This document shows, piece by piece, positions 1 to 64,000 of a stretch of DNA of 64,000 bases. The position numbers and the translations under genes are program-made. A model generated the notes under the pieces. It did not search any database, was not told the origin of the DNA, and saw only the letters and a program-made list of their open reading frames with translations. Positions within the stretch are counted from its first letter, which is position 1. Each line of letters starts with the position of its first letter. Source of the DNA: an uncultured Alkaliphilus sp. (GTDB taxonomy: Bacteria; Bacillota; Clostridia; Peptostreptococcales; Natronincolaceae); contig CALJEQ010000008.1 of assembly GCA_938074565.1 (NCBI GenBank), positions 248,001 through 312,000 on the forward strand. The letters are read 5' to 3'.

Positions 1-2
1 CT

Positions 3-599
3 ATGAATGGTGATAAAAAAAATAACGGTTACAGTAGCTATTATTATTATAGATGTTATAACTGTGGTAATCTTATGAGAAAAGAAAATCTTGAAGAATT
101 TGCATTAAAAACTTTATATGATACATATTTTACTGATTATGCTATAGCTAATTTGGTAATTATGCTAAATTTTCATCTAAGGCAATCTTTTGATTCTAAA
201 GATGAAGAAATAAAAGCTATAAAGAAAGACTTAAATCGTGTTGAGGTTGAAATAAACAATGTTATAAACGCTATTACAGTTGTAGGTATATCGCAAGCCT
301 TAGGGGATAAATTAAAAGACCTAGAGCAGTGTAGAAATGATTTAAGGCATGATCTTTTAACTTTACAGAACCATGTAGACTTGCATCTATTTTCCGAAGA
401 TGAAATAAAAAGAAATTTAATTATTTATAAAAAGCATATAGAAGATAGAAATATTGAAGAATGCAAAAAATTTATTAATAATTTTATTGATGCTATTATA
501 GTATATAAAGATAATACTGATATAAAGTTTACTCTGGATTATATTACTACTGCATTAGGTCGTGGGGTTACTGTCGGTGTCGGTTCCGCGGCACCATAA
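3..599 (+). CDS. Large serine recombinase, C-terminal part (gene begins upstream of window)
   Basis: YYYRCYNCGN...LMRKENLEEFALKTL resembles the recombinase zinc-ribbon region, followed by a coiled-coil (EEIKAIKKDLNRVEVEINNVINAI) and the typical C-terminal 'FINNFIDAIIVYKD' strand; no N-terminal catalytic domain in window. Confidence 0.8.
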   Translation: MNGDKKNNGYSSYYYYRCYNCGNLMRKENLEEFALKTLYDTYFTDYAIANLVIMLNFHLRQSFDSKDEEIKAIKKDLNRVEVEINNVINAITVVGISQALGDKLKDLEQCRNDLRHDLLTLQNHVDLHLFSEDEIKRNLIIYKKHIEDRNIEECKKFINNFIDAIIVYKDNTDIKFTLDYITTALGRGVTVGVGSAAP

Positions 600-676
600 A
601 TGAGAAGTCTTTTGAATTGCTTTAAATAGCGGTTTGAGGGGCTTTTTTTATTATGTTTATATTTATAACAAATAAA

Positions 677-710
677 AACAGATCCTTATAAAAAAGATCT
701 GTTGGTTTTA
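677..710. terminator. Putative intrinsic terminator (AACAGATC...GATCTGTT)
   Basis: Inverted repeat followed by T-rich tract. Confidence 0.4.
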
Positions 711-737
711 GTGAATTTGAAGAGTAAAACATTAAAT

Positions 738-1298
738 TTATAATGAGAAAGCATCCTTAACCATTTGAGCTACTTCTACAGGAGAAATATTGGTATTATT
801 TATTCGCAAGTAATTTTTCCGCTGAATCTCTCCCTCATATGAATTCAAACGATATTTTTCTTCTAGTCTTCTGAAAATATTCTCTGACTGTTGTATATCT
901 CTTTTTGTAGGTTTGTTCTCCAATCTGTTTGGAGTTTTGTTTCTTTCAATCCGTAAATTAAAATCTGCTTCAAGCTCTACAAAATAAATTTCTCCTCCCC
1001 GTTCCTCAAACATCTTGCATACATTATTTATATAGTCCCAATCTGATTGTTCATCCAAAGCCCACATATAAGTAAATATCATTCCATATAAATCACTTTT
1101 TGAAACTTCTTTAAATATCTCTTGTCTAAATAAGTTAACTAATCTACTTCCTTGATGTGTGCCATAGTCAAAAAAATTAGCTACTAAATCAATGGTCATA
1201 TGATTATGAAAAAGCTTAAGTCCTGTGATTTTTGATAATTCTTGTCCTACTGTCATTTTACCAACAGCATGGGGTCCAAATATTACAACAAATTTCAT
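738..1298 (-). CDS. P-loop kinase-like (shikimate kinase/AAA-type nucleotide-binding) protein
   Basis: N-terminal Walker A GPHAVGKMT; 186 aa full ORF. Confidence 0.6.
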   Translation of the reverse strand: MKFVVIFGPHAVGKMTVGQELSKITGLKLFHNHMTIDLVANFFDYGTHQGSRLVNLFRQEIFKEVSKSDLYGMIFTYMWALDEQSDWDYINNVCKMFEERGGEIYFVELEADFNLRIERNKTPNRLENKPTKRDIQQSENIFRRLEEKYRLNSYEGEIQRKNYLRINNTNISPVEVAQMVKDAFSL

Positions 1299-1419
1299 AT
1301 ATCTTCACCTCTTAAATATATATTATAACGTAACTAAACAAATCTACCATCAAAACTTTACAAACTTATAGTTAAACGAATCTGCCCCCACCCCTAATTT
1401 TAACATTGAACAATAAATA

Positions 1420-1477
1420 AAACCTCCTAAAGTGTATTTATCACAGTCTTTTTTTACTGTGTCTACCTTAGGAGGTT
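1420..1477. repeat. Long inverted repeat (AAACCTCCTAA...CACAGT/ACTGTG...TTAGGAGGTTT)
   Basis: Two nested complementary arms read directly from the sequence. Confidence 0.6.
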
Positions 1478-1565
1478 TGCTTGAAAAAGTGGCTTCTTTA
1501 ACTATTTTAATTAAGAATCAATGTTATAGAAGCAACCTATTAAATATTCTAATAAATAAAAATGT

Positions 1566-2429
1566 TTATGCTCTATTAATTGAACCAAAAAGTTCCATTT
1601 TTTCTTTAACAATTGCTTTAATTGCTTTATAACCTGGGTCTAATAATTTTCTTGGGTCAAAACCTTTACCTTCTAAATCTTTACCAGATTCTATGTACTT
1701 TCTTGTAGCTTCAGCAAATACTAACTGACACTCAGTATTTACATTGATTTTTGAAACTCCTAATGAAATAGCTTCAGTAATCATATTTTCTGGAATTCCT
1801 GTTCCACCATGTAAAACTAATGGTTTTTCATTGGTAGCATTTTTAATTTCAGTTAAAGCATTGAAGTCTAAACCACTCCAATTTTCAGGATATTTACCAT
1901 GAATATTTCCAATTCCAGCAGCTAACATATCAATGCCTAAGTCTGCTATAGCTTTACATTCTGTAGGTGAAGCAATTTCACCTGTACCAATAACACCATC
2001 TTCTTCTCCACCAATAGATCCAACTTCTGCTTCTAATGAAACACCTTTTTCGTTTGTAATCTTAACTAATTCTGATGTAAGTTTAATATTTTCTTCTATG
2101 CTATAGTGGGATCCATCAAACATAATTGAAGAAAATCCTGCTTCTAATGCCTTTAAACATCCATCATAACTACCATGATCTAGATGTACTACTACTGGTA
2201 CAGTTATTTTTAAGTCTTCAATAAGACCATTAACCATTCCAACTATAGTTTTATATCCTCCCATGTATTTTGCTGCACCTTCTGATACTCCTAAAATAAC
2301 AGGCGAATTAGTTTCTTGTGCTGTTGTCATAATTGCTTTAGTCCATTCTAAATTGTTGATATTAAATTGACCTACCGCATATTTTTCGTTAAAAGCTTTT
2401 ATTAAAATTTCTTTTGCTGATACTAACAT
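1566..2429 (-). CDS. fba: Class II fructose-1,6-bisphosphate aldolase
   Basis: VHLDHGS, GGTGIPE, NVNTE motifs; full length 287 aa. Confidence 0.93.
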   Translation of the reverse strand: MLVSAKEILIKAFNEKYAVGQFNINNLEWTKAIMTTAQETNSPVILGVSEGAAKYMGGYKTIVGMVNGLIEDLKITVPVVVHLDHGSYDGCLKALEAGFSSIMFDGSHYSIEENIKLTSELVKITNEKGVSLEAEVGSIGGEEDGVIGTGEIASPTECKAIADLGIDMLAAGIGNIHGKYPENWSGLDFNALTEIKNATNEKPLVLHGGTGIPENMITEAISLGVSKINVNTECQLVFAEATRKYIESGKDLEGKGFDPRKLLDPGYKAIKAIVKEKMELFGSINRA

Positions 2430-2667
2430 AAAAAAAACCTCCCTTTAAAATATATGATAATTTAAATAAAATACATTATGTATTTTAAACAATCTTAATA
2501 CTCTATTCAATAGCTTTATAAACCCACTATTAAAAAATATTTCCATGCAAAAAACTAAACTATTTGTAATATTAATATAAATGTAACTTTTTAAATAATT
2601 TTAATATTTTACCGAATTATTTTATCACTTTAAATAAACATTGTCAATAATTGTTGAATAGTAAAAC

Positions 2668-2700
2668 AAAAGACCTCTACTACTTTTTGGGGTCTTTTCT
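2668..2700. terminator. Putative intrinsic terminator
   Basis: AAAAGACC...GGTCTTTT hairpin plus T-run. Confidence 0.5.
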
Positions 2701-2779
2701 TCTATAAAAGGTGTTCTCTCATACTTTTCTATTAATAGAGCAAACGATTTGAATTAATATAACGTATTTTAATTTTAAA

Positions 2780-3127
2780 TTAAACCATATGATTATGGAA
2801 ATTAGCCAATAAATATAAATCTTCTTCACCACTATTTTTTAGTCCATGTTCTACTGTGGCAGGAGCATAAATACAACTACCCTCCATTACTTCCCTTCTT
2901 TCTCCATTAAACAATAACTCCCCTTTACCTTTAAGTATATAAAAAACCTCCACCTGCTGTTGGTGAACATGGGGTACTATCTCCCCTCCAGGTAAAACCT
3001 TTATTAATAAAGTTTTTACGTTTGGACTTTCTTTTTCAGAAACCAACGCTTTTGTGAAGGTTTTAATATGTTGTTGTGCTGGCGTAAACTCTAACTCTTC
3101 AATGTTCACCAATAAAGTTTTTAACAC
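2780..3127 (-). CDS. Cupin domain protein
   Basis: GGEIVPHVHQQQVEVFYILKGKGEL and EGSCIYAPATVEHGLKN cupin motifs. Confidence 0.85.
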   Translation of the reverse strand: MLKTLLVNIEELEFTPAQQHIKTFTKALVSEKESPNVKTLLIKVLPGGEIVPHVHQQQVEVFYILKGKGELLFNGERREVMEGSCIYAPATVEHGLKNSGEEDLYLLANFHNHMV

Positions 3128-3230
3128 TAATAATCCCCCTTATTTTCCATATTGTAATTAATCATTATTAATAATCATTCTATTTCAATAGTCTTTTTCC
3201 TTCAATTCTACTGGTTATTTTTTTATCAGA

Positions 3231-3722
3231 TTATACTAATACTATTTTTTGAGGAATGATAGTTAATAAACTAACATAATATCGTCTAACAATAGTCTCT
3301 AGTTCTTGTTCTAAGTCAAATTGTTTAATTAAATCAATATCATACTCAGTGTAGGTTTCTATAATTTTTAAAAGAGTATCTTTAAACATAACCATATTCT
3401 CACTATTTTCAATTGAACTCAATTCAGGAAAGTGAATATTTAAATCACTGTTCTTTATAAACACCATCACCATAAAAGTAATCATAGGAATATGAAAGTA
3501 ATTAACCACCAGTCTATTAACTTTATATTTCTTTACTAAACCTAAAAATAGGTCATCAAACTCCAATAATATTTCATCAAACTCATTGTTTAAATTTTTA
3601 TTTAAAAATTGATACAAGTTAATAAAAAACTCTCTTTGTTTCATTACTTTATCTGTTTCATTTTCTAATTGCTTTAACATTTTAAGATCCTTATATTCAT
3701 TTATATCAATTATTTCAGCCAT
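3231..3722 (-). CDS. Hypothetical protein
   Basis: 163-aa ORF with upstream SD (GGAGG); no recognised domain. Confidence 0.6.
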   Translation of the reverse strand: MAEIIDINEYKDLKMLKQLENETDKVMKQREFFINLYQFLNKNLNNEFDEILLEFDDLFLGLVKKYKVNRLVVNYFHIPMITFMVMVFIKNSDLNIHFPELSSIENSENMVMFKDTLLKIIETYTEYDIDLIKQFDLEQELETIVRRYYVSLLTIIPQKIVLV

Positions 3723-3844
3723 GTCTATACCTCCTTATGATATTTTTAATATTTGCATATCTTCGCAAATGTATTCAGATAATATAAACAGTATGCTAAA
3801 ATGTTAGTATGTTAAATAATGGTGAATATAAAGGATGGTGTCTT

Positions 3845-4759
3845 ATGGAAGATGAAAAAAGATATAGAGAAGTAAAAAAAGTTTCAATTGTCAGTATTGT
3901 AGGAAATATTTTAATGACAATAGTAAAAGCGATTATTGGGCTTTCAGCTGGCAGTACCGCCCTTTTGGCGGATGCATTTCATTCTGCCTCAGATTTATTT
4001 GGCACAATTGTATTATTACAGGGTTTAAAGATAGCTCATTTACCCCCTGATGAATCCCATCCTTATGGACACTATAAAGCTGAATCGGTGACTTCAAAGA
4101 TTTTAGCCCTAATACTAATAGCCACCGCCATTGGGATAGGTAATGAAGCCTATAAACTGCTTCGTACTGGTGATATAACTCCACCTGGAATAACTGCCAT
4201 CTATATAGCCATATTATCCATTGTGGTTAAAGAAGGTATGTACCAATATACAATTCGTATTGGTAAAAAGATAAAAAGTAGCGCTGTTATTGCCGATGCT
4301 TGGCATCATCGCTCCGATGCTTTTTCTTCTGTTGCCACCTTAGTTGGTATTACTGGTGCAATTTTAGGCTATCCTTTTATGGATCCTTTAGCAGGTATTA
4401 TAGTGTCTTTTCTTATCCTAAAAACAGGTTTTTCTATCTATGTTGAAGCAATTAAAGGTTTAATGGATACTGCCCCAGCAAAAGAAGTAATAGATGCTAT
4501 AAAAAGCTCTGCCTCCACTGCTGAAGGGGTTAAATTGGTACAAGATGTTAAGGTTCGTCAGTATGGTTCTAAATACTTGGTGGATATGAAAATCTGTGTT
4601 GACCCTAAAATTACAGTGGAGGAAGGTCATGGAGCTGCTGCAAGGGCAAAAGAAAACGTGATAAAAGAAAATGAAGATGTATTAGATGTGTTGATTCATG
4701 TTAACCCCTGCTTTAAAACAAAAAAGCACTGTGAAACATGCCACAAGCAGAATGAATAA
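3845..4759 (+). CDS. Cation diffusion facilitator family transporter
   Basis: ALLADAFHSASDLFGT and ADAWHHRSDAFSS CDF motifs; start set at MEDEKRY (AAGGATGG SD). Confidence 0.92.
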   Translation: MEDEKRYREVKKVSIVSIVGNILMTIVKAIIGLSAGSTALLADAFHSASDLFGTIVLLQGLKIAHLPPDESHPYGHYKAESVTSKILALILIATAIGIGNEAYKLLRTGDITPPGITAIYIAILSIVVKEGMYQYTIRIGKKIKSSAVIADAWHHRSDAFSSVATLVGITGAILGYPFMDPLAGIIVSFLILKTGFSIYVEAIKGLMDTAPAKEVIDAIKSSASTAEGVKLVQDVKVRQYGSKYLVDMKICVDPKITVEEGHGAAARAKENVIKENEDVLDVLIHVNPCFKTKKHCETCHKQNE

Positions 4760-4826
4760 TTAGACTTGTTGCATTTTTCTTCCATCAATGTTACTATTTC
4801 TATATCAAGTGCAGGAGGAAAAATTC

Positions 4827-5738
4827 ATGGACTTTAGACAATTAGAAACATTTGTTGCTGTTGCCAAATATAAAAGTTTTTCAAAAGCTGCTGATCACCT
4901 GTTTTTAACTCAACCCACCATCAGTAGCCATATAGCCAATTTAGAAAAAGAAATAAATACAATATTAATTAATCGTACAAATCGAAAGATTTCCTTAACA
5001 AAAGCAGGTGAAATACTTTTTGATTATGCTATGAATATTGTTAATTTAAAAGAAGGCGCTGTATATAAATTAAATGAATATAAAGGAAAGATAGTAGGTA
5101 ATATTGAGATTGCCTCCAGTACCATTCCTGAGCAATATATTGTACCTGAAATCATTTGCGAGTTTAACAAAAATTATCCTGATGTCACCTTTAGTATGCT
5201 TCATTATGACTCTCAACAAGTGGTGGAAGGTATTATTCAAGGAGAAATAGATTTTGGTATAGTAGGGGCAGAAATCCCCCATAATCAGCTAAAATATATT
5301 GAGTTGCTATATGATGAATTGTTTTACGTTACTGCCTGTCAACCCCCCTATGACAAGCTGGAAGAAGAAGTGGAACTACAAAGTATCCTCAATGAAAATT
5401 TAATTCTTCGTGAAAAGGGATCTGGTACAAGAAGTTTATTGGAAAAAAAACTAGGTACTGTTGGCATTAGTGTGGCTCAATTAAAGGTGGTGGCTTTCAT
5501 AGAAAATACAGAAGCCATTAAACAATGTATACGAAGGGGATTAGGTGTCTCTTTTTTATCTAATCGAGCTATAGAAGATGAGATAAAACTGGGGGTATTA
5601 AAACAACATAAAGTAAAGGGCTTAGATTTAAAACGCAAGTTTTATTTTGTCTATAATAAATACCGTAATCCATCACCATTGGAAACAGCTTTTCAAAAGT
5701 TTGTTTACGAATATTTTTCAATAACTGATAAAAAATAG
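4827..5738 (+). CDS. LysR family transcriptional regulator (resembles the selenium-metabolism-associated LysR group)
   Basis: N-terminal wHTH MDFRQLETFVAVAKYKSFSKAADHLFLTQPTISSHI and C-terminal substrate-binding domain; GGAGG SD before MDFRQ. Confidence 0.88.
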   Translation: MDFRQLETFVAVAKYKSFSKAADHLFLTQPTISSHIANLEKEINTILINRTNRKISLTKAGEILFDYAMNIVNLKEGAVYKLNEYKGKIVGNIEIASSTIPEQYIVPEIICEFNKNYPDVTFSMLHYDSQQVVEGIIQGEIDFGIVGAEIPHNQLKYIELLYDELFYVTACQPPYDKLEEEVELQSILNENLILREKGSGTRSLLEKKLGTVGISVAQLKVVAFIENTEAIKQCIRRGLGVSFLSNRAIEDEIKLGVLKQHKVKGLDLKRKFYFVYNKYRNPSPLETAFQKFVYEYFSITDKK

Positions 5739-5771
5739 AAGTTTCCCAAATATAGGAAACTTCTATTTTTA
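5738..5771. terminator. Bidirectional intrinsic terminator
   Basis: AGAAGTTTCC...GGAAACTTCT hairpin with T-run between convergent genes. Confidence 0.7.
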
Positions 5772-5772
5772 T

Positions 5773-7191
5773 TTATAAATAAAATGCTTTATAGGCTTTG
5801 TAGGTCATATATAAATCAACTTTACTAATTAACTCTAAGGGAGCGTGCATACTTAACATTGGCGTACCACAGTCCACCACTTCTGCACCATAGTTGGCTA
5901 AAATGTATGCGATGGTTCCACCTCCACCTTGATCAACCTTACCTAACTCGCCTATTTGCCATACAACTTCATTTTCATTAAAAATATTTCTTACTTCAGC
6001 TAAAAACTCTGCATTAGCATCATTAGAACCTGCCTTACCCCTAACACCAGTATACTTTGTAATGGTTACTCCTTTTCCAATGAAAGAAGCATTTCTTTTA
6101 TCCAATACGTCTGGATAATTAGGGTCAAATCCTGCTGTTACATCTCCTGAAAGAACTTTTGTATTTTTAAAAGCCCTATGCAGAGATATGTAACTATTAC
6201 TACCTTGTAATGACAGTAATTCTGCCACACAATGTTGGAAAAACATAGACTCCATACCTGTGTTCCCCATACTCCCTACTTCTTCTTTATCTAGAAATAG
6301 TCCTACTACAGTCTTATTAGGCTCATCAACTTCTAGTACGGCTTCTAGAGCTGCAAAAGAACATACTCTATCATCATGTCCGTGGGCAGCAATCATACTT
6401 CGGTCAATACCAACATCCCGTGCTTTACCAGCAGGAACAATTTCTAATTCTGCCACTGTGAAGTCTTCTTCTGTTACACCATATTTCTGTGAAAGAAGGT
6501 TTAATACATTTAACTTTACCCTTTCACTAACTTCTTGGTCTTCATATGGTATATTCCCGATCAAGATATTGAGACCTTCACCTGTAATACCTTCCCCCAT
6601 TTTTTTCGCCATTTGGTCACTGGCAAGATGAGGTAAAAGGTCGGTTATGTAAAACACAGGATCACTTTCATCTTCTCCAATTACTACATTTACCTTATCA
6701 CCGTTTGCTTTTATCATTACCCCATGAATTGCTAAAGGAATTGCCACCCACTGATACTTCTTAATGCCACCATAATAATGGGTCTTCAACAAGGCTAAGC
6801 CACCATCTTCATATACTGGACAAGCTTTTAAGTCTAATCTAGGCGCATCTAGATGGGCTCCTACAATCTTCATACCCTCTTCTAGTTTTTCCTTTCCCAT
6901 AACAAAAAGTGCCACAGCCTTGCCTTTGTTTTCTGCATAGATTTTTTCACCCGCAGTAAGTTTACCTTTTTTCAATGCTTCTTCAAAGGAAATATAGCCC
7001 TTGGCTTTTGCTTTTGCAATAATTTCGGTTACACACTCTCTTTCAGTTTTTCCATTGTCCATAAAATTTTTGTAAGCTTCACCAAAAGAGAAAACCGTCT
7101 CCATTTCTCCCTCTTTTAACTGATCCCATGCACTCTTAAATTCCTTAGTTAATCTTTTCTGTAAGTCTTTTCCACTATTTGTATTACTCAT
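5773..7191 (-). CDS. M18 family aminopeptidase
   Basis: GAHLDAPRLDLK, AHGHDDRVCSFAALEA, LDKEEVGSMGNTGM motifs; 472 aa. Confidence 0.92.
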   Translation of the reverse strand: MSNTNSGKDLQKRLTKEFKSAWDQLKEGEMETVFSFGEAYKNFMDNGKTERECVTEIIAKAKAKGYISFEEALKKGKLTAGEKIYAENKGKAVALFVMGKEKLEEGMKIVGAHLDAPRLDLKACPVYEDGGLALLKTHYYGGIKKYQWVAIPLAIHGVMIKANGDKVNVVIGEDESDPVFYITDLLPHLASDQMAKKMGEGITGEGLNILIGNIPYEDQEVSERVKLNVLNLLSQKYGVTEEDFTVAELEIVPAGKARDVGIDRSMIAAHGHDDRVCSFAALEAVLEVDEPNKTVVGLFLDKEEVGSMGNTGMESMFFQHCVAELLSLQGSNSYISLHRAFKNTKVLSGDVTAGFDPNYPDVLDKRNASFIGKGVTITKYTGVRGKAGSNDANAEFLAEVRNIFNENEVVWQIGELGKVDQGGGGTIAYILANYGAEVVDCGTPMLSMHAPLELISKVDLYMTYKAYKAFYL

Positions 7192-7313
7192 AAAAATGTT
7201 AAACCTCCTTATCCTGCTGTGTAATTTGTTTTATATGTATTAATTTAATTATATGATATATGATTAGATATTACAATTACTTATTATATTAATTCAGAGG
7301 TTTGAAATATTCA

Positions 7314-7964
7314 TTAAATCTTTTTAATACTATGTTTATAAGCATAAATAGCTGCTTGAGTACGGTCATTAACGTCTATTTTTTTGAAGATATTAGAAAC
7401 ATGATTTTTCACTGTTTTTTCACTAATAAATAGACTTCCTGCTATTTCCTTATTATTAAGACCTTCTGCAATTAATGTTAAAACTTCATATTCTCTTCTA
7501 GTTAATTTGTTCTCTTTAGACTCTTTATCCTCAGGGTTTTTACGGTTAAATTCCCTTACTAAACCTGTAGTTAAACTAGGATGAATATAGGTAGAACCCT
7601 TGTACACATCCCTTACTGCTTGAATTAAGCTTTCACTTTCTGAATCCTTTAGCACATATCCATTTGCTCCTAAATTAATAGTCTCCAGCAAATATTCTTG
7701 GTCTTCATGGAAGGTCAGCATAATTACTTTAGTTGTCTTATCCATGTCTTTAAGACGTCTTAGCGTTTGTATTCCATTTAACTTTGGCATATTAATGTCT
7801 AATAATATAACATCAGGTTTTAATTGTTGAACTTTTGTTAAGGCTTCTTCACCATCTCCTGCTTGTCCTATTATCTCAATATCATGTTCTAGTTCTAGTA
7901 TTTGCTTTAGCCCCTGTCTTACTAAAGAATGGTCATCTACAAGTAATATTTGTATCTTTTTCAT
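7314..7964 (-). CDS. NarL/DegU-type response regulator
   Basis: REC domain [14 protein letters not shown]...[11 protein letters not shown]-terminal Lux[26 protein letters not shown]. Confidence 0.93.
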
Positions 7965-7980
7965 TTATTACCCTCCTATT

Positions 7981-9126
7981 CTAATTTGATATATTAATAA
8001 GTACCTTAGTCCCTTTATTAATTTCACTTTTAATTGTAAAACTACCATTTAAAAGTTCTACCCTTTCACGTATGCTAAATAAGCCAAATCCGCCCTCTTC
8101 TTTTTGCTTAAAGGCTACTTCTTCGACATTAAAACCAATACCATTATCTATTATTGATAGCTGTATTCCTTTAATAGACATTTCTAGTTTAATTTTTACA
8201 GTAGTTGCTTTGGCATGTTTTCGTATATTATTTAATGATTCTTGTATTATTCGAAAAATAGCTAAGTTTTTAAGAGCATCTTCCATTGGTATTTGGGATA
8301 AAATAATAAAATCTGCTTCAATTCCAGTTTCATCTTGAAAACCTTCTACATAACGTTGTACCGTAGGAATAAATCCTAAGTCATCCAAAGACATAGGCCT
8401 TAAATTATAAATAATCTTACGAATATCCTTAATACCTTCCCTTAAGAATTTCCTTAAATCGTGTATTTCTAATTTGGCCCTTTCCGTATCAATATCAATT
8501 AGTTTCTCACATATTTCTGATTTAATAATTAGATTTGCTAAGGATTGGGCTGGGCCATCATGTATATCCCGTGCCACCCTCTGACGTTCTTCTTCTTGAG
8601 CCTGTATTATTTTTTTACCTAATACAGCTCTTTGTTGTATATCTTCTAATGTACTGGAAACATCAGCTATGTTTCCACTTAGATATTCCATCGCAACTCC
8701 TATTTTTGAAATCATTTCCTCTGCCTTTTTCAGAATATCGGCTGTATTAATATATCTTTTTTCCAGATCTGTTCGATTTTTAATTAACTCAGTTTCTTCT
8801 TGTCTTTTAACAATTAATTGTATTTGGATTTCGTTTGCTTTTTCGTAGGCTCTACGTATATCTTCTTCTCTATATTTAGAAAAATCCTTACTAACTTCTA
8901 ATAGTTTCTTTCTACTGTTTTTTTCTAGAACCTCCATTTTTTCTACTTCTACAATTAAAATTTGAATCTTAACTTTAATAATTTCCATTTGTTCTTTCAA
9001 AAGTTTACATTCTTTTCGAGCATTTTCTGCTATATCAAATATTGCATCTTGACTATCCTCAATGGCACTAATAGCTTTATTAAGTATGTTACTAATATCT
9101 ATTGCTTCAACTTTTTGATTTATCAT
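7981..9126 (-). CDS. DegS-like sensor histidine kinase
   Basis: RQRVARDIHDGPAQSLANLI (HisKA_3) and IDNGIGFNVEE...GGFGLFSIRERV ATPase motifs. Confidence 0.93.
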   Translation of the reverse strand: MINQKVEAIDISNILNKAISAIEDSQDAIFDIAENARKECKLLKEQMEIIKVKIQILIVEVEKMEVLEKNSRKKLLEVSKDFSKYREEDIRRAYEKANEIQIQLIVKRQEETELIKNRTDLEKRYINTADILKKAEEMISKIGVAMEYLSGNIADVSSTLEDIQQRAVLGKKIIQAQEEERQRVARDIHDGPAQSLANLIIKSEICEKLIDIDTERAKLEIHDLRKFLREGIKDIRKIIYNLRPMSLDDLGFIPTVQRYVEGFQDETGIEADFIILSQIPMEDALKNLAIFRIIQESLNNIRKHAKATTVKIKLEMSIKGIQLSIIDNGIGFNVEEVAFKQKEEGGFGLFSIRERVELLNGSFTIKSEINKGTKVLINISN

Positions 9127-9243
9127 ATACCCACCCCAACTATATTTACATATAATATCCTAATCTTCTGCATTATTCAACAATTTCCCTTTATTTTTAA
9201 GGGAAAAATTATTTTATAAAAACCGATTGTGACTATATACCTA

Positions 9244-9284
9244 TTTTAACTAAAAAAACTACCATAGCATAGGTAGTTTTTTTA
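9244..9284. terminator. Putative intrinsic terminator
   Basis: AAAAAAACTACC...GGTAGTTTTTTT inverted repeat. Confidence 0.55.
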
Positions 9285-9408
9285 AGATAATTACTTATAT
9301 ATTTATATCTTGTAAATTTATAAATCCTTTTATACTAAAAATTTATTTTATATCAGTTCAATTACAAAAATTCAAATAGTATTACTAATTAATTCTTTTA
9401 ACTATGTA

Positions 9409-10509
9409 CTAATAATAAATCATACTATTAGCTTTATCATACATCTCTTTAGCTTCTTTAACTCTACCTAGTTTTTCTAATACAAAACCAGCCCCTTCAT
9501 AGGCATCTTCAATATACGAATCTATTTCAATTAATTTGTAATATACATTTAGTGCATCTTCATAACGAGAAAGAGCTATTAACCCTTCAGCATTCATTAA
9601 ATAAGCACTAATATAATTAGGATCTACAGTAATTAACTCTTCATATATTGCCACAGAGTATTCATAATACTCTAATTCATATAGAAGTAACCCCAAACTA
9701 TAATAAGCAGGAATATAACCAGTATCAATTTCTAACGCCTTAGTATAATATGAAATAGCTTCATCATATTTTTCTAAGGAATAGTATACATCTGCTATAT
9801 CGTTGTATCCATGGGGGGAATTTGGTCTTAATTTAATATACTCTTTAAAATAATATAATGCATTGTCGTAAGAACCAATCATGGATAAAAACTTACCCTT
9901 TTCACGATACTCTTCTGCCACCCCTTTAGGTACTACAGAATCATTAAATTGACGTATGATTTGATCTATATCTTCTTTTTCTTTACTGGCACTAAAAATA
10001 TTTTTAATATTACTAATAACGATTAACCCTCTATCATAAAAAACTTCTTTTCCTAAAGCCTCCACCATTGCCCTCAGTGGAATGAATATTCTACCTTGAA
10101 TTGTTTCAGCTGGTACATCCAAAGTGCTCTCTTTTCCATTAACATTCATTTTAATACTACCCAATTTTAATTTAACAACATTTTTCCCCAGCGTAATAAC
10201 AGCTGTGGATGTATTACTATTCCAATTAACATCAGCCCCTAAACTTTCTGAAATAAACCTGATAGGTACCAAAGTTCTACCTTTTTTTATTATGGGAAAA
10301 ACTTGTTGATTGGTTGCATCCACATTGGTTTCTATATTTCCTACAAATGCACTTGAACTTCCTACATAAAGTACCACTGCATTTCTTAGTCTTTGATGCA
10401 CATGGTTTGGTATCATATATGCTGATGCTTCTACTGTATTAAATAGAACAAATGATATTAATATTAATATGCTCAAAATATTACATAATTGTTTCTTGTG
10501 TTTGTTCAT
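9409..10509 (-). CDS. Exported copper-amine-oxidase-N-like / TPR protein
   Basis: Signal peptide; KGRTLVPIRFISESLGADVNWNSNTSTAVI stalk repeat; C-terminal TPRs (YDNALYYFKEYIKLRPNSPHGYNDIADVYYSLEKYDEAISYYTKALEID). Confidence 0.85.
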   Translation of the reverse strand: MNKHKKQLCNILSILILISFVLFNTVEASAYMIPNHVHQRLRNAVVLYVGSSSAFVGNIETNVDATNQQVFPIIKKGRTLVPIRFISESLGADVNWNSNTSTAVITLGKNVVKLKLGSIKMNVNGKESTLDVPAETIQGRIFIPLRAMVEALGKEVFYDRGLIVISNIKNIFSASKEKEDIDQIIRQFNDSVVPKGVAEEYREKGKFLSMIGSYDNALYYFKEYIKLRPNSPHGYNDIADVYYSLEKYDEAISYYTKALEIDTGYIPAYYSLGLLLYELEYYEYSVAIYEELITVDPNYISAYLMNAEGLIALSRYEDALNVYYKLIEIDSYIEDAYEGAGFVLEKLGRVKEAKEMYDKANSMIYY

Positions 10510-10541
10510 TATGTATCGCCCCTTTTATTCCTACTAAATAC

Positions 10542-11030
10542 TTAATTTGGTACAACCCGATAATCCCTTAGCAACCATATATCTTTAGATTTTTTCATTT
10601 CCAAAATATAATTGACAGTTTCAGATGATATACCATCATATCCCTCTAGATCCCAAGTAATCGTTAACTGTATTTTTTTTCTTTTATTCGTTCCCTCCAG
10701 TAGATGATACTCATCAATTCTTAAACTATTTATTTTCTCATAAGAAGTGGGTTCTATTAAGATTTGTTGGTAAATCTTTAAATCTTCCTTCAGTAGAGGA
10801 TCTTCCACATACCCTTGAAGTTTTTTTTGAGTTTCCCTTATCGTAAGCCCATTATTATCTGTACTGTCTAAAAAAGTATTCCACATCTCTGTTCTAACTT
10901 CAAATATTTCTTGTATTCTAGGAACCATATCTTCTATAGGTTGCTCTTCTTCAATAAAATAAGCAAAAATAGTTTGGTAATGAAATGAAAAAAGAATAAT
11001 CATTAAAAAAAACACCAGCATACGTTTCAT
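10542..11030 (-). CDS. Hypothetical secreted protein
   Basis: 162 aa, N-terminal signal peptide; no recognised domain. Confidence 0.6.
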   Translation of the reverse strand: MKRMLVFFLMIILFSFHYQTIFAYFIEEEQPIEDMVPRIQEIFEVRTEMWNTFLDSTDNNGLTIRETQKKLQGYVEDPLLKEDLKIYQQILIEPTSYEKINSLRIDEYHLLEGTNKRKKIQLTITWDLEGYDGISSETVNYILEMKKSKDIWLLRDYRVVPN

Positions 11031-11174
11031 TTTTCTCCTCCTTTGTTATAAACCTCATCATATATCATAGGGTTTTATTATAAACAAAGTTTCAAGAGAA
11101 ATTTGCTTGTTTTTGCTGGTAAGTATTTTTTTTAATTTCCATTATTCTACATATTTTATCTTAATGTATTTTAT

Positions 11175-11624
11175 TTACATCATTTCGATATTCTTTTTTT
11201 CTTCATCACTTAATACATTTTCTAAATCTAGTAAAATAATCATTCTATCAGCAACTTTTGCAATACCACTAATAAATTTTTGTTCTATTCCTGTAATTAA
11301 CTCTGGTGCTGGGTCAACATCCTTTTGATCAATGGTTAATACCTGTGAAGCATCATCCACTAAAAACCCTACTTGTTTACCCGCTAAGTATATTATTATT
11401 ATTCGAGTATTTGAGTTAATGTCAATTAAATCTAAATTAAATTTTTTCCTTAGATTAATAACAGGTGTAACAACTCCTCTGTAATTAACAATACCATCAA
11501 TAAACTTTGGTACATTAGGTACCTTCATGCTTTCTTTATATTCACTTATTTCTTTCACATGCATAATGTCTACACCATATTCTTCTTTATCTAGTTTAAA
11601 TATGACATATTGTCTTTCTGACAT
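11175..11624 (-). CDS. cheW: CheW-like chemotaxis coupling protein
   Basis: RQYVIFKLDKEEYGVDIMHVKEI...VPKFIDGIVNYRGVVTPVINLRKKF. Confidence 0.92.
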   Translation of the reverse strand: MSERQYVIFKLDKEEYGVDIMHVKEISEYKESMKVPNVPKFIDGIVNYRGVVTPVINLRKKFNLDLIDINSNTRIIIIYLAGKQVGFLVDDASQVLTIDQKDVDPAPELITGIEQKFISGIAKVADRMIILLDLENVLSDEEKKNIEMM

Positions 11625-11761
11625 AAACTACCCCTCCTATTTATTCCTTATTTTTTACTTATCAGTGTATTATTCTATACTTATTTTATTTTTCCTTCTA
11701 AATTTGTGGAAAATACTTGAATAATATATAAAAAAGAAGATAGTTCCTACTACCTTCTTAG

Positions 11762-11932
11762 TTAATCAACATATTCAATTGAATCTAATTGTTGTTTAAA
11801 TGATTTTTTAAATGACTCAATATATTCTTTTCTCAAAACTTCTCTTTCCATAACTTCTTCATTGGTTAAATCCCTTGTTTTAGCTAGTTTTGCCAACTCA
11901 TTTATCCTTGCAATTTTTTCTTTAGATAACAT
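11762..11932 (-). CDS. DUF896 family small protein (YnzC-like), not in supplied ORF track
   Basis: Manual translation: MLSKEKIARINELAKLAKTRDLTNEEVMEREVLRKEYIESFKKSFKQQLDSIEYVD*; AGGAG-like SD upstream. Confidence 0.88.
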   Translation of the reverse strand: MLSKEKIARINELAKLAKTRDLTNEEVMEREVLRKEYIESFKKSFKQQLDSIEYVD

Positions 11933-12025
11933 ATTAACACTCCTTTGTTATTACTTCATCATTATTACAATATATCATAAAATTTATTCATGTAAAAGTT
12001 AAAAATGCAATGTATTATTTTTCCT

Positions 12026-12853
12026 TTATTTTTCCTCTAATGGTAAGTCTACAACTTCTTCTTTACTATTATTTTCTTCAATCAATAAATCTTCTTTATT
12101 CTTCAAATCATCTATAGAGTTTTCAGTAGTGTTATCATTTCCTATGGTGCTGAATACTTTCACTAACTGAATCATTTTTGTCATTTGTTCCCTTTGTTCA
12201 TCACCAACAAATGGAGTTATTATTTCTATTAAATCCATTTCATTAAACTGGTCTTTTTTCTCTAAAGACTTCATTAATTTAAGTACCCCCATCAATACTT
12301 TTAATTCCTTTGTTTTATTTTTCAACTGCCCTTCTAAAATAGGGTCAAACAATTCAATATACTTCTCAATACTTTCTATATTAATTTGTGATGTTTCCAA
12401 ACTTTGAATTTCTTTTATTTTGCCTTCAACATGATTTGCTTTTAAATGCAGGTCTATTGCTTTATGAATTACCCCACGTTTTTCTTCATCTACAAATTCA
12501 CTAATATCCATCAACATATTTCTTTTTTTATCCGCTAAAGAAAGGGAACTATACGTAGTTGCACTTAAAATATCTGGGGTCTCCATCATTGCCTTTACCT
12601 TAGATATAATATGTAACAACATCTCAGCCCTGTGAATAATCAATTGTTCCTCAGAACTCATATACCCTTTTATACGATTAAGCAGTTTCACTTTATTGTC
12701 TAAAGATTCTGTTTCAATTTTGAAAATATTGAGCTTTTCACTTCCTTTCTTTAGATATAACATTAAAATAGGTATCAACCATAACCAATTTACTGAAAAA
12801 CTATTTACGTTTATTTCATTACCTAAATCATTTATTTCCTTCTTATTATCCAT
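12026..12853 (-). CDS. Hypothetical protein with repeated helical segments
   Basis: 275-aa ORF; repeats of the type FVDEE+xxxIHKA / FVGDEQREQMTKMI. Confidence 0.65.
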   Translation of the reverse strand: MDNKKEINDLGNEINVNSFSVNWLWLIPILMLYLKKGSEKLNIFKIETESLDNKVKLLNRIKGYMSSEEQLIIHRAEMLLHIISKVKAMMETPDILSATTYSSLSLADKKRNMLMDISEFVDEEKRGVIHKAIDLHLKANHVEGKIKEIQSLETSQINIESIEKYIELFDPILEGQLKNKTKELKVLMGVLKLMKSLEKKDQFNEMDLIEIITPFVGDEQREQMTKMIQLVKVFSTIGNDNTTENSIDDLKNKEDLLIEENNSKEEVVDLPLEEK

Positions 12854-13074
12854 TTTCCCCTCTCCCTGCCACTTATTTATATATTATTTTTATCTCATCT
12901 ATTAATATATATTGCTTATTTCATAGAATTATAAGTAAAATGACTAAAGTCATTTAAAAATAAATATAAAAAAGTTTACTTTTTTTTGTGGCATTTATCT
13001 TTACTTTTGCATAGCTTATATGGTAGAAAGTCTTGTTGTACTGAGATCGGCAAATTATATGGGAGGGATGAGAA

Positions 13075-13359
13075 GTGAATCAAAAAAAAATAAACGAATT
13101 AATGGAAGCTGCCAAAAGAGGAGATTATTCTAAACTTGAAGAAATAAAGAATTTTATATCAGAGGAAGACTATCAAAAAGCATTAATGCTTTTCCAACAA
13201 TATGGTGGTAAGTCTGAAACAGAAATACTTAAAGAATTAGCCCGTTTAAAAAAGACAGTACCTAACCAACAAGAGATTATTGATAAGATTCAACCATTCT
13301 TAAATGAAGAACAAAAAATGAAGTTAAAAAGAGTTTTAGAAATGTTAGATCAAGAATAA
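13075..13359 (+). CDS. Hypothetical small helical protein
   Basis: 94 aa, GTG start with GGGAGG SD; followed by a terminator hairpin. Confidence 0.7.
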   Translation: MNQKKINELMEAAKRGDYSKLEEIKNFISEEDYQKALMLFQQYGGKSETEILKELARLKKTVPNQQEIIDKIQPFLNEEQKMKLKRVLEMLDQE

Positions 13360-13363
13360 TTAT

Positions 13364-13407
13364 AAAAAGAACCATCGTATTAAGTTGCTATACGATGGTT
13401 CTTTTAT
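13364..13407. terminator. Intrinsic terminator
   Basis: AAAAGAACCATCGTAT...ATACGATGGTTCTTTT perfect stem. Confidence 0.8.
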
Positions 13408-14927
13408 TAATGTAGCTTAACCATTTGTTCCACCCTGTCAACGATGGTGTGTTGTGCTATTAATTGGTGACAAGCATTAATATCTATATACATAATACGG
13501 TCTTCTTCTAACGTAGTAACCTTTTCCCTTATAGTACGATACGCCTCTGTTGTTCCCTTGCCTAATTTAACATCTTTATAAAAATCTATAGCTTGGGCAG
13601 CTGACAATAATTCAATAGCCAATACATTTGAGGCATTAAAGTAAATTTCCCTCGCTTTTCTAGCAGCAATTGTTCCCATAGAAACATGGTCTTCTTGATT
13701 TGCTGAAGAAGGGATTGAGTCAACACTTGCAGGATGTGCTAGTACTTTGTTCTCAGATACTAAGGATGCTGCTGAGTATTGGGCTATCATAAAACCAGAG
13801 TTCAAACCACCTTTTGCTGTTAGAAAAGCAGGTAGTCCACTTAATTGCGGATTAACTAATCTTTCTATTCTTCGTTCAGAAACATTCGCCAATTCTGCAA
13901 TAGCTATTCCTAAAAAATCAAAAGCAAGAGCCATTGGTTGACCATGAAAATTCCCACCAGATATTACTTGTTGTTCTTCGGTGAAAATTAATGGATTATC
14001 AGTAGCTGCATTCATTTCAATTTCCAATTTAGCTTCTACATAAGCTATCGCGTCTCTACTTGCCCCATGAATTTGGGGTATACAACGGATTGTGTAGGCA
14101 TCTTGAACCCTTAATTCCCCTTGTCTAGTGGTTTGAGTACTACCTTCTAATAATGTTAATAAGTTTTCTGCCGTTTGTAATTGTCCTTTATGGGGTCTTA
14201 CTTGATGAACCTTTTCATCAAAAGCATCTATGATTCCCCTTTGAGCTTCCACCGTTAAAGCTGCTGCAATATCTGCCAGCTTAATTAATTTCTTACAATC
14301 ATACACTGTCAATGCTCCAATGGCAGTCATTACTTGTGTTCCATTAATTAGAGCCAAGCCTTCTTTAGAAGTAAGTCTAATAGGCTCAATCCCCGCCTGT
14401 TCCATAGCCTCTCTGCCACTCATTCTTTCGCCCTTATAAATTGCTTCTCCTTCCCCTAGCATAACCAATACCATATGGGAAAGGGGTGCTAAGTCTCCAC
14501 TAGCTCCCAATGAACCTTTTTCTGGTATAATAGGATGTACTCCATTATTTAACATACTTAGTAATGTTTCAACTGTTTTTAGTCTTATCCCTGAATGTCC
14601 TTTAGACAGGGCATTTGCCCTAAGTAGCATTATTGCTCTAACAATTTCTTCATCTAGGGGTTTACCTACACCACAAGCATGACTAATAATTAAATTAGTT
14701 TGAAGAACTTCAGCTTCATCTTTAGAAATAGCCACATCACTAAATTTACCAAACCCAGTAGTAATTCCATAAACAACATCTCCATTGTTTACAAATTGAT
14801 CTACTAAATTACGACTGTTTTCAATTTTTTCCCTTGCTTCACTGGATATTTCAACCTTAATAAACTCCCTTGCCACCTTTATAACATCTTCTAAAGTTAA
14901 ACTATTCCCATCAATTTTTAATTGCAT
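13407..14927 (-). CDS. hutH: Histidine ammonia-lyase
   Basis: GSLGASGDLAPLSHM MIO-forming ASG motif; YGITTGFG; full length 506 aa. Confidence 0.95.
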   Translation of the reverse strand: MQLKIDGNSLTLEDVIKVAREFIKVEISSEAREKIENSRNLVDQFVNNGDVVYGITTGFGKFSDVAISKDEAEVLQTNLIISHACGVGKPLDEEIVRAIMLLRANALSKGHSGIRLKTVETLLSMLNNGVHPIIPEKGSLGASGDLAPLSHMVLVMLGEGEAIYKGERMSGREAMEQAGIEPIRLTSKEGLALINGTQVMTAIGALTVYDCKKLIKLADIAAALTVEAQRGIIDAFDEKVHQVRPHKGQLQTAENLLTLLEGSTQTTRQGELRVQDAYTIRCIPQIHGASRDAIAYVEAKLEIEMNAATDNPLIFTEEQQVISGGNFHGQPMALAFDFLGIAIAELANVSERRIERLVNPQLSGLPAFLTAKGGLNSGFMIAQYSAASLVSENKVLAHPASVDSIPSSANQEDHVSMGTIAARKAREIYFNASNVLAIELLSAAQAIDFYKDVKLGKGTTEAYRTIREKVTTLEEDRIMYIDINACHQLIAQHTIVDRVEQMVKLH

Positions 14928-15157
14928 AACCTCACTCCTTTTATAGTCAATGGCTAATAAATAACTTATTACGTTTTATTTATTTTACTGTAAGTAGGTG
15001 TATACATTACATTATTATTTAATATGTAAAAAAATACAATGTATTAGTTTTCTACAATTATAATATAAATCCTTCTAATTTATTATTTTTTTTTAAACAT
15101 TAAAATTATTTTAGTAAAATAGCGTTTTAATATGCTAAACCGATATTTAAGTACATA

Positions 15158-15192
15158 GAAAAAGCTGAGAACAATGTCTCAGCTTTTTCTAT
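15158..15192. terminator. Intrinsic terminator
   Basis: GAAAAAGCTGAGA...TCTCAGCTTTTTC stem. Confidence 0.7.
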
Positions 15193-15434
15193 GAGTATCT
15201 GTTTTCAATTTGATCGTAGACTTCTTCAGCAGAAAGACCTCTAGCCTTTATAATGGGAGTCTTTGTTTTTGTATCTTCTATTCCCAATGTATTAGAGTCT
15301 TGACCAGTTACTACTATTGCATCAAATCCGTCTAAATTACCCCTATTATCAAGACTTTCTACTTCAAAACCTTTTTTTACCAAATAGTTTCTTACATCTG
15401 TTAATGAGTGCTCTACAGCTATTTTCCTTTTCAT
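15189..15434 (-). CDS. UPF0180 family (YkuS-like) protein
   Basis: MKRKIAVEHSLTDVRNYLVKKGFEV...FDAIVVTGQDSNTLGIEDT. Confidence 0.8.
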   Translation of the reverse strand: MKRKIAVEHSLTDVRNYLVKKGFEVESLDNRGNLDGFDAIVVTGQDSNTLGIEDTKTKTPIIKARGLSAEEVYDQIENRYS

Positions 15435-15506
15435 AATTAACACACCTCCACTCCAATTAACTAAAATGTTTCATTAATATTATTTGAAGCAGAGGGTTAT
15501 ATTATG

Positions 15507-18500
15507 CTAAGAATTAAAAATTGCTTTTTCAACAAAAGGTCCCATTGTACTACTGGTTATTTTTGCTAAATTATAGGCATTGTAGTCAAATTCTTTTTCC
15601 TTAACCGATACTGATAGATAAATAACTCCTATTAGTTCGCCATCATAAACTATAGGAACTACAATAACAGATTTCCAATTGGGTGTGCCTGTAAATATAT
15701 CAATATGACTAATATCTTCCCAGTCTATCAAGCATTCCCCTTGCTTACTTTGAATAACTTTATCTATCAACTTTTCATTATAATTCAGTTGTTGACTCCA
15801 ATCATCTACAAATCTTTTACGGCAATATTGAGAAAAGATATGATCATTCTTAACTAAGAACAGAATTCCTTCTTCAGCCTCTAATATTTCAATTAATCGA
15901 CCTAATAAAATGAATATTTTTTCATCAGCAGTTTTTCTATCGGTTAGTATCTCAATAGCTTCAGCTAAAACTAACACACTTCTTTGATCTTGTACGATAT
16001 TTCCCGTTACAATACCTGCCAATTTATCTACCCTTTTATCTATAAAACCCATACCATCTTTCCAAACAACGGTTTGATTTCTACCTCGTTCTTTGGCATT
16101 ATACAATGCTTGATCCGCCTTTTCAATAATTAAATCCTTTGTTGTCCCATCTTCTGGAAAAGATGCAACACCACAACTTGTTGTTAAATCAACTTCTTCA
16201 CCTAATAAATGGGCTTCTTTAAAGTTGATTCTTATTTTTTCTGCAATTTCAAAAGCTACAGTTTTACCCGCCCCCGGAAGTAGAACAATAAACTCTTCTC
16301 CTCCATATCTACCTACATAATCTGTAGCTCTTATACTTTCCCTAATTACTTTACCTACCTCCTGTAGAATGAAATCTCCCCTCTGATGTCCGTAGGTATC
16401 ATTAACGCTTTTAAAATGATCTATATCACACATGATAATGGATAAATGCTGATTCAAGTCATTAGCAACTTCAATGGTTTGCACTAATAACTTTTCAAAA
16501 TATTTTCTAACATAAGTTCCAGTCATTTTATCTATAGAAGACTCTATTTTCAAATAATAGTTATTTAATAAAATATGAGCCAATGGAATTAACCTTTTAC
16601 ATTCTTTAAAAGTATCATATGAGAAATTGTTAAAAACTTTATCTGTTTCTAAATATAGATAACCAGTTATTATTGTTTTATCTTTTAAATTCCATGTTCT
16701 CTTTTCGTCTTGAGGGTCTAGGTCCATCTTTCCATTTTTAATGATTGGTAAACAGATGGAAGCTCTAGTTTCCTTGTCTACAAAGTCTCTATTGCTTTCA
16801 CCAATTTGAGTTATTTGATTCATAATTAACAGTCCACTTTTATTGGATGCTGTTTTTTCTAAAATATGACTTACTTTTTCTACATTAAACTTTGAACCTA
16901 TGGATGCAATAACCTCATATCCATCTTCTCTAGCTCCTAACAAAGCTCCTGAAGTGGCTAACACATTTTTTCCTGCTAACTTAATTAAGAGTTCTAAATT
17001 ATAATAGACATCACTGGTTAACTTTTGTAGTAGATCTTCAGTACTGTCAATATCAATTGATACCAGTGATTTATATTGTTGTAATGCCAACTCATAAAAG
17101 GCTGGATTTTGAAATAATTCTTGGAATCTGCTAATATCAAAAAATTCCTTTAGGTTAATATCTTCCACTGTTAACCTTGTATTGGTATGACCGATCCCAT
17201 ATATTTCACCTTTTTGGATTAGATCTTCCATTTTTGTTAATTGATGTTTTAGACTATACTTATTATTCACCAATAAATATAGTTTTTTATACTTATCAGG
17301 AGTTCTATTTAAAAGGGTCTGTATTACTTCTAATGCATTCAAGTAATAACTAGTTGCTTTATAATAATCTTTTTCTAAGAAATATGCATAACCTAAACCA
17401 CAATAAATTTTCCATTCTAATTCCTTATCATTATAAGACTCTAATTTACCAATTAAAGACTCCAGAGCTTCTATCTTTTCTCTATTATCCTTTAATAATA
17501 ATCCTTCAAGCAACCTTCTTATAATACTTAAATGATGATTGTTAAAGTGACCCATTAATGTTTCATCCTTCTGTAGTAAGGATGTTGCCATTTCAAAATT
17601 ATCATTATTATAAAAGTATTCTACAGCCTTCAACAAAGCAATTCTATAATCCCTTGCATAGGTTTTTTCTTGATACTCTTGAAGAATTGTTAGCAAAACT
17701 TCGTCTTCTACCTTTTCTCCCAGTGATGTCTTAGCAATAAACTCTAATAATCTGAATCTTAACAGAATTATTGTATTAGTTACATTACTTTGTTTATATT
17801 GACTTATATATTTTAAAGCTTCTGGATAGTCCCCCATAGTCATATGAAAATTAACTAGGGTGTTATAATGATTATCGGAATATAAACCTTTATAAGCAAA
17901 TTCATTAACCTCATTTTCTACTTTCAACAAATAATTATGTGCTTGCTTATAATCACCTATATTTAAATGACACTCCACCAAATTACCATAACCTAATAGT
18001 TTAACAGTGGCATCTTCATACTCAACAGCTAAAGCAATATTTTTATGAAGCACCTCAATAGCTTTGTCATAGTGGCATTCTAACATATAACAATCTGCAA
18101 TATTATTAAATGCCCTAAACATATCATCCATACGATAATATTGTTGTGCAATTTTTAAAGACTTTTCAAAATATACACGGGCTTCTTGAATTTTTTGAAA
18201 ATGATCTTGTAATATTACTCCTATATTATTAATGGGGCGACTAGTTTCTTCTATGCGGTTGCCCTTTTCTAGATAACCAACACTAATTTCAAAATACTCT
18301 TTAGCTGGTAATACATTTCCTTTTAAAAACTCTACAATCCCTTTTTGGTTAATAAACATTCCTATATATTCAAATCGGTTTAAATCTTTAGCCAGAGATA
18401 AGTATTTCTCACATAGTTCTTCCATTTTATCTATTTCTTTACTGTGCATATATACTCTAGCCAATAGATAAGCAGCCCTTAATAGACCGTCCCCATAATT

Positions 18501-20927
18501 AAGTTTTTCTGCTTTCTTTATACAATCCAACAAATGTTTTTCTGCTACTATTAATTCATTACGATTTAAGTATATTTGAGCAATATTATTTTTAGCATCT
18601 ATAGTTATTTCTTGAAGTGCCACCCCTTTAGTTAATTCAATAATTCTATTATAACTTTCCAGTGCTTCACTGTTATTACCTTGATTTTGGTAGACTTCTC
18701 CCATTTTAAATAATAACTTAATATTCCTTGAGTCAACAGATAGCTTTAATAATTCATACGCTCTCCTATAAAATACAATAGCTTGAGAGTAAATATGCAA
18801 ACTAAACATATTATCTCCAGCTTCTATACAATAATCTACTGCCTTATTTCTTTGATTAGATTGAAATAAGTGAAAAATTAGTTCTTCTTTATTTTCTCTT
18901 CCTTCTCTTTGATAAAGTTCCTCCAAAATATTACTAACTTGATAATGTAGTTGGATTCTTTTATCTCTTTCAATAGATTCATAAATATATATTTTTAATT
19001 GACTTCGATAAAATCCGTAGGTATATCCCCAGTCCTCTAGTTTTTCATTTAATACTTTTAATTGGGTTAATCTACTGAGGTAAGATGGATAATCTTGTTC
19101 TTCACCCAACAACTTAGATATAATCTCTAGTGAAACTGAGGTATTAAACAATGAAACAATTTCTAATACCCTTCGTGTAAATGGGTCAAAAGTATTAAGT
19201 AGGGTGAAAATTGATTCATCAATATTTCCTGGTAATTTTATTTTAGAAATATCGTCTAAATTGCTATGCCATGCAAAATTATCATATTGGTCACTATAAT
19301 CAACATAAAGTTGTTTCTGTGCATATAATTCTTTGATTATTTCTTCAATAAAGGATGGATTACCTTCGGTTTCCTTCATAATTTTAGTAGCAAATTTTAG
19401 TGGTTCTTTAAACCAACCTAAAATATATTTAATCATTTTAGCTGTTTCTTCCACCGTTAATCTAGTAAGTTTAATATCTAAGCCACTAAAAGCATTATTC
19501 CATTCATTAATATACCCTTTAGTCTCATCCCAATAATATTCTTCACCAACATAGCCTAATATTACAATGATTGGTGCTTTCTTTATTTTATTAATTTTCA
19601 AGAAATAATCAATAAATTCTACCACAGATTGATCTGCATTATGAAAATCATCAAAAGTTAACAAGGTTGATTGAGTTCCCACAGTTTCAATAATAAAGTT
19701 TGCAACCCTATCATAAAGTCGTAGAATTTCCCTATCTTCAGTTAATTCTCTAGAGGGAGTTATTTTTTTATTAATTCCTATTTCAGGAAGTATCTTCACC
19801 AGCTCTTCTGCATATTTATCAATTATACTCTGTGGTGTATGTTTTAATACTTTCCTCAATAAATGGGTCATCATTTGATAAAAATTATTTCTTTCAGCAC
19901 CGATACTTACATTAAATACATGTACTTTTCTACATCTCATCTGATGTCTTACTTCTTTTATAAACCTGGTTTTTCCAATACCCTTATCACCATGAACCAT
20001 AATAATATTCTTATCCCACTGCTCCATTAAAGCCATGATTTTAGCCAGTTCCATATCTCGACCAACAAGGGGAATTTTGAAATTTAACGTTTCTATTGTA
20101 GACTTGTCTTCTATTGGTTGTTCCAATTTAAATAGTTTTGATATATCTCGATTCATCTGATGAATTGTTTGATAACGTTCTACATAGTCTAATTGGGTGG
20201 CATTTTTAATAATATTAAAGAATTCCAGCTCCCAACCCATATAGTTGCTTATGTTATATTGGTTAATCTTATCGGTTAACTTATGGTAATAAAATTCTTC
20301 CGAAGTATAGAAATAGTATAGTAATACCCCTAAAGAATAAATATCCGTATAGGGACCTATATCTATACCATAGAACAATTCTGGCGACTTGCAATTAACC
20401 ATAAGCTTCTGATCATATTTTTTATTAATCTCCTGTTTCTTTACAGTAATTAAATCTAACAACTTAACCGTTATTTTGTTATCTTCTCTACAGATATAAA
20501 TATTCTCTAGACCTATATATTTATAAACAACACCATGAAAATGTAGAAAATCAAGAAGTTTAGCTATTTGCTTATATATTTGAAAAATATCATCTATGTT
20601 CAAAGGTTCGTCCAAAATTGGAAATAAAGTTCCATCAAAGTGCTGTGTTGTGTAAAAATATAATATTTCATTGATATGTTTATCATCAATAGTTTCCACA
20701 ATTCCATAACTATACAAAGCCATTAAATTATTGTGGTTTAGTGCTGAAATTTCATGGAATTTGTGACTACAGTAGTTGATAAATGGCTTTGAAAACTGAT
20801 TATCTTTTATAATATACAAAAGAACTTTTTTGTTCTTTTGCAATAAATCAGTGGCGGTATATTTACTGTAAAAATTATCACTTTCCAGACATTCTCCAAT
20901 TTTATATCGGTTGTTAATAATTTCCAT
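15507..20927 (-). CDS. Giant signalling protein: protein-kinase-like (probable pseudokinase) - AAA ATPase - TPR - GAF - GGDEF - GAF
   Basis: Kinase fold segments (YKIGECLE..., VVYKYIGLENIYI, LLDLIT, GPYTDIYSLGVLLYYF); Walker A VHGDKGIGKTRFIKE; many TPRs; GGEEF in YVGRYGGEEFIVLLPGAG; C-terminal GAF. Confidence 0.9.
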   Translation of the reverse strand: MEIINNRYKIGECLESDNFYSKYTATDLLQKNKKVLLYIIKDNQFSKPFINYCSHKFHEISALNHNNLMALYSYGIVETIDDKHINEILYFYTTQHFDGTLFPILDEPLNIDDIFQIYKQIAKLLDFLHFHGVVYKYIGLENIYICREDNKITVKLLDLITVKKQEINKKYDQKLMVNCKSPELFYGIDIGPYTDIYSLGVLLYYFYTSEEFYYHKLTDKINQYNISNYMGWELEFFNIIKNATQLDYVERYQTIHQMNRDISKLFKLEQPIEDKSTIETLNFKIPLVGRDMELAKIMALMEQWDKNIIMVHGDKGIGKTRFIKEVRHQMRCRKVHVFNVSIGAERNNFYQMMTHLLRKVLKHTPQSIIDKYAEELVKILPEIGINKKITPSRELTEDREILRLYDRVANFIIETVGTQSTLLTFDDFHNADQSVVEFIDYFLKINKIKKAPIIVILGYVGEEYYWDETKGYINEWNNAFSGLDIKLTRLTVEETAKMIKYILGWFKEPLKFATKIMKETEGNPSFIEEIIKELYAQKQLYVDYSDQYDNFAWHSNLDDISKIKLPGNIDESIFTLLNTFDPFTRRVLEIVSLFNTSVSLEIISKLLGEEQDYPSYLSRLTQLKVLNEKLEDWGYTYGFYRSQLKIYIYESIERDKRIQLHYQVSNILEELYQREGRENKEELIFHLFQSNQRNKAVDYCIEAGDNMFSLHIYSQAIVFYRRAYELLKLSVDSRNIKLLFKMGEVYQNQGNNSEALESYNRIIELTKGVALQEITIDAKNNIAQIYLNRNELIVAEKHLLDCIKKAEKLNYGDGLLRAAYLLARVYMHSKEIDKMEELCEKYLSLAKDLNRFEYIGMFINQKGIVEFLKGNVLPAKEYFEISVGYLEKGNRIEETSRPINNIGVILQDHFQKIQEARVYFEKSLKIAQQYYRMDDMFRAFNNIADCYMLECHYDKAIEVLHKNIALAVEYEDATVKLLGYGNLVECHLNIGDYKQAHNYLLKVENEVNEFAYKGLYSDNHYNTLVNFHMTMGDYPEALKYISQYKQSNVTNTIILLRFRLLEFIAKTSLGEKVEDEVLLTILQEYQEKTYARDYRIALLKAVEYFYNNDNFEMATSLLQKDETLMGHFNNHHLSIIRRLLEGLLLKDNREKIEALESLIGKLESYNDKELEWKIYCGLGYAYFLEKDYYKATSYYLNALEVIQTLLNRTPDKYKKLYLLVNNKYSLKHQLTKMEDLIQKGEIYGIGHTNTRLTVEDINLKEFFDISRFQELFQNPAFYELALQQYKSLVSIDIDSTEDLLQKLTSDVYYNLELLIKLAGKNVLATSGALLGAREDGYEVIASIGSKFNVEKVSHILEKTASNKSGLLIMNQITQIGESNRDFVDKETRASICLPIIKNGKMDLDPQDEKRTWNLKDKTIITGYLYLETDKVFNNFSYDTFKECKRLIPLAHILLNNYYLKIESSIDKMTGTYVRKYFEKLLVQTIEVANDLNQHLSIIMCDIDHFKSVNDTYGHQRGDFILQEVGKVIRESIRATDYVGRYGGEEFIVLLPGAGKTVAFEIAEKIRINFKEAHLLGEEVDLTTSCGVASFPEDGTTKDLIIEKADQALYNAKERGRNQTVVWKDGMGFIDKRVDKLAGIVTGNIVQDQRSVLVLAEAIEILTDRKTADEKIFILLGRLIEILEAEEGILFLVKNDHIFSQYCRKRFVDDWSQQLNYNEKLIDKVIQSKQGECLIDWEDISHIDIFTGTPNWKSVIVVPIVYDGELIGVIYLSVSVKEKEFDYNAYNLAKITSSTMGPFVEKAIFNS

Positions 20928-20955
20928 GTACCCACTTCCCTATATGTTTTTCCAA

Positions 20956-21393
20956 TTATACCGTTCTAGAATAAATCATTTCAATACTTTTAAGTATAAA
21001 GTCTTTTTCTTCATTTTTTAAATCATGTAGCAAATCTCCTAAATAATTTCTTCTAGCATGTAACACTTCGTTAATTATTTCATGACCCTTCTCTAATACA
21101 ACAATACGGACAACTCTTCTATCCTTTTCGTCACGAACCCGCTTTACAAGACTATTTTTTTCCATCCGATCCACTAAATCTGTAATGGTACTACACGCCA
21201 AAAACATCTTGTTACTTAATTCACCAATAGTTATTTTTTCTTCATTTCTTAAGTATTGAAGCGCTTCAAACTGTGGGGGTGTAATTTCAAAATTTATTAA
21301 AATTTCTCTTCCCTTTTGTTTAATAACCGTACATAAATGACGCAACTCTTTTTCCAGCTCAATGATGGTATCGTCATAGTTTTTATCCTTCAT
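20956..21393 (-). CDS. MarR family transcriptional regulator
   Basis: wHTH ITPPQFEALQYLRNEEKITIGELSNKMFLACSTITDLVDRMEKNSLVKRVRDEKDRR; SD AGGAGG before MKDKNYD. Confidence 0.9.
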   Translation of the reverse strand: MKDKNYDDTIIELEKELRHLCTVIKQKGREILINFEITPPQFEALQYLRNEEKITIGELSNKMFLACSTITDLVDRMEKNSLVKRVRDEKDRRVVRIVVLEKGHEIINEVLHARRNYLGDLLHDLKNEEKDFILKSIEMIYSRTV

Positions 21394-21601
21394 AGATAAC
21401 CTCCTATCCTGATACATGCAAATGCATATTTTTTTATATTCTTTTAATTCTAACAAACAAGCCAAAAATCCTCTTTTTAATACAATAATTTTTTAAATAT
21501 ATAGGCTAAAGTAACTATTTTTAATTATTGAATATTTTAAATAACTACTAAAAATAAATTTATAACAATTTTAAATTATGTATACCAGTAATACCAAGCA
21601 A

Positions 21602-21700
21602 AAAGAACCATCAAACCCTATAAAAAGTCAGTCACTGCAACGTATCTAAAATACGTTATAGCGCCGACTTTTAACGATAGTAGGAAAGTGATGGTTTTTT
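21602..21700. repeat. Nested inverted-repeat structure (possible long terminator hairpin)
   Basis: AACCATCA/TGATGGTT outer, AAAAGTC/GACTTTT middle, AACGTAT/ATACGTT inner arms. Confidence 0.6.
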
Positions 21701-21736
21701 AATCATACTAAAACATACTTGTATTGTTGGAGGGTT

Positions 21737-22645
21737 TTATTCTTTTGGTACAATTACCCGTAAAGCATCTTTTAAAACTTTAAATTTCATGGGAAGTTTA
21801 CCCCCATATTCTCCATCCACATCCACCAGTATGTCTTCTGCGCAATGAATACTAAATTCGCTTACTTGCATATATTTAATATTATGATGATTTACATGAT
21901 TCCCTTGAAGTATTAAGAAAAATATACTAGCAACATCCTTTAGCTGACAACTTTCTATAATTAATAAATCAAAAAGTCCATCATCTATTTTAGCTTCCGA
22001 TGCAATATGTTTAAATCCACCGACATGGGGACTATTAGCCAAAGCAAAAAAAAGAATTTCTTTCTCTTCCTTTGCATTTCCAATTTGTAATTCTATTTTA
22101 ATTGGTTTAAATACTTGTTTTGGAAACTCCTTTATTCCCTTTAAATAATAAGCAAATTTCCCTAAAGCTGTCTTAGCTTCCGATGAGACTTTATAGGCTA
22201 CATCGGTTAATAAACCTGCGGCGGCCACATTAATAAAATAACGTTCTCCAGCCATGCCGACATCCATTTTTATACTTTTATTAAGATATAACATATGGGC
22301 AAACTGATGAATTGATTTCTGTATATTTAAGTAGTTCCCTAAATCATTTACTGTCCCCGCAGGATAAATTGCTAAAGCAGTATTTTGACTAAGCCCACTC
22401 TCCATCATTCCATTAACAATTTCATTAACAGTACCATCCCCCCCAGCAGCTACAATAATACCATATCCTTTAATGCAACTTTGATAAGCTATTTCCTTAC
22501 CATGAAGTGGACCTTTTGTCCCTTCAATGTCTGCCCTAATTCTATAATCATTCCATAGGATTTCTTTTAGTAACGGTACATTTTTTTGTAATATTTGTCT
22601 TCCTGAATCTGGGTTATAAATTATTTTAATTCCAGTCATTTTCAA
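21737..22645 (-). CDS. Diacylglycerol kinase family lipid kinase
   Basis: IIYNPDSGR, AAGGDGTVNEIVNGM, YPAGTVNDLGNYL motifs. Confidence 0.9.
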   Translation of the reverse strand: MKMTGIKIIYNPDSGRQILQKNVPLLKEILWNDYRIRADIEGTKGPLHGKEIAYQSCIKGYGIIVAAGGDGTVNEIVNGMMESGLSQNTALAIYPAGTVNDLGNYLNIQKSIHQFAHMLYLNKSIKMDVGMAGERYFINVAAAGLLTDVAYKVSSEAKTALGKFAYYLKGIKEFPKQVFKPIKIELQIGNAKEEKEILFFALANSPHVGGFKHIASEAKIDDGLFDLLIIESCQLKDVASIFFLILQGNHVNHHNIKYMQVSEFSIHCAEDILVDVDGEYGGKLPMKFKVLKDALRVIVPKE

Positions 22646-22673
22646 CCCTCCCTTTTAAAATACTGATAACAAC

Positions 22674-24182
22674 TTATAGAATTGGCTTAATAGAGCTATT
22701 CCTACAGATGGGTTTTACTTGAAGTTCTATATAATTTTTTATTATTTCACCTAGTTCTTTCATTCCAGCTTCTATTTCAGATGGATTTACAGCTGCAATA
22801 CTTAGCCTAAAGTATTCATTATAATTATTATTTAGATAAAACAGATTACCTGGTGCAAAGACAATATTACGCTTAACTGCCATTTCATAAAGGTTATGGG
22901 AAGAACAATTGGTAGGTAACTTAAACCAAAAGTTTACACCACCTCTTGGTAGGGTATATTCCACCTCAGTTGGCATATAAATTTCAATACATCTACACAT
23001 TTTTTCAAATCTTTCTTTGTATTTACCTTCCATATACTGTAAATGCTGTTGCCATATCCCCCTTTTCAGATATAGTTCCAATGCCCTTTGTAATAACCCA
23101 GAAGTTGAAATATCTGAAGTATGTTTAGCTCTTAGTAATTTTCCATGAAGATTACTGGGAATAATTAAAAAACCTAACCGAAGACCTGGCATAAATATCT
23201 TAGAAAAACTCTTTATATAAATAACAATTTCATTAGTATCTAAACACTTTAGTGTTGTATTATCTTCTTTATAATAATTTAATTCGCTTAAATAATCATC
23301 CTCCATAATAAAAACACCGTATTTATTGCATATTTCTAGTAATTTTTCTTTTTTATTCTTACTATAAGTAACTCCAGTTGGGTTCTGAAAGTTTGGCATT
23401 ACATACAATAATTTAGGATGATGGGTAATAATTTTTTTTTCTAATAATTCTAAATTAAGTCCATCTTTATCTAGTGGAATATCAATTATTCTAGCACCAC
23501 GGGACTGAAAGGCTGCCATTGCACCTGTATATGAAGGACTTTCAATAATTACGTAATCTCCATAATTAAGTAGAGCTTTAGCCACAATGTCTATACCTTG
23601 CTGTGCTCCTGAGATAATTTGTATATTTTCTGCTTCTGCAATAATATCATATTGATCAATATAGCTACTTAAAATTTGTCTTAAAGGATAGTAACCTTGC
23701 CCTTCTTGATACCCAAATGCATACCCTTTATCCCTATCCAACACTTCATTAAGAACCTTTTTAAAATCTTCCACTGGAAATAGTTCCGCCGATGGTGTAG
23801 CACTGGCAAAATTAATCATGTTTTCATCGATTTTAATTTGCCCCTGTTCTATTAATGACGTACTTTTATATACTTCTTTATCGGCTATATTTTCCATATC
23901 TGTGTTATTTATTTTTGGAGATGTTTGAGGTGCTATATATGTACCACTTCCTACCCTTTTATATACAATCCCTTCTTGTTCTAAAATTTCATAAGCCTTT
24001 ACTACCGTCACATTATTGATCCCCATCATATCAGCCATTTTTCTTACAGGAGGAAGACGATCTCCTTCTTGTAGTTTACCTTCTAAAATAAATTCTTTTA
24101 TGGATTTATATAATTGAACATATAGATGTTGTGGTTGTTCTTTATCTAACTTTATGATTTTAAAGATCTCCATATTCTTCAC
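22674..24182 (-). CDS. MocR/PdxR-type PLP-dependent transcriptional regulator / aminotransferase
   Basis: GntR wHTH (LPPVRKMADMMGINNVTVVKAYEIL) fused to class I aminotransferase (YVMPNFQNPTGVTYS, IKSFSKIFMPGLRLGF). Confidence 0.92.
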   Translation of the reverse strand: MKNMEIFKIIKLDKEQPQHLYVQLYKSIKEFILEGKLQEGDRLPPVRKMADMMGINNVTVVKAYEILEQEGIVYKRVGSGTYIAPQTSPKINNTDMENIADKEVYKSTSLIEQGQIKIDENMINFASATPSAELFPVEDFKKVLNEVLDRDKGYAFGYQEGQGYYPLRQILSSYIDQYDIIAEAENIQIISGAQQGIDIVAKALLNYGDYVIIESPSYTGAMAAFQSRGARIIDIPLDKDGLNLELLEKKIITHHPKLLYVMPNFQNPTGVTYSKNKKEKLLEICNKYGVFIMEDDYLSELNYYKEDNTTLKCLDTNEIVIYIKSFSKIFMPGLRLGFLIIPSNLHGKLLRAKHTSDISTSGLLQRALELYLKRGIWQQHLQYMEGKYKERFEKMCRCIEIYMPTEVEYTLPRGGVNFWFKLPTNCSSHNLYEMAVKRNIVFAPGNLFYLNNNYNEYFRLSIAAVNPSEIEAGMKELGEIIKNYIELQVKPICRNSSIKPIL

Positions 24183-24276
24183 CTCTTTATATTGTTACCA
24201 TACAATTTATTATACCAAAAATTACTTAGTGGTTAGATACTATTTTATTAATTTTTATAAATGCCCTAAAATAAGA

Positions 24277-24315
24277 AGAATCAAACTCTATAATACAGAG
24301 TTTGATCTTTTTTCT
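24277..24315. terminator. Intrinsic terminator
   Basis: ATCAAACTCT...AGAGTTTGATCTTTTTT. Confidence 0.65.
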
Positions 24316-24388
24316 GAAATAATTTACTTTTTATAAAAATATTACCTCATATTACACCCATTTCATTTATCGGATCATTTCTTATTTA

Positions 24389-24597
24389 ATTATCATCAAA
24401 CATCCAATTTAACTGTTTCATCATTATTTGATTCACTTCATCCTCTTTAATTTTAAATTGTTCTGCCACTTCTTTATTTATTTCACTTCATCAGGCAATG
24501 CCGTTGAGGTGACTTTGCTGTAATATAACTCATTCCTTGCTTCAAAAATTCTTACTTCTTCTTTTACTACTCTTTCTCTCGCTTGTCTAGCCATTTT
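24389..24597 (-). pseudogene. Small frameshifted ORF (MARQARERVVKEEVRIFEARNELYYSKVTSTALPDEVK / NKEVAEQFKIKEDEVNQIMMKQLNWMFDDN)
   Basis: Manual reverse-strand translation; two coding-like halves in different frames joined near DEVK. Confidence 0.45.
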
Positions 24598-24748
24598 ATC
24601 ACCCTATTGTAGAAAAGCATATTGGCGTTTTAAGGACATTTGAAACGTCCCTTTGTATTTCCTTTGTATTTACTGTCAGTCAGCTAGGCGAAAATTCTTT
24701 GATGGCTAGATTAAATATTCTAGTTGAATACTTGATGTTACATTTTTC

Positions 24749-27483
24749 TTACCCTGAAATTGCTTTAAAAATCCTATAATATCTTTTATAAAGTGCGTCT
24801 TTTCCACCTTCCATTATATCACATATAGAATCCCGTATTTTATAATTCTGTAATGCACCTGATAATGCAACTCTTATATTGCCTTTAATAAAGGACATTA
24901 CAATAATTTGTTCAGAGCATGCATTCACTGGTATATTGGGATTATGAGTTATAATTATCGACTGTTGCTTTTCTTTCAAGTCTAATAAACCATCAACGAT
25001 TAAATTTGAAATGTTCTTCGTATCTAAATCATCTTCTGGTTGATCGATTATTATTGGTGTATCAGTTAAAGTTAATATTAAAGCAATAAAGCCGACGTCC
25101 TTTGACCTGCTGAACCAGTAGCAATGTCTTCTTCCTTATTATCTTTATATAATTTTAATCCAATATAATCTTCTGGTGTCCAAATAAGTAACCTATCAAT
25201 ATCTTCAGGTGAGTTTTCCAATAATCTAATTATATGATTAATAAATGTCTTTGAATACTTATCTGACTCTAGATTTATTATTGAGCTAATAACCTCTTCT
25301 CTCATTACCCATACATCTTTTTCACCTGCATTTTTTATATTTAACATTAAGCCACCAACTAGTTCATCATCTTCCCTATCAGCAATATACTTAGAAAATT
25401 CATTATTTGTTTTTCGTAATAAATCTCTTAAGCTTTTTTCACCTATTTCGTCATTTCCCATTATTTGAAGATGTATTCTTATCACGTTTTGCCTTTGGTT
25501 CCAGTCTTCTATTATAGACATTCGATTTTGTCGAAGGAGTTTTTCATGTTCCATAATTTCATTATATATTTCTTCTGATTTTTTAACATGTTCATACAAA
25601 TTCTTTTTCTGTTCAATTATAGCTAAGTGCTGTTCTTGGAGTATCTTTCTTTGTTCAATTAACTTACCATATTCACCTATATCATTTATACCTGCTTTTT
25701 TAAATGTCTCTACTAACTCTAGATATTCTTTTTTAGTATTGAGATATTGTTTCGTCCAAGGCAACTCATTTAAGGTGGTTTTAAATTCTTCTTTAAACTT
25801 GTAAATTTCATCTACTAAGCCTTTAAGTTTCGAATGTATTATGTTATATTTCTCTAATTCATCATATACCAACTTTTTAGATATGTCATCAAGCTCATCT
25901 ATAATACTTAGATTAGTAGTCTCACCCAATAAAGAATCTATGGTTTCAGTGTACTTGGTGGTATTTATCTCTATTTTCTTTTTTATGTCTGATAATCTTT
26001 GATACTGCATTTCTTTTTCATTGTATTGCCTTAGGACTGTTTTGCTCTGATCATTCTCAAAAATTTTCATTTTTGCATCTATATCATCAATATTTTGTTT
26101 TATTATCTTTTCCTTGAGTAATCTACCCTGTATTTCACGTTCTTTTCTCTTAGAATCAAGAAAATTATCAATCAATTCTTCTTTTCTATTATTCCATCCC
26201 AATTTATCCCACTGTTCATCAACTAGTTTTAATAGAATCTGAGTATCCTCAGTCATTTCATAAAGCTGTTTTTGACTAAACATTCTTATAGGAAATCTAT
26301 TTTGAATATTTACAGATTCTTTTTCTTCAATACATTCTTCATTATCATTATATATTTTTTCAATAACTATATTATTTTTCCATAATAGAGACATATTTCT
26401 ACCATCTTTAAATAAAAACAGTTCAATTTCACTATTCTCCAGAAGCATACCAGTGTGACCTCTTTTGTACAGTTTTTTAAATTCATCAAAGTCTTTTTTT
26501 ATCTTTTCAGGCAATTCGTCAGTCCGCCCTAGAACAATTCTCATATACTCTAATACGCTAGACTTACCTGAACCTCTACCACCAATAATAGAGGTCATCC
26601 ACGGACTAAAATCTACTTCTAAAGGTATATCCCTTCCTGCTTTAGCTCCATTCCTAACAACCAATTTTTTTAAGTAAAATCTTTTTCCAACATTATTAGG
26701 GTTATAATCTAAAGAAACCTCATCAAATCTTTTTATCCCGTCATATCTATCATGTAAGGCTAATTTTAATGCTTCTATACAGGGGGTCTCCATTTTTACC
26801 CACGTATACTTGGATCCTACAAATTTGGGATGATGTGAGTCTGTTCCTATAACGTGCGAAAGACTTAATTTAGATTCCTTATATATTTGATTTGAAAAAT
26901 TCTCATTATTTACAACTTCCAGTGCTATCAATCCGTCAACACTCAATGCCATTTTTATTTGTGTGGAAGCATCTTCTTTTGAAAATAAGCCACTAGCTCC
27001 ATCAACATGAGCTGGAATAGCTATACCACCATTTTGAAGTATACAGCTAATCACTTCTTTTATTGATTTTTCTGTTGCTTCGTATTCTGGTTTATATGAT
27101 AACTCACCTAATATTCTTTGAATATCACTTGATGTCTTATTAAAATCAAAGACTCCTAAAACATGAATATTTCCCGCTACATTTACTTCGAATCCAGGAA
27201 AAATATAAATATCACGATAGTGCTCTAAGCTCTCTTCTTTCATTTTGTCAGCTTCTTTTTTTAATTTGTCTATCCACTCGCCTGTATTATGGTCGGTTAT
27301 AACTATACAATCTATTTCTTTTTTCATATAATGAATCAGAAATTCTCTTGGTGTTATATTTTTAAGTTCTTTAGCAACAAGCATATCCGTTTCATCTTTA
27401 GCATAATCAAGAGAAGCTGGTGTATGTACATGAAAATCTACTTTCCACCACTTGCCTCCATATATTGTCTTACTATTCATCAT
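24749..27483 (-). pseudogene. PHP-domain / SMC-like ABC ATPase (TrlF-like), interrupted by a single frameshift
   Basis: N-term PHP motifs FHVHTPASLDYA, VITDHNTGEW; Walker A IIGGRGSGKSSVLEYMR; signature ATGSAGQRTSA then frameshift; other frame continues IALILTLTDTPIIIDQPEDDLDTKNISNLIVDGLLDLKEKQQSIIITHNPNIPVNA...ICDIMEGGKDALYKRYYRI. Confidence 0.85.
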
Positions 27484-27748
27484 TTATCACCCTTTACTTA
27501 AATATATTTATATAATGAAACAAGTTATATTAATAGTCATACATACAAATATACTTATATGGTTGAATTGATAATCTTGTTTCCTTATATAGCTCTCCTC
27601 TTACAGATTATTCTACACCATCCCACAAATTCCCTTTATATTCCAACAAATAATTCAAATATTTTTATATCTTTCAGTTAACATTTCCATTCACTTAACC
27701 TACCAGTTACCCCTATATTGTGAACTATATATAATTTAAGGCAAAAAA

Positions 27749-27899
27749 AGGATCAGCCCCTTGACAATACAGAGTTTAATCCATGAAGTCTTTAAAAAAA
27801 CTAAACGACCAGAGCCCCATGGAATATCGGGGTCTAGTCGCTTAATTGATTTTTTATTATTTCTACTGTCTACTTGACAGAGGTCAGTTCAGGTAGTTC
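27749..27899. mobile_element. Possible internally deleted IS3/IS150-type element (short remnant)
   Basis: Outer ends GATCAGCCCCTTGACAATACAG and (reverse) GAACTGACCTCTGTCAAGTAGACAG are related inverted ends; internal terminator-like hairpin CGACCAGAGCCCC...GGGGTCTAGTCG. Confidence 0.4.
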
Positions 27900-28031
27900 A
27901 TTCTGGGCTGAGACAATTTATCGGTTATATTTATTTTAAAAATAAATAACGAACCTCTAATAGATATGTTGTATGAAATATTGTATTTTATTATTTCTGT
28001 TAAGTTTATTATGCACAATATTAATATGGTT

Positions 28032-28538
28032 CTAATCTATTATTTTAAATCTTTTTAATATAGAGAGTGTGTCCTCTTTATTACTTGCAGGAGCAACTAT
28101 AAAATGACCGTCAATGTTAGACCAGCTTTTTGATCCATTTACGCTTTCTTCAAAAATCTGTACAATAAAAGCTTTGAAAAAAGGCTTTGTATGAATTTTA
28201 CCAAAATACTCCGAATCCATCCATTTACCATAATCAAGTGAATCAATCCCGCCGGCAAAACGTAAGGTAGGAAGTCCTTCCCCTTGTTCTAGAGTATTCT
28301 CTATAGTCAATGGATATGTATCAAACATTATATTCCCATCAAACGTATCATCACCAAGCATCTTCCAACGATATGTTCCATCAATCAATACATTTAGCTG
28401 TTTGTAGAATAATGGATCTTCCAGACTAACTTCAACAGCAGAAATGGTTTTCTCAATTTTTATCGAAATAGGAAAAATCAATAAGTATACAAATGTTATA
28501 ATTACACTCCACAGAATAAGCCGATATATTTTTTTCAT
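28032..28538 (-). CDS. Hypothetical protein with N-terminal membrane anchor or signal
   Basis: 168 aa; MKKIYRLILWSVIITFVYLLIFPISI hydrophobic N-terminus. Confidence 0.65.
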   Translation of the reverse strand: MKKIYRLILWSVIITFVYLLIFPISIKIEKTISAVEVSLEDPLFYKQLNVLIDGTYRWKMLGDDTFDGNIMFDTYPLTIENTLEQGEGLPTLRFAGGIDSLDYGKWMDSEYFGKIHTKPFFKAFIVQIFEESVNGSKSWSNIDGHFIVAPASNKEDTLSILKRFKIID

Positions 28539-28925
28539 ATACTTCCTCCTACCTTTGAAAGTTATAGAAGTCTATTAGGTATTTATCAATGTATTATTAA
28601 CATAGTTGATGTATAATTTCATTAAGTTTCGATAACTTAAACTTACATACCCATTACACAGCTAAAAATCACACGATACGACTCCCCTCCAGTAATATCA
28701 TAATTCTGCAATATTAATTTACCTTCAAAGACATCTTTACACACCCAGTGAGGCTAATATATACCTTCGATAGTAACCTTTACTTAATATTTTACCTGTG
28801 AAGGAGTTGCAATAAAAAATTCTATAGCAACTCAACTTTTATTAATTTTTATATGTGCTAGGTATTAGATGAACACTATCGATAAGTAATAATATTAATT
28901 ACCCATACTATGATCTTTTTAATTG

Positions 28926-29939
28926 TTAAAAGGATGGATTCATGTTCATTTGTACATATTCATAATAGCATTGATATCCAACGTAATTGTAGTATTCTCT
29001 TACTTTTGGGAAAAGTACACCTGTATTGTTATAATTAGTACTAGTCACAATTTTAGCAGAAGAATAGGGGGTCGTTTTAACTGGGTAAGATGGTGCACCA
29101 TTTTTTATACCTTCAAAGTATTTAACCTCCATACGATCCTGGTACGATAAATGAGCAACAGATCCCCACGGATAAAAAGAATGACCTTGGATTTTATTAT
29201 TTATATCCTGTACAACTATATGCTTTTCAGATAATGTACCTTTTGATTCACCTTTAACATACTCCTTAGTACTATCAAAGTAGACATTCACTGGTGTAGC
29301 TGCTGCTCCAATTACAGTGGAAACATCGTTAATTATACCATATACTGTATCTAATTTAGTTGTACCAATTAATCGATCTATAACAATCCTAACTGCAGCT
29401 GGTAATATATCACTCCATTTAGATGGAGTGCTCTTTGCGTTAACTAAACCAGTTCCTACACTTAATGTAGAAAAGTAATATCGAAATTCTTGTCCTAAGT
29501 AGGAGCCCCAATAAGTAGTGTTACTACGCCAGTAATCAGCATCTGACATTACACTCATTCCATTATTATTTTGAGGAAGTATAATATTCATAGATTTAAC
29601 CATTAGCCCAGATTCTTCTGTTTCAGCAATTCGTTGAAGTGCTGTAGCTATAATTGGATCTTTTTTCTTGTATTTAATCTTAACCTCTTCTTTGCTCAAT
29701 TTATTTACATTAACGGAAGAGTTTTTATTTTGAACGGAAACACCCTCTTTCGATTCATTATAAATAGAGACATAATCGATTGATTCAACATCTATTTGAT
29801 CATACAAATTAATATCTATATACGTTATATAAATATCTTTTTTAAAAATTTCAGGTTCGTCTACTTCAGCCGCAAATGCTATACTGCTAAAGGATAGACC
29901 TAAACAAATTACAAGGCATAGACTTATGATTTTTTTCAT
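28926..29939 (-). CDS. Hypothetical secreted protein
   Basis: Signal peptide MKKIISLCLVICLGLSFSSIAFAAE; GGAGG SD before MKKI; no recognised domain. Confidence 0.7.
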   Translation of the reverse strand: MKKIISLCLVICLGLSFSSIAFAAEVDEPEIFKKDIYITYIDINLYDQIDVESIDYVSIYNESKEGVSVQNKNSSVNVNKLSKEEVKIKYKKKDPIIATALQRIAETEESGLMVKSMNIILPQNNNGMSVMSDADYWRSNTTYWGSYLGQEFRYYFSTLSVGTGLVNAKSTPSKWSDILPAAVRIVIDRLIGTTKLDTVYGIINDVSTVIGAAATPVNVYFDSTKEYVKGESKGTLSEKHIVVQDINNKIQGHSFYPWGSVAHLSYQDRMEVKYFEGIKNGAPSYPVKTTPYSSAKIVTSTNYNNTGVLFPKVREYYNYVGYQCYYEYVQMNMNPSF

Positions 29940-30562
29940 TAGTAGTTCCTCCCTAAAAATTAGATTTTGAAATTTCTGGTGAATATAATAAAGCAAATTA
30001 ACATAGATGACTTCATCATCAACCTTATTAGCAGCACATATTAATAAATATAGGTTTTGCTTTACATTAAACTTACCTTCTCCCCCACAAGAAGGTCTAT
30101 CATATATTTAATTTTTGGGGCAATCAATAGATGACCTATAGTTTTAAATTCAGCCTTTTAATATATGATTAAAAACTCATTTCAAACTACAAGGTTAAGT
30201 ATATCACAAACATTTTGAAAAGTTTGTCAAATCATGTCGCTAAACGAAAAAAATTTTTATAAATTTTTACTAATATTTTATCTTCCTGCATTTTACTTAT
30301 ACACACCCATATCATATACAATTAGAAAATTAATTTAAAAAAGTCCACCATTGCTAATACATTTATAGAAATTGAATCAATTTCATAAACTATGCAATAA
30401 TAGACCTCCGTATTTTGTTAATTATTATTACTGTTTTTACAAATAATGTAATTAATTCTTTATCCCCCAACAACCCCAATTATACCATACCACCTCACAC
30501 CCATTGAAACCACTACCTTTTATTATCTAAGTCTTATATATCCTTACGCAACACTCCACATG

Positions 30563-30840
30563 CCCCGCATATGGAAATATCTAATTTATAATCGTTACAT
30601 ATCATACTCGGAGATTGTGTTCTTCATGGGAAACTTCATTTTTCTTTAACATATCAACCCAATAAAGGCATATCTCCGACTTGTAAGTCAATTGATTTAT
30701 CGCAATCAAACCTTCACAATGATTATAATGCCTTACCCCTGCTACATAAAAAGTTCTCCTAACAAAAGCACTTCATCTAAATAATCTTCCATAATTGGAT
30801 CAATAAATTTATAATTATCAATTGATAACCTTACTCGACT
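30563..30840 (-). pseudogene. Degenerate coding remnant, possibly HIRAN-like
   Basis: Conceptual reverse-strand translation with frame jumps: RLSIDNYKFIDPIMEDYLDEVLLLGELF / YVAGVRHYNHCEGLIAINQLTYKSEICLYW... / MICNDYKLDISICGACGVLRKDI. Confidence 0.35.
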
Positions 30841-30913
30841 TCTATGTTTGCAATTTATACCTATCCTTGTAATTTAAAAAAGATAATACTTATCACTCAA
30901 ATTTTAACTAAAT

Positions 30914-30963
30914 AAAAATAGCCTAGGGAGGAATATCTGATATGATATGCTCCCTAAGCCACT
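30914..30963 (-). terminator. Intrinsic terminator of the 62-aa gene
   Basis: TAGCCTAGGGAG...CTCCCTAAGC stem with U-run on the minus strand. Confidence 0.55.
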
Positions 30964-31020
30964 TTATTATGTTCTTTAGTTATACTAGTTATTTGAAAAT
31001 TTTTCTTAAAAAAAATTTAT

Positions 31021-31209
31021 TTAGCTTCTATATTTGTCTGCCATTCTTTGTAGTTGTTGCGCCTGTACACCACTTTCTTCTGCAAAGTTCTTGAATAGTT
31101 CAGATAATTCTCTGTCTTCTGTATGCTTTGAAAACATTTCATAGTCCCTTACGGCTTCTTGTGCATCTAAAAGCTTTTTAGTAATCATATCTTTTGCACC
31201 TAAATTCAT
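31021..31209 (-). CDS. Small hypothetical protein, ferritin/spore-coat-like helical
   Basis: 62 aa MNLGAKDMITKKLLDAQEAVRDYEMFSKHTEDRELSELFKNFAEESGVQAQQLQRMADKYRS; GGAGGTG SD. Confidence 0.7.
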   Translation of the reverse strand: MNLGAKDMITKKLLDAQEAVRDYEMFSKHTEDRELSELFKNFAEESGVQAQQLQRMADKYRS

Positions 31210-31410
31210 AATACAGCACCTCCTTTTTATATTATTTTGCCTAAAGGTGGTGCAAATATGTAAGTAAAATTACATTAATATGAAATGTTGTTTGTGTTAA
31301 AATATTACAAAATACAAAAGATGTTTACCCCATCATATAAGTAAAACTAATAATACCTTAATGGAGAAACATCTCAATTTATTATTTAGTATTAAGACTT
31401 TTTTTATTAA

Positions 31411-31464
31411 TCAATGAACTACTGGATCTGGATCCTGCTTATGTAACCCTTTTTTGAATTCCAT
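31411..31464 (-). CDS. Candidate 17-aa micropeptide MEFKKGLHKQDPDPVVH (not in ORF track)
   Basis: ATG...TGA ORF preceded by AAAAGGAGGAGTAGGGA (perfect AGGAGG SD, 8-nt spacing). Confidence 0.55.
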   Translation of the reverse strand: MEFKKGLHKQDPDPVVH

Positions 31465-31540
31465 TCCCTACTCCTCCTTTTAAGTTTTTTAGTCTTGTAA
31501 GATAAGATTATGGACAATAACAACCCCCTATCCAACACAT

Positions 31541-31640
31541 TGATACAATCTGTATCTTTATTTTGCGATACAATTTGTATCATGTCAATGTTTTTTAAAA
31601 GTTTTTGTATCTTTTTGTATCAAGCGTTTCTTTTTGTATC
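31541..31640. promoter_or_regulatory. Cluster of operator-like repeats GATACAAnnTGTATC / TGTATC
   Basis: Palindromes at 31541-31556 and 31567-31581 plus half-sites at 31606, 31616, 31635; a TTGACA -35-like box (minus strand) abuts the second palindrome. Confidence 0.7.
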
Positions 31641-31675
31641 ATAATTCGATAGTATTATTTTGAGGTGATATAAAA

Positions 31676-32044
31676 GTGAAATTACCAGTTGTATTAAAAA
31701 AGTTACGGGCTGAAAAAGGTTTAACACAGGAAGACATAAGTAATGAACTAAAAATTAATAGAGCTACTTATGCTCATTATGAAACTGGTAGACGACAACC
31801 AGATACAGGAACTTTAGAAATGTTGGCAGAATATTTTAATGTTTCAGTTGACTATCTATTAGGACGTACATTAAAGAAAAGTTTATATGCTTTAAATGGT
31901 GAAGAAGTTCCAGTGGTTTTGAGGGAAATTGGAATAGAATATATTGAAATTGCAAGAGAAATGGAACAACATCAGTTGTCACCAGAAGAGATAAGAAAAA
32001 TATTAGAAGCTGTAAAAAATATTAAAAACAATAAAAACGAATAG
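31676..32044 (+). CDS. XRE family HTH transcriptional regulator
   Basis: LKKLRAEKGLTQEDISNELKINRATYAHYETGRRQPDTGTLEMLAEYFNVSVDYLLGR. Confidence 0.93.
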   Translation: MKLPVVLKKLRAEKGLTQEDISNELKINRATYAHYETGRRQPDTGTLEMLAEYFNVSVDYLLGRTLKKSLYALNGEEVPVVLREIGIEYIEIAREMEQHQLSPEEIRKILEAVKNIKNNKNE

Positions 32045-32111
32045 AAATACATAAAGCAACAAAAACCAAATATATTATTAATAACCAATAGAAAATAGAT
32101 TATTTTCTATT

Positions 32112-32165
32112 AAAATGCACCTTAAAGAATAGATATATGTCTATTTTTTAAGGTGCATTTTTTAT
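32112..32165 (+). terminator. Intrinsic terminator of the XRE gene
   Basis: AAAATGCACCTTAAA...TTTAAGGTGCATTTTTT with inner AATAGATAT stem. Confidence 0.8.
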
Positions 32166-32366
32166 TGAGATATTTCGTTTTTGTAAAATGTATTAACATA
32201 TAATACGCCATCTATTATTAGTTTTTAAGACCTATAACATCCAGTTTAATTTCTTTTATTTATTTTTTTCAAAATAAGCTTTAAGTTGTCTACCTTCCCC
32301 TAATATTTTATCAGCACTTAACTTTACCATAAATGTACCCCTTTAGTTATGTAGCATCTTTTTATA

Positions 32367-34100
32367 TTATCTTAATTCATCTATCTTTTTAATATAAAGA
32401 TTTAATAGCTCTTGGGCATCTTCAAGGTTTAGTTTTTTACCGCCGCCTTCTACTTCAAAAAATCTTTTTGGAAAGGTTAGTTCTTCATAAGAGAAACCCA
32501 TTTCTTCTTTTAATTTAATTTTTTCTATAAAAGTTTTCTTTGCCAATACTCTTAATTCTTCTTCTGTTACTTCATAACCAATGGTATTTAAAGCCTTCAC
32601 CACAGTTTCATAATCATAAATTTTACGGGCAAAAAGACAAATAACTAAACTATTTAATAAATTACGATCAGTTTCTTCTTGTATCAATTTATCAACTAGT
32701 TCTTCCTTTGTTACTTCTCCACCTTGATCAAAAGAGTAACCTGCATTATCAAGATGGGAATGTCTTGCTCCAACAGTTTGTCCCATTAAATTTCCGTACC
32801 CAGTATGGTAGCCTGCTACTTCATTTTTTCCTAAAACCATAGCAAAGTCTCTACCACCATATTTTTTTGCCAATGCATCAGTACCTAAACCTGCCAATTT
32901 ATAAAATTCGTTAGGCTGTTGTACAATATTTCTTAATATTTCCCGATAAACAAAGGCATTTCCAAATTCAGGTGAGCAAATTGTTTCATTACTTGTTATA
33001 ATCTTCTTTTCATAAGCCTCCGTCAACCATGACATTAAAACCCCTACAGACATAACATCATAACCTATCATTTCCACTTCTTCTATTAGCATTAATACCT
33101 CTTGTGCATTTCCAATACCTAACATTGTACCTAATGCAAAAATAAGTTCATGGTCATAAGCTACTGTTGATGAATGGTATTCGTGGGAGTCGCCAAATTT
33201 TTGTCTTAATAAAGCAATATGTATACATCCTATTGTACAACCACTACAGGCTATTTTCTTTACAAGGTGATTTTCTGCAAAATGTTCACCACTAATTTCA
33301 TTTGCCATGTCAAAATGATTTTGTTGAAAATTATGGGTTGGTAATGCCTTCAAATCATTTAAAGCATTTATATTAATGGATGTACCTATCCCATGATACT
33401 TTTCCATTAATTCTGTCTCATTTACTTTTTGATAAATTTCTTCATACACCTTCTGGTAATCCCTTGGGTTAGAAATAGAAGCACCAATATCCCCTTCTAT
33501 TACTATTCCCTTAACCATTTTACTTCCCAATACTGCCCCTAGACCTAAACGTCCAAAATGACGATAAGAATCCACCGTAACACAGGAATATCTTATAAGT
33601 TTTTCCCCCGATTCTCCTATAACCATTATAGAACGTAATCCTCTTCTTCCCGTATCATCGTGTAATAATCTTGTAGCTTCATCTGTATTTAATCCCCATA
33701 GGGCATTTGCATCTTTAATTTTCATAGTATCATTACTAATATTTAATACAACAGGTTTATTGGCTTTACCCTTTATTACGATACCCATTAAGCCTGCCAT
33801 TCCCATTGCCATAGAAAGTCTTAAACCAGCATAGCTTTCTCCTAACTCTTCTGTTAATGGAGATTTAAAAATAGCACAAGTCTTCGTCACCACAGGGAAA
33901 ATTGTGTTTAAAGGACCTCTAGTAAAAATGATGGGCTGTTCTGGAGAAAAAGCATTTTCTTTTGGATGCCCGTATTCCTTCAGTAATTGAACCCCCATTG
34001 ACACTCCACCCAAGTAAGAAACTAGATCCCCACGCTCTAAAACTTCAATTGTTTCATTGGTTAAATCAATCAACATAATTTTAGGAACATTTACAGACAT
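32367..34100 (-). CDS. Aldehyde:ferredoxin oxidoreductase family (tungsto/molybdopterin) protein
   Basis: AOR N-domain (LVSYLGGVSMGVQLL, FTRGPLNTIFPVVTKTCAIFKSPLTEELGESYAG) and CSGCTIGCIH cluster motif. Confidence 0.92.
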   Translation of the reverse strand: MSVNVPKIMLIDLTNETIEVLERGDLVSYLGGVSMGVQLLKEYGHPKENAFSPEQPIIFTRGPLNTIFPVVTKTCAIFKSPLTEELGESYAGLRLSMAMGMAGLMGIVIKGKANKPVVLNISNDTMKIKDANALWGLNTDEATRLLHDDTGRRGLRSIMVIGESGEKLIRYSCVTVDSYRHFGRLGLGAVLGSKMVKGIVIEGDIGASISNPRDYQKVYEEIYQKVNETELMEKYHGIGTSININALNDLKALPTHNFQQNHFDMANEISGEHFAENHLVKKIACSGCTIGCIHIALLRQKFGDSHEYHSSTVAYDHELIFALGTMLGIGNAQEVLMLIEEVEMIGYDVMSVGVLMSWLTEAYEKKIITSNETICSPEFGNAFVYREILRNIVQQPNEFYKLAGLGTDALAKKYGGRDFAMVLGKNEVAGYHTGYGNLMGQTVGARHSHLDNAGYSFDQGGEVTKEELVDKLIQEETDRNLLNSLVICLFARKIYDYETVVKALNTIGYEVTEEELRVLAKKTFIEKIKLKEEMGFSYEELTFPKRFFEVEGGGKKLNLEDAQELLNLYIKKIDELR

Positions 34101-34101
34101 T

Positions 34102-34527
34102 TTATCTTACCTCCATCTCTATTACATCATGGGGACAACGTTCAACACATTTACCACATTGAATACAAGCAATAATTTTATTTGTTTCTTGATCAAATTT
34201 AATCGCCCTTGCCATACAAACTTCAATACATTTCTTACATCCAGTACATTTTTTAGGATAAAATCTTATTCCTCCACCATCCCTACTAACTAATGCACCA
34301 GTTTCACACTGGGCTTCACAAGAGGGCTTTACACAACCTCTACAAATGTTAACCACCATTCGACCTTGATAACCACCACTGGTTTTAACAGAAATTGCAC
34401 TCTTAGTAAGGGCAAAATTTCTATGAACAATCGAAGCACAGGCAATCATACAGGAATAACATCCAATACATTGCCCTAATTTTTTCACCTTCAATATAGG
34501 CTTTTGTTCCGTTTTAGGATTTGTCAT
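34102..34527 (-). CDS. 4Fe-4S ferredoxin-type electron transfer protein (AOR partner)
   Basis: Multiple CxxCxxCxxxC motifs: CIGCYSCMIAC, CTGCKKCIEVC, CIQCGKCVERC; overlaps/abuts AOR. Confidence 0.92.
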   Translation of the reverse strand: MTNPKTEQKPILKVKKLGQCIGCYSCMIACASIVHRNFALTKSAISVKTSGGYQGRMVVNICRGCVKPSCEAQCETGALVSRDGGGIRFYPKKCTGCKKCIEVCMARAIKFDQETNKIIACIQCGKCVERCPHDVIEMEVR

Positions 34528-34707
34528 TAATATAGAACCTCCTAACTATTTACCAATAAATTTCTGTAGTTGAAAATAAGCGTATTATTTTCTTATTATG
34601 GTGATATTATACCATAAGTAATAGATATTTTATAATCTAATTAGCAGGATTGTTAACATTTATGGAGAATATTTAGATAATCAAAATAGATAAGTTGAGG
34701 TGTTTTT

Positions 34708-36459
34708 ATGAGTCATTTTGCTACATTAAAATATTTCTTCAAAAAAAACAAGTGGTATTATATTTGGGGAATTATTTGGCTACTTCTGGTGGATGTTTTT
34801 CAATTATTAATTCCAGAAGTACTACGAAGGTTTACTGACCAGTTACAGGCTAATAGCCTAACCAGAAGTGATATTTTTCGCTATGGAGGGTATATTCTTT
34901 TAATTGGTTTAGGTATTGGTTTTTTCCGTTTTCTATGGAGGATATTCATAATCGGTACTTCCAGAAGATTAGAATACGAATTAAGAAATAAGTTATTTTC
35001 CCACTTATTAAGTTTATCAACAAATTATTACACCCACCATAAAACAGGGGATCTGATGGCCCACGCCACAAATGATATTAATGCTGTAAGAATGGCTATG
35101 GGAATGGGGGTAGTTATGTTGACGGATGCTGTCTTTATTACAGTTACTGCTATAACCATGATGGCACGTACCATTGACTACCGACTAACTATTTTAGCCT
35201 TATTTCCATTACCTATTTTAGCCGTCATTATTGGTCGTTTTGGTGGAGTTATCTTTAAACGTTTCAAAGGTGTACAAGAGGCTTTTTCTTCCTTAACAGA
35301 TACAGTTCAAGAAAATTTTTCTGGAATAAGGGTTGTTAAGTCCTTTGTACAAGAAGAAGCAGAAAGAGTAAAATTTAATGTAAAGAACATGGTTCTTTTT
35401 CAAAACAATATGAAACTGGTAAAACTTTATGGTCTTTTCCATCCTTTTATTCAGTTTGTTTCCGCATTAAGTTTCATAGTTGTTGTAGGCTATGGAGGTA
35501 TTTTAGTAATTTACGGTACAATCTCTTTAGGGGATTTCATTGCTTTTAATAGTTACCTTTCCCTCTTAGTTTGGCCTATTATGGCTATTGGTTGGGTAAT
35601 TAATGTATTACAACGGGGTTCAGCTTCTATGGTTCGATTAAATGAGATATTCGACGTTGTTCCCGAAATTGTTGAAGATCCTAATCCTATTGTGCCAAAT
35701 CATTTCCGAGGAAATATTGAATTTCAACAAGTTTCTTTTAAATACCCCAACAGTCATGTAAATGCTTTAGAGAACTTTTCTTTAAAACTTTCTGCTGGAA
35801 AAAGTCTTGGGGTAATTGGTAAAACAGGAAGTGGCAAAACCACCATCGCCAGCCTTTTATTAAGGTTGTATGATGTAGATGAAGGGGAAATAATAGTGGA
35901 TGGAGTCCCTTTAAACAAGTTAAAATTAAATGTACTTAGGGAAAATGTAGGTTATGTAGATCAAGATAGTTTCCTATTTTCCACTACGATTGCTGAAAAT
36001 ATTGCCTTTGGTATTAATAAATATGAACAATCTGAAGTCGAAAAGGTAGCAAAAATTGCAGAAGTCCATGAAAATATAATGGATTTCCCAGATAAATATG
36101 AAACTTTTGTAGGAGAACGGGGAGTAACCCTTTCTGGTGGTCAAAAGCAGAGGGTATCCATTGCTAGAGCCATTATTAAGAATCCACAAATATTGATATT
36201 AGATGATTCTCTTTCAGCAGTTGATACCGATACTGAAGAAAAGATTTTGCATTCATTAAAAGAAGAAATGCAAGATAAAACCCGTATTGTTATTGCCCAT
36301 AGGATCTCTACCATTAAAGATTGTCACGAAATTATTGTAATGGACAACGGAAGAATAATTGAACAAGGTACCCATGAATCATTATTAAAAAATCAAAAGA
36401 GCTATTATGAGTTGTATCAAAAACAACTTTTAGAAGATAAAATAGCCTATGAACAATAG
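34708..36459 (+). CDS. ABC exporter, fused permease/ATPase (heterodimer subunit)
   Basis: GKTGSGKTTIASLLLR Walker A, LSGGQKQRVSIARAI signature. Confidence 0.94.
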   Translation: MSHFATLKYFFKKNKWYYIWGIIWLLLVDVFQLLIPEVLRRFTDQLQANSLTRSDIFRYGGYILLIGLGIGFFRFLWRIFIIGTSRRLEYELRNKLFSHLLSLSTNYYTHHKTGDLMAHATNDINAVRMAMGMGVVMLTDAVFITVTAITMMARTIDYRLTILALFPLPILAVIIGRFGGVIFKRFKGVQEAFSSLTDTVQENFSGIRVVKSFVQEEAERVKFNVKNMVLFQNNMKLVKLYGLFHPFIQFVSALSFIVVVGYGGILVIYGTISLGDFIAFNSYLSLLVWPIMAIGWVINVLQRGSASMVRLNEIFDVVPEIVEDPNPIVPNHFRGNIEFQQVSFKYPNSHVNALENFSLKLSAGKSLGVIGKTGSGKTTIASLLLRLYDVDEGEIIVDGVPLNKLKLNVLRENVGYVDQDSFLFSTTIAENIAFGINKYEQSEVEKVAKIAEVHENIMDFPDKYETFVGERGVTLSGGQKQRVSIARAIIKNPQILILDDSLSAVDTDTEEKILHSLKEEMQDKTRIVIAHRISTIKDCHEIIVMDNGRIIEQGTHESLLKNQKSYYELYQKQLLEDKIAYEQ

Positions 36460-36470
36460 GAGGAAAATTT

Positions 36471-38540
36471 ATGGATAATCTACATAAGGAAGAAACCTTG
36501 GGTAAAGCCTATGACTCTAAGCTGATGGCTCGTTTACTACATTATGCTAAACCCTATTGGAAGTGGCTAACCCTTTGTGTTTTCTTATTAATCATTATTT
36601 CAGTTGTTGATTTGACTCAACCTTACATAGTAAAAATTGCCATTGATGATTACATTAATGTTTATGAAAAACCAATTTATGTATATAACCAAAATCCCCA
36701 AGCTAAAAATACTATATCCTTCGATAACAAATATTTTCTTAAAGAAAAGGACTTACAAGGTGATACCAATTTTAACAATGTAGTTCAATTGGTTCAATAC
36801 GAAAATAATATTTACCTCGTAGAAGGTAAACAATTATTAAAAGATCAAAACTATAGAATTATTGAGGATGATAAAGACTTTCTACTGATGGTAAATAATG
36901 AAACCCTTCCAGCCCGTCAGTTGTCAAAGGATGAAGTAAAGGCATTTAGACAGACCGATGTTTCATCATTAATAAACCTAAGTATCCTCTATTTCATTAT
37001 TATATCAGTTGGCTTTGGTTTAAACTTTGTACAAGTCTTTTTATTGAACTATACAGGTAACAAAATTGTCTATGAAATAAGAGATCAACTATTTAATCAC
37101 TTACAGAATATGTCCCTTAGCTTCTTTGATAAAAACCCTGTGGGTCGATTAGTTACAAGGGTAACTAACGATACCGAAACCCTCTACGAGATGTATACCA
37201 GTGTACTAGTTAATCTTTTTAAAGATGTATTTTTATTAATTGGTATTGTTCTTATTATGTTACGATTAAATGTAAAGTTAGCTTTAATTTCACTGTTAGT
37301 ACTGCCTTTAGTTTTAATAGCTGCCTCTATTTTTAGAATTAAAATTCGTGAAGCCTATAGAGAAGTACGGGTTAAACTAGCAAGTATTAACTCCTTCCTC
37401 AACGAAAACTTTACTGGAATGAAAACTATTCATATCTTTAAAAGAGAAAAACAACAGTTTAGTAATTTTGACGAGAGTAATAAAGAATTATTAAAGGCTA
37501 ATGAAAGAGAAATTTTAGTTTTTGCCATATTCCGTCCCTCTATGGAGGTATTAAGGTCTTTAGGCATTTCAATTATAATTTGGTATGGTGGTGGTCAAGT
37601 ATTAAGACAAACCATTGAATTTGGTGTGTTATTTGCTTTTATTAATTATATTAAACTCTTTTTTCAACCTATAAATGATTTAACAGAGAAGTACAATATT
37701 CTTCAATCAGCTATGGCATCTTCAGAGCGTATTTTTGCTTTGTTAGACAAAAAGTCTGATATTGTCGATGCATCTTCTCCTATTACACCTAGAACATTTA
37801 ATGGAGAAATAGAATTTAAAAATGTTTGGTTTGCTTACAAAGATGATGAATGGGTTTTAAAAGATATTAGTTTTAAAATTAATCCTGGTGAATCCATCGC
37901 ATTTGTTGGGGCTACTGGTGCAGGTAAGTCTTCCATCATTAACTTAATAAGTCGTTTTTATGATATACAAAAAGGTGAAATTTTAATAGATGGAGTTAAT
38001 GTTAAAAATATTCCCCTTAATGAATTACGAAGTAAAATTGGCATTGTGCTTCAGGATGTTTTCATGTTTTCTGGTACCATTAAAGATAATATTGTATTAA
38101 ATAACCAACAAATTTCAGATGAACAAGTTCAAGAAATTGCTAAATATGTCAATGTTCATTCTTTTATTGAAAACTTACCTAATCAATACGATGAAGTAGT
38201 AATGGAAAGGGGTGCAAATCTCTCTACAGGTCAAAGACAGCTATTGGCCTTTGCAAGGGCTTTAGTGTTTGATCCTACTATTTTAATATTAGATGAAGCT
38301 ACTTCAAATATCGATACAGAGACTGAATCATTAATACAAGATGCCATTGTGAAGTTAATTAAAGGTAGAACATCTATAGCCATAGCCCATAGGCTATCAA
38401 CTATTCAAAATTGCGATAAAATAATTGTTTTACATAAGGGAGAACTTAGGGAAATGGGTAGCCATCAAGAACTGTTGCAATTAGAAGGTATCTATTACAA
38501 GTTATATCAATTACAATATAAAGAAAGTTTTTCTATTTAA
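36471..38540 (+). CDS. ABC exporter, fused permease/ATPase (heterodimer subunit)
   Basis: GATGAGKSSIINLISR, LSTGQRQLLAFARAL; adjacent paralog. Confidence 0.94.
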   Translation: MDNLHKEETLGKAYDSKLMARLLHYAKPYWKWLTLCVFLLIIISVVDLTQPYIVKIAIDDYINVYEKPIYVYNQNPQAKNTISFDNKYFLKEKDLQGDTNFNNVVQLVQYENNIYLVEGKQLLKDQNYRIIEDDKDFLLMVNNETLPARQLSKDEVKAFRQTDVSSLINLSILYFIIISVGFGLNFVQVFLLNYTGNKIVYEIRDQLFNHLQNMSLSFFDKNPVGRLVTRVTNDTETLYEMYTSVLVNLFKDVFLLIGIVLIMLRLNVKLALISLLVLPLVLIAASIFRIKIREAYREVRVKLASINSFLNENFTGMKTIHIFKREKQQFSNFDESNKELLKANEREILVFAIFRPSMEVLRSLGISIIIWYGGGQVLRQTIEFGVLFAFINYIKLFFQPINDLTEKYNILQSAMASSERIFALLDKKSDIVDASSPITPRTFNGEIEFKNVWFAYKDDEWVLKDISFKINPGESIAFVGATGAGKSSIINLISRFYDIQKGEILIDGVNVKNIPLNELRSKIGIVLQDVFMFSGTIKDNIVLNNQQISDEQVQEIAKYVNVHSFIENLPNQYDEVVMERGANLSTGQRQLLAFARALVFDPTILILDEATSNIDTETESLIQDAIVKLIKGRTSIAIAHRLSTIQNCDKIIVLHKGELREMGSHQELLQLEGIYYKLYQLQYKESFSI

Positions 38541-38569
38541 TCTAGTAAAATTTAACAATTTAAACATGC

Positions 38570-38601
38570 AAGATGGAGGGACAAGCCCTTCATCTTTTTT
38601 A
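38570..38601 (+). terminator. Intrinsic terminator
   Basis: AAGATGGAGGG acaa GCCCTTCATCTTTTTT. Confidence 0.75.
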
Positions 38602-38908
38602 ATGGAATTAAATAAGTTTTTCAGTTTTATTTAACTCATTTTATTCTAAATAGCTTATTGAAAGAAACAAAAAAAAATAAATTATTATATCAATCACCTT
38701 ACTTACTAAAGAACCCATGTATTTTCAACAAATGCAGTATGTAAACAATGGTAATTAAGAATCTTTATTAACAACTTCACTGACTTATAAATAAAAAACT
38801 ATGTCTAATTTTTATATCTTTTATTTAATTAATCATAAAATTACCAAAAAAATAATAAAAATCCTCCATGTTTAATGGAAGATTTTATGAATTATATGAA
38901 TATTCTTT

Positions 38909-39049
38909 TTATCCTTCTTGCGAAAACTTTCTTTCAAACATTTCACATTCATCTAATGTACATGTATTAACGATACAGTGGATACATGTATATACTCCAC
39001 ATTCTCTGATGTCTTCAGTTTTATCGTAATCCTTGTTATTTTTTAGCAT
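38909..39049 (-). CDS. 46-aa cysteine-rich small protein (not in ORF track)
   Basis: MLKNNKDYDKTEDIRECGVYTCIHCIVNTCTLDECEMFERKFSQEG*; AAAGGGGA SD upstream; five Cys. Confidence 0.6.
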   Translation of the reverse strand: MLKNNKDYDKTEDIRECGVYTCIHCIVNTCTLDECEMFERKFSQEG

Positions 39050-39277
39050 AACACGATTCCCCTTTCATCGCTATTTTGTAATTTAATTATAACACTCTAT
39101 CATTTTTCTGTCAATTGCAATTTATAAAATATTATATTCATTTTTTTCCAATCCTATACCTCCATTTAAAAATTTCCTTCTAATATTTAAGGATATGGAT
39201 TAAGTGTATTTTTTTTAGCCATAATATAAATGAGCTAATATCAATATATTTCATCACCTATAGAAAGGGGTACAGAA

Positions 39278-40501
39278 ATGTCCAAGACACCAGTTGAGGT
39301 TAAAAAAGATTTATTTTGGATTGGAATGATAGATAAAGATCTAAGGGTTTTTGATGTAATTATGAGAACAGAATATGGAACAAGTTATAATTCTTACCTT
39401 CTCAAGGGTAGCGAAAAGGTTGCTATTTTTGAAACCGTTAAAAATAGATACTTCACAGAATATTTGTCAATGATTAACTCATTAACTCCTTCAGAAAAAA
39501 TAGACTATATCATAATTAATCATACCGAACCTGATCATACAGGCTCTTTAGCTGAAATACTAAAAATTAACCCTTCTGCTACTGTAGTGGCAACAAAACC
39601 TGCTTTAAAATTTTTAAAGCAAATTATTAATTTCCCTTTTAATGAAATGGAAGTTAAAGATGGTGACTCCATTTCATTAGGTAATAAAACAATAAAGTTT
39701 ATTGAAGCACCCTTTCTTCACTGGCCTGACTCTATGTACTCTTATATTGAAGAAGATCATATATTAATTAGTTGTGATTCTTTTGGCAGTCATTATGCCA
39801 GCCATGAACTTTTTAATGATTTAATTGAAAAAGATCCTCTTAAAGATGTTGATTTACAGAATGCCTATAAATATTACTATGATATGATTATGGGCCCCTT
39901 TAAAAAATATGTATTACAAGCTTTAAAAAAGATTCAACCATTAGAGATAGATATTATTTGTCCTGGTCACGGTCCAATTCTACGGGATAATATAGAATAT
40001 TATCTCAACTTATATAGACAATGGAGCAGTGATGAAAAAATACAAGATGAAATTACCCGTGTTACCATTGCATATGTATCTTGTTATGGGTACACCCATG
40101 AAATTGCAGAAGAAATGAGTAAAGGTCTAAAATCCTTAGATAACTTTGAAGTGTATTTATATGATATTCTTCATTCTGAGGATAAGGATATTATAAGTAA
40201 AATCTACTGGTCTGATGGTTTACTCTTTGGATCCCCCACCGTTTGTGGAGATGCACTAAAACCCATGTGGGATATTTTAAGTCAGATTAACCCCCTTGTT
40301 CATGGTGGTAAGTACGCAGCAGCCTTTGGCAGTTATGGTTGGAGTGGTGAAGCCATCAAGAATATTGAGGCTCGTTTAAAACAATTAAGAATGAAAGTTA
40401 TTGAACCTGGTTTGAAAATTAATTTTAAGCCCTCTCAAGAAGAGCTGAACCAAGCTTATCAATATGGAAAAGAATTTGGTGAACACTTACTTAAACAATA
40501 G
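39278..40501 (+). CDS. FprA-type flavodiiron protein
   Basis: HTEPDHTGSL metallo-beta-lactamase motif plus flavodoxin domain YVSCYGYTHEIAEEM. Confidence 0.93.
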   Translation: MSKTPVEVKKDLFWIGMIDKDLRVFDVIMRTEYGTSYNSYLLKGSEKVAIFETVKNRYFTEYLSMINSLTPSEKIDYIIINHTEPDHTGSLAEILKINPSATVVATKPALKFLKQIINFPFNEMEVKDGDSISLGNKTIKFIEAPFLHWPDSMYSYIEEDHILISCDSFGSHYASHELFNDLIEKDPLKDVDLQNAYKYYYDMIMGPFKKYVLQALKKIQPLEIDIICPGHGPILRDNIEYYLNLYRQWSSDEKIQDEITRVTIAYVSCYGYTHEIAEEMSKGLKSLDNFEVYLYDILHSEDKDIISKIYWSDGLLFGSPTVCGDALKPMWDILSQINPLVHGGKYAAAFGSYGWSGEAIKNIEARLKQLRMKVIEPGLKINFKPSQEELNQAYQYGKEFGEHLLKQ

Positions 40502-40529
40502 AAATAACTTAATAAGGAGTTGTAGATAA

Positions 40530-41747
40530 ATGCAAGAAAGCATTAATGTTTATAATGAAATTGGACAATTGAAAAGTATACTTCTTCACTGCCCAGGGGA
40601 AGAAATAGAAAATATAGTACCAGAATATTTAACTAGACTGTTATTTGATGAAATAGCTTTTCAAAAACAGGCTGAAAAAGAACATCAACAATTTGCCAAC
40701 ATCCTTAGAGACGAAGGCGTAGAAGTTTTATATTTAACTCATCTTATGGCAGATATATTAGAAAATAAAAATGTTAGAACTAAATTTTTAGAAGAGTTTA
40801 TGGCGGAGGCAAAAATAGCCACCGAAGGACTACGGGAATGTATTCGAGAATATTTTGCTGATATGAGTCCCTTAGAAATGGTAAACAAATGTATTTCTGG
40901 AGTTAGAAAATACGAAGTGAAAGAAGTAAAAGAAAAAAGTTTAGCTGACATGGTTAAAAACCCTTATCCTTTTTATTTAGATCCTATACCAAATATGTAC
41001 TTTCAGAGGGATCCTTTTGCTTCCATTGGAAGAGGTGTAACTTTAAATGTTATGGCTTCCGTTACTAGAAACAGAGAAACTTTATTTGCAAAATACTTGT
41101 TTGATTATCATCCCAAGTTTAAAAACGTTCCTAGATGGTATAATAGAGACAAAACTCATCCCTTAGAGGGAGGGGATGAACTGGTTCTATCTGATAAAGT
41201 AATTGCAATAGGGGTAAGTGATCGAACAGAGGCCATATCCATAGAAGCAGTTGCAAGAAAAATCTTTGCATCAGATGAACCCTTTGAAACAATATTAGCT
41301 TTTGATATTCCAAAAACCAGAGCCTATATGCATTTAGATACGGTTTTTACTATGGTGGACTATGACCAGTTTACTATTTACCCTGGTATTGAAATGCCTC
41401 TAGATGTTTATAGCATTAATAAAGGAAAAAACAAAAGTATAGAAATCTCATATGAAGCAGCAAATTTATCTGATATATTAAAAAAATACTTAAAACTCCC
41501 CTCTGTTAATCTAATTCGTTGTGGAGATGGTGATGTTATTGCTGCCAGTAGGGAACAATGGAGTGATGGAAGTAATACATTGGCAATTTCCCCTGGAAAA
41601 GTCATCTGTTATAATAGAAATCATGTAACAAATGAAGCTTTAAGAAGAAACAAAATAGAAGTATTGGAATTTGATTCCTATGAATTATCCAGAGGTAGAG
41701 GTGGCCCTCGTTGTATGAGTATGCCCCTATTTAGAGATAACATATAA
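40530..41747 (+). CDS. arcA: Arginine deiminase
   Basis: YFQRDPFASIGRG, EGGDELVLSD, MHLDTVFTMVD, GGPRCMSMPL. Confidence 0.95.
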   Translation: MQESINVYNEIGQLKSILLHCPGEEIENIVPEYLTRLLFDEIAFQKQAEKEHQQFANILRDEGVEVLYLTHLMADILENKNVRTKFLEEFMAEAKIATEGLRECIREYFADMSPLEMVNKCISGVRKYEVKEVKEKSLADMVKNPYPFYLDPIPNMYFQRDPFASIGRGVTLNVMASVTRNRETLFAKYLFDYHPKFKNVPRWYNRDKTHPLEGGDELVLSDKVIAIGVSDRTEAISIEAVARKIFASDEPFETILAFDIPKTRAYMHLDTVFTMVDYDQFTIYPGIEMPLDVYSINKGKNKSIEISYEAANLSDILKKYLKLPSVNLIRCGDGDVIAASREQWSDGSNTLAISPGKVICYNRNHVTNEALRRNKIEVLEFDSYELSRGRGGPRCMSMPLFRDNI

Positions 41748-41843
41748 CCTAATAAAAATTTTGACTTTTATTTAAATAAATTGTAAAATTAAGTATATTA
41801 AATGGATTATTTATAAGTCAAAATTTTAGGAGGAAGACCTTAG

Positions 41844-42656
41844 ATGTTTGATTATCATGTACACAGTCATTTTTCTCCCGATGCTTCCATGACTATGGAA
41901 GATGCAATAAACTCTGCTTTGGAGAAGGGAATAACAGAGATTTGTTTTACAGATCATATTGATTATGATTGCGATGGGAAAAATAATGACATAAAGTTTA
42001 ATGTTAATGATTATTTTAACTCAATAGACTTTTATAGAGAAAAATATAAAAACCGTATTTCTATTAAACAAGGTGTAGAATTTGGCTTACAACCCCACTT
42101 AATAAATGAATATACAACAGATGCCAACAGGTATGAATTTGATTTTATTCTATGTTCCATTCATTCATTGGAAAGAGAAGACTTATACACAGGTAGCTTT
42201 TTTAATAATAGACCACAGTTAGATGCTTATTCCATCTATTTTGAAGAGTTAGCAAAAGTAATAGATACATTTGACCATTATTCTGTTTTAGGTCATCTAG
42301 ATGTAATTAAGCGTTACGGTGGCTATGATATTTCCCTACCTTTAGAAAATTATCAAGAATTTATATCACCCCTTTTGAAAAAAATAATTGATAAAGGAAA
42401 AGGTCTTGAATTAAATACTTCTGGACTACGTTATCAGGTGGGGGACTACCACCCTTCAATGGACATCTTAAAAATTTACCATAGTTTAGGTGGTGAAATC
42501 ATTACCCTAGGTTCCGATGCCCATCAATCTAAACATGTAGCCTTTGATTTTTCCAATGCCTTAAAAGGACTTTTGGATATAGGTTTTAAATACATTGCAA
42601 CTTTTAGTAATATGAACCCTCAATTTCATTCCATTGAAAAATTAATAGTTAAGTAA
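41844..42656 (+). CDS. Histidinol-phosphatase HisJ-like PHP protein
   Basis: DYHVHSHFSPDASMTMEDAI, CFTDHIDYD, LGHLDVIKRYG, GSDAHQSKHVA. Confidence 0.9.
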   Translation: MFDYHVHSHFSPDASMTMEDAINSALEKGITEICFTDHIDYDCDGKNNDIKFNVNDYFNSIDFYREKYKNRISIKQGVEFGLQPHLINEYTTDANRYEFDFILCSIHSLEREDLYTGSFFNNRPQLDAYSIYFEELAKVIDTFDHYSVLGHLDVIKRYGGYDISLPLENYQEFISPLLKKIIDKGKGLELNTSGLRYQVGDYHPSMDILKIYHSLGGEIITLGSDAHQSKHVAFDFSNALKGLLDIGFKYIATFSNMNPQFHSIEKLIVK

Positions 42657-42680
42657 ATCACTTTACTTAAAAAAGTCTTA

Positions 42681-42733
42681 AAAAACCCCAGCAATGCTAA
42701 CGTATATATACGCCAATTTACTGGGGTTTTTTG
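42681..42733. terminator. Bidirectional terminator
   Basis: AAAAACCCCAG...CTGGGGTTTTTT stem with inner CGTATATATACG. Confidence 0.75.
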
Positions 42734-42746
42734 TAAACATAATTAG

Positions 42747-43427
42747 TTACTTAGATCTATAGCCATCCATAATTTCACTAAATATTTCTCCTATATTAGG
42801 TGGTGTATAGGTAATAGCATTAGCACCCGCCTCAATTGTTTTCATAATAGTATACTCAGTAGAACCACCCGTTGCCATAATAGGAATGGTACTACTTATC
42901 CTTCTGATCTTTTCTACAATAGCTGGTGTATTTCCTGCTCCAGAAACATTAATAATATCAGTTCCTGCCTCTAACCGACCTTCAATATCATCTTTATCAG
43001 AAACTACTGTTACCACCACAGGAATATCAATTCTTTTCTTCAATTCTCTTATGGTGTCATTGGGTGTTGGTTTATTTACAACCACCCCAATAGCTCCTTG
43101 AAATTCTGCATGTACTGCCAAATTAATTACTCTTTCCCCCATTGTTAGTCCTCCACCAACTCCACAAAAAACCGGTACATCAGAAGCTAAGATTATAGAT
43201 TGTGTAATGACAGGTTGTGGTGTAAAGGGATAAACTGCAATAACTGAATCTGCATTGGTATTCTTAATAATTGCTACATCGGTACTAAATACCACAGACT
43301 TTATTCTTTTACCAAAAATTTTTATTCCACTGGCAACAGAAATACACTGGGGTAATTCTATAAATTTACTTCTTAAAACTCCTTTTATTTCAGGTACGTA
43401 TTTTAATTTTTTAACTCCTATTTCCAT
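42747..43427 (-). CDS. TIM-barrel protein, putative hydrolase/phosphate-binding
   Basis: GVGGGLTMGERVINLA, INVSGAGNTPAIVEKIR, IMATGGSTEYTIMKTIEAGANAITYTPP. Confidence 0.65.
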   Translation of the reverse strand: MEIGVKKLKYVPEIKGVLRSKFIELPQCISVASGIKIFGKRIKSVVFSTDVAIIKNTNADSVIAVYPFTPQPVITQSIILASDVPVFCGVGGGLTMGERVINLAVHAEFQGAIGVVVNKPTPNDTIRELKKRIDIPVVVTVVSDKDDIEGRLEAGTDIINVSGAGNTPAIVEKIRRISSTIPIMATGGSTEYTIMKTIEAGANAITYTPPNIGEIFSEIMDGYRSK

Positions 43428-43576
43428 AATCCTTCCCCCTTAACAATGTTACAACGCTTACCTACTATAAACTATCAATTCATTAAATTGTACACCCTTA
43501 ATATTAATATAATCTAACTTATTTGCAATATTTTTTTAAGAAATTATCCTATGTTTAAATATGAAGTATATATTTA

Positions 43577-43837
43577 TTAAACAGAAATCTGTTTTATTGG
43601 TACACGCTTGTCTACACCACAGTATTCACAATAAAAAACGTGTAAACATATACCAGAAGCAACTCCGTCTATTTCCTCTGTAATCTCCCTTGGCAAATAA
43701 GGACTATAATCATCATAATAATCTTGGATAATTCCTCTGGAAGTCATCCCTTGTCCACATTTTGGGCATTCTACAATATAACTAGATAATCCATTACAAA
43801 TAGGACATACTTTTTCCAAGTTTAACACCCCTACCAA
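43577..43837 (-). CDS. Zinc-ribbon hypothetical protein
   Basis: [21 protein letters not shown] and CEYCG; overlaps upstream S14 gene. Confidence 0.7.
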
Positions 43838-44016
43838 CTGGATTTTTTTACTCCAGGTATTTGCCCCTTATATGCTAATTCTCTAAAACAAATTCTGCAC
43901 ACTCCAAATTTTCTTAAAACAGCGTGGGGTCTACCACATATATTACAACGACTGTATTCTCTCGTTTTATATTTAGGCTTTCTTTTTTGTTTTACTATTA
44001 ATGATGTTTTAGCCAT
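43831..44016 (-). CDS. rpsZ: 30S ribosomal protein S14 type Z
   Basis: [70 protein letters not shown] at this start. Confidence 0.95.
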
Positions 44017-44224
44017 ACTACTCCTCCTTTGCACAAATATTAATAATATTATTTGCTTTTATAGAGGTTTCATTCCCTTTAGTTTTTATAAAATAAAACA
44101 GACAAAAATAATTGCCTGTTTTGTTTAGATCTAAATACCATATATTTGTTTTATTAAAGTCTTTATCCAAATAAACAAACACATCTTTTAAACAAGTTAA
44201 TAATACTTTAGTTTATAATAATTT

Positions 44225-44860
44225 CTACTTACTATATTTTTCAAACAAATCATCCAAAGCTTCCCTTAATAAAAAAGATTCTGTTTTCTCTGTCTTTTTA
44301 GATAGCTCCGCCAATCTTTCCAATTGTGTTTTTGTGTAATGATTAGATTTTAATAACATATTTTCACTGGCAGCCACACAAACACGATTTTTACCTTCTC
44401 TTTTTGCCCTAAACAAAGCACTGTCAGCCCCTCTAAACAACTCTACAGCATTCTTAGCATCTCTAGGATAGTTTGATATACCGGCACTGATTTTAATTGA
44501 AATTTCCTTTTTTCTATCTCCTAATTGAAAAGTATTTATATCAAAATATTTACGAATTTCTTCAATCATTATGTAACCAGTGTCGGAGGTTGTATTACTG
44601 AACAGTACATTAAATTCGTCTTTATTACTTCTACATAAGTAATCATTTGTTTTAATATTTTGTTTTAATACAGAAGCCATTTTTTTTATTACCTCGTCTC
44701 CCACCATCTCTCCATAATAACTATTGACAGTTTCAAAGTTATCAATATCGATAGTAGCTAAAGTAAAGGTATCTGAACCATTAACAATCTTTTCTTCAAT
44801 CATCTTTATAAACGTGTCTTTATCAAGTATTCCTGATATTTTGTCTATCATATTTACCAC
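44225..44860 (-). CDS. GGDEF-domain protein with C-terminal ribbon-helix-helix-like tail
   Basis: GGDEF fold with degenerate signature SNKDEF; C-term HYTKTQLERLAELSKKTEKTESFLLREALDDLFEKYSK. Confidence 0.8.
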   Translation of the reverse strand: MVNMIDKISGILDKDTFIKMIEEKIVNGSDTFTLATIDIDNFETVNSYYGEMVGDEVIKKMASVLKQNIKTNDYLCRSNKDEFNVLFSNTTSDTGYIMIEEIRKYFDINTFQLGDRKKEISIKISAGISNYPRDAKNAVELFRGADSALFRAKREGKNRVCVAASENMLLKSNHYTKTQLERLAELSKKTEKTESFLLREALDDLFEKYSK

Positions 44861-45072
44861 CTCCGAAAGTAAAATAACATATTACTGTTGTCCTATTTAT
44901 ATGTACCCAACTCTATTAATTATTCACTACTTTCTTTTAAAATCCTTCTTCTAACTTATTAATAAATAATAAATTTAAAACTTAATAAACCCATAGTAAT
45001 AAAGCCTGTTTCTATAGAATATTTATTGTAATAATCTATTTGCCATCTACTACTAACATTTGAGGTGATTTT

Positions 45073-46614
45073 TTGAAAAAAAAATCTTTTATTATGGGTA
45101 CAATACTTTTAGCCACCATCAATTTCATTGTAAGATCACTAGGTTTTATTTACCGTATCCTACTTTCTAGAAGGATCGGTCCACAGGCTATAGGCTTATA
45201 CCAAATGGTATTTCCTTTTCTGATGGTGTTAATTACAATTCCCACCGCTGGAATTCCCATTGCTGTTTCCAAGCTGGTGGCAAAAGAAAACTCCCTCCAA
45301 AACCGAAAGGGAATATACAAGTTACTAACACTGTCATTACTATTAGGAGGTGCAATTGCCCTTCTATTAACCATTGTAACATCTTTAAAAATAGATTATA
45401 TTATCACTAAAATTTTGAAAAATCAAGATTTATATTATCCCTTATTATGGAGCATACCCGCAATAGGTCTTATTACCTTTTCCAGTATTTTAAGGGGTTA
45501 CTTTTATGGATTGAAGGACATTAAACCTGCTGGTTCAGCACAAATAATAGAACAAGTTACAAGGATTGTTTTTGTTATTGCTTACCTTTATTATAAAAAA
45601 CCGACTCATCCAGTAACAGCAGCCACCATTGCTATTATTGGTGTATCGATAGGTGAGTTTTTTGGTCTTGTATATTTAGTGTTACGCTTTAATTATAAGA
45701 AACTACTAACAAAAATATCTTTTATTCCTTCCAGCGATAATAAACTAACGGGTGTATTGAACGATGTCCTCTATATCTCAATTCCCTTAACCATCAGTCG
45801 TTTAATTTCTGTTTTTATGCAGTCTGTTAATTCTATTTTAATTCCACAACGTTTAGAGGTTGCTGGTTTTACCTCTGTGGCAGCAATAGAAACCTTTGGT
45901 AAGATTTCTGGAATGGCTATGCCCCTATTGTATCTGCCTTTTACAGTAACCACTGCATTGGTTTTAAATATTATACCAAATATTTCTGAGGAGTTAGCTG
46001 TTAATAATATGAAAGAAGTAGCCTATAAATCTAATTTAGCCTTAAAGATAACACTATTAATAGCCTTACCAGTAACTGGGGTTTATGTTATTTTTGGTAG
46101 TCAAATTGCTCAATTGGTATTCCATGAAAAGGACATAGGTAAATACTTGTCATTAATTAGTTACGCTACCCTGTTTCTATGTATGCAACATACCTTATCG
46201 GGTATTCTCCATGGTATGGGTAAACAAGTAATTACCACCATTAACTATCTATTAGGAATGTTAGTACAGTTATATTGCACATATTTTTTAGTTCCAAATC
46301 CAAAGTATGGAATAAATGGTTTTTTTATAGGTTTTATAGTTTCCTCTTTTTTAATATTTATTTTAAATTTTATAACCCTTAGCAAACATGTTAAAATCAA
46401 TTTACCATTTGTTCAATCCATTCTTAAACCTATATGTTGTTCTATTATGACCTTTTTAGTAATCATTCTTACAATGCAAATAGTGGGAAATCATCTAACT
46501 TCCTCTTTAGCCACTATTACAGCCCTTAGTTTTGGAGCGGTCTTTTATTGTATTTCTTTACTTATTACCAAAACCGTTGATATGACTTATTTGATTAGAA
46601 ACATAAAAGGATAG
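45073..46614 (+). CDS. spoVB: Stage V sporulation protein B-like / MATE-type polysaccharide flippase
   Basis: FIVRSLGFIYRILLSRRIGPQAIGLYQMVFP; multi-TM 513 aa. Confidence 0.85.
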   Translation: MKKKSFIMGTILLATINFIVRSLGFIYRILLSRRIGPQAIGLYQMVFPFLMVLITIPTAGIPIAVSKLVAKENSLQNRKGIYKLLTLSLLLGGAIALLLTIVTSLKIDYIITKILKNQDLYYPLLWSIPAIGLITFSSILRGYFYGLKDIKPAGSAQIIEQVTRIVFVIAYLYYKKPTHPVTAATIAIIGVSIGEFFGLVYLVLRFNYKKLLTKISFIPSSDNKLTGVLNDVLYISIPLTISRLISVFMQSVNSILIPQRLEVAGFTSVAAIETFGKISGMAMPLLYLPFTVTTALVLNIIPNISEELAVNNMKEVAYKSNLALKITLLIALPVTGVYVIFGSQIAQLVFHEKDIGKYLSLISYATLFLCMQHTLSGILHGMGKQVITTINYLLGMLVQLYCTYFLVPNPKYGINGFFIGFIVSSFLIFILNFITLSKHVKINLPFVQSILKPICCSIMTFLVIILTMQIVGNHLTSSLATITALSFGAVFYCISLLITKTVDMTYLIRNIKG

Positions 46615-46640
46615 TATGAAAAAACTATCCTTTTATATTT
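46606..46640. terminator. Intrinsic terminator
   Basis: AAAAGGATAGTATGAAAAAACTATCCTTTT. Confidence 0.65.
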
Positions 46641-46693
46641 TCTATTTAGGGTGCTTAGTTTAAACCACTTTTAAAAGCTTTTAATAATACTTA

Positions 46694-48418
46694 TTATTTT
46701 TTTAGGTTATTAATATATGTTAATAAGGTATCAGCATCCATTGTGTTAAGAATATCCTTTAATTCTAACCATCCCTTTCGAGCAATTCCAACTCCATATG
46801 TAATATGGTCTAACCCTTCAAGACTATGGGCATCTGGTTCCACCACTAATTTCCCACCCTTTTCCTTAACCAGTCTACAAAGTCTCCAATCTAGGTCTAA
46901 ACGATGGGGGTTACTGTTTATTTCAATAGCCACTTGCTTCTTGGCACAAGTTTCAATAATTTTTTCTAAATCAAGTAAATAACCCTTTCTAGATAGTAAA
47001 ATTCTACCTGTAACATGACCAAGTATAGTTAAATATTTATTTTCCAATGCCTTTAAAATCCGTTCTGTCATGGCCTTTTCCTCTAAATTAAAGTGGGAAT
47101 GAATAGAGCCAATGACATAATCAAAGGAGGCTAATATTTCATCCTCATAGTCCAATGAACCATCCAGAAGTATGTCAGATTCTATCCCTTTTAGTATTGT
47201 AATTTCGGGATACTTTTTTCTTAATTGTTCAATCTCTTTATGCTGATTTTTTACCTGTTCCTCCGTTAATCCCCCTGCATAAACAGCACTTTTGCTATGG
47301 TCAGAAATTCCAATATATTTAAGTCCTTTATCTGATGCTGTCTTAACTAATTCTTCTATGGTATTACGTCCGTCACTATATTGGCTATGAACATGAAAAA
47401 TTCCTTTTATGTGTTGTTCTTCTATTAATTGTGGTAGTCTATTTTCCTCCGAGGCTTCAATCTCACCTAACCCCTCCCTCAGTTCTGGTGGTATATAGTT
47501 AAGTTGTAATAGTTTATAAATGTCTTCTTCATTTTCAGCAGGTAATCTTTCATCTTCATTAAATACCCCATACTCATTTACTTTTAAACCAAATTTTTTA
47601 GCCCTATGACGTAAAATAGTATTATGTTCTTTACTTCCTGTAAAATGTAGTAGCGCATAAGGGTATTCCTGTTCCTCCACTAAGCGTAAATCTACATTAA
47701 TACCAATACTTAATACAACACTACTTTTAGTTTCGCCTTTAGCAATGACCTTCTCCACCCCCTCTAAAGAAGTAAAAAAGTTCATTACATCTTCCCGTGA
47801 TTCATAACTACAACTGGCGATTATATCTATATCTTTAATAATTTCCTTTCTTCTTCTTATGCTTCCAGCTAAGCTTATTTCAATTATTTGTGGCAGTTCC
47901 TTTAATCTGTTAAATATACCTTCACCATACATTAACCCTGTAGATATTAAGTATTTTCCTTGATATTTTTTTAACTGCTGTATTCCTTCAAATATTTTAT
48001 TTTGAGATTTTTCACCAAAACCCTTTAGGTCAACTAACTTGTTTTCTAAGCAGGCAAATTCCAGCTCTGCCACAGTTTTTATATCTAACCTTTGATATAA
48101 TTCCCTTACTTTTTTAGGTCCTACACCTGGAATTTTCATCATTTCCATTAATCCATCTGGTGTTTCTTTCCTCAAATCATTATAAAACTCTAAATTTCCC
48201 GTGGTTACTAATTCTATTATTTTTTCCTCTAAAGCTTTCCCTATCCCTTTTATAGTATGTAGTCGATTTGTTTCTATTAATGTTTTTATATCCTCTTCAA
48301 TTAATTCCACAGCCCTAGCTCCACTGTAATAAGCTTTTATTTTAAAAGGGTTTTCTCCTTTAAGTTCCATCATCATTCCTATTTCTTCAAGAATTTGGCT
48401 GATTTCATATTTGTCCAT
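46694..48418 (-). CDS. polX: DNA polymerase X family with C-terminal PHP domain
   Basis: HhH GIGKALEEKI, GVGPKKVREL; SLAGSIRRRKEIIKDIDI; PHP FHVHSQYSDGRNTIEELV. Confidence 0.94.
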   Translation of the reverse strand: MDKYEISQILEEIGMMMELKGENPFKIKAYYSGARAVELIEEDIKTLIETNRLHTIKGIGKALEEKIIELVTTGNLEFYNDLRKETPDGLMEMMKIPGVGPKKVRELYQRLDIKTVAELEFACLENKLVDLKGFGEKSQNKIFEGIQQLKKYQGKYLISTGLMYGEGIFNRLKELPQIIEISLAGSIRRRKEIIKDIDIIASCSYESREDVMNFFTSLEGVEKVIAKGETKSSVVLSIGINVDLRLVEEQEYPYALLHFTGSKEHNTILRHRAKKFGLKVNEYGVFNEDERLPAENEEDIYKLLQLNYIPPELREGLGEIEASEENRLPQLIEEQHIKGIFHVHSQYSDGRNTIEELVKTASDKGLKYIGISDHSKSAVYAGGLTEEQVKNQHKEIEQLRKKYPEITILKGIESDILLDGSLDYEDEILASFDYVIGSIHSHFNLEEKAMTERILKALENKYLTILGHVTGRILLSRKGYLLDLEKIIETCAKKQVAIEINSNPHRLDLDWRLCRLVKEKGGKLVVEPDAHSLEGLDHITYGVGIARKGWLELKDILNTMDADTLLTYINNLKK

Positions 48419-48524
48419 ATTAACCCCTCCCACAATAACTATTTATTAAACATTATACCCTTTTCAAAAACAAAACAAGCAACTATCAATAAGATAATTG
48501 CTCAGAATGTAGACTAATATGTTA

Positions 48525-48959
48525 TTATTCAATAATTTCGATGGAATCCCCTACCTTAACTAACCCACCCTTTAAAACTTTAGTAAATATCCCCTCTTTA
48601 GGCATTACACAATCACCTACCGTATGATATATGGCACATCTAGTATGGCATTCTTTTCCAATTTGTGTTACCTCTTGTAGGGTGTCTCCTATTTTTAATT
48701 TTGTACCAATGGGTAGTTCATATAACAAGATTCCTTCTGTTGTGATGTTCTCGGCAAATCTCCCCGGTTGTAAATCTTTTATACCTAAAGCTTTTATCTT
48801 ATCAATGCTTTCTTGCCCTAATAAGCTAACTTGACGATGCCAGTCTCCACCATGGGAATCCCCTTCCAAACCAAAATTTTCAACAAACACCCCTTGTTGT
48901 AGTGGGTCTTTTGGTATACCTTTTTCTTTACTGGTATTAATAGAAATAACCTTTGCCAT
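48525..48959 (-). CDS. MOSC domain protein
   Basis: GLEGDSHGGDWHRQVSLLGQES, PGRFAENITTEGI, IGKECHTRCAIY. Confidence 0.92.
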   Translation of the reverse strand: MAKVISINTSKEKGIPKDPLQQGVFVENFGLEGDSHGGDWHRQVSLLGQESIDKIKALGIKDLQPGRFAENITTEGILLYELPIGTKLKIGDTLQEVTQIGKECHTRCAIYHTVGDCVMPKEGIFTKVLKGGLVKVGDSIEIIE

Positions 48960-48971
48960 TATAATTCCCCC

Positions 48972-50891
48972 TTAAATATAAATAATTTCACCAATTCCAT
49001 CTATCTTATAACCACCTAGACTATTGATATGTTCAATAAACTCCTTACTTCTCATTACTTCCAACAAGCCTATAATTTTTTCATCTTTAAGTAGCTCTTG
49101 TGGAATCAATAGATCGTAGTCCTCCCATGCTATAGGAATGAAATCTAGTCCCATTGTAACTGCTGCCGAATAAACCCCCATACCCAAATCAGCCGTTCCA
49201 CCTGCTATAGAGGCAGCCACTGCCATGTGGGTGGTCATTTCCCGTTCATAACCAGTTATCATTGATGGGTCTATCTGTAAATTATTAATATAATAATCTA
49301 GTAAGATTCGAGTTCCTGCTCCCCTTTGACGATTTACATATTGCAGGTCTTTTCTTTGTAAATCTTCTATACCTTTAATATTTTTAGGATTTCCCCTTTG
49401 TACCATTAACCCTTGACTTCTACCTACAAATTTAATTAATGCCATTGATTGACCCTTTAAGTATTGTTGAACATAGGATTTATTATATTCCCCATCATTG
49501 GTATCCATTAAATGAATTGGGGCAATATGACACTCTTGTTTTTTCATTGCCATTATCCCACCAAGGCTTCCCACATGGGCAGAGGATAAAAACAGTTGAC
49601 TATTAATTTGATGAAGTTGGTTTCCTAATAAGTCCATCACCATATCATGGCTGCCAATAGATACAATGGTTTGGGTTACTTCCTCCATAGGTTTCATTAG
49701 TTGAATATCCACCTCTTTACCACCATCGTACCCCTCCAATTGTTGAGGTATTACTAAAACTCCATCTGCCCTTACCAACGACATTGTTACACCTGCCCCC
49801 CGTTCCAATGGTGTAGCAATTAGTTTTTCCCCCACCTTCCCTAACTTCATACGTACATATTCTTCATGTTTTAAGGAAGAAACTACTCTTCTTGAAAGTA
49901 CAGCCTTAACTGTTTCTGGTTTAGTCATCATTTGTTTATTATATTTTGCTATTAATGGCTTTATGAAAAACTCAATGGTAAAATAAGCAGAAACTGGATA
50001 GCCAGGTATACCCACCACAGGTTTTCCATCCACTAAAGCTAAAATAACTGGCTTTCCTGGTTTTGTTGCTACTCCATGTATAATAACTTCACCAATTTCC
50101 CTTAAAACATCTACTGTGAAGTCTTTAGAACCAGCAGAAGAGCCAGCATTAATTATAACAACATCATTTTCCTTAACTGCTTGTTTAATACTGTTTTTTA
50201 CCTCTTCAAAGTTATCCTTCACAACAGGGTATCTCTTTGGTATTCCGTTATATTCTTGTATCATTGCAGCAAACATACTGGTGTTGGATTCTATTATTTT
50301 ACCAGCCTCTAATTCATCCTCCACATTAATAATTTCTGACCCTGTAGGTATAATTCCCACCTTTGGTAGTGGATACACTTCAACAGTCCTAATCTGCCCT
50401 GCCAATAATGCTCCAATATCCACTGGTCTAATTTGATGATTTGCTGAAATTATCAACTCCCCCGCCACTATATCTTCACCAATTGGTCTTATATGTTGCC
50501 AAGGTTTAGCAGGTTCATGGATTTTAACAAAGTCATCATTTATTTTAATAATATCTTCAATCATAATAACTGCATTATAGGGTTCTTTTATTTGACCACC
50601 AGTGTTTATATAGGTAAAATCTTCTTCTATCTTTAGTTCCACTGATGTCATTTCAGTTGCCCCATAGGTTTTTTCTGCCACCACAGCAATTCCGTCCATT
50701 GCTGCTGCATTATGATTTGGTGAAGATTTTACAGCAAAAACAGGTTTGGCTGAAACACGTTTTAATGATGAATAAACTGGTATTTTTTCTGTATTTTTGT
50801 AAAAGTCATTAAAATTAACAGTTTTGATATATTGATTTTGTGCTTCCTTTAGAGGGATATTTGTTAAGTAAATGTTTCTTGAATCCTTCAT
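48972..50891 (-). CDS. moeA: MoeA-like molybdopterin biosynthesis protein fused to periplasmic-binding-like domain
   Basis: MoeA motifs (AMDGIAV, GSEIINVEDEL, GSSAGSKDFT, KPGKPV) and C-terminal PBP (NRQRGAGTRILLDYYI). Confidence 0.92.
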   Translation of the reverse strand: MKDSRNIYLTNIPLKEAQNQYIKTVNFNDFYKNTEKIPVYSSLKRVSAKPVFAVKSSPNHNAAAMDGIAVVAEKTYGATEMTSVELKIEEDFTYINTGGQIKEPYNAVIMIEDIIKINDDFVKIHEPAKPWQHIRPIGEDIVAGELIISANHQIRPVDIGALLAGQIRTVEVYPLPKVGIIPTGSEIINVEDELEAGKIIESNTSMFAAMIQEYNGIPKRYPVVKDNFEEVKNSIKQAVKENDVVIINAGSSAGSKDFTVDVLREIGEVIIHGVATKPGKPVILALVDGKPVVGIPGYPVSAYFTIEFFIKPLIAKYNKQMMTKPETVKAVLSRRVVSSLKHEEYVRMKLGKVGEKLIATPLERGAGVTMSLVRADGVLVIPQQLEGYDGGKEVDIQLMKPMEEVTQTIVSIGSHDMVMDLLGNQLHQINSQLFLSSAHVGSLGGIMAMKKQECHIAPIHLMDTNDGEYNKSYVQQYLKGQSMALIKFVGRSQGLMVQRGNPKNIKGIEDLQRKDLQYVNRQRGAGTRILLDYYINNLQIDPSMITGYEREMTTHMAVAASIAGGTADLGMGVYSAAVTMGLDFIPIAWEDYDLLIPQELLKDEKIIGLLEVMRSKEFIEHINSLGGYKIDGIGEIIYI

Positions 50892-50911
50892 CTATAGTCC
50901 CACCTCTTTAC

Positions 50912-52138
50912 TTAGAATAAATATACTTTTACCTTTTCACCTTTATAAAGACCTTCTTTATTTTGATCTATACATATGTAGCCAATAGAGTTGGTCATCA
51001 TGGTTAACATACCAGATTTTCCATAGACTGGTGTTACCCAAGTCTTTTCTACCTCTTCTGTTATAGTCACCATTACATAATGCTCTCTACCTGTACCCGA
51101 TGAAACATTTACGGTAATTTCTCCTAAAATATAGGGTTGTACTTTTTTCAGTCCATATATATAATGTATATAATCTTTTACTAGTGTTTGATAAACCACC
51201 ATTGCCGAAACGGGTTGCCCTGGTAGCCCAAATATAGCAGTATTATTGATTCTACCAACGATTGTTGGTTTTCCAGGTTTAACAGCTATGCCATGAATAA
51301 ATACTCCTGGTTCACCAACTGCATTAATAACATCCTTTGTAATATCTTTAGTCCCCATTGAGCTTCCACCAGAAATTAATACTAAATCACTGGTTTCAAT
51401 AGACTTTTCTAAAGTTTCTTTTAAAGTGCTAAAATCATCCTTTACAATTATAGCTTCTTCTATTATGCAATCATCTTGTAAAATCCCTGTTGATAAACTA
51501 TATGTATTCATGTCTCTTATTTTACCCATCTCTAACTTTTCATCTAATGCCACCAATTCATCGCCAGTTGAAATAATGCTTACTTTTAATTTTTTATAAA
51601 CCTCCACACTGGTAAAACCCATTCCTGCTAAAACTCCTATATCTTGACTTCGTAGCTGATGACCTTTTTTAAATATAACCGAACCTTCTTTAATATCATC
51701 ACCTTTTTGCAGTACATTTTCCAATGGTGCAACAGGTTTTTGTATACATACTGTAACATCATCAAGTAGCTCTGTATATTCCACCATAACTATGGCATCA
51801 CTGCCTTTTGGTAACATTCCCCCTGTCGGTATGTAGCAACATTCTCCACCCTTTATGGTTAAATCCACTGCGTTACCCATTTGAATTTCTCCAACAATAT
51901 TTAAAAAACTAGGTAAAGTTTCACTTGATCCATTTGTATCCCTTGAAACAACAGCATAACCATCCACTGTGGAACGATGGAATTCTGGTACATTTACAGG
52001 GGATATAATGTCCTCTGCCACCACCCGATTAACAGCTTCTAAAATAGATACTTTATCGATTTTTAAAACTATATCTTGAAAAACTTCTCTAGTTTTTTCT
52101 TTGGCTTCCTTCATTGATAATGTACTTAACAACTCCAT
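50912..52138 (-). CDS. moeA: Molybdopterin molybdotransferase MoeA
   Basis: STVDGYAVVSRDT, STGDELVALDEKLEMGKIRDMNTYSL, GGSSMGTKDIT, KPGKPTIVG. Confidence 0.94.
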   Translation of the reverse strand: MELLSTLSMKEAKEKTREVFQDIVLKIDKVSILEAVNRVVAEDIISPVNVPEFHRSTVDGYAVVSRDTNGSSETLPSFLNIVGEIQMGNAVDLTIKGGECCYIPTGGMLPKGSDAIVMVEYTELLDDVTVCIQKPVAPLENVLQKGDDIKEGSVIFKKGHQLRSQDIGVLAGMGFTSVEVYKKLKVSIISTGDELVALDEKLEMGKIRDMNTYSLSTGILQDDCIIEEAIIVKDDFSTLKETLEKSIETSDLVLISGGSSMGTKDITKDVINAVGEPGVFIHGIAVKPGKPTIVGRINNTAIFGLPGQPVSAMVVYQTLVKDYIHYIYGLKKVQPYILGEITVNVSSGTGREHYVMVTITEEVEKTWVTPVYGKSGMLTMMTNSIGYICIDQNKEGLYKGEKVKVYLF

Positions 52139-52212
52139 AGAAAACCTCCTTAGTATAATTGCAATTTTTTCAATAATTAAATATGAATGTTAATGCGTTT
52201 ATAAATGTATAC

Positions 52213-52246
52213 AAAAAAAGCCAATCCCCCAAAGGATTAGCTTTAT
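52213..52246 (-). terminator. Intrinsic terminator between putative aptamer and moeA
   Basis: Minus strand AAAGCTAATCC tttggg GGATTGGCTTTTTTT. Confidence 0.8.
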
Positions 52247-52254
52247 CAAAAGTA

Positions 52255-52390
52255 GTTTTGTACTGACTTCATACGTCATTACTATGTAAAGCAAATTTCC
52301 TTTCCAAGGGTGGGGAGGTAAATAAATTTCTTCATTTACCCAAAGGTGAGTTAATCTTAGTATTATACCTTAGATTAAAACACTCGGAAA
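52255..52390 (-). ncRNA. Probable molybdenum/tungsten cofactor riboswitch (Moco RNA motif)
   Basis: Minus strand: CCGAGTG...stem TTAATCT..AAGATTAA..CTCACC..GGTAAAT..ATTTACC..TCCCCACCC TTGGAAAGG...; located in moeA 5' leader ahead of a terminator. Confidence 0.7.
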
Positions 52391-52554
52391 TTTGACATAA
52401 CTATTAGTTTTAACTATATGTTACCATATTTTTTTTCACAATTCAATTTATTTGATTTTACATAAGTAATATATTAGTTTATCTTTTTTTATATTTTTTC
52501 TATTGCCTATATTTATTAAATAAATTTGCTTATCGTCTAAAAACTAAACTTTTC

Positions 52555-54150
52555 CTATGCTATAGATTCTCTAGCCCCTATTTGAGGATTAATCTTTTTA
52601 ATATCTTCAGAAACTCCGTTAAATTGTTGGAAGTTTTTATTAAAACCTTCTGCCAATACATTAGCTTGTTTTTTATACGCACTTATGTCTGCCCAAGTAT
52701 TAGAAGGGTTTAATATTGCAACAGGTACTTCTGGACATTCTGTTGGTATCTGCAATTTAAAGATTGGCTCTGTAATATAGTTTACCTTATCTAATTCTCC
52801 ATCTATCGCTGCTCTAACCATTGCTCTTGTATATTTTAACTTCATACGAATACCTTTTCCATAAGATCCACCAGTCCAACCTGTATTAACTAAGAATACT
52901 TTTGTATTATATTTATCTATTTTTTCACCTAGTAACTTAGCATAAATTTGAGGCTTTAAAATCATAAACGGACCTCCAAAACAAGTTGAGAAGGTGGCTG
53001 TAGGCTCTATTATGCCCCTCTCTGTTCCCGCTAACTTACTGGTATAGCCAGACATAAAGTGATACATTGCCTGTTCTTTTGTTAGTTTTGAGATGGGAGG
53101 TAATACTCCTGTGGCATCTGCTGTAAGAAAAATAATTGTACTGGGGATTCCACCATTTCCTTCTAAAATTGCTCCATCAATATGTTCTAATGGAAAGGCA
53201 ACTCTAGTATTTTCTGTATATCTATCATCATTATAAACAGGCTTGCCTTCATCATCTAAAACAACATTTTCTACCACTGCACCTTCTTTAATAGCCTTCC
53301 AAATTTGTGGTTCATTTTCTTGGGATAGGTTAATGGTTTTAGCATAACATCCTCCCTCAAAATTAAAAACTCCATTCTCTGTCCAACCATGCTCATCGTC
53401 ACCAATTAGTCTTCTATTATTATCTGCTGATAGGGTGGTTTTGCCTGTTCCAGATAAACCAAAGAATAAAGTAACATCTCCCTTTTCCCCAACATTGGCA
53501 GAACAATGCATTGGTAATACATTTTTAAAGGGCAGTAAATAATTCATCACTGTAAACATAGATTTTTTTATTTCACCAGAATATTTTGTACCCCCTATTA
53601 AAACCACTCTCTTCTCAAAACTAATGATGATAAATACTTCAGAATTTGTACCATCCACCTCTGGTACTGCCAAGCAGTTGGGTAATGCAATAACAGTAAA
53701 CTCTGCTGAAAAACCTTCTAATTCTTCTTTCTTTGGTTTGATAAACATTTGTTGGGCAAATAAGTTTTGATAGGCAAATTCATTAATCACTCTTATGGGC
53801 ATTTTATACACTGCATCTGCCCCTACAAAGCCTTCAAATATGTATAAGTCTTTATTCTTCATGTAATTCATCGCTTTATTATAAAGCTTATCAAAACCTT
53901 CAATAGAGATTGGTTGGTTCGTTTTATTCCAATTAATATTATTATGAACAGAGGGTTCATCTACAATATAACGATCATTGGGAGATCTTCCTGTATATGT
54001 GCCTGTATTAACACATAAAGCACCGTTATCAGCTATTTTTCCACCTTCTTTTTCTATTGAGATGTTAATTAAGTCTTTAATTGATAGATTAAAATGAAGT
54101 TTACTTGAGCTTAAAATATTAGAGTTGATTAAATTATTTACCTTATTCAT
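52555..54150 (-). CDS. pckA: Phosphoenolpyruvate carboxykinase (ATP)
   Basis: [48 protein letters not shown]. Confidence 0.96.
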
Positions 54151-54487
54151 AGTGATTGCCTCCTAATAATGTATTATTTATTTTGAGATTTACAAATTCA
54201 TAATATTGTATGACTTAATTTCATTATTAGTATAGCATATATAAGCTGTTAATCAATATGTGTCCAGTAATTAAGTTGTTAAATTTTATTAATAAGGCTG
54301 AATATTTATTTTTTTACATTTATTTGTATGTCACACTTGTCAATTTAAATATTTATTAACTTTTTCTTAGATTTTAACTTATCTCAAAAAAGTACTATCA
54401 ATTCATAAAAAAAGAACTTAGCACACCTACTAAGTGACTAAACTCTCTTCTTTGTTTGTTTTGTCATTAAATTAATATTATTTTCAT

Positions 54488-55177
54488 TTAACACACAATT
54501 TCTTTTTGACTAACCACTTCACCATCTTTTAAATCCAGTAATGATGTTCCAAACATAGCTGATTCATGGGAATGAGTTACTTGTATTAATGTTTTTCCCA
54601 TATCCTTATTTATTCTTTTAAACAATTTCATTATATCGTTACCACTCTTAGAATCTAAGTTACCAATAGGTTCATCAAGTAAAATAATCTCTGGCTCAAA
54701 AATTAAAGCCCTTGCTATAGCCACCCTTTGTTGTTGCCCTCCAGAAAGTTCTCTTGGAGTCACTTTTCTTTTATGGCTCATTCCCGTTATATCTAATAAT
54801 TCTTTAAGTTTTTCTTCATAATCCTTTAATTTCTTTCCATCAAGTATTAACGGAAGCATTATATTGTCTTCTACAGAAAGATTAGGCACAAGATTATAAA
54901 ACTGGAATACAAAGCCTATTTCTTTTCTTCTCATTAAACTTTTCTGTTTTTCTTTTAATGTACTTAAATCTTTTTCGTTAATTAGAACTTTTCCACTTGT
55001 TGGTTTATCTAGCCCTCCTAATAAATATAAAAGAGTTGACTTACCACAACCAGATGGACCCATTATTGAGAGAAATGACCCTTTCTCCACAGAAAAAGTC
55101 AAATTCTTTAATACTTCAACATTATCTTTTCCAACTTTAAAAGATTTATATAAATTTTCTACAGTTATAGATTTCAT
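54488..55177 (-). CDS. ABC transporter ATP-binding protein (LolD/MacB type)
   Basis: GPSGCGKSTLLYLLGGLDKPTSG, LSGGQQQRVAIARALIFEPEIILLDEPIGNLDS. Confidence 0.94.
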   Translation of the reverse strand: MKSITVENLYKSFKVGKDNVEVLKNLTFSVEKGSFLSIMGPSGCGKSTLLYLLGGLDKPTSGKVLINEKDLSTLKEKQKSLMRRKEIGFVFQFYNLVPNLSVEDNIMLPLILDGKKLKDYEEKLKELLDITGMSHKRKVTPRELSGGQQQRVAIARALIFEPEIILLDEPIGNLDSKSGNDIMKLFKRINKDMGKTLIQVTHSHESAMFGTSLLDLKDGEVVSQKEIVC

Positions 55178-55188
55178 ATACCTTCCCC

Positions 55189-57672
55189 CTATTCGTACTT
55201 TATTTCGTGAATAATTGATAGTTTTCTATTGTTTAGTAATACTGGTATTGTTGCTAAAAGAATCATAATGGTAGCTGCCATAAAAAATAAAGGCATTGTC
55301 TTGATATTAAAATTAATATCTAGTGGTAACCCGATTAATTTCGTTAACTTACTCAGTATAGATGTAACTAAATAGCAGTAAGGGATTGTAATTACCATTG
55401 ACCAAACTACACAAAATAAAGATTCAAGGGTTAGCATAGCTCCTCTTTGTCTTGATGTCATACCAATAGAGCTTAACACAGCCAGTTCCTTTTTTCTTTG
55501 AATAAAGCTAATTAGCATATTGTTTATTGCCCCCAAAGCGCCAATAACAATAGCCATCAAAGAGAAGATACTTAAAACATTAATAAACTGTTGATTTCCT
55601 TCTAAGTTTATTTTTTTTGATTCTTCAAATGTAGATATAGACCCACCAAACTCTTTTACTACTTTCTCTATATCTTTCTTTACCTCTTCTGGATTTTTTG
55701 TTGTATTAAGAAAAATTTCATTTGAAGTTAAAAACTTAAAATCATCTTTCAAATCTTTACTATCCATTAAAATAAAACCACCACTATAATAAAGCTTCCC
55801 ATCTATTAATCCTGCCACTGTAAATTCTTTATTTAACCCATTTATCTCCATGTTAAGCAAGTCACCTTCACCTACATTAAGTTTTTTTGCCATAGATTCA
55901 CTTAGAATAACATTTTTAATACTTGAGTTTTCAAATCTATTATAAACCTCTTCATATACTTCGTCCTTCAAGCTTAAGTATTGGTTATATTCTCTATATT
56001 TTTTAGGCTCTACTCCAATGATAATAGCATTATTATCCTCTACTTTTCCATTTGCAACATATACTTCATGTATACTCATACCATCTATGTCAGGCTCTTC
56101 TTTTAGTTTAGCAATTAGCATTTCTCTTAAAGTATGGTCACCACCTTTAAAGTTAGTAATAGAAATATCGAAATTTATATCTGTATAAGCTCCTGTAACA
56201 GCCTCTTTAACGCTAAAACCCACTGAATTAATAATTACAATTGCTAGGATCGAGATAATTATTAACGTAATATTTCCTAAAAGAGCCTTTGAAGTTTTAA
56301 TATTATTTAGTGCAAGTCCAGTTATTTTTAAAGTTCCTTTTAATCTACTAAATAAGAAATTAGTAAATAAGTCAATTATTTTAGGATATACCAGTAATAA
56401 AGCTATTAAAGATATAATCAATAATATTGGACTAAGTTCAATTAACAATGTTACCTTTAGTAAGTTCAGTATTACTACAGCTATAAGTATAATACTCCCT
56501 AGTATAAACCTCCACCAGCCTAATTCAGTTGTGGTATTTACATGATTAAGTATAATATCTTTAACTTGAAGTCCGTCACTTCCCAAAATAGGTATTGTAC
56601 AAGAAATTATTGATAATATTAATGCAAAAATTAAACCAAAAACACCATACCAGATGTTAAAAGCGAAGGATTCAATAATACCATATTCCTTTAAAGGTGA
56701 TACTGAATAATTTACTAAATATAAAAGCCCCATTCCAGTAGCTACACCGAGTATTCCCCCTATACCACCATATAAAATATTTTCCAAATAAAGTATTGCT
56801 TTTACATTACCTCTAGTTGCTCCTTGACTAAAGAATGTACCTATAACAGGTAGTCGCTCTGTAATAGTTAGTTTAAAAGAACCGTAAATAATTACACCAC
56901 TCATTAAAACTACAATAGTCAACATCAGATAAAAATAAGTAGTAAGTTGACCTATTTGATTTTCTATCGCTTCTTCATCAAAAAGTTCTGAGGCTTTAAA
57001 ATCTTTATTAGCGTTATTAAAGATTTCGATGCTTTCTTTAAGCGTATCTTCTGTTTTATTTGCTAAAAGCAAATTGTATTTATTGTTAACACCATACATT
57101 TCTTCCATAAAATCATATGGAGCTATAATTGTAAAATCACCTTTTTGGTCAGAATAGAAGAGACCATGATTTGAATTAACCCCCACTACCTTTAGGGTTT
57201 CCTTTTTTCCATTAAAAATAATATTTATACTATCTCCCATATGTAGATTTAATTCTTCGCTAATTCTTTTAGAAATAATGGCTTCTTTGCCTTTAAAACT
57301 ATCCCAAAAATTACCTTCAATAATATTATCTTTATTTATATACTTAGTTTCTCTACCATGTATAGTTATATTAGTAAGATCTTCATTATCCATTACTGCA
57401 TTTCCCAACAATACAGGAAGTAAGTCCTTTACTCCCTTTTCTATAATGGAGTTTGTATTATAAAAAACGTCACCATCCATTGTAGTTATTAAAACCTCTT
57501 TTTCCTCAAAGCCTTGTAATATTGTTTTACTAAAAGATCCTGTTGCCACATCTATAGCCCCCATACTACCTATGAATAGACCAGAACTCATAGCTATAGC
57601 AAAAATCAATAGAAAAAATCTTGCTTTTTTTTCTAACATTGATTTTAGTATGTATTTTATAAATACTTTCAT
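55189..57672 (-). CDS. FtsX-like ABC transporter permease
   Basis: 827 aa with two FtsX-like modules; IQRKKELAVLSSIGMTSRQ motif. Confidence 0.92.
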   Translation of the reverse strand: MKVFIKYILKSMLEKKARFFLLIFAIAMSSGLFIGSMGAIDVATGSFSKTILQGFEEKEVLITTMDGDVFYNTNSIIEKGVKDLLPVLLGNAVMDNEDLTNITIHGRETKYINKDNIIEGNFWDSFKGKEAIISKRISEELNLHMGDSINIIFNGKKETLKVVGVNSNHGLFYSDQKGDFTIIAPYDFMEEMYGVNNKYNLLLANKTEDTLKESIEIFNNANKDFKASELFDEEAIENQIGQLTTYFYLMLTIVVLMSGVIIYGSFKLTITERLPVIGTFFSQGATRGNVKAILYLENILYGGIGGILGVATGMGLLYLVNYSVSPLKEYGIIESFAFNIWYGVFGLIFALILSIISCTIPILGSDGLQVKDIILNHVNTTTELGWWRFILGSIILIAVVILNLLKVTLLIELSPILLIISLIALLLVYPKIIDLFTNFLFSRLKGTLKITGLALNNIKTSKALLGNITLIIISILAIVIINSVGFSVKEAVTGAYTDINFDISITNFKGGDHTLREMLIAKLKEEPDIDGMSIHEVYVANGKVEDNNAIIIGVEPKKYREYNQYLSLKDEVYEEVYNRFENSSIKNVILSESMAKKLNVGEGDLLNMEINGLNKEFTVAGLIDGKLYYSGGFILMDSKDLKDDFKFLTSNEIFLNTTKNPEEVKKDIEKVVKEFGGSISTFEESKKINLEGNQQFINVLSIFSLMAIVIGALGAINNMLISFIQRKKELAVLSSIGMTSRQRGAMLTLESLFCVVWSMVITIPYCYLVTSILSKLTKLIGLPLDINFNIKTMPLFFMAATIMILLATIPVLLNNRKLSIIHEIKYE

Positions 57673-57922
57673 TGCTTTTTTCCTCCCTTCATTTTCTACA
57701 TTTCATAATAATTCTTCTAAGTAAGTAAATTGTTTATTCCTGTATAATTAGTTACGTATACTACCCGTTTTTGTCTGCAAATTTGTCACGACACACTCCA
57801 ATAGTATATAGAACTTACTTATGAATTTGTAATATAAATTATAACCTAACTTTAATTTTTAGTTATCAACTAAGATGTGTATTAGTAACAATCTTTCTGC
57901 ATTATATATTTCCATACAAGAC

Positions 57923-57963
57923 AAACCGTATACAAGTTAAATCATGTATACGGTTTGTTTTAG
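57923..57963. terminator. Strong hairpin terminator
   Basis: ACAAACCGTATACA...TGTATACGGTTTGT plus T-run. Confidence 0.7.
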
Positions 57964-58040
57964 TGAATTTATATTTAATTATTGATGCAGGTTTAATCTA
58001 ATCAAGCCTATATATTATTTATTTCATTGTTCTTTATATT

Positions 58041-59837
58041 TTATTTTATTATTTCCGCTACCTTCCCCATATAACCATTAAACATCCCATCTATATCCTC
58101 TTCCTTCAAAGTTTCCTTCTCCAATAATCCCTCTGCAATTGTCTCCACCAATGGAAGGTTTTCTTCAATTGCAATCTTAGTTTCATCATAAAGTTTTTGC
58201 ATTTCTTTATTAATGACTTCCACTAAGTTTTGGTCTACACCTTGTTGTCCTAAAAGTACATCATAATTAATCATTCCTAATTTATTTGACATACCAAATC
58301 TTTTAATCATTGAAGTTAATATTTCTGTAGCTCTTTGAATATCATTACTTGCACCTGTTGTGATGTTATCTTCACCGAAGATAATTTCTTCTACAATTCT
58401 TCCCGCCAATGCCACCTTAATATTATTTAACATGTCCTTTTTAGTATGATACATTTTATCAGGTGGAATATTCATACTAAAACCACCTGCCCCTTTAGTA
58501 CTCGGAATAATAGTTACCTTAGTTACACGGTTTTCAGGACATAATAATTTAGTTACAGCAGCATGACCAGCTTCATGGTAAGCAGTAATTTTTCTATCAA
58601 TAACAGCAATATTACTTCTATCTTTCTTCTCTTCTCCTGCAATTACCTTATAAAAAGCTTTATCGATATGCTTTTCTGTAATTAATTCAGCCTCTTCTCT
58701 AGCTGCATAAATAGCTGCTTCATTCATTAGATTTTCTAATTTAGCACCACTAAAGTATACTGTCTGTTGAGCTAAAGCTGAAATATTAAAATCTTCGCTT
58801 ATTGGTCTATTTTGAGTATACAAGCTTAATATTTCTATTCTAGCTTTTAAGTCTGGAAGTCCGACTTCTATTTGTCTATCAAAACGACCCGGTCTCAATA
58901 ATGCTTCATCTAAAGTATCCAGTCGATTTGTTGCTGCTAAAACAACAATACCTTCATTTCCTTTAAACCCAGACATTTCTGTTAGTAAGGCATTTAGAGT
59001 ACGGTCAGATTCATCGCTTCCTCCTAAACCACCTCTATCTCTCTTTTTACCTATAGCATCAATCTCATCTATGAAGATCACACATTTTTCTTTTTCAGTT
59101 GCACTTTTAAATAAACTTCTTATTCTGGCTGCCCCAACCCCTGCATAAATCTGCACAAAGTCTGACCCAGAAACTGCTAAAAAGTCTACACCTGCCTCAC
59201 TGGCTAAAGCTTTTGCCATAAGGGTTTTACCTGTACCTGGAGGTCCATATAATATTACCCCCCGTGGCATTCTTGCCCCGTAACGTTGATACTTTTCAGG
59301 GTTCTTTAGAAAATCCACCATTTCCATTAAATTATTCTTAGCTTCTTCATTTCCAGCAACATTTCTAAAGTTTACTTGAGATTTCTTCTCTGTAGAATAA
59401 TCTATAGAAGACATCTTATCATATTCCTTTGAAGCCTGCTTTGAATTATTTTTAGTTAAGAAAAAGGCTAGACCAGCAAAACCTCCCATAAGAACAATAA
59501 AAGTAATAATTTGAACAATAGTAAATTGTTCGTTTACTTCTATTACTTTAACATCTTGCTTTAACAGCATTTCTTTTAGATTATCAGTTCGTGGATTGTC
59601 TGTAATAAAGACATCGCCAGAGTTTAATTTTCCTTTAAGGGTTGAAGCCTCAGATAAATGAACTTCCTTTACTTCTCCTACCTCAATTTTAGATAAAAAT
59701 TTCTGATAGGATAGTTCCGTCACTTCCTGTTGAAAGTATTCTTTATAAACAGCAAAGGATGCTACCATCGAAATAGCCACAACAATAGCAATTATTCCAT
59801 AAATTTTATTCTGTTTTTTATTCAATAGTTCCAGCAT
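58041..59837 (-). CDS. FtsH-like ATP-dependent zinc metalloprotease
   Basis: [41 protein letters not shown]. Confidence 0.94.
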
Positions 59838-59950
59838 TTTATAACCCCTTTCTAAATTCTATGGGTCCGAGTACTATAAGGTTTACATAATATATTAACA
59901 TAAATAGATAAAAAAATAAAGCCTATATGGCTTTTATTTTTGTAAATCAT

Positions 59951-60295
59951 TTATTTTTCTTTATCTTTTACCCATTCTACTAACTTTTTAGCTTCCGTTT
60001 CCTTTAGTAAAGCCCTTTTGGTTTTTGTCGTAAGTATTTCATAGTTACCCATAGCTGCTGCTGCTACAAAAAAAGAATTTATAATAGAAAGATATATATT
60101 TTGAGAACTAACTTTATCAAATATAAATAGATTTGTAATCATAACAAATACTGCCACCATCAAAGCCAACATTTTTTTATCCATTTTTTCTGGCATGTAA
60201 TCTTTCATAAAATGGGTAATGATATTGGTAACGAAAACTGCACCTGTAAATGTAGTTAAGAAATCTACCGTAATCCAATTAATCCCTTCTTGCAT
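59951..60295 (-). CDS. Small hypothetical membrane protein
   Basis: 114 aa with about 3 hydrophobic segments. Confidence 0.65.
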   Translation of the reverse strand: MQEGINWITVDFLTTFTGAVFVTNIITHFMKDYMPEKMDKKMLALMVAVFVMITNLFIFDKVSSQNIYLSIINSFFVAAAAMGNYEILTTKTKRALLKETEAKKLVEWVKDKEK

Positions 60296-60460
60296 AATAA
60301 CACACCTCCTTAGTAACTCTACTTACTCCATATTATGTAGACTTGTTTAAGAAGGTGAATTATAGGTGAATTATAGATTTGTTGATTTCTACTAATTACT
60401 ACTAATTTTAAACTTATCTATTTTACACTAAATAATTTTAGAAATACCCATAGTTGTTTT

Positions 60461-61399
60461 TTATCCTTTTAAAATCCCTTGCAATCCAATTAAATCATCG
60501 GGCAGTGGAGCTTTTATTTCCACAACATGTCTATATCTTGGCTGATACAACTTAAGATATGCAGCATGAAGGGCTTGTCTTTCTATCAGAACTGTTTCTT
60601 TTTCTTCACCATACAATGTATCCCCAATAATTGGATGCCCTAAATAACTCATATGGACTCGAATTTGATGGGTACGACCAGTTAACAATTCCACTTCTAA
60701 CATAGACGCATCTTTATATCTTTCCAACACCTTATACTTCGTAATAGAATGTTGACCTTTTTCATCCACCACTCGTTTTATCGAGTCTTCTGTAGGTCGA
60801 TAAATTGGAGCGTTAATTGTATCATAATCCTTCTCCACAACCCCTTTTACAAATGTAATATACCTTTTTTCTACTTGATCCGCCTTCATTTGTTCCGATA
60901 ATATATGATGGGCATATGGGTTTTTAGCAATTACCAGTAACCCTGATGTATCCATATCCAATCTATTAACAAATCTAATTCTGTATTCTAATCCTTTTTT
61001 TTGCAGATAATAAGTAGCAGCATTAGCAATTGTATAGTTAGGATGACTTTTTGTAGGATGGGATACAATACCTGGTTGTTTATTAATCACAATCAAATCT
61101 ACATCTTCATATACTACATGAAAAGGGATTTCTTGAGGAAGGAATTGATTAGGCTCTTCCTCCATAATTATTTTAATAATATCCCCTTCGCTAACAGCTT
61201 CATGGTATTTAACATATTGGTTATTTAAGAAAACCATCTGACCATGTTTAAGTTTTGTAAGTAAACGACTAGAAAAATCTAATCTTTTTTTTAATACTTG
61301 CTTTACTGTATCACCATTATCTTTTTCTTCAACTCTGTACGTTATCATTATTTCTGTTTGTTGGTCTAATACCAGCATTTTTCCACCTACTTCTTTCAT
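60461..61399 (-). CDS. RluA family pseudouridine synthase
   Basis: FVNRLDMDTSGLLVIAKN, GRTHQIRVHMSYLGHPIIGDTLYG. Confidence 0.95.
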   Translation of the reverse strand: MKEVGGKMLVLDQQTEIMITYRVEEKDNGDTVKQVLKKRLDFSSRLLTKLKHGQMVFLNNQYVKYHEAVSEGDIIKIIMEEEPNQFLPQEIPFHVVYEDVDLIVINKQPGIVSHPTKSHPNYTIANAATYYLQKKGLEYRIRFVNRLDMDTSGLLVIAKNPYAHHILSEQMKADQVEKRYITFVKGVVEKDYDTINAPIYRPTEDSIKRVVDEKGQHSITKYKVLERYKDASMLEVELLTGRTHQIRVHMSYLGHPIIGDTLYGEEKETVLIERQALHAAYLKLYQPRYRHVVEIKAPLPDDLIGLQGILKG

Positions 61400-61641
61400 A
61401 TTTAAAGCGTATTATATAATTAATATACCTGTACTTCAACACATTTTTTATTTTATCTATAATAGATATTTTAACCAATATAAAGGAATTTCCTTTTAAA
61501 AATAGAATAATTGAAATAATAAAAATAATTACAAAGTAATTATTAAGGTTGTTGTATACCAACTGTGGGGGTTTTAATTATTTAACTATTAGTACCTACA
61601 TATAAAAGTAATATTTATTATATTAAAAAGGAGAATGCCTT

Positions 61642-62448
61642 ATGAGTTTTACCAAAATCATAAATATTGTATATAATGACTCTAAGTTTTCTATAGATAC
61701 TGCAAATTATGTAAAAAAGAAGTTCAGCCAATTGGGATATCAAATTAGTGATACCTTCGATTTTACAGCAGAGCTTATCATCTGCATCGGTGGAGATGGA
61801 TCATTTCTTAGAGCCTTACATAAATATCAGTTTCCAGATATTCCGATAGTAGGCATTAACACAGGTCACCTTGGTTTTCTTGTTGAAATTAACCCAGATG
61901 AAATAGATGATTTTTTAGAAAGATATGTTAATAGAGACTATTTTATTGAGGAAATAAACCCCATTGAAGCTGTTATATGTACTCGAAATGACTGTATAAA
62001 TGCCTTTGCTTTAAATGAGATTGTCATAAAAGGAGACAAATCCCGTACAATTCATCTTGATATTTCCGTTAACAATCAATTAATTCAACGCTTTAGTGGA
62101 GATGGTATTTTGTTAGCAACCTCCACAGGTAGTACAGCTTACAATTACTCTATTGGTGGTTCTATTGTTGATCCTAGCTTAAATGTAATTCAAGTTAGCC
62201 CACTGGCTCCAATCAACACAACTGCTTATCGTTCTTTTACCTCCAGTGTAATTTTACCTGCTACTGCCACCATTAAAGTTAATCCAGAATATCATTTTGA
62301 AGATTCCATTGTTATTGTAAGTGATGGTACAGAGCATAGACACAACAGTATTATAGAGGTTTCATTAACACTGTCTAACTTAAATATTAAAATGTTAAGA
62401 TTAAAAGGTTTTGAATTTTGGAGTAAAGTTAAGAAAAAGTTTTTATAA
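61642..62448 (+). CDS. nadK: NAD kinase
   Basis: IGGDGSFLRALHKY, GINTGHLGFL, TGSTAYNYSIGGSIVDP. Confidence 0.94.
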   Translation: MSFTKIINIVYNDSKFSIDTANYVKKKFSQLGYQISDTFDFTAELIICIGGDGSFLRALHKYQFPDIPIVGINTGHLGFLVEINPDEIDDFLERYVNRDYFIEEINPIEAVICTRNDCINAFALNEIVIKGDKSRTIHLDISVNNQLIQRFSGDGILLATSTGSTAYNYSIGGSIVDPSLNVIQVSPLAPINTTAYRSFTSSVILPATATIKVNPEYHFEDSIVIVSDGTEHRHNSIIEVSLTLSNLNIKMLRLKGFEFWSKVKKKFL

Positions 62449-62457
62449 AGACTTTAT

Positions 62458-62490
62458 TAAGGCACTATCCTTTGTAGTGCCTTAATAATT
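62458..62490. terminator. Bidirectional terminator
   Basis: AAGGCACTA...TAGTGCCTT. Confidence 0.7.
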
Positions 62491-63397
62491 ATCCCCTCTG
62501 ATTGGCAAATAAAATAATGCCCTCTAAAAACTTTTTAACATTAATTTTACCACGATATTTTGTCTTTCCCTTAATAAATTCCATCTCCATTCTTACCTCT
62601 TGAAAATCAAATAATGAATTAGCATAAGTTGTGAAGGCAAAATCACCATAATCTTCCAACCCCAAACTAGCTATATTCCTTAATGCCTTTCCTATCGCCC
62701 GTCTAACCCTTTGTTCTATTGCCTTTTCACTAGACTCTTCCAATTGGTTTTCTTCCCTATAATAATCGCTTAAAAGTTTATATAGTTCCGAAGTTTTGTA
62801 TCTAGGCAAAATATCCTTTGTACTTATTCGGTTGCTTGACAATATTGTAACCATTTCCATTATGTCTTTGCTTCCGGCTTCCCCTAATATCCCTAATTGA
62901 GAAAGAATAACTTTAACCCGTTCTCTGATACCAAACGTATCCTGCTCTTGTGTTGGCGTGCTTTCTTTCATGTCATTTAATAATTTGAATGCACTCTCTA
63001 TATGTTTTAGAGTAGCTGTCAATTTGTGTTTTTCAATAACTTTTTTCATTAAAGTAACTACTTCATTTACATTAATTGGCTTATTAATAAAATATTCAAT
63101 TCCCTCTTCATAAGACTTAACTACCATATCCTTTGCAGTAACTTGTGAAATCATAATAAATAAAGGAGGTTGTTTTTCTATTTTCTTAATCCTTGAAACT
63201 AACTGTATTCCATCCAATAATGGTAAAAGCAAGTCAACAATTACAATATCTGGTTTGCATAAAAGTATATTGTTTAATCCATCTTCTCCATTATCACTTT
63301 CACCAATAACATTCCCCAATTGTTTTGATGTAATAATATTTTTTAGTATCTGTCGAATACTAATATCATCATCTATAATATAAATATTTAAATCCAT
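62489..63397 (-). CDS. Response regulator with C-terminal YcbB/GlnL-type domain
   Basis: REC (YIIDDDISIRQILKN, DIVIVDLLLPLLDGIQL); C-term RVRRAIGKALRNIASLGLEDYGDFAFTTYANSLFDFQEVRMEMEFIKG. Confidence 0.88.
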   Translation of the reverse strand: MDLNIYIIDDDISIRQILKNIITSKQLGNVIGESDNGEDGLNNILLCKPDIVIVDLLLPLLDGIQLVSRIKKIEKQPPLFIMISQVTAKDMVVKSYEEGIEYFINKPINVNEVVTLMKKVIEKHKLTATLKHIESAFKLLNDMKESTPTQEQDTFGIRERVKVILSQLGILGEAGSKDIMEMVTILSSNRISTKDILPRYKTSELYKLLSDYYREENQLEESSEKAIEQRVRRAIGKALRNIASLGLEDYGDFAFTTYANSLFDFQEVRMEMEFIKGKTKYRGKINVKKFLEGIILFANQRG

Positions 63398-63409
63398 TAA
63401 ACCCGCCCC

Positions 63410-64000
63410 TTAAATATTTCTCAATGGTATCATTATTTTGAACACAGTGCTTTCATTTATCTTAGACTTAACTTGTATATCTCCCTCTAGGGTGTTTTTA
63501 ACTATGTAGATAACATGGGTTAAGCCAATACCAGAGTTCATTTTTCCAGAGACCTCATCAAATTTTGTTGTATAGCCTGGATTAAAAATAATACTCATAT
63601 TTTCTGGCTCAATACCTCTACCGTTATCTTGTACATATATTTCTAAATATTCTTTTACTGTTTTTATTGTTAATATTATTCTACCATTTTTATGAATTGC
63701 TTCAATGGAATTTATAATTAAGTTATTAATAATTGAAATAAGTTCATACACTTGGTTTATATATATATCTTTAAAGTAAAGGTACTCCATTTCTATTGAC
63801 TTGTCCACAATTTCACTGTTCTTTTCATAACTAATTTTTATCAGATTAAGTAAGTCTTTTAGATACATACCATCATAACTTTCTATTTCAGGCAATATTT
63901 TTTCTAAACCTGCACTTACCCTCATGTAGTCTTTTTTAATTTCATGAATGTCTTTAGCTATAGATAAAGCTTGAAAAGATAATTCCCTGACCTGTGGTTG
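63410..64000 (-). CDS. Sensor histidine kinase (GlnK/CitA-like), C-terminal part, runs off window
   Basis: HATPase_c: NLIINSIEAIHKNG, VQDNGRGIEPENMSIIFNPGYTTK, GIGLTHV; frame open to window end (QPQVRELSFQALSIAKDIHEIKKDYMRV...). Confidence 0.9.
   Translation of the reverse strand, partial: QPQVRELSFQALSIAKDIHEIKKDYMRVSAGLEKILPEIESYDGMYLKDLLNLIKISYEKNSEIVDKSIEMEYLYFKDIYINQVYELISIINNLIINSIEAIHKNGRIILTIKTVKEYLEIYVQDNGRGIEPENMSIIFNPGYTTKFDEVSGKMNSGIGLTHVIYIVKNTLEGDIQVKSKINESTVFKIMIPLRNI

Follow-up and report, generated by a model that had tools for sequence, protein, structure and literature searches.

Leaderless micropeptides with pheromone-type tails beside XRE repressors and in a transfer operon of an uncultured Alkaliphilus

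We analysed a stretch of 64,000 nucleotides from an uncultured Alkaliphilus sp. (contig CALJEQ010000008.1, positions 248,001 to 312,000; hereafter the window), in which a very small gene is oriented divergently from a gene for an XRE regulator. The small gene (31411-31464, minus strand) comprises 17 codons with the stop TGA and encodes the peptide MEFKKGLHKQDPDPVVH. As described in the initial annotation, its ATG is preceded at 8-nt spacing by the Shine-Dalgarno (SD) sequence AGGAGG (31473-31478, minus strand). By inspection, MEFKKGLHKQDPDPVVH lacks a secretion signal: there is no hydrophobic stretch, with at most five hydrophobic residues in any 14, and we refer to it as a leaderless micropeptide. 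A sigma-70-like promoter for this gene, TTGACA-17-CAAAAT (31560-31588, minus strand), is predicted from a match to the consensus only. A hairpin followed by a T-rich stretch (31318-31375, minus strand; −20.3 kcal/mol, z −4.6) is, likewise as a sequence-based prediction, the probable terminator of its mRNA; with such a hairpin after the stop codon, the micropeptide unit resembles a complete one-gene transcript. Also on the minus strand lies a 62-aa gene (31021-31209) with a weak DUF2383-like match. Its SD is located within an inverted repeat, GCACCACCTTT...AAAAGGAGGTGC (31215-31252), that could mask the SD; the fold is unexceptional (z −1.25).

The XRE gene (31676-32044, plus strand) has a GTG start and encodes a 122-aa repressor (HTH_3) for which profile and structure matches point to an ImmR/RstR-like HTH and a short helical tail; a terminator hairpin is predicted behind it (32112-32161, plus strand). 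The HTH is matched by PF01381 (E = 1.7e-16), the closest solved structure is ImmR of ICEBs1 (7t8i, E = 3.9e-9) and the NCBIfam RstR model reaches 60 bits, which is under its cut-off of 80. The predicted structure of the protein is of modest confidence (pLDDT 67). HTH families were the only matches along its 122 residues, none being to TPR, and no TPR gene was recognised among the ORFs surrounding the XRE and micropeptide genes. The relatives of the XRE protein that phages, plasmids and viral contigs encode are generic repressors. With its HTH and a multi-site operator in a divergent promoter, the locus resembles those of ImmR-type ICE repressors and RstR-family phage repressors; it differs from them in that no ImmA-type protease gene was found adjoining the XRE gene and in that the XRE protein is proposed to control a micropeptide. 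A paralogue at C8:243216-243551, 48% identical to the window XRE over most of its length, is divergent from a Cro-like XRE gene and not from a micropeptide.

The 211-bp gap between the micropeptide and XRE genes had been annotated as holding two palindromes and at least three TGTATC half-sites, and all of these were confirmed. The palindrome GATACAATTTGTATC (31567-31581), annotated as lying just downstream of a minus-strand TTGACA box, is indeed situated within the spacer between the −35 and −10 boxes of the micropeptide promoter, and the second palindrome, TGATACAATCTGTATC (31541-31556), follows just 3' of the −10 box, so that the layout is suited to repression. Three extra TGTATC half-sites are found on the XRE side at 31606, 31616 and 31635 (31606-31640, plus strand). 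Altogether, the gap contains seven TGTATC/GATACA half-sites, compared to 0.14 expected and a maximum of three among 5000 Markov-simulated sequences, and the exact window palindrome has no second occurrence in the 3.68-Mb genome.

Two further copies of the micropeptide are encoded in the same genome. The second copy, MDYKNIVFKQDPDPVVH (17 aa, C18:845-898), is divergent from the gene for a 154-aa XRE protein. The gap at this locus holds four TCAC-N5-GTGA palindromes with at most one mismatch, against 0.08 expected and never as many as four in 5000 simulated sequences; one of them is within the spacer of the micropeptide promoter TTGTAA-17-TAAAAT, and a terminator-like hairpin follows the gene as it does in the window. 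The C18 locus hence has the layout of the window with a different operator sequence, and this independent repetition supports the earlier view of an XRE gene and a small-peptide gene that share an operator cluster. The third copy, MKKQDPEPVVH (11 aa, C5:126254-126289), has no adjoining XRE gene; it sits in a conjugative element lodged in sigK, between an FtsK-type (TcpA-like) gene and a TcpC gene, and its stop codon is located just 5' of the SD of the tcpC-type gene. This element (C5:104658-149220) includes a serine recombinase (105031-106614), TcpA/TcpC-type genes, an RRNPP receptor and a pheromone, and it appears to split sigK in the manner of a conjugative skin element; the N-terminal (104658-105098) and C-terminal (148861-149220) parts of SigK were assigned by reading the translations. 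In its closest relatives (G008, G009 and G016), the micropeptide is absent at the tcpA-tcpC junction.

The three copies share nine codons (27 nt) with six variable sites, and all six are third positions (hypergeometric, 2.8e-4). The only residue change in these codons is D to E, and the stop codons all differ (TGA, TAG and TAA). Changes confined to third positions together with three different stops argue for selection on the peptide and not on DNA or RNA. The two 17-aa copies have freely diverging N-terminal codons, with differences at 10 of 21 nt, which points to the C-terminus as the working part of the micropeptide. Judged by these substitution patterns, the window micropeptide is a real, selected gene.

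Conservation limited to the residues preceding the stop would also be expected of a cis-acting regulatory leader that sets the expression of a downstream gene by ribosome arrest or coupling, and the copy in the conjugative element ends in a position that would suit such a role. However, both XRE-linked copies are followed by strong T-rich-tailed hairpins with the next gene far away, the micropeptide loci gave no Rfam match at the gathering score, and the same type of tail is found on exported pheromones. We therefore regard a leader as very improbable. Among the roles suggested in the initial annotation (signal, antitoxin or leader), that of a leader is thus unlikely for the window and C18 copies and that of an antitoxin found no support, while that of a signal is supported, although not as a peptide peculiar to the window XRE, as detailed below.

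Frame, codons and SD are kept among the three copies of this genome; the same peptide in relatives or other collections, the other sign of conservation that had been called for, was not found. Searches for the exact KQDPDP codons in 297 genomes of the order, for DPDPxxx* with an SD in 391 genomes of the class, for the micropeptide pattern with up to three mismatches in 60 relatives and for the D/E variant, allowing at most two mismatches, in 395 genomes of the order and 399 of the phylum each returned only the copies of this genome and a few chance matches. A scan of GTDB r220 gave 34 matches with no similar micropeptide among them, and scans of viral collections gave a few more, again with no similar micropeptide; the scanned sets may omit this genome. 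As the search patterns were tight, diverged tails would escape them. Relatives of the XRE gene in other genomes showed no KQDPxP-like divergent micropeptide upstream, and the peptide strings of the three micropeptides were not found in the published literature.

But to which kind of peptide does such a tail belong? In the conjugative element on C5, an HTH-TPR receptor gene is followed by the gene of a leader-bearing pre-peptide ending in DNPNPTHV, and we thus searched contig stretches totalling 1.83 Mb, about half of the 3.68-Mb genome, for similar tails. Among 4087 ORFs of 9-90 aa whose start is supported by an SD, the tail [DN]PxPxxx-COOH is found on 11, and a version with one residue fewer or more on none; the motif was picked after seeing examples, and linkage to a receptor was not a search criterion. 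One of the 11, at C10:16715, was discarded as it lies inside a 745-aa ORF, probably that of pyruvate formate-lyase. The remaining ten are the three micropeptides and seven leader-bearing pre-peptides, and immediately upstream of each of the latter (7/7) is the gene of a TPR receptor of the RRNPP/Rap type. Their tails are HDPKPVIH (C5), NDPIPSGH (C18), GDPAPGVY and ENPNPKIF (C6), NDPAPIVK (C21), GDPAPKGD (C26) and the DNPNPTHV of the C5 element; their leaders, judged by eye, consist of a Lys-rich start and a hydrophobic core.

The C-terminus of the micropeptides hence matches the local pheromone type. That they belong to the RRNPP-type pheromone family of this genome, as leaderless members, is well supported at the level of sequence, and it supersedes the earlier statement that no family was recognised for the peptide. 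A common C-terminal motif among paralogous pheromones of one genome is also known from Qsp of the C. acetobutylicum Qsr-Qsp system (PMC7376267), which the pheromones studied here resemble in this respect. The unconserved N-termini might suggest that the micropeptide genes are functionless remnants of pheromone genes, which lost their leader by decay. This appears exceedingly improbable, since the tails changed in third positions only, the SDs are intact, and operators and terminator-like hairpins accompany the genes at two loci.

The divergent pairing at two loci and the operators in the peptide promoters would equally fit a micropeptide that serves as the ligand of the adjoining XRE protein, either as inducer or as antirepressor. 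Yet, the C-terminal halves of the window and C18 XRE proteins are unlike each other and the tails of their micropeptides are identical, which argues against the XRE proteins as receptors and for several inputs that drive one peptide. As the third copy has no XRE gene at its side and the same type of tail is carried by pheromones of TPR receptors, we consider an XRE ligand decidedly unlikely.

The usual source of an RRNPP pheromone is a pre-peptide encoded beside the receptor (PMC10075063). With the pre-peptides that directly follow TPR receptors in RRNPP(A)-type systems (Rap-Phr, NprR-NprX, Qsr-Qsp and the QssR-QssP system of C. saccharoperbutylacetonicum), the micropeptides have the [DN]PxPxxx tail in common. 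They differ in that all three are without an export leader and an adjoining TPR receptor, two being probably under short non-TPR XRE repressors and one in a transfer operon. Where an RRNPP pair has an adjoining TPR receptor of 250-500 aa, the nearest regulator of the window micropeptide is the 122-aa XRE protein. A second comparison concerns the leaderless communication peptides of Firmicutes, such as SIP of S. pyogenes, which are often divergent from their receptor; those known have about 8-9 codons, are aliphatic/aromatic and adjoin the TPR-bearing receptor RopB (PMC10518010). The window micropeptide is similar in being an ultrasmall leaderless ORF with a strong SD and divergent from an HTH regulator, and its pheromone-type tail would also suit a signal that leaves the cell by a non-Sec route and is re-imported to a TPR receptor, as SIP is. 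In contrast to SIP/RopB, the regulator beside the micropeptide has no TPR domain, the micropeptides, of 17, 17 and 11 aa, are longer and, instead of being mostly hydrophobic (PMC10518010), charged and rich in Pro, and leader-bearing paralogues suited for export already coexist with them in the genome. We thus consider an exported signal unlikely. Since the micropeptides lack defining features of both classes but have the RRNPP tail, they are better described as an RRNPP-like pheromone supply than as a standard member of either class.

Among the pre-peptide tails, both micropeptide tails clearly score highest against HDPKPVIH (BLOSUM scores of 34 and 36, with the next at 24 and 25), which is identical to QDPDPVVH in five of eight positions. 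No exported pheromone identical to a micropeptide tail was found in the 1.83 Mb read, about half of the genome, and a closer cognate receptor than that of HDPKPVIH may thus be encoded elsewhere. The receptor of HDPKPVIH (C5:207823-208929) is encoded directly after spo0A and spoIVB. It has TPR repeats (TPR_12, E = 4e-17) and lacks an HTH, its alignment with a 40%-identical HTH-TPR paralogue covering residues 101-445 of the latter, and is followed by the pheromone gene; it is Rap-like in that respect, and a Rap-like control of Spo0A in a lineage of Clostridia is possible. The HTH-TPR receptors at C5:165182-166498 and C21:15915-17246 are without an adjoining [DN]PxPxxx pre-peptide and are alternative candidates for the target of the micropeptides. 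The one on C21 forms a tandem with another receptor, which does have such a pre-peptide, and a receptor fragment is located at C8:120357-120629.

With a probability of about 0.6, we favour the reading that the micropeptides are leaderless, receptor-unlinked copies of RRNPP pheromones, which are under the control of XRE repressors or expressed with a transfer operon and feed a receptor from inside the cell. We infer repression by the XRE protein, action in the cytosol, trimming, the identity of the receptor and an effect on sporulation as its parts. The XRE repressor, bound to the palindromes of the shared divergent promoter region, would keep the micropeptide, and probably itself too, at a low level; upon derepression, the strong SD would lead to a burst of micropeptide. 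The peptide would remain in the cytosol and may be trimmed there by aminopeptidases that stall before X-Pro, as X-Pro bonds would stop such trimming near the core of the micropeptide; unless trimmed, the extra N-terminal residues could hinder receptor binding. The micropeptide would then take the place of a re-imported pheromone on a TPR receptor, the likeliest one being the HTH-less receptor beside spo0A whose own pheromone is HDPKPVIH. The second XRE unit on C18 and the transfer-operon copy in the sigK-inserted conjugative element on C5 would act likewise from other inputs.

In the usual description of RRNPP signalling, the pre-peptide is encoded next to its receptor, exported and imported again. 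In the genome studied here, genes that have neither a leader nor an adjoining receptor encode pheromone-type tails as well; they appear to be under unrelated switches, and one of them belongs to a transfer operon in the conjugative element found inside the sporulation gene sigK. Since three genes of this spore-forming bacterium encode such a tail without an export tag, the signal could arise inside a single cell, through a switch protein or through a mobile element, with no need for neighbouring cells. We see an even chance that host and mobile-element genes encode leaderless copies of a host pheromone, by which a repressor switch or activation of the conjugative element writes a ‘crowd’ signal directly into the cytosol, where it takes precedence over population sensing by the receptor beside spo0A. 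If such mimicry holds true, the density signal can be forced or faked by a cell or by the mobile element it carries, and genes of this kind are missed when pheromones are sought next to receptors. The locus would further offer a simple test of whether a Spo0A-linked TPR receptor of Clostridia can be driven intracellularly.

Two other leader-bearing peptides with a PxP motif have longer tails. One ends in EPRPDFSPIIQNM and follows an HTH-TPR gene (C8:244148-245411); the other (C5:110121-110240) ends in NPRPDSVVIEK and follows a 76-aa ORF.
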